From NCBI GenBank assembly GCA_963920635.1, contig OY987301.1, forward strand, positions 41,949,820 to 42,013,819: a stretch of DNA of 64,000 nucleotides, in the 5' to 3' direction. Positions within the stretch are counted from its first letter, which is position 1, and every line of letters begins with the position of its first letter. The notes under the pieces were generated by a model. It was not told the origin of the DNA and searched no databases. It was given only the letters and a program-made list of their open reading frames with translations. This document shows, piece after piece, positions 1-64,000 of the stretch. Position numbers and translations under genes: made by a program. The DNA is from Pseudeuparius sepicola. Lineage: Eukaryota; Arthropoda; Insecta; Coleoptera; Anthribidae.

Positions 1-124
1 ACAGCTTTTGATGATATTTGTAAGTAAAAAAACGAATTTCTACTTATTAAGTGATAAAATAAGTTTAGTCGTTGATTATCAGTGCTGCTAACCTTTTCTG
101 TAACTTCATTCTCCTTTTATTGTA

Positions 125-175
125 GCTTTAGCCTGATGATGTAACTTTGGAGTTACGAAACTGGTAGCTTTTTTG
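125..175 (+). ncRNA. Hammerhead ribozyme-like motif 1
   Basis: The core box CTGATGA (133-139) is followed by one extra T, then a perfect 6-bp stem II, GTAACT (141-146) with AGTTAC (151-156), closed by loop TTGG. GAAA follows at 157-160. A minimal stem III (A160-C161 with G164-T165, 2-nt loop) leads to cleavage triplet GTA (164-166). The next bases GCT (167-169) pair with AGC (130-132) to start stem I. This is the order of a type I hammerhead with a tiny stem III, the form known from Penelope-like elements and animal retrozymes. The extra T before stem II and a stem I of only 3 visible bp are weak points. It probably belongs to an element that continues left of the window. Confidence 0.5.
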
Positions 176-508
176 AATTAAAAAGAAATTGTGGGACTGA
201 GGTCTGTTTTCTTATTTTTCTTTCTAAAATATGAATAACCCACATGGGGTCCCTCTTCAATTGATTAAATAATAATTTATTTTTGGGACACAATAATAAA
301 TGAAAATTTTTGAAAAATGACATATTGTGAGTTCAATGAGTTCTTAATGGCATTAATAATCTCAAGAATAATCTCTTCTTCACCTTCAAGCGTTTGAGAA
401 GGTCTACCTCTCCTACCATATTATCAGGGGTAATATAACAAGAACAAGTGGTCTGCCTATTATCGATAATACACTTTCGTTAATTTAACGAATTATAATC
501 CCAAAGCT

Positions 509-545
509 GAAAATACCACGACTGCGCAGCAGGAGTGGTATTTTC
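509..545. repeat. Short hairpin with ACCAC/GTGGT arms
   Basis: GAAAATACCAC (509-519) is the exact reverse complement of GTGGTATTTTC (535-545), with a 15-base loop. It is one of several related palindromes between 450 and 1500. Others are ATTATCGATAAT at 459-470, TTCGTTAA/TTTAACGAA at 476-492 and an imperfect ATACCAC-type palindrome at about 593-608. Confidence 0.6.
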
Positions 546-832
546 TTAGCATTGAGTGATAAATTAAGGAAAGGTATTATCTATTATTAGGCATACCACG
601 AGTTGTATTTAAAAAGAGAATTTAACAACTGGCAAATAGTTAGTTTGACAGATAGCTGTCAGTTAGATTGAACTTTCGGTTCTGAATATGTTTTTTATGC
701 TAATAGATATTTAAAGATCAATGTGTTAACTGAAAACATCTATTCTAGTCCTATATTAAATTTGGTAATGTGTTTTAGCTGCCACAATATTGGTTTAGCG
801 TAACTAGGACGTAACTAAGAGAGCAGGATTTC

Positions 833-1041
833 AGCGAAAATACCACTAGTGGTATTATCGTATGTAATATCACTAGTGCCGGAAATTTTATCGATAATTT
901 TTTCGAAAGCGCTATTTTGCCTAGAAAGATCACGAGTATACATTGGGCTTTTATTTTCTGATAAAATCCCGAGAGCGAAGCTCGGCTTGAGAATAAAATT
1001 ATCAAGAAAAATTTCCGGCACGAGTGGTATTTGTCGAGATT
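833..1041. repeat. Foldback repeat with ACCACTAGTGGT palindrome
   Basis: The left arm begins with a 24-26 bp near-perfect palindrome centred on ACTAGT (about 835-858), then GTGCCGGAAATTTT and GATAATTTT. The right arm (about 992-1041) is its reverse complement, ending GGCACGAGTGGTATTTGTCG. The unpaired middle is about 90 bp. No reading frame of interest is present. It looks like a small foldback or hairpin-ended element; superfamily unknown. Confidence 0.55.
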
Positions 1042-1425
1042 ATTTCACGAATACGATTTAATAATTTCTGTATTAATTTTTTCTATGTTTACATTTCCAA
1101 AACGACTCATTTTGAACGAGTTTATTGACAGCTTCGACTGTAGCGTTCGAGTAAACAAACATAACATGACGCTTAGGTATCCAAGGCAAATGCGATTATA
1201 CCTACACCCTGTCGGCGTCGGTTTATTTTCTGAATGTGTCATAAATTTAAAAGGAGGCGGAGGTCTAAATAACAAGAATTTAGCAATGTAAAAGTTATAT
1301 AAATTCATTGATATAATGCTTAATAATACCGCAACATAATTTATAAGCTGCATAATTTAGAACAGTGTGAAACACACAAACAAACTTTAAGAAGTAGGTA
1401 CGTGTTTGTATCCAACAGATTCGCG

Positions 1426-1438
1426 GTTGCTAAGCAAC
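1426..1438. promoter_or_regulatory. Possible RFX X-box-like palindrome
   Basis: GTTGCTAAGCAAC is a 13-base palindrome resembling the X-box bound by RFX factors (GTNRCC/RGYAAC half-sites). There is no ciliary or other gene next to it in the window, so it may be chance. Confidence 0.2.
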
Positions 1439-1443
1439 GAAGT

Positions 1444-1493
1444 GATAATTTGCACAAGTGCAATTACCGGTAATTGCACTAGTGCAAATTATC
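1444..1493. repeat. 50-bp near-perfect palindrome
   Basis: A palindrome centred on ACCGGT with arms GATAATTTGCAC...GTGCAAATTATC and a single mismatch pair. It has no loop and could extrude as a cruciform. It shares GATAAT and CACTAGTG words with the foldback at 833-1041. Confidence 0.75.
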
Positions 1494-1980
1494 GCTAGCA
1501 GAGGCATATCATTGGTTGGATTTTTATGGAAGGAGCTACCTTATTGGATGCAAACAGTATGAGGGAATAATCGCTGAAATCATCACCTGATTGGTTAATA
1601 TTTCAAAAATCATATCATTTCATTGGTTCGTATTGGCAGGCGTTGAGTTCTCTCTTAAATTCCCTACAACCCCTAGCCCATTAAACGACATGCAGAAAAA
1701 ATCATGTGGTGTAAGATAAGGACTTCGTGGAGCAGATTTGGAACAAACACGTGAAGCTACAGCATATTCCGATGGAATTCATCGTAAACTAATTACGAGT
1801 CCACTAAATCGTACATATTCAGGCTACTGATTGTACTGTGATAATGCATTATACAGCACAACCTATACTATCTACTAAAAGGCAGGTATACTAACCGCCT
1901 TGACCAAGACTAACAAAACACAATAAAAGTAAATAAAGGTTTTTAATGTACAATCTCTACGTTATCTTAAAACTAGTATA

Positions 1981-2716
1981 TACAGGGTGGCCAAACGGAA
2001 ACCAAATAGATACCATAACAAGTAAGGAATTTTCTTTCTAGAAAATTGCAAAAGTACGTCCATTTTGTTTGGGATCTTTTGGGCATGAATTTAACAGTTT
2101 TATCTGCAACCCCCTACGTTTGGGAAGGATTCCATTCGAAAATGTTAAATGGCAAGAGGGTCGAGTTGCACATCGTTGGAAAGCCCATGCAATTCTCTAC
2201 TCATTTTTGAAGTTTGATGGATCTTTCAAAAAGATACGGGCGATTAAACGAAAGCGAAACATTAGGAGTCTTCGGGCAGCCAGATTTTTTTAAAAAATTT
2301 AAAAGTTGGGCATCGTGTGGACAATAATTAAAAGACCTTCCAAGCAAGAAAACTGCTCAACGTTCTTTTCGATTTAAGGATTTGGGAACAATGATGTGTC
2401 CAAGCGCTTTTTAAAAAAATCTGTATGACCGACGACGCCTAATGTTTCGTTTTCTTTTAATCGCTCATAACTTTTTGAAAAATCCATCAAATTTCACCGT
2501 TGTGTAGAGAATTGAAACGGGTTTCCAACGATGTGCAACTCGACCCCCTTGCCATTTAACATTGTCAAAGGAATACAACTCCCGCTCAGGGGGTTGCAGA
2601 TAAAATTGTTAAATTCATGCCCAAAAAATGTCCCCCTCCCAAAGAAAACCGACGTCTTTCTAAAAAAATCCCTAGTTGTTATTGAGTGTGTTTCGTTTTC
2701 GTTTTGCCACCCTGTA
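1981..2716. mobile_element. Foldback MITE, Tc1/mariner-like ends
   Basis: The element begins TA-CAGGGTGGCCAAACGG and ends in the reverse complement of CAGGGTGGCAAAACG followed by TA, so the target duplication is TA as in Tc1/mariner elements. The two arms are about 300 bp each and can be matched along their length, for example TTGCCATTTAACATT near 2560 against its complement near 2140. The roughly 100-bp centre is unpaired. No transposase is encoded, so it would need one supplied in trans. Confidence 0.75.
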
Positions 2717-2773
2717 TAAACAAATTCTGTGAAACAATTCACCCTGAAACTAGAGATGTGAATTATTTACATT

Positions 2774-2991
2774 ATACAGGGTGTCCAACTTTAAAAGTGT
2801 ACAAATCCGTAAAATCTTCATTTTTGGAGATAATAGCCTAAACCTTTTTTTGTTTGAAAGGCCTTCAAAAAACGCTTCTTTTGACCTTGCTGCCATTTTC
2901 AAAATGCAAATCCAGGGCCGGCTCCGATTTGCAATTATCATTGCATGCAGTAATTTTAGATGGCACAGATAAGAACACTCTGTATATTTCG
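2774..2991. mobile_element. Small MITE with TACAGGGTG-type ends (tentative)
   Basis: The left end reads TATACAGGGTGTCC and the right end is the complement of ATACAGAGTGTTC. That makes a 215-bp unit bounded by short imperfect inverted repeats and TA. No reading frame. Only the ends support the call. Confidence 0.4.
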
Positions 2992-3039
2992 TATTGGACG
3001 TTTGCACACCAACACCTTGAGTGCTTTATTTTCCTGTGA

Positions 3040-3300
3040 ATCTCCCAGTAGAGCCGCCCTCTGGTCTGCATGGCGCGATGTGTTATGACAAAGTGGCGAG
3101 CGCCTGCGGGGCCTGGGGGCTGCCGGCCTGTCTCCCAGGGCGCCGCTCGCTTTCCGTATTTACGCCCAAATTATTTTTATCGCCGCCTAGAAGCCGCCGC
3201 CGCAATTTGTTGTAATTAATCGCCTCCCGCTGCGAGTTTTTTTAATCCCTCTGCCACTGCAGCTTTTGTACTGGCGGGAAGGGTTTGGGCAATCTGGTGT
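3040..3300. other. GC-rich single-copy block, no gene seen
   Basis: Markedly GC-richer than its surroundings, with runs such as GGGCCTGGGGGCTGCC and GCCGCCGCCGC. No convincing reading frame, and I saw no second copy in the window. It resembles other such blocks here that may be conserved non-coding DNA; function unknown. Confidence 0.3.
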
Positions 3301-3384
3301 ATAGACGTTTCAGTTGGAAAGGCGCGCAAATGGCAACACCGACGCGCAATAAAATATCTACCAATTTTTTAAATCATTACAAAG

Positions 3385-4480
3385 AGTCGTCACTAAAAGC
3401 TCAGAATTTTTTTCTATAAGCTGACCTAGAAAGGCTCGTCGCCCGTCCATCGAATCCAGTTATTCAATTCAAAACTCGAGTAATAAGGATCATTTCACTT
3501 TTCGACCTCATTGCGGAACCTATAACAACATAATCTTTCAGCATGATCAGTATGGTCCATTTGACCAACGATAATTATTATTCTGTATGTCGACTGCAAA
3601 AAAGAGAGTGGCCTTATTATTGGCTCAATCTAGCAAGACAAAAGCATGGTGATATGGAAAGTTAAATTGTATTTTTTGAAGGGCCCTTGTATTTTTTTAT
3701 TATTTCTAGCGAAGGATTGGTTTTATTAACCTACATTAAAAAAATAAGGTTTTACCAACTGTAAGATCGGTATTTCAAAAAATGAGAAGTTTTGCACATC
3801 TGCTGAATAGGTAGGTACCTTTTAAGATAATATAATAATAATAATAGTAATTCTCACCCTCACAATACTCCAAACTAGGAGTACTCCAGAAGCAACCACA
3901 TGCTTGTGCGGGGGAGGGGGGCAATTATTACTATTATTTTATCTTCGTTGCAATTTGCGGCTAGGGCCGACTTTTTTCCCGATAGAACTAGAATAGCATT
4001 CGCTCAAGTACTACGGAAAACTCTAGAAAACAGTAGTAATCCCAGTGAGTGTAGGACAATTAGTAAATCACACGGATAAAGCTATTTAGGAGCAATACCG
4101 TGAACCCACATTTGTCCAGCGCTCTTGGCCATAGCAGTGTTTTTCTTTAAAGACATGTGCATGCGTCTGCCTCGAATCAAGGTCGATCGAAGACAGAAAA
4201 ACATGCAGTCTAAAAAGTAGGCGCCGGTACGAGCGACGCCACCGCAGGATTAAATTTCGCATGTTTTCCAGATTTTCGTATAATACCGAACTTCTGCGAA
4301 AATTTTCTAAAAAGTTTATACTGAGTAGCTACGCTGCTTTCTGAATAAGTAATAAAATCCCTTGTTTCCCGATTTCAAAAAAATATATATACCTATAATA
4401 TGCCCCTCGGCACAAAATTTTCTATTTTTAACTTAATTTCAGCGCCTTGGTAAGTGCACAAATAACTATTACTTCAATGG
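3385..4480. repeat. Dispersed repeat copy 1 (interrupted by SINE-like element)
   Basis: Segments at about 3385-3600 and 4345-4475 match the right end of the window (about 62500-62730 and 62900-63120) in the same order. Shared words include AAAAGCTCAGAA, TCGCCCGTC, ACAATCTTTCAG, CCGATTTCAAAAAA and GCCTTGGTA. The SINE-like element at 3826-4238 sits between the two blocks. No coding capacity seen; identity unknown. Confidence 0.5.
3826..4238 (-). mobile_element. SINE-like element, long copy A
   Basis: Read on the minus strand it runs from CGTCGCTCGTACCGG to a 3' end GAGGGTGAGAA followed by a TTA-type tail (TAATAA on the plus strand, about 3826-3850). A second long copy at 25021-25418 has the same two boundaries. 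Near its 5' end lies ATTCGAGGC, one base off a Pol III B box, which is intact in the second copy. An A box is not clear. The last 65 bases form two hairpins (TACTCC/GGAGTA and AAGCA/TGCTT). A tRNA-derived SINE is the best guess; no coding capacity. Confidence 0.55.
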
Positions 4481-4850
4481 TGTCAACTAAGATTAAAATA
4501 ATAATACCTACATATATCAATAACTTGATTTGAATATTGGTAGGTATTATTAATTACTTGAAATTGTCCATAAACTTGCCCCTGTGGACATTTCCCACTG
4601 ATAAAGAAATACATATAAAGTTCCTATTATCAATAAAGTACATCCTTTAGATATCACTGTAACCTTTTTTGTTAATGATTGTCCGGATTTTTCAGTTCCA
4701 AAAAACCATGTGTGCTTGGGTACACCGAAGGGTTGCAGCACGAGGCATAGCCGAGGGCGGTAACCGATTGCACGAAGCAGAAGGCCGAGTGCAGCCCCGC
4801 GCCGAGCGATGCGAGGCGTGCCGCCCGGAGGGACTGGGATTTCTAGATAA

Positions 4851-6241
4851 TATACAGGCTGACCGTATTTCGAGTCTAGGCGAGGGAATCTTGGTTATCT
4901 TAAGAGATACGAGGTCGGTTAAATTGGAGCAAAGTTGCGAAATTTGATAGCGAGTAACATGGTAGAAAAAAATTTTGGCTGGCGCTTCTCGTTTTGAAAA
5001 TAATGGGAAAAACTGAAAATCGTCGTTTTCGTTTTTATTTTTTTAAACGAAACGAATGGGGCTGGACATTTTTAAGTTAAACATTATTAAGGCTAAATAT
5101 GACCTCACGTTTTTTTTCTCGCCTCCATGGACAAAAATATGACTATCAACTTTTATTTTTCTTATGGGCGCCATATTGGATTTTTGCATTTTTGAAAAGA
5201 GGATTTTTTTCTGGTTAAAATGATATGTCACACATTATGCTTTATTTTGTTTTTCTTGCCATAATATCAAATTAATCATTTTTGCATAGAGTGCCTTGGA
5301 AACATAAGCCTAGTTACCCATTGTTACGAAGTGTGCTTTGGAATATTGTTTATCTGTTCAGTAAAAATTCAGTTAATGTTAAATTTATTGATTAAATAAA
5401 TCATAAACATACCACGAGAGTATGATGATCTGAGACCTTATTTATTCGTCATTTGCCATAATATAACACATTAATACTAAAAAAGTCAAACTAGAAACAC
5501 AAGAACAACAAAAACCTAGACAAGCAGACAATCCTATTTTACAATAAATGTTGAATTTGTCCTCTCTGTTCCTCAAGGCACAATGCAACACGTTTCCTTA
5601 AATTGCTTATGGCTCGTGCAATATCCCTTCGTCGCTATTTATATTTGTGGAATAATAAATTTGAATCATGTCTTTTCCTCGTGTGAAAATGACTTTTTTG
5701 GCAGTAAAATAGAGTATCCGTGACACTTCAAATTGTACTAAACTATCAAACGTTATGGGGCTTATGTTTCCAAGGCACTCTATGCAAAAACGATTAATTT
5801 GATATTACGGCAAGAAAAACAAAGTAAAGCATAATGTATGACATATAATTTTAACCAGAAAAAAATCCTCTTTTCAAAAATGTAAAAATCCAATATGGCG
5901 TCCATAATAAAAATAAAAGTTGATCGTCATAATATCTTTGTCCAGGGAGACTACAAAAAAATTCGAGGTCATATTTAGATTCCTTATATAAAAAAGTGCC
6001 TTAATAATGTTTAACTTAGAAATGTCCAGCCTCATTCGTTTTCGTTTAAAAAAATAAAAACGAAAACGACGATTTTCAGTTTTTCCCATTATTTTCAAAA
6101 CGAGAAGGGCCATCCAAAACTTTTTTTTACCATGTTACTGGGCATCAAATTCCGCAACTTTGCCCCAATTTAACCGACGTCGTATCTCCTAAGATAACCA
6201 AGATCCTCAAGCATAGACTCGAAATACGGTCACCCTGTATA
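4851..6241. mobile_element. Large foldback element with 460-bp arms, TA ends
   Basis: Arms at 4851-5313 and 5760-6241 are reverse complements with scattered differences. Outer ends are TATACAGGCTGACCG and the complement of TATACAGGGTGACCG; inner ends are GGAAACATAAGCC/GGCTTATGTTTCC. The 450-bp centre contains the decayed 3' end of a transposase-like frame on the minus strand. TA target and CAGGGTG ends place it with Tc1/mariner elements. Transcription through it would give a long hairpin RNA. Confidence 0.8.
5539..5640 (-). pseudogene. Remnant of transposase C-terminus inside foldback
   Basis: On the minus strand the frame ending at the stop 5541-5539 reads RRRDIARAISNLRKR, then ALCLEEQRGQIQHLL, stop. 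The closing pattern (basic helix, cysteine, G-x-x-x-HLL end) resembles the C-termini of IS630/Tc1/mariner transposases. The frame is cut by a stop just upstream, so only about 31 codons remain. Inferred from motif resemblance. Confidence 0.35.
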
Positions 6242-7110
6242 TTAACAGCTGACAATGGTGGCTCTCTCTAGAAATTGGTGAAAAAGGAGCAAACGGAAAT
6301 CCCTTTTTTGGGACCGAGGAGGAAGTGAGGATTTTTTACGGGTCCTTTAGAAATCCGATAAACGTATTTTCAAAGCCTCGAAAATTATCCCGGCTTAAAT
6401 ACGACGCGAAAGACAATGGTAAGTTTCGGTCCTCGAGATGCAAAGGTAAATAAAATGCGTGTTTATCGTCAATGATAATAATATAGTTTTACATCGTGCT
6501 TCCTGATGTAGGTAGACGTGAACTTGTTTCCTCTTGAAAATCGACGATATTATACGAATATTGAACGCCGCCGCTGGCCCGGCTCATCCGGAGGAACGAT
6601 TATTCCGATCCGAATCATATCTGCATAAAGCGGGGCCCCTCATCTGTCGCGCCCGGTAATCTATTTACGGGTTTTTGTGCTCTTATCCGCGCCCCCGTGG
6701 CGAGGTTGGAGCAGGGGTGACAGTAAACTGGTGCCATACCTACTTCGAAAGTTTTCCAAGATACAAATTTGAGGTAAACCACAGCGATTCTTTACAGGCG
6801 AAGCATACCTATTATGTAAAACCTCGAAAGCCATCCTGTGGCCGCCACATTTTTTTACCGATTATATTAGATCATCATAGGTTGTAAGGAACCAAAGCAA
6901 TTTACTTAGAGGATATAATATTATATCTTTAATTATTTCGAATATTCCAAATACCTACTAGAACCTAACTTTTTTTTATTGGAATTGATATCCTTAATAA
7001 GGTCAAGGATTCAAAATATAAGATTGAATGTAGAATTTTTATATAGATACAGTATGGCACACGGATAGGTGAAACGACTCTTGTTAATAAAATGGAAAAT
7101 AAAAATAAAG
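6242..7110. other. No gene seen; GC-rich block at 6540-6720
   Basis: Unique-looking sequence between two inverted-repeat elements. The 6540-6720 part is GC-rich and contains ATTCCGATCCGAATCAT and CATAAAGCGGGGCCCC. It carries no reading frame that looks coding. Possibly regulatory; unproven. Confidence 0.25.
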
Positions 7111-7432
7111 AAGCTTTTATTTAAGCCATGTACTAAAACGATTAAAATAAGTTTAGGTTTTCGTTAAGATAATTCATTCCAAATTGCAAATTTTTCCAAA
7201 TTGAAAAGCTTGTCGCGCGAAATGTTGATGAAAGTAGGCAACAATTAATTTTATTGGACAGTGATTAGTTGATAAACAAGTACCTATATGCCAAAGTATA
7301 CATTTTTTTCTTTACAATTCGCGCGACAAGCTTTTCAATTTGCAAAAACTTGTCGCAATTTGGAATTGAATTATCTTAACGAAAACCTAAACTTATTTTA
7401 ATCGTTTTAGTACATGGCTTAAATAAAAGCTT
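7111..7432. mobile_element. Hairpin MITE copy 1 (paired with minisatellite)
   Basis: Inverted arms start AAGCTTTTATTTAAGCCATG and carry AAGTTTAGGTTTTCGTTAAG, which recurs in complement near 7380. An inner pair AAAAGCTTGTCGCGCGAA/TTCGCGCGACAAGCTTTT adds a second hairpin. A closely related copy lies at 52460-52770. In both places the hairpin is followed directly by a tandem repeat of the same sequence family, so the two parts seem to belong to one composite element. Confidence 0.65.
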
Positions 7433-7489
7433 GTTTTTAAAAAGGTCTTTTTTATTTTTAATTTTATTTTGTGCTTTTTAGTAGGTACC

Positions 7490-7970
7490 TACCTATTTTA
7501 TTCCCATGTCAGGAGGGTGGTAAAGAAATTTAGTCCGCCATCTTGGAGCGGCCGCCATATTGGATTTCGTATGAAGTTATTCACCTTATTGTTTTCTACC
7601 CGTCGAGCTCTTTCATTTGATACCCATGTTGGGTATCAAATAGGTAATCCGCCATCTTGGAGCGGCGGTCATATTGAATTTAGTGTGATGTCACTAACTT
7701 TATCGTTTTCTACTCTTCAAGTCCTTTCATTTGATACCCATATTATTAAGGGAGTTGAAAAGAAAATGTAATCCGCCATCTTGAGGCGGCGGCCATATTG
7801 AATTTAGTGTGATGTCACTAACTTTTTCGTTTTCTACTTTTCAAGCCCTTTCATTTGATACCCACATTAAGGGGGTCGACAAAAAATACATCATCCGCCA
7901 TCTTGGAGCGGCGGCCATTTTGAAAGTATTACAATATTGAGTATTGCATATTGTTTTGTCACCGGAACTA
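7490..7970. repeat. Tandem repeat, ~122-bp unit, 4 copies
   Basis: CCGCCATCTTGG-type starts occur at 7535, 7649, 7773 and 7895 (spacings 114, 124, 122). Each unit continues with GGCCATATTG, TTTTCTAC, CCTTTCATTTGATACCCA. The same unit appears about twice at 52860-53100 after the related hairpin element. Confidence 0.75.
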
Positions 7971-8289
7971 AAGGTGTATGCGAAATTTCAGCTCAATCGG
8001 ATGTCAGGAAGTGGTTCTAATTCAGCTTGCAAGATTTGACCTAAACATAGGCCTTGGAAATTTCAAGAACCAATTTTTCAGACTAGTAAAGTGCCCTTTT
8101 TTAGTTATTATGACAAAATTTTGTTAAGAAAACTTTTTCAGAATAAAAAACTGAGTAGGTAATACTAAAAAAAATTAAAATGCAAAAAACAAAGTATAGG
8201 CCTAGGCTATTGGCAGTTTTCACATCTTCTCAGTATTTCATTCTGAGTCTTAGCACTGCCGCTAGCAATATTCCCGTGCAATTTAAAAA

Positions 8290-8536
8290 GTATGATATAA
8301 ATGTTTGTGCTGAAATTAAAGCATAACACTGGTGCCTATGATGTGCATACAACATGCCCCTAAGATATTTGAAATGTTATAATGCCCGCCGTTTGTAGAA
8401 TCAAGACTAAAACACCAATATAATGCAGATGAGAACGAGAATGAGAGGTACCTATTTCTTATTTCTTCAGTGTCACCTTCCACAAAAAAAAAATAGATAT
8501 GTGGCAACATATAATTCATCACCGAATCACCCTGTA
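8290..8536. repeat. Dispersed repeat end, copy 1
   Basis: The right edge ends CCTGTATACC after TCACCGAATCACC and shares GGCAACATA, CACTTTCCACAAA-like and CTGAAGAAAT-like words, in complement, with 9902-10165. It looks like one end of a TACAGGGTG-type element whose other end is lost. Confidence 0.4.
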
Positions 8537-9492
8537 TACCTAGACTCTAGAGTGGGCCAGGAAAAACGAGAATTTGTATTTTTGTCTTTTTTTCCAACAG
8601 TCTTGAATCAAATTGATTAAAACACAGGGTACAATGTGAGACAGGTGGCTAGGTTATTTGTTCTGTTGCGATTTTGCTTTGACTTGATAATATCAACACA
8701 TTGTAGAGTGAATAGAAGCAATATTTTGAGTAAGGCATGTTTGGCTAAATAGAATTATTATGGCATCGTGAAATCTTCCTTTACCATTATTGAAGGGGTA
8801 CCCTGTAGCTGTTAAGAAACACTATATTGCCTTTCTTTTTCGCATTGGGTACTACAACAATTATTGACTTAATAATGATCTTTAGTAAAATACTACCCTT
8901 TTGATATTGGTCACGGCTACACTATACCCCGATTACTGTAAGAAGTCCCGATTTTGTCAGATGACATTCTCCACAAAATCCCTATATAGGAATTTTCTGT
9001 TAACCATGGGTATGACATTGGTATATGTGTCTCAACTAGTTAATGACGTCACTCATTGATTTATGATGTGAAAAGATACCCAAGTGATGCGAAAAAATAA
9101 CATAATAAAATAGAAACCTTAATAATAATTTCAAACGTCATGGAAACACTTTCATTTTGGTATTTTGGTATAATCAGCTACTTGCGACAGCGTCTATGGT
9201 GCGTACTCAGGCAAATTTTATTTCGGTGTTGTGAAAGTGACAGTGAAGGTTTTCCGGATCGTTCAAAAGGGTTCAAACTTTGAGCAGTGAAAATATTCGC
9301 GGGTTTTGTACGTTTCGTGAGTTTTACCGTTATCTGTGTTGTTCTTGTTCGTGTTATTAGTAGTAATTCGTTGTGCAAATGGGCTCGTTACTGACCTGCA
9401 CTTATGACCCGGTTGCATTTGTTGCTGCATTGATGCCAACTTAGGATGGCGAAATTACCAATTGACAGTCCCAGTAAGGACTTCTTAAAATA

Positions 9493-9553
9493 ATTTTACT
9501 ATTAAAATGATACTTAGCTACTATTTTACTACTAAAATGATACTTAACTACTA
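9493..9553. repeat. 30-bp tandem duplication
   Basis: TTTTACTATTAAAATGATAC and TTTTACTACTAAAATGATAC follow each other 30 bp apart, two copies. No further function visible. Confidence 0.6.
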
Positions 9554-9604
9554 TTATTACAGCACAATTTGGTTTTAATTTAAAATTGTTGCATACAAGA
9601 AATT

Positions 9605-9757
9605 GATAGCTGTATTTGTTAATTTAGCGTTATGGGAGGTGTACTTTCATTTAATCCCATTATTAAATCCGTCTATTTTGACATCACCCAAAAAGATGTT
9701 GGCTCTATTTACTTTTTATTCTTACTCCCTCTATCCTTGGTTATTACTCCGAGGTAC
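9605..9757. repeat. Dispersed repeat family, copy at 9.6 kb
   Basis: Starts TTTGTTAATTTAGCGTTATG and ends CTCCCTCTATCCTTGG then TTATTACTCCGAGG. The complement of the whole segment is at about 33640-33811, and the CTCCCTCTATCCTTGG end recurs at 34290. Non-coding; probably a MITE fragment. Confidence 0.5.
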
Positions 9758-9901
9758 TAATATAGTCTATTTATCCCCAAAATGAAATATACGTAAACAG
9801 TCCCATCTTCGTGATGCTCACGTGATCAGCAGTCGCTCGTATTATTTACAAACCGGCTGGCTGAGACAAAGTATCTGCACACGACTCAATACTTTGTAAT
9901 G

Positions 9902-10165
9902 ATATACAGGGTGATTCAGTCACTACACGGTGAGGGAGGAAGATGCAAAAGAATTTTTCTCGAAGTTCCAGGGGCAAATGAACCATGATACCAGAGTAAC
10001 TCGATGCTCCTGCTTCAATGTCAACCATCTAGGTTGGCATTGGAGAGCTATGTTGCCACATTTCATTCATTTTTTTGTGGAAAGTGAAACTGAAGAAATA
10101 AAAAATGCCTACCTTTCATCTGTATTTTTTGTGTATTCAGCCTTGATTCTACAAATGGCAGGCGT
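9902..10165. repeat. Dispersed repeat end, copy 2
   Basis: Begins GATATACAGGGTGATTCAGT and matches the complement of 8290-8536. One TA-CAGGGTG end is seen; the partner end is not. Confidence 0.4.
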
Positions 10166-10902
10166 GTTATAAATCTTTAAACATCTTAAGAAAATAATTT
10201 ATTCACATCATAATTTGCTGGAAGTCTTTTCCTTAAAAAAGTAGTCACAATTCGTTTTAGCTCTACGTTAGTTTCGTTGAGCAAAGGCAATTGTCGGGTC
10301 GTAGCGGTAGCATGCGGTAGGAAGTCACAGTACCGACTGTAGCGCTTTATATCGACTGTGGCGACTAGGCGACTCAGTCTTGTCAATATCTTGAACAGGT
10401 GTGTGGACCGTGGCGTACAGAAAGTTTCGCGATTCGCGAGGCCATGAACTTGTACCTATTAAAGTTGAAAGTAAACAATGAGAGAGTGTTTTAATTTTGA
10501 TGCATTTTTGCACATTTTGTACTTAGTTTTGTGTTTTGTCTGCTACTACAGTCTGTGCAAACAACGTGCATCCGTTGTGGGAAACTAAGAGCTCCCTATT
10601 CTCCTACACACCCACTAATTACTAAGGTTGAAAAATAAAAAAGTAATAAATAAAAAAGTAATAAATTCACATAAAGTATAATGCGTACATTTTTTTAAAA
10701 TACCTGGGAAAAGGTTCAAAGAAAGTAAATTTACGATATGTTGATCTGGTAAACGCCGTTAACAAGGGGTATTAATACACTTCTGAATATATATAGTTTT
10801 TGTTGACTTTTGAATTTGTTTAATTTCGAATTCGTGTTCAGCTATTTTTTTCCAACCTGTGGTTACAATTTTTGATATCATGACCTGAGAGTGATCTCGC
10901 CA

Positions 10903-11610
10903 GTACCGTCGCAATGAAAAGGCCCGGCAGCTGAAAGCGAAGAGTCATCCAAGGGAGGTGGGTCTAAGGCGCCAAATTCAAATTTCAAGATGTCAACTTG
11001 GTAAATTTTGCAAAAAAACACTTTAAAATGATTGTTTACATATATATTTATACATGGTTTGTCAACACGGATAATAATCTACGAGAGAGAAAGTCACATT
11101 TTCAAGGGCGTTTGGTATATTTAGATATCTACCGGTAAAATTTTCGTAAATGCCAATTATTTCTTATTTTAGTGCCTAGATACAACTAAATTCGAATGAA
11201 TAAAACCATAAAATTTCCTGATTTCAAGGTGGTTACGTTTAATCATGTAAAATTGTTATGTATAACACTCTCCAAACAGTCCAAACCAAAACCACTTTTA
11301 CCCTGGAAGACTGTGTAGGAACAAAATCTCTTTTGATGGCCTTAACCCACTTTTCCCTTAAAATGGGGTCTTTAGAGAGGAAAACGCGGAAACTTTAGGG
11401 CAGCCTTTGTAGTTTTCCTTGCAGTTGGGAACGGAACACGTCCACGGCATGATTTAAATAAGTCCGAAACTATACACACAATCTAAAACCTACAAACTAA
11501 AATTGAATTTTAATCACAAACGTTCTTTAAAGTAGGAATACGTCAGAAAAGTAAACGTAAACAACTACAAAAAGCTACCTGGCGGGCTTTTATCATTGCA
11601 ACGGTGCCGG
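10903..11610 (-). mobile_element. P-like MITE copy B (THAP deletion derivative)
   Basis: Read on the minus strand, this is a relative of the element at 17633-18585. It starts CCGGCACCGTTGCAATGAT and its other terminus is the complement of TACCGTCGCAATGAAAAG. Inside, the same order is kept: GTTTACGTTTACTT, the THAP-type start, then GATTAAACG and the AT-rich part. An ATG-led THAP frame is present but shifted. Having two copies with the same internal deletion shows this shortened form has moved or been duplicated. Flanks share TCTCGC, a possible but ambiguous target duplication. Confidence 0.65.
11290..11450 (-). pseudogene. Frameshifted THAP-domain remnant (copy B)
   Basis: From ATG at 11450-11448 (minus) the frame reads MPWTCSVPNCKENYKGCPK, then VSAFSSLK. 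It then loses frame at a position where copy A continues IPKDPILREKW. The zinc-binding C-x4-C start of a THAP domain is visible. Downstream DNA still matches copy A in another frame. Non-functional as it stands. Confidence 0.6.
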
Positions 11611-11680
11611 TCTCGCTGCTGTGTTTCGGCATGTTGGTTGATGCCGACGGTCCCGACAACCTGAACCGCCGGGCCGTATC

Positions 11681-11786
11681 ACGTAGAAGTGGCATTTATA
11701 ACGATTTAAACTTGGAAACAAATATACTGTATGACGTAGAAGTGGCGTTTATAATGATTTAAACTTGGAAACAAATATACCTTACG
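11681..11786. repeat. 53-bp tandem duplication
   Basis: ACGTAGAAGTGGCATTTATA at 11681 recurs as ACGTAGAAGTGGCGTTTATA at 11734. Both are followed by GATTTAAACTTGGAAACAAA. Two copies with few differences. Confidence 0.75.
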
Positions 11787-11879
11787 ATACTCCGACATTT
11801 ACCTAACAGAAAATTTCAATTCAATTAAACATATTTTCCATTAGCATGTTTTTTTAAGGACGGTACTGGCAAGGTGGGT

Positions 11880-12180
11880 GGATACGGGTCACGGACGCTC
11901 CGCGTGTGGAAATCCTCTCAAATTTAAAGCAAATAGAGAGGATTGGTTGGGCCGCTGTGCCGAGTAAAACGTTATCTGCCGCCCTGCAACGTGTGCAGTT
12001 GCCGCTGGGAAAACCGGGAAAACGCCATTTTTTTATTAACGCCGCCAAGGAAATATTTATATGGGTTCACAATTCCCAATCCCGTATATATTTTCCGCGA
12101 CGAAAGCAAATCCATGCAGGGGCAATGCGAGGAATATTCATATTTGTTGCGCTCAAATTCGCAGGACTGAATTTTCAGAA
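11880..12180. other. GC-richer unique block, no gene assigned
   Basis: Balanced-composition sequence with a 134-codon plus-strand frame (11906-12310), which shows no recognisable domain. Its codons run into AT-rich DNA with no change of character, so I do not call it a gene. It may be conserved non-coding DNA. Confidence 0.25.
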
Positions 12181-12829
12181 TATCACATTAGGCATTCTTC
12201 TAAGAATAAAATGGATATTGCTATCGAATTGGCTAAAGCTCAAAAGCTTTAGTACAAACTATCAATACTCTAAATTATACAAGGCATTTACAAAGTGGAG
12301 CCGAAATTAAAAAAAATCCTGCACAGATTGGTGATCTTTATTTGCATATCGATTATGTACCTACGTAGTATAGCTAACCTAGTTCGTAAAGAAATCAAAT
12401 TTGACGAAAAATATTATATTAATGTAGAACCATAGTGAACTTAGTGAATCTCCTTAGAGGAGCCCCCTTCGAATAGATAATGTGTTCGATAAAAATATAC
12501 CTAGGTGTAACGTGTAACAATGAAGAGAGTAGGATTATTTAAGGCTATTTTAAAAGTAATGAAGTCGATTAAGGTCTTTGATTTATATTTAAGATATTCA
12601 AAATTCATGTCACATTGAAGAGAAATAATTTAAAGTCTATTAATACGAAAAATTGTATTGAGTAGAAAACTTTCCATTTATGTTTCTAAAAAAACGCCAA
12701 AAGAAAATATCCTATAAAAATAAACTATAAGCCCCCTCTTAGAAACATTTCGTGAGGAGAATTATGCTCCCGCAGGGGATGCAAACGATGTATTACTATA
12801 CATATTACGGTGAAAGTAAAACGTAAATA

Positions 12830-13115
12830 GTTATTTCTCCTCGCACGAGCACGTCCTTAAACCTGCCCCCTAAATCAGAATTTATACAAGCGAGATACGC
12901 TCTGTCAGCCGGGCGAGAACGAGCACGTATTTTGTTTACGTAAACATATTCGGGAGATGCTCTCCTTCGGGCCGGGTGGAATTTTTACTAGATTACTGAG
13001 TAGAATAAACGTCGTAATCGTAATGGAAGTTGCGGGGGAGTTCTTCCGCGTTTATTTTACGTTGTCCTTATATAACTTGTCGGGAATTAGGAGTTTGTTT
13101 ACGTGTGATACGAAA
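12830..13115. other. GC-richer unique block, candidate non-coding element
   Basis: Contains CACGAGCACG, GAGCACGTATTTTGTTTACG and repeated GTTTACGT words inside otherwise AT-rich DNA. No coding signal. Possible enhancer-like sequence by composition only. Confidence 0.2.
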
Positions 13116-15298
13116 AAAAGTTTAGAGCGACCAGAATGGGTCAAAAAAACAATTGTTTTACTGGAAACGCCAATGCATGATTTCATATGTTTCATGTGCC
13201 TGTTTCACGAAATTGAAATCAAGTATAAAAAACAAAATATTTCTGATCGACTGTGTGCCCGTGTTTGTTTATGAACACTCGGGAAATCTATGCACAGCTG
13301 ACAAAAATTACAAATTACAATAACAACGGTTGACAGATGATAGAAAAGGTGATTTTAAAAACTTTTTCAAAATAAAAATATTTATTATGTTCGCTGACTG
13401 TTTGTTTTTAATATACCTATCGCGTGTTCTTATTAAAACGATTTTTTTTTAAATTATATTTGGAACTACAAAATATATCGACTTCAAATTTGGTAGGGAT
13501 CATAACGTCGTAAGGTGCTATTAAAACAATTAATGCAGGAGAACTTTTACACCTATGGATTTTTTAAGTAAACGGAAATGGTTCTACAATCCACACTCAA
13601 TTCTAAAAAAGAGCTCTTTCAAATTTACCGGAAAGTGACTCCTTGGCTTGTAAAAAGTGTGCCTCAAAACATGGACAAAATAAATTAATGAAAACGTATT
13701 TTCAATATTTTTGCAATAATTTCTAGCTTTTCTACTACACTTAAACTTTCATAATAGTTTTTTTGCGTTTAATACCAAATATGTCACTAATCTACGTAAA
13801 TTGTTCGTGTTATTTCCATGGATTCCCGCTGTAATTTTTGTTACAAACGGTCTTAAATCGATCAAATCTTGAAATTTTCAGCGCTTTTTCAATAATTTTG
13901 TCTATTTGAGGCATACTTGACATCTGATGGGATCAAATATGTGGCTTGGGCGGCAATTTCTGTTGTTATGAAATCATTATGAAACTAAAACCGAACCTTC
14001 TTTTTTCTGTGGTAATCTGAAAATTGGCCATTAAGAAAACAAAGCTATAGCCATGGAATAATCATCCAATCGAAAAAGTAGTGTCTGTGAGATATCTTAA
14101 TACAAAGCTGGAATTAAATTTTCCCAAAATGCGGTGGTGTCAATTCTATCTCAGTGTCGCTGGAACTTTCCATTTTTAAGTACAAGAAGCAAATTTAAAT
14201 AAGTTTCACTTATTTAAAAATAGACATAAATCAAAAATGCTGTACGAGTGCTATATCACATTCAACAAGTCGCGACTGCCTGTTGTTTTGTTATTTCGAT
14301 GGCATCCTACTACTAATACTACATTCAACACCACTTGTACTTGAGAACCTATAGATATTTCCAAACGAAAATCTGTGAAAATACCTAATTATTTATTATT
14401 GTCATTATGTCACTAAAGTTATATGTTATGCCTATAACCAATAATATGGTATGGCACTGTCGTCAAACGCATACAGAAGTCTGTAGGAGTGGTTAAATCA
14501 ATAGTTATCTTAATAATAGTTAATGGATATGAAGAGTCTAACTCTTTGTTAGCACAATAATTTGCAGAAGGTGTTAATTATTAATTCTTGAGCAAACATT
14601 TCCTACACCCTATTAATATATTAAATAATTTCGCAATTTGCATGCCCATATTTAATGTGCTTTTTAATAAAAATCTGATAGTCCTATAAACGGATGAAAA
14701 GCATTTTAACATTTCTCTTTAAGCAGATATAGCCTGAAAAGCTAGTTAACACCTTCTTGCATCAGTAGCTTCCACTACAAACGGAAACAGGAGCTGGTTA
14801 GTTTATTGAACCGCCGAACAATGACTTTTGTACCTATTTACTTTTGCCTACTAAATTCAGTAGAGTGTGTCAACAGTTATATCACGACAGGAAGTGAAGT
14901 AAATTAGATGGGAGACTTTCTGCACTTTTACGTTTCTTTGTATTCGTTGTATTGACAGTAAAGAAAGTGGGAAGATATTATTTATAAATGGAATACATTT
15001 AGATGAGCTGAAGAGTTGTATCTATTTTTTATTTTGTTCCAAAATATCAATGATCTTAATGCGTAAATGCAATAATTTGTAATAACAAGGTATAGGTATT
15101 AAATTAAATGTCAATCGCAAAAGAAAAAAAGCACAAAGAACTGTTGCACTCAAAAACTTACCTGCACCACACTGAATATACAAGATATTAGAAGAATGTG
15201 GCGTTTCAGACAAAAAATACCTGAATTAAAATTTGGCTATTTAGGGTTAATTCTTGCTTAAATAGAAAGTAACTTCTACTATTACTATACTTTCAGTT
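13116..15298. other. No feature recognised
   Basis: About 2.2 kb of AT-rich DNA with no long frame beyond short chance ones. I saw no clear inverted or tandem repeat and no RNA gene. It includes ordinary A/T tracts and a few GTAGGTAC-type words. Confidence 0.4.
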
Positions 15299-15526
15299 TT
15301 AAAAAATTAAAGTTTCTTTGACAGGAGCGATTGTTTTATTTCCTTCGTATAGGTTTAAGAGGGCTTTTTTGTCCAAGACATCGAAAATGTTATTGTAAGA
15401 GGACGGCCCACTCAAAAACTCTTTCCAGTAAGTATGGGCAAAGAAAATGGTTGCGTAGTACCATTTTCTTTGGTATGGGGCAATCTCGCGGAAGCAGATA
15501 GGGGTCGTCAGAATATCAGGATCGAG
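15299..15526 (-). CDS. Putative terminal exon of an unidentified protein
   Basis: On the minus strand an open frame of 75 codons runs from CTC at 15526 to stop TAA at 15301-15299. The peptide has a protein-like composition: LDPDILTTPICFREIAPY near the start, then KWYYATIFFAHTYWKEFL, and KKALLNLYEGNKTIAPVKE before the end. It is preceded by an AG (TTGTTAAG|CTC) that could be a splice acceptor. Stops lie just upstream in frame, and there is no ATG, so it would be a last exon. I do not recognise the family and found no upstream exon. It could also be a transposon remnant. Confidence 0.4.
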   Translation of the reverse strand, partial: LDPDILTTPICFREIAPYQRKWYYATIFFAHTYWKEFLSGPSSYNNIFDVLDKKALLNLYEGNKTIAPVKETLIF

Positions 15527-15767
15527 CTTAACAACTAATCTTAAAAATTAATCGAATCATGGCAATATCAATAGGACAAATAAAATTAAATTTGGGTATA
15601 CAATTATTTTTGTAATTTATGTATTAAATATAAGTTTAGATGTTGTAAAGTTGGTCCAACACTGTGAAATTGTCAAGTTATAAATAAAGGACGTTAAAAA
15701 AATCTCCCAATCTTCACATAAAGTGCTATTTATAAAGTTTGCACCAAATGGTATTTATTTATTTTTA

Positions 15768-16554
15768 GATTTTTGAAAATCTGATTTCGGCCTTTGTTGA
15801 AGTATATCTTGGATACACTAGTGTGCCTAAAGAGAGTTGGGACATCGCAACCCATGCCTGTCAAATATGACATTTAAAATAAAAATTGGGAAAAATCGGG
15901 TTTGTCTTTGAAATATTGGAAAAAGTTATTAAGAAAATAATGTTTCGTAATGTATTATTGTGCCTCTATGCCAATTTTTAGAAAGATGTCACAATATACG
16001 TTTTTTCTTTCTTGATATTCCCAGAATGAAATTATAAAATTCAATACAAAACTGTACTGAATCTCAAAATATGGATGTGTTTTATGTAAAAGTATTGCAA
16101 CACTGCCCTACGAAACGAAGTTAGCTTAAAACTAAAAGTCTGTGCACCAATATCACGTTGTTACACGACAACACTTTTAAAAATCTTATATCTTATGTTT
16201 CTCCTTATTTTTGCGTTTAAATTTATTCGTATTATTTTGATTTAGTAAGAGAGCAACCGGCAAATATGTGTCTTAGGTTATTTGCGGGGAAAATACCGAG
16301 TAGTGATTTAAAGAGAAATAATAAACACCCTCATATATTTCTAAAAATTGGCTTACCGGCACAATAACACAATACGAAGATATTATTTTCTCAATAACTA
16401 TTCCGATATTTCCAAGGCAAATCCAATTTTCCTTTTTTAATTTTAAATGTCAAATTTTACTTTTGCATGGGCTGTGGCATCACGTCCGTCTGTAGGTGCA
16501 ATAGTGTACCCAAGACATGCACCAATATATCCCGAAATCATATTTTCAAAAAAT
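15768..16554. mobile_element. Foldback MITE with ~230-bp arms
   Basis: TTTTGAAAATCTGATTTCGG at 15770 is matched by its complement (CCGAAATCATATTTTCAAAA) near 16552. The homology continues inward through the GGATACACTA, GACATTTAAAAT and GGCAAATCC-type segments. The centre (about 16000-16320) is unpaired. No transposase. Target duplication not evident. Confidence 0.7.
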
Positions 16555-16974
16555 ATAATATTACAAATTTTTTCCATCAACTTTATATGTTTATAATATG
16601 GAATAATATTTATTATCGCACACATTTAGCTGATATGAACAAATTTTTATAAACTATCAACAGATAAATAACTATTAATTTTTGCCTTGCTACGTGCAAT
16701 ATTTTCCCATCTTGACACTACAGAAGGTTGTATGCCACCGCATTAAGAATATTTTAAATAATTTAAACATTTACATTGGAACTAAACCAACTTACACTGC
16801 AAACTTCCTAGGGCTTGTGTTTACCAAAAATACATTTTTGAAGGTTGATAATACTGATAAGCCCAACCGCAGTTAAAAAAATGTTCTTTGTTAACACTGA
16901 ATTGATACTGACATTATTAACGATAACATAATATTTTTATCTAAAAATATACACTTACATTTTTTATAGGTTCA

Positions 16975-17240
16975 TATACGAATAACCGAACGAACCGTTT
17001 CGCGTGACACCTTTCCGGGCTTGCCTGCTTTTTTGATGAATGGATTCGATAGGTGTATAAATTTAGCGCCCCCCCCCCTCCCGAATTTCGGACTTAGCCC
17101 AAATTTAATCGGAAATCGGGTCACGAACGCTCGGCCCCGGCCGCCGCCGCAGATTGCGAGGGGTGTGGCCCCCTAAGTAAAATGGGATTTTAAGAACCGA
17201 CATCAGTAACCGTAAACGGAAAAGTTTTTTTGTTCGCCGG
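16975..17240. other. GC-rich unique block with C-run
   Basis: Includes a C-rich run (GCGCCCCCCCCCCTCCCG near 17070) and CGGCCCCGGCCGCCGCCGC. No gene. Candidate non-coding conserved or regulatory DNA. Confidence 0.2.
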
Positions 17241-17632
17241 TGCTCTTAAATCTATTAGGGATTAAAGAAACACGTGATTTTTTTAGAAAAAGGCACTAAA
17301 TACACCAGTAAGTAGAGATGGTTCAATGTGCAGGCGGTAATTCAGGGTAATAGCTTAACTTAGCTAGGTATTTAACCTAACTGCAAAAAGGTACATCTCG
17401 ACAAACGTGTGTTCATAGATACCCTGTATAAAATCTGATAAGATCTCCAATTCCACAGTAAAATTGTCTACAAATTATTTGTAAGGTGTTTCTTTGTAAC
17501 TTTAAATTTAAAAATGTTAAAAATAACTCCTAACTCTAGTTTAGAGATAGGTAAGCTTTTCGACAAAAATTTATTAGAAAATGACAACTTCAAATACAAA
17601 GAGTGCAGATTAAAATATGTGGCGCCTCCAAC

Positions 17633-18585
17633 CGGCACCGTCGCAATGATAAAGGTCTGCCAGCTGGCGACACGAGACGTCACTAAGTCATCACAGGGAG
17701 GTCGGGAGGTTGCTTTTTGAAGTTGTTTACGTTTACTTGTCTGGCGATTTTCCTGTTTTAAAGAACGTTTGTTGTGTGTTGGACTGTGTTTTTTAGTAAT
17801 ATAGGACGTGAAGTTTTATTAATAAGGTGGTAAAACAGCAGTGGTTCAGAATAAAGTGATTAAAGTTCAATTTTAGTTTATAGGTTTTAGGTTGTATCTA
17901 TAGTTTCGGACTAATTTAAATCATGCCGTGGACGTGTTCCGTTCCCAATTGCAAGGGAAACTACAAAGGCGGTCCTAATGTGTCCGCTTTTTCCTCCATA
18001 CCTAAAGACCCCATTTTAAGGGAAAAGTGGGTCAAGGCCATCAAAAGAGATTTTGTTCCTACACAGATTTCCAGGATTTTGGTTTGGACTGTTGGAGAGT
18101 GTTATACCTAACAATTTTACGTGATTAAACGTTAACCACCTTGAAATCAGTAAGTTTTATGGCTTTATTTATTCGAATTTAGTTGTATCTAGGCAAGCAA
18201 ATAAGAAATAATTGGCATTTACGAAAATTTTACCAGTATTTATCAAAATGCACCAAAACCCCTTGAAAATGTGACTTTCACTCTCGTAGATTATTATCCG
18301 TGTTGTAAACCCCTGAGCTATATATGTAAACAATAATTTTAAAGTGTTTTTTTTACCAAATTTACCAACATGTATAGTTTAACCTAATATACTGTGATTG
18401 TGGAGTTTCGACTGAAAGTTTTGCCCTTCTCATCATTCCCATACTCCACTGTAAGAAATGGACTATTTTCTACGCTCAAATTTACCAAGTTGACACCTTG
18501 ATATTTGAATTTGGCGCCTTAGGCTCACCTCCCTTGGATGACTCATCGCTTTCAGCTGGCGGGCCTTGTCATTGCGACGGTGCCG
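17633..18585 (+). mobile_element. P-like MITE copy A (THAP deletion derivative)
   Basis: Terminal inverted repeats read CGGCACCGTCGCAATGATAA at the left and the complement of CGGCACCGTCGCAATGACAA at the right, both continuing into CCAGCTG. Inside is an ATG-led THAP domain at 17923, then non-coding AT-rich DNA; the catalytic part of a P-type transposase is absent. THAP plus inverted ends points to the P superfamily. The target duplication could not be resolved. Confidence 0.7.
17923..18111 (+). pseudogene. Truncated THAP domain (P-like transposase N-terminus)
   Basis: The 62-codon frame starts MPWTCSVPNCKGNYKG, giving the C-x4-C pair of a THAP zinc finger (residues 5 and 10). FSSIPKDP and REKWVKAIKRDF follow, matching the family's F-P-x-D-P and W-x-x-A-x-R positions. 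THAP domains need a later C-x-x-H pair, which is missing: the frame runs to ILVWTVGECYT and stops. It therefore cannot fold as a full THAP finger. It is the relic of a transposase's DNA-binding domain left after internal deletion. A sequence like CACAGATTTCCAG near 18062 may mark an old splice junction or the deletion point. Confidence 0.75.
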
Positions 18586-18639
18586 CTATAACCCGCAGTT
18601 GGAGAAAAGAACTATAACCAAAAATACGCGCGCTCTGCT

Positions 18640-19140
18640 AGATCTTTAGTGCGACCCTGTGAATTTCAACGTTCGCGTGGTTTTGTTTACATTTACTCCC
18701 TTTAATAACTATTAAAATTGGTAACAATGTTAATAAAATTTTAACACTGTCACCTGTGCCGCGCCACCGCCGGCAGCCCGTGAACAAACAGGCCGAATTA
18801 GGATATTGCGGAGGCAATATCTGGCCGCCCTCCGCCCTCGGCCGCAATTAATTCGAACGTTCGCTGCTCGCCATCATACGTGCGGAGTTATGGGCCCGAG
18901 GTGGAATCGCCGGCCGGCGGTGCGCAGTTATTAGACAAGTTACCGGAGATGGAGATATACAATTACGAAACTATGATATTATATCTCTGCAGATTTCTAT
19001 AATCACAGAAGATATAGCCTGCGGCAATGGAAGTCTGATCAGGTTAGAATTTTGTTCCGCTTCCCGTTAATAGATGGCGCCGGGATGCAGTCTTTCATTC
19101 GGCGAGCGCCGTTGACGATTCTCTTTAGTCGCCCGCCGTC
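18640..19140. other. GC-rich unique block, no gene seen
   Basis: Contains CCGCGCCACCGCCGGCAGCC, GCCGCCCTCCGCCC and GGCGAGCGCC. No reading frame with coding character. It may be conserved non-coding DNA upstream of the retrotransposon cluster. Confidence 0.25.
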
Positions 19141-19237
19141 GATCTTTGCCACTTTCCGCTTATCTGTATCAATGGGAAAAATATGCACAATCCGGTAACA
19201 AGGTACCAACACCTGGCCGTCAGTCTCAACACTTGAC

Positions 19238-20527
19238 TAAACAAGCTCAAAGAATAGACCATCGAACAATGAAGATCGATTTAAGGAATGAATTCATCAA
19301 GAGAGTAAGACAAGTAGTGCGAACTGATCTTAACAGCAGGAATTTGTTTAAGGCCCTGAACACGTATGCGTGCTCTGTACTCAGCTATTCGTTTGGAATA
19401 GTGAATTGGACAAACACGGACATCAACAACCTGCAGCGAAAAGTTAGGACATTACTGACAAAAGCTCATAAACATCATCCCCGTAGCGCCGTAGAAAGAA
19501 CTACTCTGCCACGTCAACAAGGAGGAAGAGGATTGGCAGACCTCAGCAAGCAATTGGACCAACAAATATTAATTCTGCGTAATTATTTCCACAGACAGGC
19601 CAACAGCTCCACACTACATAAAGCTATATGCGGAGCAGACGTCTCAACACCGCTACGTCTGACGGAACACGAGCATCAAAATCACCACCGAACCGACAAC
19701 GATACACTACAGAGGTGGTTGGAGAAGCCGCTGCACGGGAGGCATCCTAATGAGGTCAACCAGGAACATGTCGACAAGTTAGCGTCGAACTACTGGCTGA
19801 CCTCGGGAAGAATGTTCCCCGAGACGGAAGGCTTCTTACTGGCCATACAAGATTAGGTTATACCAACTCGCAACTACCTAAAATTCATTGTAGGAGATGC
19901 ATCGGTAGTGGATGACAGATGCAGATACGGGTGCCCAACTTCAGAAACAATCCAGCACATAACAGAAGGATGTCAGATGTTCGCATCAACGGAATATAAG
20001 GAACGACACGATTTGGTTGCCAAGATCTTGCACCAGGAACTGGCGGAAAAGCTGCTGCTTGTGCAGACAGAGAGGGTCCCATATTACAACTACACACCGG
20101 AGCCTGTTCTTGAGAACAGCAACTACAAGATGTACTGGGATCGTACAGTTCTGACAGATCAACGAGTTGCCCATAACAGACCGGACTTTATAATAGTTGA
20201 TAACATTTCTAGGAAGACAACTCTGATTGATGTGGCCATCCCGAACAACAACAACAACCTGCGTGTGAAGCAAGTCGAGAAGATCGCGAAGTACAGAGAC
20301 TTAGAAGAACGAATTAGAAGGCAATGATGGAGAACGTCCAGACGATTCCAATCATCATGTCAACAACTGGTGTTATACCAAAAAGTTTGCTGAGAAACAT
20401 CAAGGAGCTGAATCTAACTGATAGTCTTTACAGGTCCATGCAAAAAGCGGTACTACTTGCGACAGCCCGAACCGTCAGGAAATTCATGGGGAATGCAGGA
20501 TCGTCCAACAACATCAATGGCACCTAA
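19238..20527 (+). pseudogene. C-terminal half of R4-like polyprotein, broken
   Basis: The frame covers the region after the reverse transcriptase through the C-x3-C-x7-H-x4-C knuckle and the restriction-like endonuclease. Compared with the second copy it has a CAG-to-TAG stop (end of the segment at 19856) and loses 4 bases after EERIRRQ near 20324. Both changes break the endonuclease. The RPD...D pair is present (RPDFIIVD, then LIDVAIP). Confidence 0.8.
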
Positions 20528-20645
20528 GGCCCGATAACATGGCAAGGGTCTCGTCCGAGCCAGATCCTTTTGGTATCCGGGATACCCGGGATCTGAGTGA
20601 ATGTTCCCCGTAGAGGGAGTGCGAATGCCTTTTGGCTAAGTCGAG

Positions 20646-20646
<1 letters not shown>
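19238..20646 (+). mobile_element. R4/Dong-like non-LTR element, 5'-truncated copy
   Basis: Homology to the longer copy begins at about 19238 (matching about 23611) and continues to the shared 3' end TTTTGGCTAAGTCGAGA followed by TAA repeats. The two copies are nearly identical. Truncation at the 5' side with an intact 3' end is the usual product of target-primed reverse transcription. The TAA array that ends this copy is also where the next copy begins. Confidence 0.85.

Positions 20647-20682
<36 letters not shown>
20647..20682. repeat. (TAA)n array between two R4-like copies
   Basis: About 12 TAA units form both the 3' tail of the upstream truncated element and the left flank of the full-length one. 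R4/Dong-type elements are known to insert into TAA repeats, so the array is probably the target of the second insertion. Confidence 0.85.
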
Positions 20683-20684
<2 letters not shown>

Positions 20685-20693
20685 CCGCAGGGG

Positions 20694-21090
20694 GGATCTG
20701 ACTTGTGAGAGAGGCAGATCCACGGGTGTGACAATCCCGCGCTCCCCAGTTACGCAGGGATGGGTCTGGCCTGTGAGAGGGGCAGATTCACGGGTGTAAC
20801 GATCCCGCGATTCCCAGTTACGCATGGAGAGGCTTGGCCTGTGACAGGGGCAGACCTACGGGTGTGACAATCCCGCGATATCCAGTTACGCAGGGAGGGG
20901 TCTAGCCGGTGACGGAGGCTGATCCTCGGGTGTGACAATCCCGCGACTCCCAGTTACACAGGGATGGGTCTAGCCTGTGAGAGGGTCAGATCCTCGGGTG
21001 TAACGATCCCGTGTTTCCCAGTTAACGCAAGGAGGGGTTTGGCCGGTGACAGGGGCAGATCCTCGGGAGTAACGATCCCGCGTTATCCTA
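20694..21090. repeat. 5'-UTR tandem repeat, 68-bp unit, ~6 copies
   Basis: The phrase CGGGTGTGACAATCCCGCG or a variant recurs with its start at 20721, 20789, 20857, 20925, 20993 and 21062 (period 68, once 69). Each unit also has CCAGTTACGCAGGGA and GGCCTGTGAGAGGGGCAGA. It lies just before the coding frame of the R4-like element. It may hold promoter or RNA-structure signals, as tandem 5' repeats do in other non-LTR elements; the number of units often varies between copies. Confidence 0.85.
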
Positions 21091-21195
21091 GTTGACCCGT
21101 ATGGGTAGCGGGTTAGAATACTCCTATCGTGGCTCCGCGAGTCGTAAAAGGTGACCGAGGGCCGTCACTCCCACGTTACGGGAGAAACCCATGGA

Positions 21196-24100
21196 ATGGA
21201 GATTAATAGGAGTATTGTCATAGGGCCGCTGCCTGGGGATCGCCAGGGCATGTCTGGAGCCGGCGCTGGGCATGACAGCGAGCGGGACGTCGGTGACAGG
21301 GCGCTGATGAGGCGGGCCCCTGTTGCACAAACAGCTACAGCCCAACAACACGAACATCTACAACATGGGAGCCAAACGAGAACTAGGGTTCCACCCACCG
21401 AAGGTGCTGCGCGGGAACTTCAGCCAGCGTTCACTCAGGCGGGATTACAACGACGACGCATGAAATGGACTGGGTCCATGAATGAATCGATAATGCGTAT
21501 TTTTTACAGGGTGACAAACTTAGGACAAGAGATGATCGGCTACCGACAACAACTGCATGCCGAGTTCTGCAGGGAGTTTCCACACATGCAAGTGTCTGAA
21601 CAAAGAGTGTCAGATCAGTATCGAACTATTCTAAGAAATAACCGAATTCCAGAAACGCGACTCAATGCTATAAAACGGGAAGTTGAGCTAGAGATCCATG
21701 GCGAACACATAGACATAGACAACAACAATGGGGAAATTCAACTGCCTGGACCACAACAAGAAGCCGGAACGGCAGAGCGAACAACTGAGAATCGGGAAAT
21801 TCAAGTGCCTGGACCACAAGAAAACGCCGAGACGACGGGACGAACAACTGAGAATCGGGAATCAGTTAACGGAGAACACTTTGAAAGCCTAGACACACAG
21901 CTGAAAGGGGCGGTATTGCGATACGAAGGCACAGACCCACTGAGCAGACCACCGCTACCAAGATTGAACTCTTCCAGGAAACTTGCAATCATGCTCGATA
22001 TTATGAACACCAGAATTTTACCCAACTATGTTTCAGTAACACCAACATTGGAACATATGCACATGTTAATCTACTGTGCCGCAACGGCCATCATCACTGC
22101 AATGGGAGCCAAGATCCGGACGGCTCAAGAGTTAAATCGTGCAAGACCAGAACCACGAATGGCTCAATGGGAGATGCGACTAAACCGGAAGATCGAGAGT
22201 CTCCGTAAAGACATAGGACAAGTAACGGAATATATCAGAGGAGTTAGAACTAGAAAGATCCAGAGGGCGGTGCAGGCAATAATGAGCCGCACCCAAATGC
22301 ATTCTCAGCGTGACCCCGCGAACATCACTGCTCAACAATGTCTTGATACATTAAAACAAAAACTTTCTGTTTTCGCAGGGCGTCTGAGGAGATACAAGGC
22401 TAGTAACAACAGGAAACGAGACAACAAACTTTTTGAACGATCAGAAAAAGTTTTCTACCGTACTTTGAATTCTAGCGGCGATGCCACAAATGCGACTTAC
22501 CCTACCAGAGAACAGGTCGACGGTTTCTGGAGAAATCAACTTGCCACACCAGGTCCATACAATGTCAGTGCAAGCTGGATCAGCGAAGAACGCGAGATGG
22601 GCCGGAACTATAGCCAGATGCAACACGAGCAATTCACAACCGCTGAGGTCTCCGATGTCATCAAGAATTCCCACAACTGGAAGGCACCAGGTCCAGATCA
22701 TCTCCAAAATTACTGGATTAAGAAGTTGTGGTGCACGCATGAACAAATAACTGCCTTAATTAATGAAGTCTTGCTCGATCCTCTGAAAATGCCATTGTTT
22801 CTTACACAGGGTGCAACCTACTTGTTACCAAAAGACCAGCGGAATACGGATAATCCTGCCAAGTACCGCCCAATAACCTGCTTGCCTACGCTGTACAAGA
22901 TAATCACATCTTGCCTTACGCAGCGAATATATGCTCACTGTGAGCGGAACAACATCATGGCAATGCAGCAGAAGGGCTGCGCGAAGGGCGCAATGGGATG
23001 CAAAGAGCAACTCATCATAGACTCTGTCATCTGCAACCAGGCTCATTCCAGGCAACGAAACCTCTACATGGCTTATGTGGACTACAAAAAAGCATTTGAT
23101 TCCGTACCTCACGACTGGCTCACAGTACAAAATAGATCATCATACAGTTTCCTTTTTAGAACACGTTATGACAACCTGGCGCACTAAGATACAACTCAGA
23201 ACCGCAAGCAGTAACATCGAGACCGACACAATCAACATCCGAAGAGGGATTTTCCAAGGAGATTCACTCAGTCCACTGTGGTTCTGCATGGCGATGAACC
23301 CTCTATCACACCGGTTGAACTCTACGAAATATGGCTTCGCTATCAAAAGCAACAGATCAGAAGCGTTCAGGTTGAATCACCTGTTATATATGGATGATTT
23401 AAAACTGATGGCCGCAACCAAGAACCAACTAACGCAAATGCTTAAAATTGTAGAGGAGTTCTCCAGGGACATCGGAATGCAGTTTGGACTGGACAAGTGC
23501 CGCACCCTTAATATCGTCCGGGGAAAGCTCGAACAAGGCGCACACGAGATGCAGGACGGACAGGAGATCGAAGCAATGAGCGTGGGAGATACATACAAGT
23601 ACCTCGGGATGAAGCAAGCTCAAAGGATAGATCATCGAACAATGAAGACCGATTTAACTAATGAATTCATCAAGAGAGTAAGACAAGTAGTGCGAACTGA
23701 TCTTAACAGCAGGAATTTGTTTAAGGCCCTAAACACGTATGCGTGCTCTGTACTAAGCTATTCCTTCGGAATAGTGAATTGGACCAACACGGACATCAAC
23801 AACTTGCAACGAAAAGTTAGGACACTACTGACAAAAGCTCATAAACATCATCCCCGTAGCGCCGTAGAAAGAACAACCCTGCCACGTCAACAAGGAGGAA
23901 GAGGATTGGCAGACCTCAGCAAGCAATTGGACCAACAAATACTAAATCTGCGTAATTATTTCCACAGACAGGCCAACAGCTCCACACTACATAAAGCTAT
24001 ATGCGGAGCAGACGTCTCAACACCGCTACGTCTGACGGAACACGAGCATCACAATCACCACCGAACTGACAACGATAAACTACAGAGGTGGTTAGAGAAG

Positions 24101-24901
24101 CCGCTGCACGGGAGGCATCCTAATGAGGTTAACCAGGAACATGTCGACAAGTTAGCGTCGTACTATTGGCTGACCTCGGGACGGATGTTCCCAGAGACAG
24201 AAGGCTTCTTACTGGCCATACAAGATCAGGTTATACCAACTCGCAACTACCTAAAATTCATTGTAGGAGATGCATCGGTAGTGGATGACAGATGCAGATA
24301 CGGGTGCCCAACTTCAGAAACAATCCAGCACATAACAGGAGGATGTCAGATGTTTGCATCAACGGAATATAAGGAACGACACGATTCGGTTGCCAAGATC
24401 TTGCACCAGGAACTGGCGGAAAAGCTGCTGCTTGTGCAGACAGAGAGGGTCCCATATTACAACTACACACCTGAGCCTGTTCTTGAGAACAGAAACTACA
24501 AGATGTACTGGGATCGTACAGTTCTGACTGATCAACGAGTTGCCCATAACAGACCGGACCTTATAATAGTTGATAAAATTTCTAGGAAGACAACTCTGAT
24601 TGATGTGGCCATCCCGAACAACAACAACCTGCGTGTGAAGCAAGTCGAGAAGATCGCGAAGTACAGAGACTTAGAAGAACGAATTAGAAGGCAATGGGAA
24701 ATGGAGAACGTCCAGACGATTCCAATCATCATGTCAACAACTGGTGTTATACCAAAAAGTTTGCTGAGAAACATCAAGGAGCTGAATCTAACTGATAGTC
24801 TTTACAGGTCCATGCAGAAAGCGGTACTACTTGCGACAGCCCGAACCGTCAGGAAATTCATGGGGAATGCAGGATCGTCCAACAACATCAATGTCACCTA
24901 A
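21196..24901 (+). pseudogene. R4/Dong-like polyprotein (RT + endonuclease), one frameshift
   Basis: The first ATG is at 21196; the upstream in-frame sequence has none. Around residue 90 is a Myb-like segment (MKWTGSMNESIMRIFYR...) likely to bind DNA. Reverse transcriptase motifs follow: PKDQRNTDNPAKYRPITCL, AYVDYKKAFDSVPHDWL (motif A), GIFQGDSLSPLWFCMAMNP (motif B), LLYMDDLKLMAAT (motif C). Then come a C-x3-C-x7-H-x4-C knuckle (about 24292-24345) and an endonuclease with RPDLIIVD and LIDVAIP, the PD...D-x-K-like core. The frame breaks at about 23115-23135, between motif A and YKIDHHTVSFL; bases appear to be missing there, so this copy is probably dead although otherwise complete to the stop at 24899-24901. 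Confidence 0.85.
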
Positions 24902-25020
24902 GGCCCGATTACATGGCAAGGGTCTCGTCCGAGCCAGATCCTTTTGGTATCCGGGATGCCCGGGATCTGAGTGAATGTTCCCCGTAGAGGGAGTGCGAAT
25001 GCCTTTTGGCTAAGTCGAGA

Positions 25021-25418
25021 TAATAATAATAATTCTCACCCTCACAATACTCCAAACTAGGAGTACCCCAGAAGCAACCACATGCTTGTGCGGGGGAGGG
25101 GGGCAATTACCATTATTTTGTCTTCGTTGCCATTTGCGGCTAGAGCCGACTTTTTTCCCGATAGAACTAGGATAGCATTCGCTCAAGTACTAGGGAAAAC
25201 CCTAGAAAACCGTAGTAATCCCAGTGAGTGTAGGACAATTAGTGAATCACACGGGCAAAGCCTATTTAAGAGCAATACCGTGAACCCACATTTGTCCAGT
25301 GCTCTTGGCCATAGCGGTGTTTTTCTTTAAAGACATATGCATGTGCCTGCCTCGAACCAAGGTCGATCGAAGGCAGAAAAACATGCAGTCTGAAAAGTCA
25401 GCGCCGGTACGAGCGACG
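25021..25418 (-). mobile_element. SINE-like element, long copy B
   Basis: Same boundaries as copy A at 3826-4238. On the minus strand GGTTCGAGGC (25358-25349) is an exact Pol III B-box match, about 60 bases from the 5' end, as in a tRNA. The A box is unclear. The 3' tail (TTA repeats) is shared with the TAA tail of the R4-like element, so the retrotransposon seems to have inserted into this SINE's tail. Confidence 0.6.
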
Positions 25419-26340
25419 ATATGAACATAATGACCTATTTTTTGAGTCAATCTCTAAAATCTAATAATTATCTAGACAAAATAGCGTTTTTTTAGATTTT
25501 TTTCAATAGAAGACCTTGTCTAAATAGGAAGTAGAATTCAATGCAATCAAATGCAATAGACTATTCAAAAAGTCTAATAGTTCAAATGTCCTTATTGGAG
25601 ACCGGGGCGGGGCCTAAATAATATCAACACTAGGTTAAGATATCAGTGATACTTTTCTGTGTCCACGAAGGGAGTTGACAAGAGGGGAAACATTTTTATT
25701 TTGCGTCGAAGATTCCTTCATGATTATTGCCGAAATCGTGAAAAAATGAGCTTAACATGAAATTGATTGCCTATACGCAACGCATATGCCAAATTGTTAT
25801 CAACAAAACCTAAGTACCGGTTGGTACATCGACAATCATCAATTCATCGTGATCTCATTCCTTAACGCGTTTATCAAAGAACTCTGAAATCCTACAAAAA
25901 GACGGAAACTCATCCTAACCTTCTTGTCAGAGCAACAGATTATACGACCCCGACCACAATCTTCCTCCTAAAGGATATAGCTTCACTCTTTGACTTAAAC
26001 TACCAGAACACTCCAAATTCCCCAAATCGATCCAACCGCCTAATCTTTTCTAGGCTAACCCAATCCTGAGGCATTTCGCCTCGTCTTTTACAAAGGAGTG
26101 GACGAAAACTCCTCAATCGAGGATAGATAGACTCCCATACTAACTTTGACCTAAGTGTTTCATTCAGCTCAATGTTCGAAATGGATTTCATCTTCTCCAG
26201 CCAAAAAAAGCCACTTTTGGTGCGATATGTCTGCCTCAATGTTATCCCGTATTTGTGTAGGTGCAATATCGCTTTATATCACACATAAATTAATATACAA
26301 ACTCGTTGATATTGCATTTTCATCCGACTTTGACCCCCAG
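25419..26340. other. No gene recognised
   Basis: An 88-codon minus-strand frame (26266-26000; contains KSGFFWLEKMKSISN) has fairly protein-like composition but no known motif. It is preceded by no clear splice signal. I leave it unassigned; it may be a decayed mobile element. Confidence 0.25.
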
Positions 26341-26700
26341 AACTAATTAACACTGTTGCCAAGTCGGTCGGTCGCTCACTTCGACCGCGCCCCTCCCCTC
26401 CAATGCTAATTGCCCTACACGTGTTTTACATCGCATTATCTATTATGCAACACGGGTGGTAAGTGATGTATGGCGTTAATGACATGACTTGCAGGATCGG
26501 CGCGTAACGGCCCAGCAAAGGGACGCCCTATCAGGCTGCGGCAATAATCATGTATATCTGGGTCAGCTTGTTCGGCTGTCCGACAAGGGGGTCGTCACCG
26601 GATGGCCTATGTGCATTATTGCGTTTGAATGTTATGTATGTGGGGCACAGCATATCGAAGATCGAAGCTAAAGTGGACGCGAACCGCGTGATGTTGACTT
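26341..26700. other. Unique GC-balanced block, candidate regulatory DNA
   Basis: Contains GGTCGGTCGCTCACTTCGAC, CCAATGCTAATTGCCC and other ATTA/TAAT words, with no repeat copy in the window and no coding frame. Possible conserved non-coding element; unproven. Confidence 0.25.
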
Positions 26701-27798
26701 ATTACACAGTGTGTCAGAGAAGAATCTAATAATTAGAAAGCTTTACTTTTTATATCGACTCATACTTTTTTCCGTTATATCCAGGTTGTTATAAATAAAG
26801 TATGGTCAATCCAGTGACTACAGTTTCTTTGGACTAAAATGAAGTGATTTTTTATGCCATTTTTCATTTAGTCATACAGGGCGATACAGTTGATATAACA
26901 AAAGAATTTTTTTATTAACTATCTACCTATATTTGTTAAATGGTTGTTTAGTCTTGAAGATTTCACGGAGATAAAAAAGGGTTAAAATAAATTGAGTGTA
27001 AATTTGAACGACATGAAGAAAACAACAACAAAAATAATGAGACAATATATTTAGTAGGTATGGTATATATGAACTCACTTGGAACAGCATAAAAACGCTT
27101 GGGCGGCGTTTGCTTTGAAAAACAAGACAGAGTCATAGGCGGCGCGCGGCCCTTAATAATTTTATAAAAAATTTATTTAAATGCTCTAGAACATAATAAA
27201 ATAAACTTTAAAATAATTTCAACCAAAGCAAACCAATAATTTTATTACACACAAAACAACGCTGACCAATCAAATCGCTACGCTTCCTTTCTTATTGGCT
27301 GCCTCCTTGATTAGGTCGCCGTCGACCGCATAAAACCTTTTAATTTTATACGGGTGATTTCTGCTGATAAGTCTGGTATTTTTACCAGAAGCAGAGCGTG
27401 GTAATGGGGAACTTGCACAAAAATTAAATTTGAAAAATATTACTTTCAAACGTAATTTATTGCCATTAAATGAACCACAGTTCACAAAAAACTTATTTTT
27501 TATTTTTATATAATAAATATAAGCAATTAAAAACTGCAAAATTCAAATCATTCTTGAAACGCGCCCTCCTTGGTTGTGACGTCAACTAGCTCGTTGGTGG
27601 TGGCGCCTCTGGTGAGAGGCAGCACCATGCATAAACTAATATGGGCGGAACATGTAAACAAACTACAGCACCACGCAAGCCTTGTTTAGAAAGACCAAAC
27701 AAGAACGTCCTATCCTTGTCTATCCGTCTAATTAGAGTCTATCTCAGTTGATAACGTTTGAAAAGTGTGAGCTGAGTGCTGTATTAAATAGTTATTTA
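26701..27798. other. No gene recognised; one isolated MITE-type end
   Basis: AT-rich DNA. TCATACAGGGCGATACAG at 26872 looks like a lone TACAGGG-type transposon end with no partner found. An 89-codon minus frame (27539-27270) has no recognisable features. Confidence 0.3.
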
Positions 27799-27908
27799 CA
27801 TTGCGAGGTGCGTAAGCCTAAGCCCACTTTTTTGGCCGAGGAGGTGGTTTAACGTTCGCGTTGCCTCGGGCCCTCCGAAGCCAAAAAGTGCTTACGCATC
27901 AAGCAATG
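27799..27908. repeat. 110-bp imperfect hairpin
   Basis: CATTGCGAGGTGCGTAAGC on the left pairs with GCTTACGCATCAAGCAATG on the right. CCCACTTTTTTGGCCGAGG pairs with CCGAAGCCAAAAAGTG. The tip contains AACGTTCGCGTT. A compact foldback with GC-rich arms; possibly a small structured element. Confidence 0.65.
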
Positions 27909-28067
27909 CAGGTATTACATTTTTCCTGCTATCGACAATGTCATTCGGTAGGTACTTGCTTACTTTGAATTTAAATGCACTATGGAGTAGATGGTGACTA
28001 ATAATCTTTATAAAAAACATTGCCCAATTATTACTAAAAGAGGTGATAATAAAAAAAAATAAAAAAA

Positions 28068-28145
28068 ATTGTGCTTCGTGTGGGATTGAACCCGGGACCT
28101 ACGAATTACTAGTGCCGTAGCCTCACCATTCAGTTACAGAAGTGC
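28068..28145 (-). repeat. tRNA-like sequence (SINE head or tRNA relic)
   Basis: On the minus strand TAACTGAATGG (28136-28126) resembles a Pol III A box and GGTTCAATCC (28092-28083) is a perfect B box, at tRNA spacing. A loop CTAGTAA lies where an anticodon loop would be, but its stem is poor and the acceptor ends do not pair fully. It is therefore not called as a working tRNA gene. A related sequence is at 29484-29558. Confidence 0.5.
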
Positions 28146-28834
28146 TTGTTAAATTTGGACTTTTACGCGGTTCTTATTTTTGACCTACATCAGATCCCTC
28201 TGGAAGTGGGTCGACGAAACGCTTATTTTAACGTTTAGTTTCCAATCTCCCTTCTCTAATTCTATGTAGCTGTCACTCCTGTCACTGCCTTCCGATCGAT
28301 CGAGCTATTTAACGCCACGACCATTCCCGCGCTTTTCGTTTTGTTTCAAATGAATAGTTTGCGGTCACAACTTTAATTATTTATTGCAAACTAAATATTG
28401 CGATTTGAGGGCTGATATTTGGTATGTGCTCTTTCTATAGATAGGTAAATATATTAAAGAAATAAAAAAATGTTCAAGTTCCCCATTGCTATGAAATACA
28501 TCGGGCCCCGTATATCACTGTGTTCCAAGGGACTTTATACTCTACACAAAATTTTCAAATGTTGTGTCCCACCCCCAACACATAATCTGAGTAGGTATGA
28601 TCAAAGTATATGTGTCAACTATAAACTCATTAGTTACATTATTATTAGCTATGACGAAAAGTACATCATTTGTTAGAACTAATAAAGATCAAATTTGATT
28701 TCTGACAACGTATAAGTCCAATATAAATAATATGTTGATCATTTACAACCTTTATTTTGATAGAGGCATCAAAAGTAGTGAATTAAAATAAGCAGTGGGT
28801 CTACACATTTTTTTAAATTAATCGTCCGGCGTAT

Positions 28835-29340
28835 GAATTTTGCACAAACATATTATCTTTGGGTCTATTTGACCGCCAAAAGCTTTTCTGGGGAGAACCA
28901 CAGATTATTACGTTCCCTACAATTTATGCAGACAGTCTGGAGTTCAAGAAATCGCATTAAGTCCCCGCTGACGAGGGGCTATACGATCCAAATCGAAGGA
29001 ACCACAAAGTGTATAATTTTATAATTTAAATTTGAGCCCCGAGAGCGCGCGGGTCATTCAGCGACATAAAACGGTTTTATTATCCGAATCAGCGGAGGCC
29101 AATACATTTTGAGCCAGATTTTCTACTCTTTTATCGTTATTGTAATTCAAATAATCTCGCGCAATAAAAATGGGGAATGTATTGCCGATAACGTACGAGC
29201 CCGATGGTCCCATAACCGATTCTGCGGCCGCACTTTTAATAAAACCGGGAGTTTCGGTACAGTTCACGTGTTTTTCACTGTATAATGTCCTCTCTCGTAT
29301 GGCGCTGTGGCATTTATCCAATATTTTTCGATTCTTGATT
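28835..29340. promoter_or_regulatory. Candidate enhancer-like unique block
   Basis: Single-copy, compositionally distinct DNA with two AACCACA words (28897 and 29001; Runt-family site) and several ATAAAA/TTTATT and TTTAAT words (Caudal- or Hox-like). It has no coding frame of note and ends just before a TACAGGGTGG transposon end at 29371. Regulatory function is inference from motif content only. Confidence 0.25.
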
Positions 29341-29483
29341 TATTTGCTTGACTCTGGACATCTACACTATACAGGGTGGAAAAGTGTGTATGATTAAAGA
29401 AAAACTTGATTTGTTTTCAAATGGAACATTGTTTGACTAATGTTTATTTAGGTCAGCTAATTTATATATATTGTTGAGGCTTT

Positions 29484-29558
29484 GTGTTGGGCTCGAACCC
29501 GGGACCTACTATTTAGTAGTTGCGGGCTTGAACCCCCAGCTAAGTAACTGCCACTCTT
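29484..29558 (-). repeat. tRNA-like sequence 2
   Basis: On the minus strand TTACTTAGCTGG (A-box-like, about 29547-29536) and GGTTCGAGCC (B box, 29499-29490). It shares GTAGGTCCCGGGTTC with the tRNA-like piece at 28068-28145. A clover leaf is not complete. Probably a SINE head of the same tRNA origin. Confidence 0.5.
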
Positions 29559-29559
29559 A

Positions 29560-31627
29560 TTTGGCACTGGGGAAATATTCGTACTCTTTCTGATCAAAAC
29601 CAGTCCATAGCTTATTAACCAGTTTGTTTCATTATAAATAGTTTTAAGGTCCTTGCAGAGTAAGTGTTGTTAGGCAATACTTTGTATACCTAGCAACCAC
29701 TAGCAATAACACTAACAGGGTACTTCGAACATTTGACTTAGCTGCCAGAAAATGTCAGAGTAAAATATTCACGGTCTAATAGCATTCGAAGGCGTGAAAA
29801 ATGAGTAGGTAGTTCTATTTGAAAAATACTTGTCTGAAACTTTGCAAAATAGGCATAAGGGTTTCTGGCGTAACAAACAGACTTCGCGTTTGAATGACTG
29901 GCGTAAATTAGTAGGTGCACTTCATTAGTATGCCACTAAATCATAGCCTTCTATCATTTTATCTAAACTGAGATAATCATTTTTTGAACTACTCGGACTT
30001 TTTTAAAATGCCCATTTTCGGCTAAACGACACGCAATTAATATCGTGTGTGATATAAAGTAAAACTTAATTGACCGAGCAAGCGAAATATGTACAGGATG
30101 TTAACGTGAGTAACTCTATTTTCTCGGAAATTTTCAAGTTCCAAAAGGTGATCTGATGCAGTTTCTTTCAAGGAATCGACTGCCTCCGAGAAAATTGGAC
30201 TAGAAACAAAAAACTGTTTTTCCACCAAAAAGCAAAATGGCGGATTATCATATATTTATTTATAGGACATTAAAGGGACAAAGAAATATAGATGATGTCT
30301 GATTTTTCGATATCGCTTCCGGTTTAACCAGAATGACTTATTTTATGCAAATTTTGAGTTTTGCGATTTCAGAAAAACTGTGTCACATAGACAATTAATT
30401 TCCTACCGAAAATACAGAAATTAACTTTCTGATATCTCACTCGCAGCCAGCCGTGTTCACTGCGCTCAAAGGCAGAATTAAATTATTTCATCAGATCAGA
30501 TTTGCAATGTTATCATTTGATAGTTATTTGTATACCAAAACAGTGAAGTTCAACTTTTTATAACGAATCTGGGATTTAGTTGCTGAGGCCTCTAATCTCT
30601 ATCAACTTATTAATAAATCAATGATAATAATAATAATTTTTATCATTTTAGCATTTTTATTTTTATATATTCAAAACACGAAAATAAATTTGACTCTCTG
30701 AAAATCACTTATAGGGGTTATCTGGGAATTGCTTTCAGATCGCACTATTGCGCATGCTCTGACTATTAGTTTGTGAACAGTTGTCAAACCGTTTGGACAG
30801 CAAATTGCATGAAATATTTGTAAGAACAGCAAGCTATTAGTGGGCATATTTTGATGTAGTATACTCGCATTTGTGTCATCATCGCACTGTTCCGGATATG
30901 ACCATATCGGCCATTTTTTCAAATGGCGAGTGTGTCATTAGATATAGCATATTTGTCTGTATAAAGCACGTTAAAATTTTTCACATGTTACACAAGGAAT
31001 ATTTCGAGAACATAAATGATAATGTGAACCCCGAATTAATTTCTTTTATTTAGCTAATTGAACAAGAATCTTAAAACTTCGTATAAAAAACCAGACTAGA
31101 TAATACTGACTGAATTAAGAACTGAACTGAACTGAAGAAATGAATTATTTCCCAAAAAAACTGTCGGTTAATTCCAACGAGAATATACTAACCGTCTTGG
31201 ATACTGCCAGGCTCATGAAGTTGGAACGCTCAATTAACTAGACTCTTGTTCATTTTGCCAAATAAAATAAATTATGTAATTGCAACCGATGCCATCATAT
31301 CCGGAGGAGTGATGCTGTTACAACTGCGAGTACCCCACCAAAAGATGACCATTTGACAACTAAAATTAAAGTGTGCCAGCATTTCGTTGAAATACTTTTC
31401 CTTTTCGCGAAAATGAATTTATTCCTTACTTTATGCACACAGTGTACATAAATGACTATTTAACAAAAAAGGAAATAATATATTTACATAACACATTTTC
31501 TCTAAGCGCTTTTTAAAAGTTGCGTTCCGTTGCGTTTCGGTTTATTGTCATACAAGACTCCCAATTTTTTTGTTTTAAATTATTGACATTCCTAGAATTT
31601 GTTTTATGGACCTCACTTTTTAATTTC
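29560..31627. other. No gene recognised
   Basis: AT-rich DNA with short repeats. TGTACAGGATGTTAACGTGAG at 30090 and AAAATGGCGGATTATCAT at 30234 resemble decayed transposon ends. A microsatellite-like AATAATAATAAT stretch lies at 30625. No frame with coding character. Confidence 0.35.
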
Positions 31628-32290
31628 CCCCATTAGAAATAGGCTAGTGGCGAAAAGTCGGGAGACTTAGGAGGCCACCTGTAGAACATGTAAAAAATCA
31701 AATGAATTAAAGTAAAAATATTTGTTTTATTATGCTTTAGGATTATACCTTATACCTAGTACTTCCAATGGATATATTTCTAAAATTATAATTTAAAAAC
31801 TCCTATACTCTTCTTGCTTTATGAACTGGGGCTCCATCTTGTTGAAGCCACATTATTTGCACAAAGCGAGGATACATATTTTGCAACAAATTTGATTTCA
31901 CTTGTCAGGGTGCCTTCGGAAACATGCTAACCAATCACAGTTTGATTAATTATTTCGCACCAAACATTAACACCAAAATGCCCTTAGTCCTCTATGGGGT
32001 CATTTTATACGGATTTTCTTTGCCCCAGTGATGGTTATTTTTTATATTTGGAATGACTGATTTTCTTCAGTCCATAAAATATGTTTGAAAATCCTATTAT
32101 CATCTCGCTCTAGAATAGCCATCTGCGCAATGAATTTTTTTTTCTACATTAATGGGCTGAATCTGCTGTAATTGATTTTCTGGGTTTTCTCCAATATAAT
32201 TTAAGACCATTGGCATATTTTCCTCATTTCTCGCCCTCCTTATTGTCTTGACTTTTCTGACGTTAACTACATCTACATTATTTCTTAATG
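31628..32290 (-). pseudogene. Decayed mariner-like transposase
   Basis: Read on the minus strand in several frames, the transposase order is kept. RRARNEENMPMVLNYI is near the N-terminus, then GHFGVNVWCEIIN (around 31960), IMWLQQDGAPVHKARRV (around 31840; second catalytic D) and WPPKSPDFSPL (around 31660; third D). Stops and frameshifts occur throughout, so it is long dead. It is of the same general family as the transposase halves at 39.6-40.7 kb. Inverted ends were not found. Confidence 0.65.
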
Positions 32291-32840
32291 TTATGTTCTA
32301 AACGTTGGAACATTTTGTACCTAGGGGGCATATCGTTCTGGATATCGTTGCCGATAACTATAACGAGTTTTTTCTGGCTTCCCCATAAATAAATGTAGAA
32401 ATTATTTACTTTAAATGTTTATTTTTGTAGAGTTATTACCCTGTAGAATTAAAGGGACAATGGGACATGTAGGTTTGATAAATAAAAGGAAAGTGACTTC
32501 TCATACGATCAATTTGATCAATTTGATCTTTATCCCACAATAAAACTGTTTGAAATGTATTCGGGATCTCTATAAGCTAACCCATAGACAGCTAAAAAAA
32601 CCTACATAAATAACATATCCACTTTTCTACATGACTAGCCACTGCACGTAAAAATTTTTTTGGGTACTTTTACCACTGGTAATGTCGAACTTGACAGTTT
32701 AAGATAACCCAAACAAAAACAAAGGAATGTCATAGTCTATATGATTAATATTTTAATCATATAATTCCCCTGCTAGGGTGTATTAGTTTGATGATTTGCA
32801 AAAATATCCTGAAAGATATACTTCTAGCTGTTTAACATTA

Positions 32841-33353
32841 TAGACCGTCAGATAGTGACAGATTTAGGGTTGAAAATTACATCGATGTTGAGTAGAATGA
32901 TGGGAAATATACGAGTGGCCCCTGAGGCTAACATATGGAAAATTTGATTTTTCATTTTTCACAACTCGATTCTATATTTTCACGCAAGACGTGTTCATTA
33001 AATGATTAATTAATATAATCTGGCTTCGGAAAACCAAAGGCTTGAGTGTCGTAGGTGGCTAAAGGGTTGAAGAAATAAGGGCGTAATCTTGTAAAGAAAA
33101 ATCGAGATTTTGACGATTTTTCCACACAAGTCCATTAAAAGAATCAAAATGTACATCGTCACTAGCCCGAAAAACATATTGGCTTGAGTGGCGCGAATGG
33201 ATAAGTACATTTTGGGGTCGGAAAATTTAACAGCAATTTTTTCGATTTTTATGTTATCCCTTCATTATACTCAGCATCGATGTACTTTTCAACCCTTTTC
33301 GAGGCTTGTATGCGAAAACGGGGCACCTAAATATGTCCCTATCTGACGGTCTA
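32841..33353. mobile_element. PIF/Harbinger-like MITE, TTA target duplication
   Basis: The ends TAGACCGTCAGATAGTGACA and the complement of TAGACCGTCAGATAGGGACA are inverted repeats flanked by TTA (32838-32840 and 33354-33356). Deeper homology (GGGTTGAAAA, ACATCGATG) extends the arms with a gap. A TWA-type 3-bp duplication is typical of PIF/Harbinger. No transposase inside. Confidence 0.6.
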
Positions 33354-33639
33354 TTAGACAAGGCGAAATAAAAAGGAAGCCCGGATGTAACGAAACTGTG
33401 GCACTGGGGTTAAACTATGTAACCAAGTATTTCATATTTATGCAGTGACCCAAGAAATTTTAATACAAATTGAGTGTCACAATGTTTACCTACATTATTT
33501 ACAACAGCTGTATAGCCCATTAATAGTGGAGAAAAAAATTAAGGACACTTGTATGACAATAACCAAAAACATGTTTAAAAATGCACATAACTTGGCGAAT
33601 GATGGAGGATATAGAAAACAAATGACAGTCACTCGACAC

Positions 33640-33811
33640 CTCAGAGAAATAACCAAGGATAGAGGGAGTAAGAACAAAAAGTAAACAAAGCCAACATCTT
33701 TTTGAGTGATGCCGCGTACTCCATTGTTTACAGCATTTCATTTCAAAATAGACGGGTTTAATAATGAGATTCAATGAAGGCACACCTCCCATAACGCTAA
33801 ATTAACAAATG
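33640..33811. repeat. Dispersed repeat family, inverted copy
   Basis: Reverse complement of the 9605-9757 segment, from CCAAGGATAGAGGGAG to CATAACGCTAAATTAACAAA. A third, shorter match with the same CTCCCTCTATCCTTGG end is at about 34284-34312. Confidence 0.5.
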
Positions 33812-34469
33812 TAGTTATTAATTTCTTGTTTTTAACAATTTTAAACTAAAACTAAATTGCAGTGTAATTATAGTATCTAGTTATCACTTTAATAAAATCG
33901 TCACAGATACCTCAAACCGCCCGACATGGCAACGCTGCTTTTGCTGCCGCGGGCGCCGCGTCCGTTAACACAGCGTTATTTGTTTTGTGTATGCCCAGCA
34001 TGTCAAGTTTTCCGATTGTTTACGTATGGATTTTTCCCGTTTTTAATTGTTTTTCTGTTAATTTAAAGGCTATTTATTAGTATTTAGGATATAGTGACTG
34101 ATTTTGTATACAATGGGATGCAGAAAGTGTGTGGTATGTAGCTAAATTGATATTTCTCAGGACATAACCTATCTCAGGTAAACGTTGTACACAATTGTTG
34201 TTGTACAATGTTTGTTTACTTCGGTAAATTTGCATAAGATGTTGGTTGACTACAAATGTATGTATTTTGAGGCTGTTGCTCCCTCTATCCTTGGTTATTT
34301 CTCTGAGCTCGACACACACTTCATGGGCGAGTCAAGTCAATTAATTTCTTTAATTTCCTGTATATTGTTGCCTATAAAAAAACAACAAAACGTTCAAGAC
34401 AAAAGTTACTTAGAAAGAATCTAAATCTAAAAAAGTAATGTTAACACAACATATACCGGGCGTCGCGAC

Positions 34470-35030
34470 GCCGAGCGTCTTTGTCAAAAATTTTAAATTT
34501 CCATGACACGACTGACAGTAGGTATATTTACTCTCATGTTCTGTAGGAACATTAGAATAGATAATAACATATTATCTAATACATCGCGTATAAGTTGTTA
34601 AAGAAGCTTATGCTGAAAAATATAGTGTGCTGGAAATCCCGCCTCGGGTGACTAATTCACGGCCATATACGCGAGAATAGATCCAAACTAAAACATTACC
34701 GAGTTATTCGAGACAAATACCCTCAATTTTAATCTTCCAGCCCGAACCTCGTGTACTGTAAAACATGTCCGACCATACGTCGGGCTAAGTGCGGCCATTA
34801 AAGTAACAAATATCTCAACCCTCGCCAACTGACAAGCAGATAGGGCCCCGTTACCACATAATTTTATTAAAGTAGTGAAACGGTCGATTTCACAGGCCAT
34901 ATTTTTTAAAAGCTCACCCGCATAAGACAAGTGTCTATTGGAGTTATGTTGGGCTTTGGAAAGGGATTCGTCGACATTGTAGACTTTTTCTAATAAGGAG
35001 ATGATAAATTTCGCAACCCCAAATAGATTT
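34470..35030. other. Unique GC-balanced block, no gene assigned
   Basis: A 132-codon minus frame (35086-34688) is open but contains no recognisable domain. The DNA resembles the other single-copy, possibly conserved non-coding blocks. Its right edge meets the inverted repeat at 35033. Confidence 0.25.
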
Positions 35031-35231
35031 ATGAATCTGAGGTTTACTAACAAAAATTCGTGACGGAACATTGAAAAAGAATGCAAAGAAATGTAAAATT
35101 GTAATTTTGGCAGTTTTTTGCTATAACTCGAAAACCATCAATTTTTTGGAAAAAACACCTCTATTGTAAATGGTAGTATATAAAATAAAAATCTAATTTA
35201 TTATCAAATATCATATTCACCACTTTATTTA

Positions 35232-36609
35232 TTATTTGAGCCGTTTTTTCTTAGAAGGTCCTGGTTGAGGCTCTTCGATGGCAGAAGGTTCTTGCTGAGG
35301 CTCCTCGATGGCAGAAGATCTTGGCAGAGGATCGGGTTCTTCCACAAACACTATCGGATATAATAATAATAATAATAATTCTCACCCTCACAATACTCCA
35401 AACTAGGAGTACCCCAGAAGCAACTACATGCTTGTGCGGGGAACTGGAAAATAAGAGAAATCGTGAAAAAACACTAACTTGTGATTTTGCGATTAGACAT
35501 ACCTTCCACATCGAGTGATCGTTATTCTTGGTCTCTTTCTTCGGCCCCTTCTTCGTCTATCTCAACGCTGTCCTCCGAAGACTCGACGTTTTCACAAAAC
35601 CCGTTGCATGTTGTTCATATTGGAGAGCAATAAAGCCCTGTTTTCCTGCATCCACAATTTCGCTGGCAGCCTTTCTTGCATTTACAAGAAACGCGCTGAA
35701 GTATTGAGTCCGGTGCTGGTTTGGACTTGGTTGTAACGGGTACAAGACCTTTGTTTTTTCCATCCCCACTCGTTCGGATCTCTTTGCGATTCATGGAATA
35801 TGATTTGTCCACATAACCACTGCTGCACCTGAAAATAAACTCTCAGTGAATGTTCTCGTGCGGCAGCTTCAGTGGGAGGTAGTGCGGCAATGTTGGGTTT
35901 GCTTTTGTAAGATGACGATATATAGTTCCTGTATATCTAAAATCATTTAAACCAGACTCTCGGCCTTTCCCATACAAAGCCATGAGAAACATGTTTCCTG
36001 CTTGGGCAATCTCGTCCTGGTGAGCTCGAGGGTCTTTGAAAGCCTCAATAACTGGTACCAAATCATTGTTCTTTTGCAGGACTTTGAGAAATTTTTATTT
36101 TCCCTGATTAAATGGAGTGTAAGTGGTGTCACAACCACTCATCGCGTGCAGGAACAAGATATGGTCTGATAGGCTTTTGTCCGATAGGTGAGTATCGTAG
36201 ATGGTTTGAGACTCCTTATCTTTTCCTGGTTTCGTGAAAGAGACATTTTTATATCAAGACTACACAGGTCAATCAAAATCACCAAAAGGTCGATATCTTC
36301 CCCCACCACTGTCACGTGTTCATTTGAAGGAGCCAACTTAAGTGCTGTTGTGATTATTAGGATATCAGCATCCTCCACTGCTTGCTGTGACTCAGTGTTT
36401 GCTTCATTCAAATTCTTCATAGGAAATATCAACCGGCTCTTGTTTGTGGAATTTGCAAGGAAACTCTCCTGCGAGACAGTGGGCACCATTGATTCAGTAA
36501 ATGATACTGCTGCAGAATGTTTTCTTTGCGCTCTTCTCAATCGCTCTATTCGCTTGGTGCTTTCACCATATAAAAATGGGTTTTTGTGGAGATAGATAAA
36601 ACACGCCAC
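35232..36609 (-). pseudogene. Frameshifted SGCDTT/Cys-rich protein of a TIR element
   Basis: The protein can be followed through several frames. From 36609: a region with ADILIITTALKL and VVGEDIDLLVILIDL, then (about 36155-36095) HILFLHAMSGCDTTYTPFN, then AGNMFLMALYGKGRESGLND and LPHYLPLK (35.85-36.05 kb). Next is a cysteine-rich stretch CKCKKGCQRNCGCRKTGLYC (about 35.64-35.70 kb), an acidic segment, and the C-terminus IEEPQQEPSAIEEPQPGPSKK ending at stop 35234-35232. I recall this as a widespread uncharacterised arthropod family. The EDID and GCDTT motifs resemble PIN/FEN1-like nucleases (inference). Frameshifts and the SINE-like insertion make this copy non-functional. Confidence 0.65.
35360..35441 (-). 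mobile_element. SINE-like 65-bp short unit, copy C
   Basis: A TAA array then TTCTCACCCTCACAATACTC, the hairpins TACTCC/GGAGTA and AAGCA-type/TGCTT, ending GCTTGTGCGGGG. It lacks the 330 bp present in the long copies and stops at exactly the same base as the copy at 40811-40890. That suggests a real short form rather than random truncation. Confidence 0.6.
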
Positions 36610-36838
36610 TTTTCAAATACCGATTAAGCCCGAATGGTTCGTCGGAGAAAAAATAAAAAAAGGATAAAATTTGAAGGAAATTTTATATACTTTCATTTAC
36701 AATAGAGGTGTTTTTCCCAAAAAATTGATGGTTTTAGAGTTATAAGCAAAAAACTGCCAAAATTAAATTTTTTTACATTTCTTTGCATTTTTTTTTTCAA
36801 TGTTGCGTCACGAAATTTTGTTAACAAACCTCAGATTC

Positions 36839-38222
36839 TGGTACTATGAGTTCGAAAGCTCGGTGGCACCACTGGTAGGTTTCCTTACCTCCAAGTGCAA
36901 GTTACACTGTTACAGTAGCTGGCACTTGGGTTTGAATTGTTCGAGGAGGATTATGGCTGCCTAGAAGATGAACCTATAGGGGGAGGTATTAAGATATTTT
37001 AATTAGTTATTAAAATTTGTCGTCTTTCCATTGTTTTAAATATACTTTGGAGCAAATCCATGTAACTGCAGATGAACCAACAAGTTTCAAATAGAGTAAA
37101 TTTCCACTAAGAATATGTATTGTCACTTATACTAAAATTATCATACTAAACAATGAAAGCATAGCACCAGTTTTAACATGTCTCACGTTTTATTTAAAGA
37201 AAACCTATAATTCGTTGGATTAACAAAATAATTAAAAATAATTCTTGAAATGAGAAGTAATAATCTACTTTCTACAAGTAATAATCCTAATTAAAGCGCA
37301 ACTTTTATATAATCAATAAATCATGTTTTTAATAAAATTTATATGATATTTCAGAAATTATTGTAGACAGTATTCTTGTGAAATACAAGTTACATTGAAT
37401 CAACTACTTTTTACTGGACTGAACTAAACATCCTATTGCGGTTGCTGCACAGTTGGCGTCACCTTATGTTGAGCTGGTTGGATACATCGTAAAGCTGACT
37501 CAAAACCTCATATCATAATATATCATAGTAAGCTATGACCTTGACTAAGCAATTTACCAAAACGACGTTAATCGCCAGGCATTACTAGCAAGACTAAAAA
37601 TATCCGAAATATGCCTGTGCACATCAATAACGAAGCTCTACGTCGTTCGTAGTCATGATGGATACTCTGCAGGCGAATGGAAATAGAAGAGCTATTAAGA
37701 AACTGAGGGTTACTAGAACTTGCATCCACTAAAAATCTAAAATCGAATGTTATTCCTTTATTGATCTCATTTTTGCATATCATTTCTGTTTGCTCAACTT
37801 GATTTGCATTTTACACGACATTTGCTTATTATTTAGGCAATAATGTGATAACAATTATAATTATTGTTACTAGTACAATAATGACAAATCCAGCAAAGAT
37901 CCAAAACTATAAGAGTCCAATATAGAATACCCGTATTCAATTCAACAACAGGAGGCATCACACATCAAATGAAACGTTATACTGTTCTGACAAAAGAATG
38001 TGCTAGTTCAATAAAAAAGTATTATAGAGTCGGTTCCAGAACATTCTATTGATTCAATGAAATACTGTATTTAAATCTCGATTTAAATTATTCGTTCAAA
38101 TTCAATATCAACTTGTACAAAATGGCAAAATTTTCTGGGCACCTCGAAAAAATTAATTTAATAGTAAGTATAACCGGTAGGTACATGTTAGATCTTGATT
38201 CAAATATTTTAGTTTTTAATTG
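36839..38222. other. No gene recognised
   Basis: AT-rich DNA with only chance-length frames. ATGAGTTCGAAAGCTCGG near 36846 is a weak B-box-like word with no partner. Nothing else stands out. Confidence 0.35.
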
Positions 38223-38230
38223 TTTTGACA

Positions 38231-38726
38231 CAGGGACTCTTTAAAATAAGGGGACCCAGCATTATACTTTCCAAAGTGTGGCCTATTCTTTCATCATTCT
38301 CATGGTATCAGTGATGCCAAGTATGCCATTTTATAATCTATGAATATAGCAGATACTTTCCATGATTTCTAAAAATTAGACTTGACAATGTTGTGTCCAC
38401 AATTACAGAATATGGCAACTGTCAAATGAAACAAATTTACTGTATAGTTGAAATTCTTCAAATGTCACATCTGAGTATCAGAGTGTTAGAAAACTTAAAA
38501 ATTGTGAATTATGATGGGAAATTTTTTGCCTCCTTTAGAATCTATGGCAATGGCATTTCACATAAAACCTGATGGCAGTTGGACACTGACATATAACATA
38601 ACCTTGTACCAGCCCATTTATGTGGTCTCCTTGTAGTATACAGAAAACAAACTTCCCTTCAAGGCTTCACTTTTCCTATGTGATAGACTGTGAAATGCTG
38701 GGTCCCCTTATTTTAAAGAGTCCCTG
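38231..38726. mobile_element. hAT-like MITE with exact 8-bp target duplication
   Basis: Terminal inverted repeats of about 35 bp begin CAGGGACTCTTTAAAATAAG and continue GGGACCCAGCATT at both ends. The element is flanked by TTTTGACA on each side (38223-38230 and 38727-38734). An 8-bp duplication and a CAGGG start are hallmarks of hAT elements. No coding capacity in the 496 bp. Identical flanks suggest a fairly recent insertion. Confidence 0.85.
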
Positions 38727-39647
38727 TTTTGACATAACAATTTAACAGACGGCGCACGAATCGCATACCACGAGCAAATACTTCAGAAGAATAATAACGG
38801 AAAGCCGGTTATTCTGATGGAATATTGCACAATATGTATTCAAAGTTTTATTAATTACCATGATTTAAAAAATACAAGTTTCATAAGTAGTAATTTATAG
38901 ATAATCCTAACGCCCCCATTGTGCAAAACGATATGCCTAATCCAACCCCCCTGAATTCCGTAATCCAAACTACCACTCTTTATCTTTGTATGTGCGCGCA
39001 CATCTAGCGAGAGAGGAAGTTGAAGGTTTTAAAAATTTATTTGCGATTTTGCAAGTCTAATTTTAGCTTGCATCTTGCGTTCGCCTTGTAGCTGTTTATT
39101 TAAACCACGACACCTAAACGGAAGCATGTCACATTATTGACTCACACATTCATTGTACAAGGTGTCCCAAACTCGGCGCCCCAAAGTTATTATAGGCAAA
39201 CAAAAACAGCCAGTAAAAATTTGACTTGTGGGTTTCTTTTAGGGCCACTCAAGCTTTCCTTTGAGACAAAAAGATAGTTTTTAGGAATTTGGGAAATATA
39301 AGTTATGACATCATCAAATATATTTTTGATTTTGTATATTTGGAAAGAGCATGTTTTTCTGATAAACTTTCGTGAGTACATTTTTTTGATTATTTGTGTA
39401 TTATTTGTAAAAGATGCCAAGTTATTTTTTTAACGAAAATCGAGTTAGCCATGACTTCTGTAGGTATATTTTTGACAGAAACAGTTGATAGATGCTCGGA
39501 CAGATGTGTTATGGAAAAAGTATTAAAATTGTATTATTAGTTATAGAAATATATCTGTATCTCTTATTATGCTTTATATAAAACCTAACAATTTTAGCGA
39601 AAAACAAAAACCAACAATATAAAAATAAATGCTAGGTAGGTTCTTGC

Positions 39648-40253
39648 TTAGAAATAATTTTCAATGTTACTACCTTCTTTTAATAAACATAAGTTTAGAC
39701 GGCCTCTTACTTCCGTCTTAGTATAACCTTTCTTAATACATCTGCTGTTATTTGCCGACAAGCATCTTCTATTTTTTCTATTAAAGGAACAATATTCCGA
39801 GATGGAGTTTTGTAGACAATATTTTTCAGAAATCCCCATAAATGTAAATCTAATGGTGTTAAATCTGGCGATTTTCCTGGCCATTTTATGGGACCATTTA
39901 TGTATTCCACTCCATTTGTTTCCAAAATCATCATTTAGAAATTCTTTTACAATGTTGGCCATGTGTGCTGGAGCTCCGTCGTGTTGAAACCATATGATTC
40001 TTCTCAACTGCAATGACACATTATCCATGAGAACTGGCAGCTGTTGTCGCAAAAATTGGAGGTACGTTATTTCAGTTAAAGCTCCTTCGTAAAAATATAG
40101 CCCAACTAAATTATGACCAATTATGCCAAACCATACATTAATGCTGAAGTGTCCCTGATTAATTTCAGCACTATTTTTTATAAGTTGGCCGCGCTTTTGC
40201 CGAAGTGACGTAGGTGCGCAGAAGAGATTAATTTTCGTTCTCCTAGCTGGCAT
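39648..40253 (-). pseudogene. Mariner-like transposase, C-terminal part, left arm
   Basis: The frame reads INVWFGIIGHNLVGLYFYEG, LTEITYLQFLRQQLPVLMD, then IIWFQHDGAPAHMANIVKEF (second catalytic D). It shifts frame near GNKWSG and continues in another as INGPIKWPGKSPDLTPLD (third D) and ADVLRKVILRRK. These motifs are typical of an insect mariner-type family. No N-terminal helix-turn-helix remains and one frameshift is present, so it is inactive. Confidence 0.75.
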
Positions 40254-40390
40254 ACCGTTATCTGTGTATCGTGGACAGGATACTATTATTAAATGTCAAG
40301 AGAAGTTATTATGGCATTATCAAGCCAAGGCTAATTTGATTCAGGCTATATGCTTTGTATTACACGAATATAGTCTCTAATTTTTGCAAT

Positions 40391-40715
40391 AACAATTGCC
40401 AGTTCTCATGGAAAATGTGCCATTGCATTTAAGAAGAACCAGGGGGATTTCAACACGACGGAGCTCCACCACACAAAGCCAACATTGTAAAATAATTTCT
40501 AAATAATGAGTCTGGAAACAAATGGATTGGGATAAATGGCCTCATAAAATGGCCAGAAAAGTCGCCAGATCTAAATAACTCTATTATGTTTCTATTTATG
40601 AAATTTTCTGAAAAACCTTGTTTACAAAATTCCATCCCGGAATATTGACGATTTAATAGAAAAAATAACACCAATAACAATTTTTCTTAAAAAGGCGTTC
40701 TTACAGTTATATTTT
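40391..40715 (+). pseudogene. Mariner-like transposase fragment, right arm
   Basis: Opposite orientation to the left-arm copy. LPVLMENVPLHLRRT starts it, then (other frames) DGAPPHKANIVK, GNKWIGINGLIKWPEKSPDL and FNRKNNTNNN. More decayed than the left copy (several stops). Its presence shows the palindrome was built from two transposase ends. Confidence 0.65.
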
Positions 40716-40810
40716 TATAGCTAATAATAAAATTTTAATACTTTTTCCATAATACATCTGTCCGAGAATCTGTCAATTGTTTCTGTCAAAATTATACCTT
40801 TATAAGTATA

Positions 40811-40890
40811 TCCCCCGCACAAGCATGTACTTGCTTCTGGGGTACTCCTAGTTTGGAGTATTGTGAGGGTGAGAATTATTATTATCATTA
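40811..40890 (+). mobile_element. SINE-like 65-bp short unit, copy D
   Basis: CCCCCGCACAAGCATGTACT, then GGGGTACTCCTAGTTTGGAG, ending GAGGGTGAGAA and a TTATTATTA tail. It is inserted in the right arm of the mariner foldback; the left arm lacks it, so it is the later event. Confidence 0.65.
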
Positions 40891-41659
40891 AGTCATGCCG
40901 AACTCGATTTTCATTAAAAAATATCATGGAATTTTTTTCATATTTTTACCAATAATATGCATATAACTTTTTAATTAAATAACATATCAAACAAATATTT
41001 AGGAAAGTTTATCAGTAAAACGTGCGTTAAAGAGAAACAGGTATGGTCCTGGAAAAAATATATCTGATGACGTCAATACCTATATTTCCCAAATTCATAA
41101 AAACTGTATTTTTGGTCCAAAAGCAAGCTTGAGTGGTCCTACAAGAAACCCAGAAGTCAAGTTTTTACTGGCTGTTTTTGTTTGCTATATAGTAACCCTG
41201 GTGCGTCGAGTTTGGGACACCCTGTACAATGGCTTATATTTGTTTAGTGAGGATAAAGCCAAATAAATATAAGCTATCGTTATTTAACTAGTCAAGCCAC
41301 GACTACCCTCATGCTTTACATTCATTGTACTATGCATACAAACGTTTACTTTTTTATTTAAATATGTATATTGTTGTGAATTTAATAATTTCAATGTTTG
41401 GGTACTCCGAACACGTTTGGATTACAGATATCATTTATTATGAATTCCATAATCCCAATGTTTGAGTAATCCTAACGGGTCTACCAACTTTCTGTTGGGA
41501 TTATCCATACATGACTGTAACCTGTAACAAGATAATCAAATTAAGATAATTGTTAATAGAATAAATATTTTTTTACCACCAAAAGAGGCAACGGGGTATC
41601 ACAATGTTTATGGACTCAGCTACACTGTGTAAGCTTATTTTCTTATTAAATAAGATATC

Positions 41660-42340
41660 GATCGCCATACTCCGATGACGGCGGGCCGAGGGAGCGGGAG
41701 AGGGCAAGGGGGAAACGTTTGTTTTCACAAGGCCGAGTGCCCGGACTTATCTCTGGACACTGGCAACACCATATTTGTTTCTTTGTGTCAGGAGCAAACC
41801 GCATATAACTTTTACTATTTCAGACTATATAGTATATAGTCATCATCGGTACCAAGACCGAGCAGCTCGATGTGTAGTTGGTCTCTATTCAATAAGAAGC
41901 CACAAAAGAAAACATCAGAGAGCATCAGCAAAACTAGGGCATTCTGTAGGTACCTAGGTATAAAATTTACTTTATAACAATTGATTATGTAGGTAATATG
42001 GTGAAAGTAGTTTATTGTCCATTGTTATTTTGTAGTAGGTATATCTGTAAAAAGAAACAGATCCCATCCATTATTTTCATCCGGCAGGATGTCCCCGAGC
42101 GTAATAAGAAAACGCATCGCGTCGCCACGTGCGCCAGACAATTGAAAATCGAGCGTCGCCTGCTATTTTGTAGGCGGACGGCGGATTTTTCTCCATGCAC
42201 GTCAAGTACGAGCGGTGCGGACACAATGGCCTAAACGAACCCGTCGCGTCGTTGCCTCCGGGGTAGAGATAGCGGGAGTTTTTCTTGGCGGACAGTGCGC
42301 GACAGCGAGGGTTTACTGAAAGACTGTGTAGGAGAGGAAT
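41660..42340. other. GC-rich unique block, no gene assigned
   Basis: Contains GGCGGGCCGAGGGAGCGGGA, CGTCGCCACGTGCGCCAGAC and GGAGGCAACGACGCG-like sequence in complement. No coding frame with known motif. Possible promoter or conserved non-coding DNA for the small frame at 42501, but nothing proves this. Confidence 0.25.
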
Positions 42341-42500
42341 GGAGGAGGATCACAAGAATGTAACCAATTATTATTATATGTCAAATATTTTTAACGCTAT
42401 ATACTAAAAATCTTTATATGCATGGCGCGGCGTGTTTTTGTGTTTGCGATTTCGGTGTTCGTATAGTTTTGGCATCTTTTAATCATTTTTTTTATATAGG

Positions 42501-42680
42501 ATGGAATCGTGTTCGGCGGAATTTATAAACGGAAATGCCCATAATTTTGAGAATCGTGTGCTTATAAAAAAGAATGGGTCACCTCGGCCGAAGATAAACA
42601 TTGTTCAAGAATGTGCCATAAGATACAAAAAGTTCAAACATAGTGTTAAAGTTGAACAATATAAAAAACTTCGTGATTGA
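42501..42680 (+). CDS. Small unidentified ORF, 59 codons
   Basis: ATG at 42501 follows TTTTTTTATATAG|G, a plausible splice acceptor, and the frame ends at TGA 42678-42680. The peptide starts MESCSAEFINGNAHNFE and is basic towards the end (QYKKLRD). No family recognised. It could be an exon fragment, a transposon remnant or chance. Confidence 0.25.
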   Translation: MESCSAEFINGNAHNFENRVLIKKNGSPRPKINIVQECAIRYKKFKHSVKVEQYKKLRD

Positions 42681-43583
42681 GCGGGTATGACAAACTACAT
42701 GCTTTGTTTTGTTTATAATGAAAATACTAATCATCCTAATGGACAAAAACGGGCGTTAGGGATTTATATCGTTTATAAAAAATTAAAGCCATGGATCTTT
42801 TCAAATTAATTTAAGAAATGAATTGCAACTCTCAAATATTGGCAATATTGATGTTTGTCAGTTATTAAATTCTTGTTATAGAAAAGCATTAAAATACTGT
42901 AACGACCAAATAAAAAAAATCGTTACATATTTTCCTGCCTTATTTTATTGATTGTGTAAAATTTTGTGGCGTATTCGAGCTAGCATTGCGAGAACATATA
43001 GAGGGATTTTGTATCAGACATCAATATGGCTATGAAACAACACTTTCAAGGAAATACTGTTTTTAAAGGTATACGTGAAAATCGATTCAAAATCTAATAT
43101 GTTTATTAGATGATACCTTAACATTTTATCAAGAAAAGAACACGGTTTGTTGCGATTCAGTGTGATAAAACTACTACCTAATATTTCTACCCACCAGCCA
43201 CTTGTTATTATTTTAAGATATCCCAGGTGGAAGACTAACATCTTCAAGATGTCATTTTTTGGTCTCGGTTCGTCGCAACGTCTTTTGGACGAATAAAGAC
43301 GTCCTCAAGACGTCTCTCTTAGACGTCCTAAAAACATTTTTAAAAGCCGTCTTCAAGACCTCGCTCTTATTAGGTAAATAGAAGACGTATGGGGTAGCGT
43401 CTTCGCTTGGTCGTAATATGACGTCTTCAAGACAGTTATCCAAGACGTATTTTCTGAATAAAAAATTCTACATACTTATAGGTTTCACATTTTTAATTGT
43501 ACCTAATATTGAAATCTAAGATATTTACGAAAATGTTTGTAGATAAAAAATTCGAATTGGATGGAGCTATACAACGGTATAGG

Positions 43584-44381
43584 TAGAGGAAAGTGGCCCA
43601 AAATGATCCCTGTGGGTAAGATGATCCCCCATGTTATTCGTAAAGATAATGCTGCCATCTAGGTGTTAACATCGTAAATATTGTTTTAGGTGGCGCTGCT
43701 TCCAGTAGTATAACAAATACCGAGCTGGTGACGCCGTTATTCGCTTATACCTTCAAAAAAGTGATTTTCTGTGATATTAATCTACGGTAAGTTATACAAA
43801 ACAATTAGTATAGCGCATATAACGAATATCTCTAACAAACACATGTATTTGGCTATAATTTAGAAGGCCTAATAGTTGTGCCGGCATAGCCATTTTTTTT
43901 TGTAGAACGCCGTTGTTAATTACAAAACACTCTGTCGGGTAATACGATCCCTCAAAATCTTGGGCAAAATGATGATCCCGAGATTGTTTTACCCGAACTG
44001 ATAATGAAAACAAAAAATAATTATTTTTGATGCAGGTTCATTGCATGTGTAAAAATGTTGCATAAATACAAGCGCAAGACCGAAAGGCAGAGTTGGATTG
44101 TTTCATTTAATTTTCCTACATATTGTTTCAGTAATAGAATGGCGGGATCGTTTTGCCCTACCCAACCCGTTGGGGTAAAATGATCCCTTTGCACAGTTTT
44201 AAATTTTTGAAGAAAAGAAACGGCACACATTAGTTTTGAAACAAAAAACTGATATTAATTTACTGGCCTAGGCACTAAAGAATGCAAGAAAGAATGCAAT
44301 TTTATATTTCGCCACAACACTTATTGTAAACGCTCCTTGAGTTTTTGCCTTAGGGGGGTCATTTTGGGCCACTTTCCCCTA
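43584..44381. mobile_element. Nested pogo-like MITE with AAATGATCCC repeats
   Basis: Ends TA-GAGGAAAGTGGCCCAAAATG and the complement of TA-GGGGAAAGTGGCCCAAAATG, with TA duplications. GGGTAAAATGATCCC or its complement recurs several times inside (about 43615, 43935-43990, 44145-44190, 44345). Repeated subterminal words are organised as in the pogo element at 58-60.8 kb, though the words differ. No coding frame. Confidence 0.65.
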
Positions 44382-44404
44382 ATATTTCCACGTATATTGA
44401 TCGC

Positions 44405-44481
44405 TAGTTAGTCGAAGTGTCGGATTTCTAAACCGATGATCGTAGGCTCGAACCCCGGCGCTGCCATTGGCATTTTTTTAT
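44405..44481 (+). repeat. tRNA-like sequence with Pol III terminator
   Basis: TAGTCGAAGTG (44411-44421) fits an A box, and GGCTCGAACC (44447-44456) is one base from a consensus B box. A T7 run follows at 44475-44481. TCGG...CCGA forms an anticodon-type stem around TTTCTAA, which would give anticodon TCT (Arg). Acceptor ends do not pair well, so it is a SINE head or tRNA relic. It lies between the nested MITE and the right inverted end of the host element. Confidence 0.45.
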
Positions 44482-44599
44482 TTTCCACATAAGACGTCTT
44501 CTGGCTGTGACATTTGGATGTCCTCAGAACGACAAAAAATGACGTCTGCAAGACGTCAGTCTTCTACCTGGAATTCCTGGAATGAACGAAACGGCCAAA

Positions 44600-45626
44600 T
44601 TGACGAATGTTTTCGGAAACTTTCTGTGTCACATAGTGCCAACTACAATTGACCTTTCTTTCTCGCACTGTATTAAACTCGGTATTGATTGAGGTATTAA
44701 TATTGTATACGACATTGTGTAATTTTATTTTTTTCTTCTAAAGAGCACCAAATTAAAAACTCAACACCTATTTTAAATTACCACGAGCCGCCACTGCATG
44801 TGCACTTGTCATTGATCTCTTTTGACTCCATAAAAAATCAACTTGGCCACAAAAAAGACGATAGAATATAGAATAGAGTTAAATGGGTATACCCGTATCT
44901 ACTGGCCTAACCTAATATCAGCACTGTCCTGCATGTATTGAGTTTTGATGGTGAGGCGTATTGCAAATCGATAGTTTTATCATATAAATCAGCACAGACT
45001 AACGAGTAATACAGACAATTCCTTAGCGACATGTGTCAAAAGGAGACTCGCTTTTTAGCGAAATATCTTCTAAAGATATTAATAATGTGCATTTTATTTG
45101 ATTTTACGTTAATCTACATAGCACAGAGATTGTATTAGAACCAAATTTATACTTAAAATACTGTCTGTCTTCCTGTAAATTGAAATGGAGACTCGCTTAT
45201 TTCTGACACATGTCCGTAAGGAGGCTTCTGTTGCAAAGCTATTTATTCTGTGAAATCAGCCTTGGTTGACGCCTAGAAATTCCGTTGGGTCAGTTCTGAT
45301 GACATACATAAAATATACATAAAAGTAAGTTAGGTTTTCCAATCTTATCTACGTTCTGTTCTAGGATATTTTAAGTGTATCACTGTTCTTTCTACACAAG
45401 ATAATTAACTTACCGTTATGACAAGGCAAAGGAATCTCCGTGCTTACGCACTTACCTGTAACAAACAAAAGTAATTTTAAAATTGAGTGACTATATTTTT
45501 GTTATTATGTACCTACAATGTCCTCCAAAAAATCCTCATAATGGAAGAAAATTTGTGCGTTATTGATTTATTTTAATAAATCAATAATAATAAATTTAAC
45601 TTTTACTTTAAAAACGTAAGAAATCA
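44600..45626. other. No gene recognised
   Basis: AT-rich DNA. GACATGTGTCA-type words with GGAGACTCGCTT occur at 45030-45060 and 45185-45215 in mirrored order, perhaps a small decayed repeat. Nothing else. Confidence 0.3.
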
Positions 45627-46218
45627 CCCACTTAAACTTGGTCACGTGACTTTCGCTATCTGTCAAAAATAAAATTGAAAAAATAAAATTGCCAAAAATG
45701 GACTTATTTTTTAAATTTCTAAAGTTTTACTTGAAAAAGTTGTTTCTCATTTTACAGGACTCTTTGCGGAGAAATGTATCCTTAATCTTCATTATTGAAC
45801 TTTAGCCCTAAAAAGTGGAGAATTTTGCTTAGATACATGAAATAGTTTGTCAGCTTCGCAAAAAACAAACAAAATATTAAAGCGTTAGTTTTATTTTCTT
45901 TTGAAAAAGACCTATTATTCTTATTGGTATTTAGTCAGAAAAAGTTAATACCTACATGAGTGATAAACTTAGTGATATAAATATCTCTACGAATTACAAG
46001 TCTTTAAAATTTTCATAAATCTCATAAAAAAATATCAAATAAACTAAATCTTTTCTGAAAGCATTCAATAAGTATGCATACATATACGTAAAATTAAAAA
46101 GAAACAACTTTTTAATAGAACTTTTTGAAATTTTAACATACAATATTTTTCGCCATCCTATTTTTTAAATGTCACGTTTGATAGATATCGAAAGTCACGT
46201 GACTATAATTTTAGTGGG
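45627..46218. mobile_element. TIR element with GTCACGTGAC in its ends
   Basis: The left end CCCACTTAAACTTGGTCACG continues TGACTTTCGCTATCTGTCAA. The right end is the complement of CCCACTAAAATTATAGTCACGTGAC then TTTCGATATCTATCAAA. Inner segments AAAAAGTTGTTTCT/AGAAACAACTTTTT are also inverted. About 590 bp, no transposase. Each end contains the palindrome GTCACGTGAC, an E-box. Confidence 0.6.
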
Positions 46219-48974
46219 TTATTTTTCATCTTTATTAAAGCAAAAGGTAACCACAAAGTTACATTACAGAATAAATCATTTATAAAAGAAAATCCCCTTT
46301 ATGATGTGAATATATTTTGGAGGATAATGTCTAACATACATTTGAATAATAACAAAAGGCATTGTAATCATTCAACATTATTATTATACAATATCAAATC
46401 GAACCAAATATTTTGTTTATATGCACGGGCTGGTCCCGTTTTTCTTACATGCCACGCGCGTTTCGTGTATCATTGTTCAAAATTATTGCACTAATACACA
46501 GCTATGAACTTCAGTCACTTCAGTGACCGGCAGAAAGTTTGCACCAAAGAAATAAGTATTTTTTTGTTTTTATTTTGCAGGAGCCATAAATACTGTTCAA
46601 ACCAATTAATTTTTATAGTACTCGCTAGTGTTTCACAAGACAAGATAACGCGATTGAATATAAGAAATACGCCCCCTGTAGGCTCAATGCTAAACTAAGT
46701 ATATGGGCCATGCCATTTTGTTGTTCCGTATATTATGTTTTCTGTTTTGTTCAAAATCAGTCAAAAAAGCTTTATTTTCTAAAGTTGACTATTATAATAA
46801 TGTGGTAAATAACAACAGTTGAATTCAAATTTTTAAATATTCCCGCCACGCTTGTGCTAAAAAAGAGAGAAGGGTTAAAGAAGAGTTGTTAGAAAATGAA
46901 ATAAAGCAAGTAAAATGTGATTTTTATTATGATTACCACGCCCAAAAGGCCTCCCACAGTTATCAGAAGTGGAATTTGAACATGCTTAAGTGTTATGCAG
47001 TGTAATTACGAAGTTTTAGTGCGAGATTCGGACGAAAAACCGTCTTGATTCGATCGCCGAGGTCCTAACCTGAAAATTTTTTGTTCCTGAAAACATTTTC
47101 GAGATGGAACAAGTTTCGAATCAATTTAATTTAACCAAGTTCTCTATTTCCAATTCTGCTTTTAGTTCATTTTTAGTTGCATGTTGCCTTTGCAATTACA
47201 TAAATCATAAAAAATAATGTTTAAACTTTATAATAACCGGTAAGTACAGTTTCCCGTGGTGTATGTCTGCCCCGATTTTTTTGAAATTTTGGCTACCCCC
47301 CTATTTTCGGGGTCCCTGAACACGAATCTGACCTTAGTTTTTGGTGCTCGGGCGTAGTTTCCGAGAAAATGAATTTTCAAATTTCCTTTGACACCTCACT
47401 TTTCATGGCGATATTTGTGGTTATAATCCGGATGAATTTTAACTATATGCAGCTCAAACTGATCACCACACTATTTTGCATCTTTTGCAACATCGAAACT
47501 TTGCGGAAACCCGCGGAAAATCCGAAATTTGGAAAGATTTGTGCCGTGTTTATGTTCGGCCCGGCCGCTGTTTTCGACCCACAATCTGCGCGCGCCGATT
47601 GTCGGGGGGGGGGGGGGGGGGGAACTTTTACCTAATAACCAAATAACTTTAGAAGACGACAAGAACAATGAACAAGAACAAAGAACAACGCAGTGTAAAC
47701 CCAAAGTGTGCCCAAAGCTAGAGGTGACAATGGCCCATATAGTTAGTTCGCATAGTGCCCGTCGGGACGTTGGCATCTTAAATTCAGTCGCATATAGGCC
47801 AATTCTTGCCTTGGCTTGCAAAGCAAGACAAGAAATTAAATTCATTCTTGTATTGCCCGACTCTTGCTGGAAAAATCTTGTCTTGCAAGCAAGACTTTTT
47901 GCAACTTCTTGTCCTTGCTGCCAAGACTCTCGCATTATTTATTACGTGCAAAGCTTGTCGAGACAAGCTGGGGCAGCGCTGAAGAGCCGCGGTGCGGCGG
48001 GTCGATGATTTATTTATTTTTTTAATTATTGACATAGTTATTTTTTGTTATTATTTTATTTCTTTTTTTTTCGCATTTTAATAACAATTTTTTTTTTATA
48101 TTTTCATGTTTTTCAATTCGAAATACCTCTTATGTCGTACACTTTCCTTTATTTCGATATCTGTGGGTTTCGATAAGTGTGGACAAAAATCGCGAAACCC
48201 ACTCTCCCAAAACACTGTGCCACACTAATATGAAACGAAACAAAGCATTAGAAAGTCCAATAGACCCGAGAAACAGCTAGTCTATAGGTGGCCATTTAAG
48301 TATTTTAGCAAAAATACAGTTAAAGCAAACTTATAAAAAATAAATTAATCCATTGTAATGGATTAATTCAAGAGTACAAATTTGTTGAATTTATAAGAAT
48401 TAAAATTAGAAGCTCTACATAGGTAGGCAATTTATTATACATCAGCTTGTATAGGTGGTTGCAGATAGTAGGGCAACATTCTTAAAAATGGTACATTTAT
48501 GCGGGGTGCAAAACGAATGAATCGGAATGAAATTGGCATTTAAAACCTCGTAACGAAAACTAGACCGAATATTCGTTACACTTTACTTTCGAGACATTTT
48601 CATTTTTTGAACCTTCACCGTATACAAAATTAAATAATCAAAATTTGAAAACTGCGTTTTGCGTTTGCAGAAATGCACAAATTGTTATCAAGAATAAAAT
48701 TTTCTGATAAATTAAAATTTAAAAAAAGTCCCTGTGACTTTTTGCCGGGCACTTGCATTTTTATTAATAAAAGATCACACTGCTCTATAATGCGGGTCCA
48801 AGTGTGATCTTTAGGTTGGATACTCAGGAAACAGTCCCTCAATAACCTTAAAAAATTACTTCCCCGCAATTTTTTTATTTGAAAAGTTATACCTTTATTG
48901 GACTACAAAAGGAGGAGGCATGACGGCGGGGCCCCAAGACCCCTAGCTACGCTACTGCACGTGTCAGTCCCGTC
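46219..48974. other. No gene recognised; poly-G run at 47604-47622
   Basis: Mostly AT-rich. A run of 19 G lies at 47604-47622. Around 47780-47970 the sequence is rich in CTTGC/GCAAG words, with no clear period. Plus and minus frames of about 155 codons here overlap each other, cross the G-run and show no domain, so I treat them as chance. Confidence 0.35.
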
Positions 48975-49018
48975 TATAATTTATATATTATATATATTAT
49001 ATATATATATATATATAA
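48975..49018. repeat. (TA)n microsatellite, left of retrozyme-like locus
   Basis: TATATATTA/TATATATA repeats, ending at the first base of the inverted ribozyme unit. A matching (TA)n tract lies on the right at about 49853-49910. Confidence 0.8.
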
Positions 49019-49289
49019 GAAAAGGTGATAATGGGCAAACACTCAAAGTTAACAAAAAGAAAAAACTAGTAACCGCATACACGTGTTTCATGCTATTTGG
49101 CAATCATCAGTACGATGTAACATTAACCAAATCAAAAGATAGGCATGATTTGGGAAGCAACAAATGAAGTCCAGGCAGGAGCCAACAGCACATTTGCAGC
49201 TTCAGTCAGCACATCCCCTATTTTGGGGCTTGTACTAACATCGCCACGGAGGCTGCTAAAGCGACCTGCGTGGAAATATTCATAACCCA
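49019..49289 (-). mobile_element. Retrozyme-like unit, inverted copy
   Basis: Reverse complement of 49545-49818, nearly identical (one visible difference, CGATG for CGGTG). Includes the hammerhead-like fold and the downstream part CTTGTACTAACATCGCC on its plus face. No reading frame with known motif. Confidence 0.7.
49073..49115 (-). ncRNA. Hammerhead ribozyme-like motif 2 (inverted unit)
   Basis: Minus strand: stem I CGTA (49114-49111), CTGATGA (49110-49104), stem II TGC/GCA with loop CAAATA, GAAAC (49089-49085), loop ACGT, GTA, then stem I closing TGCGG (49077-49073). One stem I pair becomes a G-U wobble (TCGTA here, CCGTA in the direct copies), so pairing is kept. Confidence 0.65.
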
Positions 49290-49392
49290 TTCATTCATAT
49301 TTTATTTTTATATATTATATTATATTTTATTTTTATATTTCATATTTTTTTTTTATTATTTATATTCATCTTTTGATTTGGTTAATGTTACA

Positions 49393-49435
49393 CCGTACTG
49401 ATGATTGCCAAATAGCATGAAACACGTGTATGCGG
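49393..49435 (+). ncRNA. Hammerhead ribozyme-like motif 3 (direct unit 1)
   Basis: CCGTA (49393-49397), CTGATGA (49398-49404), stem II TGC (49406-49408)/GCA (49415-49417) with loop CAAATA, GAAAC (49419-49423), loop ACGT, GTA (49428-49430; predicted cut after A49430), TGCGG (49431-49435). CCGTA and TGCGG pair as 5-bp stem I. Stem III is 2 bp with a 4-base loop, as in the schistosome hammerhead, which also has CCAAATA in loop II. Weak points are a T insert after the CTGATGA box and a T opposite it, next to the GAAA. Confidence 0.7.
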
Positions 49436-49718
49436 TTACTAGTTTTTTCTTTTTGTTAACTTTGAGTGTTTGCCCATTATCACCTTTTCTTGTAATTGTT
49501 ACATTTACACTCGCTAATCTTACATCCTTATTGTCATTGTATCTTGGGTTATGAATATTTCCACGCAGGTCGCTTTAGCAGCCTCCGTGGCGATGTTAGT
49601 ACAAGCCCCAAAATAGGGGATGTGCTGACTGAAGCTGCAAATGTGCTGTTGGCTCCTGCCTGGACTTCATTTGTTGCTTCCCAAATCATGCCTATCTTTT
49701 GATTTGGTTAATGTTACA

Positions 49719-49761
49719 CCGTACTGATGATTGCCAAATAGCATGAAACACGTGTATGCGG
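49719..49761 (+). ncRNA. Hammerhead ribozyme-like motif 4 (direct unit 2)
   Basis: Same bases as motif 3, offset by 326: CTGATGA 49724-49730, GAAAC 49745-49749, cut expected after A49756. Two direct motifs would release a 326-nt RNA. Confidence 0.7.
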
Positions 49762-49854
49762 TTACTAGTTTTTTCTTTTTGTTAACTTTGAGTGTTTGCC
49801 CATTATCACCTTTTCTTGTAATTGTTACATTTACACTCGCTAATCTTACATCCT

Positions 49855-49855
<1 letters not shown>

Positions 49856-49885
<30 letters not shown>

Positions 49886-52459
49886 ATATATATATATATA
49901 TATATTTATATTCCATGAAAAAATTTGTCTTGTTATGTTTTGTCTGGGGAATCACAGTCAGACGGCGTAGATATGGGAAAGAGATATGGCATAATCATAT
50001 TTTAGGTCACACTTTTTAGATTCTTTCTTGCATAATTACAGAGAATTGATTTTTCATAAACCTAAGGGCCCAACTATAGAATTCACACTCATTTATTTAG
50101 TTATAGAACTACGAAAAAAGTTATGACACAATAGGGTACTTGACGAAATTTTACAAACTTGATAAAACAATTCCTGGACACTTGCCTAAGACCCTACGAT
50201 TATTTAAAAAATATATATTTACGTACTTATCAAGTTTTTAGACTTTCTTCGAAATTTGGCGGGAAAGCACTTATGACGTCACAAGTGTTTTAAAAAGACA
50301 ATTTGGCAACATAGCAATACCACTAAAGTGTTCTAAGACATAACCTTATTCGGCAGTGAAAGTTGCAAGGAAAGTTGAAATTTCAGAATTCTAACCTCAA
50401 ACTCCCAGACTTATGATGCCCCGTGAAACCACGTTTAGTCAAGAAGTGTTTTTTTTTTTCGTAAATACCTATTCAATCGTTTTTCTGCAAATTTTTTGGC
50501 TAGGTTGGGCCGGAATTCGGGCTCAGTATTAAGCACTATGGCGCCTTTATAAACGCGCCTTCAAGATGGTCCCTAGGCCGAGGTTCTCTCTTTATTAATA
50601 ACTCATAATACAACTGTACTATTACTACAACGTAGGTAGGTACAAACCTTTGCAGTTTTATCCCATGAATTTCGGCAGACGCCAACATCGGATTATTAGA
50701 AAAAATTGTGCTACTTAAAAAGCATCCCAATTTCGGCAAATTACGGATTTTCCTTTTAGGGTCCATGATATCTTACCTTACACATCTAACAACACGATAA
50801 CTAGGTCCGCAAATAATATATATAATAGTAAATATTAATAACAAACTATAATAAATCGCACAGATATTAATATCTACTAATGTTTTGACTTAGCGATATA
50901 CGGAATCGGAATGACAGTTGGCATCACGGGATGTCATCTGCCGATCAAAAAACCATACGTGTTAGATGACATGTGGATATATGCATATGGTTAGATGCCT
51001 AGGTGGGCAGGTAACGTTGCCACATAGGCGAATATTTCCCCCATTATTGATACCTGAATATTTATAGTACGTTCCGTATACAGATATTTTAACTAAACTG
51101 TTACGTGGCAGAGATGAAGGATATAGTTTCCAGCGTGTGCAGCATAAACAGACACCATTTTGCTATAGAGGAGTCAATATGCGGAATAAAAAAGTCTTTA
51201 TGTGACAAAATTTGTGTGTGCAATTGCGTTAGTTAAAGCTCAAAAGTTGCAATACATTAAGTAACAGATATTCATAGGCAAGCTGGAGATATTTGAATAG
51301 AAAACTGCAATTTGTCCTTGTTCCACGAAATATTGGAAACGGGCACCGGCAACGTTACAGTTCCGTTCCTCCTGAGAGGCACAGAGTTGCCACTTTTGGC
51401 GTTCTGGACAATAGAACGACGAAACTGTAGATTTCAGCCTGAACAAAATTGTGCAACTTCGTCTTTAATTATCATGAATAAATAAGTGCTAAAAGCCGTT
51501 GTTTCATTTATTACGTGTTATGTTGGTGCATCTACTGTAAACAGAGTACAATTTTAGAGCAATTAAAAATATTGTCAAGTACCCTATTGTCGCAATCTTT
51601 TTGTTTCCAAATAATGAATTTTTGAACCTACACCGATGAACATTTCAAAAGAAATATTTCAAAATATAATATGTGTCCATACACTTGTGGATGTAAATCT
51701 TTTAGATAAGAATTAAGAGGTTTTCTTGAAACGTGTCAATGTTATTTCTCTTTCTCCAATTTAGAAACTGAAAATAATAATGTTCCTATGTTTTACTATC
51801 TATCCACATTTTCGCCGATTTTTACGACAAAGTGTATATTTTAGGAATCTATATAATCAGTAATAATTATGTAGGTATATACTGCATTTATATTGCTTAT
51901 ACATTTTTATCATAATAGATCTCATTATAGTAGAAGTAATAAATGTCAAAATACATTACCTAATTACCAAGTGTCAATGTAGAAAATAGTATATTATTGC
52001 TCATATTTATTACGACACTCGCCTAAGGCTGGTGTTGACGTTGATGAATTTTAAATCTGCCATGGTCATGGCAATTAGATGCTGTGATATTGCATTTCTA
52101 TTAGTTGTGAATTGTAATGCTGCAATTATACTGGTTATAAGCTCAGAAAAATAAAAAAAACGTAGAACTGGCTTTGTTTTGGCAAGTTTGTTCCCATAAT
52201 AAAAAAATAATGTTTACAGTTCCGGTGACAGATCTGGTGCTAACGATTACAAAGCAGTGGCGTACCTCTTATTTTTTAAAATAGTTATAAAAATAGGAAA
52301 AAATATATTTGTCTTTATATCTCAATTTTTTTTATAAAAATTGAAGTGTAATCCCAGGTACAACTAGTACGCGTCAATTCTAAAATTCAAACTTATTAAT
52401 GTTATTGACAGTTACTAGTTGGGGAACACAATATAAAAAAATGAAAACTTTTTAAAAAC
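49856..52459. other. No gene recognised
   Basis: AT-rich DNA after a (TA)n tract (49853-49910). A 76-codon minus frame at 50766-50536 and others have no motifs. No clear repeats. Confidence 0.35.
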
Positions 52460-52770
52460 AAGCTTTTATTTAAGCCATGAACTAAAACGGATAAAATAAG
52501 TTTAGGTTTTCGTTAAGATAATTCAATGCCACACTGCGGCAAGCTTTTTAAATCAAAAAGCTCGTCGCGCGAAATGTTCATAAAAGTAGGTACGAATCGA
52601 GTTTATCGAACAGTGATTGGTTGATAAGCAAGAATATATTTTCATTACAGTTGGCGCGACAAGCTTTTTGATTTAAAAAAGCTTGTGCAGTTTGGCATTG
52701 AATTATCTTAACGAAAACCTAAACTTATTTTATGCGTTTTAGTAAATGACTTACTTAAATAAAAGCTTGT
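52460..52770. mobile_element. Hairpin MITE copy 2 (paired with minisatellite)
   Basis: Related to 7111-7432: AGCTTTTATTTAAGCCATGA, AAGTTTAGGTTTTCGTTAAG and the inner TCGCGCGAAATGTTCAT/GGCGCGACAAGCTTTTTGA pair. The outer arms are inverted repeats. The same minisatellite family follows within 100 bp. Confidence 0.65.
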
Positions 52771-52839
52771 TTTTAAAAAGGTTTTTTTATTATTTATTTT
52801 AGTTTGTGCTTTTTTAGTACCTATTTGATTCCCATCTCA

Positions 52840-53110
52840 GAAGGGTGGTAAAGAAATTTAGTCCGCCATCTTGGGGCATCGGGCATCCGCCCTATTGGAT
52901 TTAGTATGTCGTCAGTCACCTTATCGTTTTCTACTCTTCAAATCCTTTCATTTGATACCCATGTCGAGGATGTTGTGAAGAATTAGGCAATCCGCCGTCT
53001 TGGGGATCGAGGCCGCCATATTAGATTTATTATGACGTCATTCACCTTATTGTTTTCTACCCGCCGGGCCCTTTCGTTTGATACCCATGTTGAGAATTAT
53101 TTTCCCTCTG
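52840..53110. repeat. Tandem repeat of the 122-bp family, ~2 copies
   Basis: CCGCCATCTTGGGGC (52862) and CCGCCGTCTTGGGG (52991), each followed by ATATTRGATTT, TTTTCTAC, CCTTTCRTTTGATACCCATG. The order hairpin-then-minisatellite matches 7.1-8.0 kb, so the two parts travel together. Confidence 0.7.
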
Positions 53111-55589
53111 GTGGTAAAGGTATCTTTTACCGTGCCCCGAACTAGGTACGCCTATGTACTTACGCATGATATGTAACCTCCTTTGGCGAGTTGCTTGATT
53201 TGCAAACAATACACTTTTTTGCCCATAACGTATAACTTAATTGTCTATATAAGTATTTTAAACCGACAAATACTTAAGAAACACTTAAAACAGCGAAAAA
53301 TTGCTTCTAAAAGACACAGCACCAGTTATATCAAATACAAGGTGAGGCACATTCTTGACCGATTTGCGCGTTTGTCAGATTGTGCGATTGGTATTGGTAA
53401 TTGTAGGTATATTATTGTTTCCTTAGTTGTATCACAGATTAAAGTACTACATGTAGTATAGAAATACTGCCTAATAAGTGTCTAGATAATTATAAATACT
53501 AGATTCACCTATTAGTCAGGCAGACCTTATCTCATCAATACTTAAATATCATATATTATCTACCATTATTTACTTCAAAGCAAACGTACTTGCAACTGAT
53601 TGGGTATGTCCCTCTAGTCCCTACATACAACGGAAACCACTGTTGCAAAACTATTATTTGCAATTTGATCTTGAAGATTGTCTTAATTTACCAGAGAAAT
53701 AAGTTTTTCATTATGAATTATTGGCAACGCTGTTAAACTTTTTACAGTAAATAAATAATAGAGTATAAAAAGTGCTACCCCTTACAAACGTTTCAATCTA
53801 CAGATGCCATTTCTATGTTTTTTTATTTTTCTGAGGTTATAAGTTATAAACATGTATTGTAACAAACAATCTGTATCGTAATGAACCTCTTGTACCTATT
53901 ACAGGTAGAATAAATACTAAATCAATTAAAGTATGTGAGTAGGAAAATTTTAAGTTGCCAGAAAAATTTATAAATGCCCAACATTAAAATAACGAAATTT
54001 TGAATGTTAACTCAAAAAATGACTACAACAACTTTACGTTTACGTTTTTTTCTTTGTAGGGCGAAAAATAAGGGGGTATAGTCTTAAAAAAATCATCCAG
54101 TATAGTATTCAAGCATGCTATTTTATGACTTTCACGTTATTTCTGTTAGAATTAGAGAAACACTTTTATTTTTTTTGTTTAATTTTTTATTATTTGGTGT
54201 TTGGAGTTCAAGTGCACCTCAGAATTTTACACAGTCAATGATTTTGCTAAAGATGTACCTATTTTGAATTACCTTATCATTATAGTCTTTTAGAGATTTA
54301 CGATAAGCACTACTATTTTTATATCATGGCATCCAAGGCTACCGAAATTCATAGCATTATTCATATAATATGTATGGTAGAAGTAGCATGTTTTGCCACT
54401 TTTTGTTTTAAATGTTTTATGTCAGTAATATCTAATAACGAATCATCAGTACAAAACAAAGTACAGGGAAAACAAAAAATGCATTTTTTACATTGCATCC
54501 ACAAATCCGGTGAAAAATGTTTTAGGTACCTACATAGTTGGCTTAAAATACCTACTAATTTCTTTCCCTCTGTCTTTTGTGGGTTGCTTTTGATATAGAA
54601 GAGGTTCTGGGTGTCCTTTTTCTTTTATTTCTAAACGTTTTTCATGAGTCAATGTACCGTTTATTTCTTGCAGTCACTACAGAAGCCATTGGCAAATTTT
54701 TGATAACTACAAACACTACACGATTCCACAATGCACAGTCCACAAACGGAATAACATATTTCGAAAATCCATACACCGAAACACAAGACGAAACAATTAA
54801 AAAACGTAAATAACTTGAACCGAACCGACAAACTATGTACAGAACCGTTTGTTTGGGTTTATTACTGAACTATGGCTCACGCGACGCTCTACTAAACTAA
54901 TGCACGCATTATGACTGGTCGGCCTTCGACGATGGCGACTCGACTTGTCTATTTTCAGCTTCAGAGAGGGCGCGTATGCTGTTGTCTCTGTCTCACTTAC
55001 GATGCACTTATACTTGTGGATTGCCATAATAACGCCCATTAGGTCAATTTAAAATACGGCCAAGGGGGCAGCGGATAGGAATAAATTAGACATTAGTAAT
55101 CTTGGCTCCTTTAGTAATAATTGTTTATTGTTAAACATTAAAAGCCACGCCTGGTTGTTGAAATTATTTTATGAGTTAACGGTCAAAGTTTCGTTCTTTT
55201 AATGTTACACATTTTTTATGAATTTTCCTGGCAACTTGAAAAGTTGTGTTTTAATCAGTTTGATTCAGGTTGCTGTGGCGAAAAACCCAACTAAAAATTA
55301 AATGGATTATACTATTTTATTTTGCAAAATTTCAGAATCAGTCCCTCCAGTTCCCACACACTTTCTTAGCTTTGTGTGCTGTCACTGTTCGTCCGATTGA
55401 CGCGAGGCGCTGGCGAGTGTCCGTCAGTTATAGAAATTCTTCTCCAGCGTTCGGTGACATCCATCTAAAAAAAAAAACCTCATTACGTCGCGTCCGCTGT
55501 CGCCCAAATGCAAACACACGTCCGTCTCTCTCTATATTATGTTCGACATGCGACGCCACGAAAGCATACTGAAAATCTATCTTGATCGC
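53111..55589. other. No gene recognised
   Basis: AT-rich. Frames at 53183-53461, 54326-54598 and 55270-55572 have no recognised domains. GCAAAATTTCAG before 55336 looks like a splice acceptor, but the frame after it has no known features. Confidence 0.3.
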
Positions 55590-55885
55590 TGTACAAACGT
55601 ATTAGAATATCCACTGAATATGCTAAAGGATTCTTATACGGTGTGAACAGGTTGCCGTGACTATGTTTTCTTGAGAACTATCAACATATAAACGGTGAAT
55701 CTGAGTTTCTTCAGGATAAATCCTGTGTCAGCGAAACTTCTCGTTCCATGCTTTCGTTCTCGATTTCACGGGACATCCTCAGGGCGCGACAATCACACTG
55801 AGACTGATTCTATTACCTGTGATGGTATTTATAGAAGTAGAGGGAACAGGAGAGAATGAGGGAAAATTAAGGATAGGATTTTGTT

Positions 55886-57060
55886 TTAAAGTGATTGGTT
55901 TTGCTGCGTATTTGTGAAAAACGCGCACCAACAACGATGTAAAAATAAACCCTGATCACGGTTCAGATTGTTAGGGTGTTTAAGGATTTCAATGGATTTA
56001 AGGATTTTTCTTTGGATGGGATGATTGTGATAGGATTTTAGTATCGTTAAGCAAGACTTGGTAGCCTGCATCCAGATAATGCAGTACGTCCCATTTCTCC
56101 AATATACACTTGTCCACATGAGCATGGCACACGATATACCTACACCACCCTTACCCAATGGTATAATATCCTTTAACGGTCGGTAACATTGGTATAATTT
56201 AGGAAGCGTGGAAAATATTGATAGTATACTTATTATGTCGATTTAGAATTATGGAGATCGGTTATGTTATTGATATAAAGAAGGAAAGCCATAGTGGTCG
56301 GTGGGACATTTACGCGTCTGTTAGAATTGTTGTTTTACCACTTGGTCACTGAGTGCCCTGCACTTGACAGGGTCAGATTTGAGTCCTTCGGCTCAGCCAA
56401 GCTGAGCGCGGCGGATGTATATGGTGTCAGGGTGGGTGAGCCGCGGGCCTTCATCAAGAGGGCCGGCATGCTGGCTGCCGTGTGACGCTGGCCTGTGGGG
56501 GCACAACGGGCCCACTGTGGCCTACGTGCCTGGCCGATCTAAGGCGGCCACCCCTGGACAAGATAGATAGAATTCCTTATTAAAATTATCAGGTTTTGAT
56601 AAACTAAGGAGTTAATAACGGTTTCTTTTTGGGATAGGAGGTGTTGATTTCAGGTAGACCGAGGGTCCTAGAGAACCGTCGATCCTCCGTGAGACCAACG
56701 CATCCAGAAAAGGAAGTAAACTTAATGTTTTCGTGTAGGGAATTAAGGTGATGAACGAAAGTGGAAATCGTGAGGACAAATTACAAAAGTGTCGTCCACA
56801 TATCTAAACCAACATTTTCGTTTTAGATCTGCGGATTCAAAAGCTTGTTATTAAAAAATTTCCATAAATATGTTGGCTGTCACGGGAGACAAAGGAGAAT
56901 CCATAACAACACTATAAGTATGTTCAGAATGTCGATTATTAATAGTTAAAAGTGAAATACGTGGACTTAAAACAAAATCAGTAAGTTGTAGGATATTCGC
57001 CGAAATACTATGAGAAGCAAAAAGTTCGTTCCTTTAGTTTTAAACCTTTTAAATAGTTGA
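55886..57060 (-). pseudogene. Penelope-like RT/GIY-YIG polyprotein, decayed
   Basis: RT motif B is seen as VVMDSPLSPVTANIFMEIF and motif C as CWFRYVDDTFVICPH (about 56.79-56.92 kb), followed by FLFWMRWSH and other pieces in shifting frames. After the insertion, KDIIPLGKGG, then VYRVPCSCGQVYIGEMGRT (about 56100-56150; GIY-YIG core V-Y...V-Y-I-G), DAGYQVLLNDTKIL and ILKSIEILKHPNNLNRDQG are visible. Stops and frameshifts are frequent, and the N-terminus of the RT is missing. Inactive. Confidence 0.75.
56290..56575 (+). mobile_element. Non-LTR retrotransposon 3' end inserted in the Penelope relic
   Basis: GC-rich and unlike its AT-rich neighbours. The frame to stop 56485 includes FYHLVTECPALDRVRFESFG, the H...C-P-A-L knuckle found near the C-terminus of several I/R1-type non-LTR elements, and ends FIKRAGMLAAV. 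A GC-rich 3' UTR and GATAGATAG tail follow to about 56575. 5' truncated. Penelope homology resumes on both sides, so it is the younger insertion. Confidence 0.6.
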
Positions 57061-57085
57061 TGGGGGTGTCCATTATAGGAAGATA

Positions 57086-57499
57086 TTAATGTAGAAATGT
57101 AAAAGAAATTATAATGTCTTTATTATCCTAAAAAACTTTTTTATATGGATTACCGGTTTCGCAAACAACAACCGTTTTGCATCATCAGATCCTTCAAAAC
57201 TACAATTAACGAAAAACATACGTTAACAACTTTAACACTAAAGTACCATGTCTATATAAAAGGTTAAAAAACAGCATAAAACTTACATTTAAGATAAAAA
57301 GTTGTCAATCCATGGGGTGAGGGTGTACATTCTCCGGTTACTTTATGTTAAAAACGTCAAACAGAATAAAAAATATTAATTACACCACAATTATGTAGAT
57401 TCCAAGGTGGTTAGAATTATCTCAACTCAACCATATAGTTGTATTTTTTATTTTTTATTTAATAAAGACATTATAATTTCTTTTACATTTCTACATTAA
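57086..57499 (-). repeat. Penelope-like terminal block flanked by 40-bp inverted repeat
   Basis: TTAATGTAGAAATGTAAAAG and the next 20 bases (57086-57125) are the exact reverse complement of 57460-57499. Between them are the hammerhead-like motif and AT-rich DNA. The left copy abuts the RT remnant. The perfect match of the inverted copies suggests a recent origin relative to the decayed coding part. Confidence 0.75.
57147..57192 (-). ncRNA. Hammerhead ribozyme-like motif 5 (Penelope terminal block)
   Basis: Minus strand: GGAT (57192-57189), CTGATGA (57188-57182), T, stem II GCAAA/TTTGC (57180-57176 and 57165-57161) with a 10-base loop, GAAACCGGTA (57160-57151), ATCC (57150-57147). GGAT and ATCC form stem I. 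ACCGGT is self-complementary, so stem III is too short alone but could form a two-molecule hammerhead, as in some viroid-like RNAs. Confidence 0.7.
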
Positions 57500-58016
57500 A
57501 ACCTTTTAATTTTTCCACAAAATGAAACGAATTCTTTATGAAGCTGTCGGCATTTCCTACAATTTTTTTTAATTAAGTCACCATATATCTGGAAACCTTG
57601 TATGTAGGAGAACTAATAGTGCTACTATAGGTCGTAAAGCAATGTAATTTTCTGGCTTTTAGGAAGACCGTAGAAACGGGGGATTTGCGATTCGCGTATT
57701 GTACCTACGTAAGGATTTTTTTGTCATTGTTGGAAATGGATGATCAATTAAGATAGGGTGTTTTAAAACTATAACGTTTTTCGAGCACCTATATACCTAT
57801 CTGGGTGTACCAAATAAGTAAGTACCTACCTGGCGCTTGGGAAATACCTCCTGAAACTAATGTTTCTTTGCAAAGCATATATGTATATAGAAATAATTAC
57901 TCTGGTGAAATTTTTACTCTAAATAATATGATGAAATTTAATAAATTTGGCAAGTGTTGAACTGGCCGTGATTGTTTCCCATTTACTTAACTACACCTAG
58001 TGCCTTGAAAAGAATG

Positions 58017-60808
58017 TAGGGTGAAGGGGATATTATGAGCACCTTAAGGAAAAAAAATATTTTTTCAAGATAGTTAAAGGTATTTGAGTGTTTTTTAACA
58101 TTTCTGAAAGGTCTAAACATATTTCAATAGGCTATCAACAATTATGACATTAACAAATCATTCACAGAAAAAGGGCACAGTTTTTTAAAAACTAGTGTTG
58201 GTGCTCATATTACCCAACCGTTAGGGTAATATGAGCATGCGGTAGTATAATATGAGCACTATTATTTTAGTATGTATTTAGGTGATTTATGGATTCAGAG
58301 AATAAAAATCATGGCAAATAAATTGCTTTATTTAAACATAGCAATAAAATTATAAAAATAAACAATATTCTAAAAATATTAAAAAATCAAAATAAGAAAA
58401 ACATTCTAAAAAAATATTAAAAAAACAAAATAAGAAAAACATAGAGAACTCTTTGTGTTTAACATTCGTCGCAGTAATAGATTTTGGTCTTGTTTGAAAC
58501 TTTCGCACATGTTGTATGGCACCATTGTCTGCAGCCTATACATTCTATCCATGTTCCTCCAGTCTTTGAAAACAATTCATTGCAATAAATGCAGTTAGCG
58601 TCTTCGGCGTCGTTTTCTTTAGTTTCTTCTTTGCGTACAGTGTTGGTAATTTTTCTTCTTACACCCTTTACGTTTTTTTTATTCGACTTTGACATCTTTG
58701 GTGAAGATTTTATTTTCTCTAACTCACCTTTGTAAGGACTGCTAGTTAAAATTTTAGAATGAGCTACAGTTCTTTTTTTCTTGGTGGCATTGTTTTATTT
58801 TTTGGAAGCAAAATAATGTCTTTTTTTGGAGACCCTGACGTCTCGCAAAGTGGTTCCTGGCTCTTATTATTCAAAGAAGAACTCTGATCATTTTTATTAT
58901 TATTACTTCCAATTGGATCAGAATCTGATTTCAAAACAGGTGGAATCGAAAGGGGACTTGGGGCTAGATCTATGTTGTTGGCTTCTAATGTTGATGTAGA
59001 TGGTGCCGAATCTTCGACATTATCAACTTCGATCATATCTTCTGCAGTAACGTGAAACGATTTCGGTTCAAAGGTATTGCTTGCAGAATTTATTTCGGCT
59101 GCAATAAAATCCTCATCTTGAAAGATGTCAGGTTCTAAAGGAAAAATGCCAGTTTTTCGAAAGCCAGATATTGCATTTTTAATCGTAGCTCCTTTCCCAT
59201 ATGCTATTGAAAATAACCTTGGAATTTCCATTTCTGTTACAATGCGACCAGGATGCTGCACTAACCAACTTGACACCGCCTGGTCGTAAAAAGTGTTAAT
59301 ACTTTTAAATATTGAAACATCCAGAGGCTGCAATTTGTGTGTGCTATGAGAGGGAAGAGATAACAAGATTACATTATTTTCTCTGGCTTTAATAATTAAC
59401 TGTAAATTTTTGACGTGTGTGGCATGTCCATCTAAAATTAAAAGGGTTGGCTGTGATCTAGATTTTGGTTGAACTACTTTTAAAAAGTGGCAGAACCACG
59501 AGAAAAAAAGTCTTCGTTGATCCAACCAGAAGGAGTTGCATATCCGACTGATCCTGGTGGAGCACCATCTAACATGTCTGGTCGCATCCGAACTCGCGGA
59601 AAAATAAATAGAGGCGGAATGTACTGTCCACTAGCACCGACACAGCAGACAACTGTAACGTTTTTACCACGTTCTCCACTTGTGATTGCACCTACAGATC
59701 TTTTTCCTTTTATTGCAATGACTTTTCCAGGCTTGTGGACCGTAGTGTATCCAGACTCGTCTACGTTGAAAATTTGTTCCGGCGGAATTAATGGCAAATT
59801 ATTGTCATCAAACAGGACTTTCCTGAGGTTCTCAAAAAATACATTTACTTTAGTTCTATTGAAACCTAATGCACGATGCATAGAGGTAGCTTCAGGTTTC
59901 CGAACAGAAATTTCGGGGTGCCTTTTCCTAAAATCTCGAAACCAGTCCTTGCCAGCTTGACAGGTCAACTTATTGTATGGGTTTGAAATGTTATTTTTAA
60001 CATAATATTCGAAAACATATTTTTTTAAGTCTTTTATTCCAATTCCAAACATCCGTCTCTCCATGTCCAATAAAATTTCTACCAGCTCGTTTTCTGCTTC
60101 CTTGGATAATACAGGCTTTCTACTTAAGCTTTCTTTCATTTTAAATTCACCTCCACTGCGAGCTTTCTGGAGATAACGCCTCAATATTTGTCGTGGTACG
60201 CCGCATCTTTGTGCGGCATTCTTTTCACTTGAAGTTTGTTCTAGCACCAAATTGATAGCAGTTTTCATATTATTTTCAGTCCATTGTGATCGTACATATT
60301 TTTTCTGGTATTTTTTCGGCATCTAAAACAATAAAATGTTGACAGTTAGTACAGTCGGATTTGTTTAAAAACATTGGAATAGCGGCATTTGCAGAAACAG
60401 ATAATATGAGCATGCTGATATTAGCCGATACGTCGGGTAAAATGAGCATGCTCATATTGCCCCCAACAGACGTTAATGCAAACACCTAACCTATAACTCA
60501 TTCATTTATATTTAAATATCCGTTATATTGCAACAACATATTTGTAATTATAGTAAGCAAAATGCAGATACAAAATAAATACATAATCTGCCAAATATTA
60601 ATAATAAAACAGAGCAAATGCCTACCTTGACTGCCCCAGATCACTACGGCTGGAAACTGCGGTATTCAGTGATTCTACTTACCGACGGGGTATTTCAGAT
60701 GGTAATTCAGACTTTTATCACTAGATGGCACCACGGGTAACCTTATTCGGAGTTTACCTCTGTATGCTCATATTACCTACTATGCTCATTATCCCCACCT
60801 ATACCCTA
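58017..60808 (-). mobile_element. pogo-like DNA transposon, near complete
   Basis: TA-GGGTGAAGGGGATATTATGA at the left and the complement of TA-GGGTATAGGTGGGGATAAT at the right mark imperfect inverted ends with TA duplications; total about 2.79 kb. The word GGTAATATGAGCAT or its complement recurs near both ends (58030, 58200, 58226, 58246; 60400, 60435-60455, 60765). These look like transposase binding sites. The transposase gene fills most of the interior on the minus strand. The AATAATATT-rich left 3' region is short. Confidence 0.85.
58459..60322 (-). pseudogene. pogo-like transposase with C-terminal PHD finger, two frame breaks
   Basis: From ATG at 60322: an N-terminal HTH (NLVLEQTSSEKNAAQRCG, about residues 24-41), a second CENP-B-type HTH (GKDWFRDFRKRHPEISV, about 124-140), then the DDE domain. 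Catalytic residues are D188 in NVDESG, D in LLILDGHATH, and the following PLDVSIFKSI segment typical of the family. A Ser/Asp-rich linker precedes a C-terminal PHD-type finger (C-x2-C...C-x2-C...H-x2-C...C-x2-C, ending YYCDEC at 58459). The frame shifts once at a T7 run near 59502 and once at an A7 run near 58775 (both as read on minus). Everything between is open. These may be assembly errors in homopolymers or real decay. Confidence 0.8.
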
Positions 60809-62377
60809 CCTATATACGTCTTTTAATCGCATTTTACATATAGAATATATGAAAATGCCGATTTTACCGAACGCACCACCCTGAACAGAGCACATTCAAA
60901 AACAGACCTTACATTATTTAGGTAAAGCAGTTCGTAAATCTAGGTAAGCCGTTGCCGTTCTTCCCTCACTCACCTTTCAGTTCTTTATGGCCGCCATCGA
61001 CCCGAACCGTTCGACTGTTTAGGTGTATTACAGTGTAAATCACAGTGAGCTATATATATATCGACTTGATATTTTATAACTAGTGGCTGCCCCAAGCAAT
61101 GCGTGGAAAAGAAATTGAAGTTACGTAGGTATTTTAAAAAAGAATACTTTCATATATTGAAGTCCAATTTTTCACGAAGATGACACACCCATGATGGAAA
61201 AGATTAATATTGCGCCACATTTTGGATGGATATTTGTCGATATTTGCCATGTTGACAACTATGATAGATATTAACCCCAATTATTTGTAATTGGGTGCAA
61301 TCACTGTGACGAAGCAAAGGAAGCGCATAGAAGCAAATCGATCTATCTTTGTTTTATACGTAGAAATTTGAGACATCGACATCTGAAAACTGGGAAACTT
61401 AGGTATAATAGCAAAATATTGACAACAGCCCTCTAAAATCTATCTAGGCAATCTGCTTTTGGGGGCCTTTACGTCATATCCCTATAGACAATTTAAAATC
61501 TTTATTTAATTTGGAGCCATTTTGGGTTTCCAACATATACTTTCATTACACATAAAATGAAAGTGTGAAACAGGACTATTTATTTCAATCCATTATTCAC
61601 ACTTTTGGAATTATTGGAGATCCATCGTGGCCACTATAATATAACAGTGCATAACAAATTTCGCTATGCGACTCGTGATAATTTTCAAAAAATTCGCGGA
61701 CCTGTCCTAAAAATTTCTGGCAATAATTCAAGCACTCTAGCGATTACTAGTGACAATATCCGAGGATAGGTACTTATAATATGTTTCTGAGTTCCGAAGT
61801 TAGAAAGAAAATTTTTTTGGAACAGGTGCTAGAGTCAACATTATTAAAAAAATTGACATCGACTGAAATATATTTTTTTAAATCTCAACCGAGGGTACAT
61901 AGATAACTTCAATAACCACTTTGATTAAATTTGTATAATTGTTATCACTTTAATCACAATGAAGGCAAAAACACTAACTTTGAAATGCAATGTACAAATT
62001 CCATATATATGAGCTTTTCTAGATATTATAAACATCTTTTTTTCCTGTAAGATTTTTACTATTCTTTCTTAATTGACTTGATTTTAGGTTTTCTTGTTTT
62101 TTTAATCACCTTGTACGTTATTTCAAAATTTTGAATATATTAGCTAAGGAGTTTACCGAATAATCAAAACTGTTTATAAAGAATGGCTTTTATTAATAAA
62201 ATGCCATATCGGACCTAAGTTTACAAGTAGGTATTTAGGTGCATCCGGGAACACACTATATAGTTACATATTTTTTGAAATCGGCAAACGAAAAGTTTTG
62301 CTATGCAAAAAGTAGCGTAGTAACGCAGCATAAACTTTCGGTTAGATTTTAAAAATTACCTTAAGAAAAATTTGGAA
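60809..62377. other. No gene recognised
   Basis: AT-rich DNA. The part near 60980-61040 is GC-richer (CTCACTCACCTTTCAGTTC, ATGGCCGCCATCGACCC). No frame of note. Confidence 0.3.
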
Positions 62378-62470
62378 CATAATAATAATAATAACAATCT
62401 TTATTTATAAAACAAGTGCTAGTACAAATCATTTTTACAATCCTACAATACCACATAATGTATAAAAATA
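62378..62470 (-). mobile_element. LINE-type 3' tail with TTA repeats
   Basis: On the minus strand it reads ACTAGCACTTGTTTTATAAA, TAAAGATTG, then (TTA)n. A polyadenylation-like AATAAA followed by TTA repeats is the usual end of a 5'-truncated non-LTR element. The tail type is the same as that of the SINE-like family, which could therefore use the same machinery. Confidence 0.4.
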
Positions 62471-62499
62471 TTTTTTTTCTTTAAATCGGCAGTTAAGTG

Positions 62500-63180
62500 T
62501 CTCAAAATCGTCATTAAAAGCTCAGAAATCGGCACTGAAGTAGCCCATTAGTGTACGATTTTTTCAGTAAGTAGGCCTTAACGAGATGTAAACATCAAAC
62601 GTCAGACGCGGAGCCATCGCCCGTCAAAGGTAACCAAATATTGAAAACTCGGCCAATAAATCCTATTTAACTATTCGAACACATTGCGAAATTGTTATCT
62701 ATATAGCAGCACAATCTTTCAGTATAAATATTTTAGTAGGTTTGAATATTTTACTATTTTACATGGAGGCTGCACAATAGGCAGCAGTTTGGATTTTCTG
62801 TCAGAAAGTGCCGTGTCTCGTCACACATGACTTAGGTAGAGCGATCGTCAAAGTCAAGCAACGCCGCGCGTAGTCGGTTCATGGACGGGTGATCCCGTAT
62901 GAGTATTTTTTAGCCTAATAAAACATTTTCTTTTCCGATTTCAAAAAATATATATACTCATATGGTTTATTTGCCTCGGCCAGAGGCCTCGGCAACTAAA
63001 TTCCACATGAGTCATAAAAAGTTGAACTTCAGTGCCTTGGTACATAAAAATAACCATTGTAAGTCGGCATTAAAAAGCTTCGAACCAGTCATTAAAGGCT
63101 CAAAATGCGGCACTAGAGTAAGACATTATAGTACTATGTTGGCCTACTGCTTAGCATGTTATCAAGAAATTCGTGAAGTT
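62500..63180. repeat. Dispersed repeat copy 2
   Basis: Matches the 3385-4480 region in order: ATTAAAAGCTCAGAAATCGG, CGCCCGTCAAAGG, ACATTGCGAAATTGTT, GCACAATCTTTCAGTAT, then CCGATTTCAAAAAATATATA and TGCCTTGGTA. GTCATTAAAGGCTCAAAATG near 63090 repeats the first word. Here it is not split by a SINE-like element. No coding frame identified. Confidence 0.5.
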
Positions 63181-64000
63181 GATTGTCCACGTAGAGCAAA
63201 GTTTTGCGAGTGGTTCATATAACTTTGATGGCAATAACCTGGACATGATTTTCTTCTCCAAAGGTTCCATTTCTTTTCTGAAAAGGTGCCAGAAATGTTT
63301 AGAAGAAGAGGTCATTTTCCAACAATTTTTGTAATAATTGTTTTTAAATGTGTTTTTCTAATTAAAATGCGTTTATTGGATGTTTGCTTTTTATTTGTTA
63401 CTACTGTAAAGTTAAAAATTATATCCCATATTCACAAAAAATTAAAAATGAGGAATGATCGAGACACACGGGAATAGAAGGCCTGCAGCCCGGGAGCCAG
63501 CGACCGTTTTTAATGACCAAAACCACAAATGCTGAAAATTTTTCGTAAATTTTATTTGGTATAACTAGTAGACCTCCAGCTGGCGCACTTCCGGGGGGTG
63601 TGTAGCTGTGGCAGCCTCCCACACACGTAAAATAATATTATGAAAAAAACTGATACCGTGAAAGCTGAAACTTTGTTAACATGTCGATTATGTTATAATT
63701 AAATGAAGAAACGTATCCAGCCGAATTTAGAGTGGAGGATTATGCCCCAGCTTTTCACGTTAAGCAGTGAAAAATATGCGATGAGTAAACTGATACCCCA
63801 AAAGCTGAAATTTCGTAAACTAATAGTTCAGTTAATAACTAGAACGACAAAAACATCCAGCTTTATATTTAGTGGGGGAAAAGCGCCCATGATGCAGTGA
63901 AGGACGCTGGGCATCGATAAGCGCTCGGGCGCGTTAAATCTTTGACTGCATGAGATGGACACTTTTCCCTCAATAATTATATAGTAATGTATATTAATAT
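63181..64000. other. No gene recognised
   Basis: Mixed-composition DNA to the window edge. GCTGAAATTTCGT, AGCAGTGAAAAATATG and related words recur at 63520-63550, 63660 and 63770-63810, suggesting a diverged short repeat. No coding frame of note. Confidence 0.3.

Follow-up and report, generated by a model that had tools for sequence, protein, structure and literature searches.

Judged from its sequence, the element at positions 48979-49911 of our window (the whole 64,000-nucleotide stretch of Pseudeuparius sepicola DNA analysed here) is one copy of a very abundant insect mobile element, built from short repeats that carry a predicted self-cutting RNA motif. We consider it likely that the locus arose by insertion of a non-LTR retrozyme, in which a Penelope-type enzyme would have primed from both DNA ends and the products would have been joined through microhomology.

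The locus consists of two arms in opposite orientation. A left (TA)n border (48979-49016), which is part of the target and resembles borders at many loci of the retrozyme family, is followed by the inverted copy, or minus arm (49017-49289, minus strand; locus L033). By match this copy covers 49014-49289, and we place the end of the element at about 49017. Its RNA 3' end lies on the left, at a site we call S, 61 nt past the predicted cut, and its RNA 5' end on the right. An AT-rich spacer of 78 nt (49290-49367), the longest among the 33 head-to-head junctions of set A (see below), separates the RNA 5' ends of both arms in place of a tight junction. The plus arm (49368-49857, plus strand) holds 1.5 tandem units, namely a full 326-bp unit with a GC content of 0.405 (49368-49693) and a 100% identical partial one of 164 nt (49694-49857); its RNA 3' end is at site T, 101 nt past the predicted cut, and the right (TA)n border (49858-49911) closes the locus. 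The initial annotation had described two direct units and an inverted one: the inverted copy and the direct repetition stand, but the direct part amounts to 1.5 units rather than two full ones. Two differences set the inverted copy apart. One is a C-to-T change in stem I, which leaves a U.G pair and hence keeps the stem through a wobble, as had been proposed, while the other, at the (TA)n edge, is more simply ascribed to the target than to the element.

The three predicted hammerheads (49392-49436 and 49718-49762 on the plus strand, 49072-49116 on the minus strand) each contain CTGATGA, at 49398 (+), 49724 (+) and 49110 (-), after which come stem II with the loop CAAATA, GAAA, stem III and stem I. 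All three have a complete type I core with its stems, in line with the initial annotation. A U.U mismatch lies at the base of the 3-bp stem II, stem III pairs A-U and C-G around the loop ACGT, and stem I comprises 6 bp, one of them G.U. Cleavage is predicted after A49430 and A49756 on the plus strand and 3' of base 49078 on the minus strand, and the two plus-strand cuts bound a 326-nt monomer (49431-49756, plus strand), the would-be circle. Neither a core-plus-stems descriptor nor the core pattern allowing 3 mismatches at most (0.13 expected) matched anywhere else in the window, and in 150 first-order Markov random sequences of 64 kb, scanned on both strands, the descriptor gave 3 matches. The covariance search suggested by the initial annotation did give matches: at E<=0.5, Rfam matched the 64-kb window at exactly these three sites and nowhere else (RF00163 Hammerhead type I; 26.5 and 26.5 bits for the plus-strand motifs, 24.5 bits for the minus-strand one), but all scores stayed below the gathering score of 34, and nothing in the 64-kb window passed an Rfam gathering threshold. 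With the search limited to 1.1 kb, RF02275 HH9 came out as the best model, at 27.1, 27.1 and 25.1 bits where its gathering score is 52. In its minimum-energy fold the circle does not form the hammerhead (-79.1, versus -73.9 with the hammerhead forced), and the 130-nt fold past the cut, in which a stem-loop was sought, proved weaker than that of shuffled sequences (z 1.27). Stem III is formed by the palindrome ACACGTGT (49422-49429, plus strand), which pairs over 2 bp inside one motif and up to 8 bp between two. Because stem III lies within these 8 nt, two adjacent ribozymes may be required for cleavage, as in reports on amphibian retrozymes, and axolotl satellite retrozymes are described as cutting best as dimers (PMC7229834).

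Other copies, whose absence would have spoken against the initial annotation, number in the thousands: the host genome contains 5,189 hammerhead motifs (2527+2662) in 769 Mb, compared with 0 in a reversed control. Tandem spacing is mostly 326 among the 100 places listed from the genome motif search, and arrays reach 13 motifs in tandem among the matches listed. The suggestion of recent activity is borne out as well, with at least 15 full-length matches, the window's own included, tied at the top score of 589 bits. Animal non-LTR retrozymes, as characterised in PMC7229834 (Cervera and de la Pena 2020), commonly have tandem units of 170-400 nt, a GC content below 50%, type I motifs, no LTR and many copies. 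Unit length, tandem layout, type I core and copy number all fit this class, and so do the GC content and the dispersed, multicopy distribution, while duplications at two loci (L017 and L025) are evidence for mobility. The anatomy of the locus thus supports its reading as an animal non-LTR retrozyme. The axolotl HHR_Amex2 described in the same source likewise combines a 2-bp stem III, capped by a tetraloop, with a U.U at the foot of stem II. Newt and axolotl satellite retrozymes are alike by description in their unit of about 330 bp and their weak or palindromic helix III, whereas the host here is an insect.

The stop-to-stop frames of the unit are all short, the longest (94 aa) lying partly in the flanks, and two that were searched for protein relatives had none. 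The unit lacks an ORF with reverse transcriptase and GIY-YIG as found in Penelope-like elements, and its Pol III boxes (one A-box-like with 1 mismatch, one B-box-like with 2) are not convincing. Among the window frames scanned, none matched GIY-YIG, and RVT_1 matches were confined to one element at 21151-24901. Relatives outside the host were sought too. The tight motif had 0 matches in viral contigs, a search for phage matches gave none, and no viral relative of the window's transposase was confirmed. A looser motif, for which we estimate 7 to 8 chance matches in the contigs searched, hit 1 viral and 7 prokaryotic stretches; none of the 8 contained an Rfam hammerhead at E<=0.5, and all were dropped.

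Inversion recurs systematically in the retrozyme family, which goes beyond what the initial annotation saw. We compiled two sets of loci: set A comprises 69 of 132 match rows (the other 63 are short wrap-around pieces at the same loci), its search having scored 40 of 69 candidates, and set B takes exact motifs in genome order, covering 79 of 100 listed places (21 inside two arrays were left out; region L060 was limited to 9,999 bases). Head-to-head composites make up 30/34 loci in set A and 23/29 clusters in set B. Adjacent blocks are arranged (-+) rather than (+-) in 33 versus 4 cases in set A and in 29 versus 4 in set B, or 62 versus 8 altogether. The outer RNA 3' ends cluster at S (about 61 nt) and T (101-102 nt past the predicted cut). 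With ranges of 55-72 for S and 98-114 for T, which were defined on set A and kept the same for set B, S or T accounts for 36/42 (set A) and 36/41 (set B) of the block 3' ends that adjoin flanks of at least 90% A+T; narrower ranges retain 35 of the 42 ends in set A, 34 of which entered the P value for end clustering. Besides, 34 of 38 classifiable pairs combine one S arm with one T arm (17/19 in either set). The pairing persists in 24/27 pairs (P about 2e-5) after strict removal of look-alike junctions, a filter so severe that it also discards truly separate ones. In 14/33 composites of set A and 10/29 of set B (24 pairs), one arm or both end at another place or escaped classification.

The same footprint recurs in two Penelope-like families of the host genome, which contain RVT_1 and GIY-YIG. 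In family 1, 3 ends lie at 63-64 and 9 at 93-99 nt past the hammerhead cut, and 3 stretches continue into the following tandem copy; in family 2, ends lie at about 64-66 and 97. Neighbouring GIY-YIG matches are arranged (-+) in 14 cases versus 0 (+-), and each of three clean Penelope-like composites that we read has one S arm, one T arm and a duplication of 12-13 bp. The retrozyme and both families hence have a common S/T, head-to-head and duplication pattern; for the retrozyme this comprises two 3' end sites, one tailed arm and an AT-rich target, with a duplication at 4/12 loci.

Published Penelope-like elements offer further parallels. The Anolis Penelope-like protein (Poseidon) cuts AT-rich DNA on both strands and extends both, and reverse transcription of the Anolis element starts at an internal site, 111-118 into the ORF; the hammerhead cut falls 26 bp into that ORF (PMC11167929). 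According to PMC11167929 and PMC3846280, such elements have a hammerhead upstream of internal reverse transcription starts, head-to-head inverted pLTRs, partial tandems and AT-rich simple targets, as does the retrozyme; theirs come with duplications of 8-10 bp, and one inverted pLTR may bear an optional tail (31 bp in A. vaga, 30-40 bp in D. virilis). Unlike in them, a long ORF is not seen in the retrozyme, and its S-T distance is 40-41 nt versus about 31. Nor is the AC-rich start region of Anolis clearly matched: A+C between S and T is 0.49 in the retrozyme (whole unit 0.43), as compared to 0.68 and 0.65 in the two local families. No DNA similarity between the retrozyme and the two Penelope-like families read was detected, which counts against Penelope-type insertion. 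In their discussion of mobility, PMC7229834 and PMC11722881 leave mover and template of animal retrozymes open and name Penelope-like elements or LINEs as candidates, the former being just that, a candidate, in PMC7229834. Since the footprint is common to the retrozyme and the host's Penelope-like families, it provides a direct test of the Penelope hypothesis. Word matching in the main text of PMC7229834 found no mention of head-to-head composites whose 3' ends favour two sites.

Target duplications of 9-19 bp were found at 4 of the 12 loci tested, two of which (L036 and L046) have a single arm: 12 bp at L017 and 19 bp with one mismatch at L025 (0/60 controls each), 9 bp at L037 (1/60 controls), and a TA-like one of 13 bp with one mismatch at L035. 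The other 8/12 had no duplication above controls. Microhomology marks 16/19 insert-free junctions (0.43 at random), and exact matching suggests an insert at 14/33. Variants are common to blocks of one locus in 86/278 comparisons, a count over all block pairs of a locus and not just opposite arms, versus 505/23,296 between loci. These shared variants stem largely from a few diverged loci (L018, L044, L023, L027), and several others (L037, L040, L045) have variants of which none is shared between arms. Units within one arm can differ, L027 has one and the same pair of unit types in its two arms, and L041 mixes several types over 8.2 units. In general, these data do not support a monomer circle as sole template, and oligomeric RNA or template switching is therefore likely at some loci.

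How else might such composites form? Two retrozymes could have inserted independently, in opposite orientations, near each other in one (TA)n tract. Nested and neighbouring cases do exist, three loci (L019, L023, L038) have two head-to-head junctions each, and the eight (+-) gaps are all (TA) tracts, of which six are pure whereas L029 and L058 include a fragment of the element. Against these eight stand the 62 (-+) adjacencies and the S/T pairing in 34/38 classifiable pairs, together with variants common to arms, duplications surrounding some whole composites and the many junctions that lie within element sequence and show microhomology. Independent double insertion is contradicted as a general rule and, overall, highly improbable, although single loci, such as the window locus with its 78-nt spacer, could fit. 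Snap-back synthesis, in which a single cDNA or antisense RNA would fold onto itself and serve as its own template, would give the observed head-to-head order, and PMC3846280, where it treats head-to-head Penelope copies of Adineta vaga, explains that order by self-priming on an antisense template. It also predicts that the RNA 5' ends of both arms fall at nearly the same unit position. Their mean circular distance is 81.1 versus 81.5 for random ends, with 6/33 pairs within 25 nt versus 5.2 expected, and neither correlated 5' ends nor palindromic junctions were seen in most loci of set A. As separate S and T ends are not predicted by it either, we regard snap-back as very unlikely.

The family might also be an ordinary satellite spread by DNA recombination, its hammerhead a decayed relic. 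Model scores under threshold and arrays of up to 13 motifs among the matches listed would suit such a satellite, yet the core is intact in 97/114 motifs read in set A, and the copies form discrete insertions that favour certain ends and AT-rich targets and are in part flanked by duplications, so that we give the satellite very little credence. Finally, a LINE could move the retrozyme by twin priming as in human L1, which yields head-to-head inversions too. The second primer of L1 anneals at a variable internal place, whereas both arms here favour two fixed sites, like the host's two Penelope-like families. The RVT_1 element inside the window (21151-24901) and the naming of LINEs as the other candidate in PMC7229834 are in favour of a LINE, which we nevertheless deem an improbable mover.

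For the two-primed, Penelope-type insertion that we prefer, the following cycle can be drawn up. Hammerheads would cut transcripts of tandem copies into monomers, oligomers and possibly circles, probably best when the palindromic stem III joins two of them. The RNA would be recognised by a Penelope-type reverse transcriptase/GIY-YIG endonuclease through some feature positioned with respect to the hammerhead, and the enzyme would cut an AT-rich or (TA)n target on both strands, so that both DNA 3' ends prime, one starting at S and the other at T, with copying upstream over anything from part of a unit to more than 8 units. Three findings support this priming step: the preference for two end sites, the pairing of S with T, and the duplications that flank some composites as a whole. 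Both cDNA ends would then be united by microhomology end joining into a head-to-head composite, as supported by the junction statistics. We infer that retrozyme RNA is cleaved by its ribozyme and that one of the Penelope-like families mobilises the retrozyme in trans.

In summary, the Penelope-style layout of the copies examined points to the mover and mechanism of the retrozyme, and 5,189 motifs in one genome provide a large number of natural insertions for studying how Penelope elements integrate, a poorly known reaction, and why their copies have an inverted pLTR and may bear a tail. More broadly, we see about an even chance that animal retrozymes are RNA parasites of Penelope-like elements, with two-primed, head-to-head insertions that have one tailed arm, and with reverse transcription starts placed not by sequence but by a hammerhead-set ruler. 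This ruler would measure about 61-66 and about 93-102 nt past the cut, with one start per target strand. If so, the role of the hammerhead in transposition would include marking where reverse transcription starts.

The retrozyme locus in the window comprises a complete direct unit of 326 bp (49368-49693, plus strand), a second, partial direct unit of 164 bp (49694-49857, plus strand) and, by unit comparison, an inverted copy (49014-49289, minus strand), with an AT-rich spacer of 78 nt between the two RNA 5' ends and (TA)n tracts as the left and right outer borders. As the initial annotation had it, the inverted copy keeps hammerhead stem I by a wobble, a C-to-T change there giving a U.G pair; the other difference sits at the edge of the (TA)n tract and more plausibly belongs to the target than to the element. 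A transcript across 49014-49820 would fold back, with 271 of 276 arm bases pairing with the opposite arm, and is a possible source of double-stranded RNA.

Every copy carries the order CTGATGA, stem II, GAAA, stem III and TA, closed by a 6-bp stem I that includes one G.U pair. Stem II of the window hammerheads is just 3 bp long, with a U.U mismatch at the base, and a tetraloop caps a stem III of just 2 bp; PMC7229834 reports this architecture for the axolotl HHR_Amex2. A descriptor of the core and all three stems matched these three sites and no others in the window, compared with three matches in total in 150 random 64-kb sequences, and the core pattern (up to three mismatches) gave three sites against 0.13 expected. 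The hammerhead assignment held in kind and place when the whole window was searched with Rfam (E≤0.5), which returned exactly three matches, all to the type I model RF00163 at the motif sites, while their scores (26.5, 26.5 and 24.5 bits) all fell below the gathering score of 34. The motif is therefore real by position and pattern, yet weak-scoring as a hammerhead. Since stem III lies within a palindrome of 8 nt, two adjacent motifs could form one long shared stem III, which may be a requirement of dimer cleavage. The 326-nt circle folds better than shuffled sequences (z -2.08; 2 of 100 shuffles as good), and its minimum-energy fold lacks the hammerhead.

The further copies that the initial annotation proposed to look for are abundant: across the host genome (769 Mb, 16 contigs), the 35-nt hammerhead pattern (up to three mismatches) matched 5,189 times and its reversal never, and BLAST with the unit gave at least 132 matches, 15 of those listed, the window's own counted, being full-length and reaching the highest score, 589 bits. 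The element is new, but of a kind already described. Two samples were read, namely set A (34 similarity-ranked loci, from 69 of 132 BLAST rows) and set B (29 clusters from 100 listed places, all on one contig and holding exact motifs, taken in genome order). The shortest arms in set A measured tens of nt and the longest 2,687 nt (∼8.2 units), and set B included a 4,275-nt block in a single orientation (L050). A 13-motif array (L054, contig C1:3142664-3146286) had a spacing of 299 bp against 326 bp, a unit length variant.

The inverted copy is the rule across this family. Composites of a minus then a plus arm, with RNA 5' ends meeting and 3' ends outward, made up 30 of 34 set A loci and 23 of 29 in set B, and adjacent arms stood in this order 33 times against 4 in the reverse order in set A, and 29 against 4 in set B. 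All eight reverse-order gaps are (TA) tracts, six of them pure and the other two, at L029 and L058, holding a fragment of the element, and look like boundaries between separate insertions. The outer 3' ends lay mostly ∼61 nt (site S; often 64 by BLAST, because TA follows) or 101-102 nt (site T) after the predicted cut. Where the outward flank of a block was 90% A+T or more, the end lay within the windows of 55-72 (S) or 98-114 (T) for 36 of 42 blocks of set A, 15 at S and 21 at T, and for 36 of 41 blocks of set B, 18 at each site. Moreover, the two arms tend to end at different sites: 17 of 19 composites with both arms classed paired one S with one T in either set (exceptions two T/T in set A, one S/S and one T/T in set B), 14 of 33 and 10 of 29 composites, respectively, being without full classification. 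After an over-strict filter against look-alike junctions, 24 of 27 pairs remained S/T (P∼2e-5 against independent choice). The window locus obeys this rule, its minus arm ending at S and its plus arm at T.

Junctions, borders and variants suggest that both arms of a composite arise in one event from one pool of templates. Snap-back self-priming as the source of the inverted arm is disfavoured, since the 5' ends of the two arms are uncorrelated at the junction (mean circular distance 81.1, against 81.5 for random positions). Of 19 junctions free of inserts, 16 showed microhomology, compared with a random value of 0.43; the remaining 14 of 33 had an apparent insert when matched exactly, and BLAST gaps gave seven inserts of 1-10 nt, one of 31 nt (L044) and the 78 nt of the window locus. 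Border duplications were sought at 12 loci (10 composites, two single-arm) against 60 controls: those of L017 (12 bp) and L025 (19 bp, one mismatch) beat all controls, that of L037 (9 bp) was equalled by one, that of L035 (13 bp, one mismatch) was TA-like, and the other eight loci had none above controls. Blocks within one locus shared variants more often (86/278) than blocks between loci (505/23,296), an excess that came largely from a few diverged loci, some loci sharing none. Units within an arm can differ (L027, L041), and hence one monomer circle cannot have been the template in every case. In L027, a composite of 3.9 + 2.6 units at 18.02 Mb of contig C10, all seven units read, in both arms, have CCGATGA for CTGATGA at unit position 295. 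A change at this core position is expected to abolish cutting. If it does, uncut RNA could still serve as template, as L027 was inserted despite it; this reading would agree with PMC11167929, where hammerhead catalytic mutants of the Anolis element were without effect on insertion in vitro. Separately, three composites (L019, L065 and C9:15678000-15685000) are seemingly duplicated as their own mirror image, the C9 case including flank, and are either true rearrangements or assembly artefacts.

The window also holds other elements. A reverse-transcriptase element (21151-24901, plus strand), with RVT_1 in two overlapping frames, resembles R4/Dong-type site-specific elements. For its part at 23075-24898 the closest named relatives come from Diabrotica and Anthonomus (identity of 70-71% across a portion of the protein), which suggests an insect host, perhaps a beetle. 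Beside the element lie a partial near-copy recognised by eye (19146-20327, plus strand), (ATA)12 (20646-20682) and a 68-bp minisatellite (20686-21082). A Pogo/Tigger-like transposase region occupies 58764-60322 on the minus strand, with a DDE_1 match in frame 58764-59522; the overlapping minus-strand frame 59480-60319, without a Pfam match, looks like its first part. Another minus-strand ORF (39648-40253) had no Pfam match, and its residues suggest a mariner/Tc1-type transposase remnant. Minisatellites at 7534-7924 and 52862-53094 have 124-126 bp repeats of consensus alike by eye (TCCGCCATCTTGG...).

The same two-armed pattern recurs in local Penelope-like elements. At least 132 GIY-YIG matches were found among the 150 candidates scored out of 1,365. 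Some lie within tandemly repeated open frames of 819 aa (period 3,136), of which the one scanned, in L090, contained both RVT_1 and GIY-YIG. Listed neighbours up to 6.5 kb apart were head-to-head 14 times and never in the reverse order. Family 1 (L077-L090) has a minimal hammerhead-like motif found by a custom pattern, with no Rfam match at E≤1 in L081 and L090. Three of its ends lay 63-64 nt and nine 93-99 nt after its predicted cut, stretches in L081, L082 and L090 running into the next tandem copy; arms of family 2 (L091) ended at ∼64-66 and 97 nt. In all three clean composites read (L079, L083/L084, L091) one arm is S and the other T, and the two borders have a word of 12-13 bp in common, compared with 39 of 3,000 random window pairs sharing a word of at least 10; this count leaves out the rearranged C9 locus (L087-L089). 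No DNA similarity to the retrozyme was detectable in either family.

Parallels have been published: Adineta vaga Penelope copies have head-to-head inverted pLTRs, a 31-bp tail on one pLTR and 8-10 bp duplications (PMC3846280), and the Anolis Penelope-like protein acts on AT-rich DNA, of which it cleaves and extends the two strands, and starts at an internal site (PMC11167929). The main text of PMC7229834 contains neither 'inverted' nor 'head-to-head', and we found no report of a two-armed, two-site retrozyme insertion in related literature, judged mostly by titles and abstract openings, so that a prior description is possible, e.g. in the 2014/2017 Penelope hammerhead papers. Retrozyme RNA may cleave itself and form circles, and a Penelope-like protein would recognise it and move it, with the hammerhead possibly acting as a landmark.
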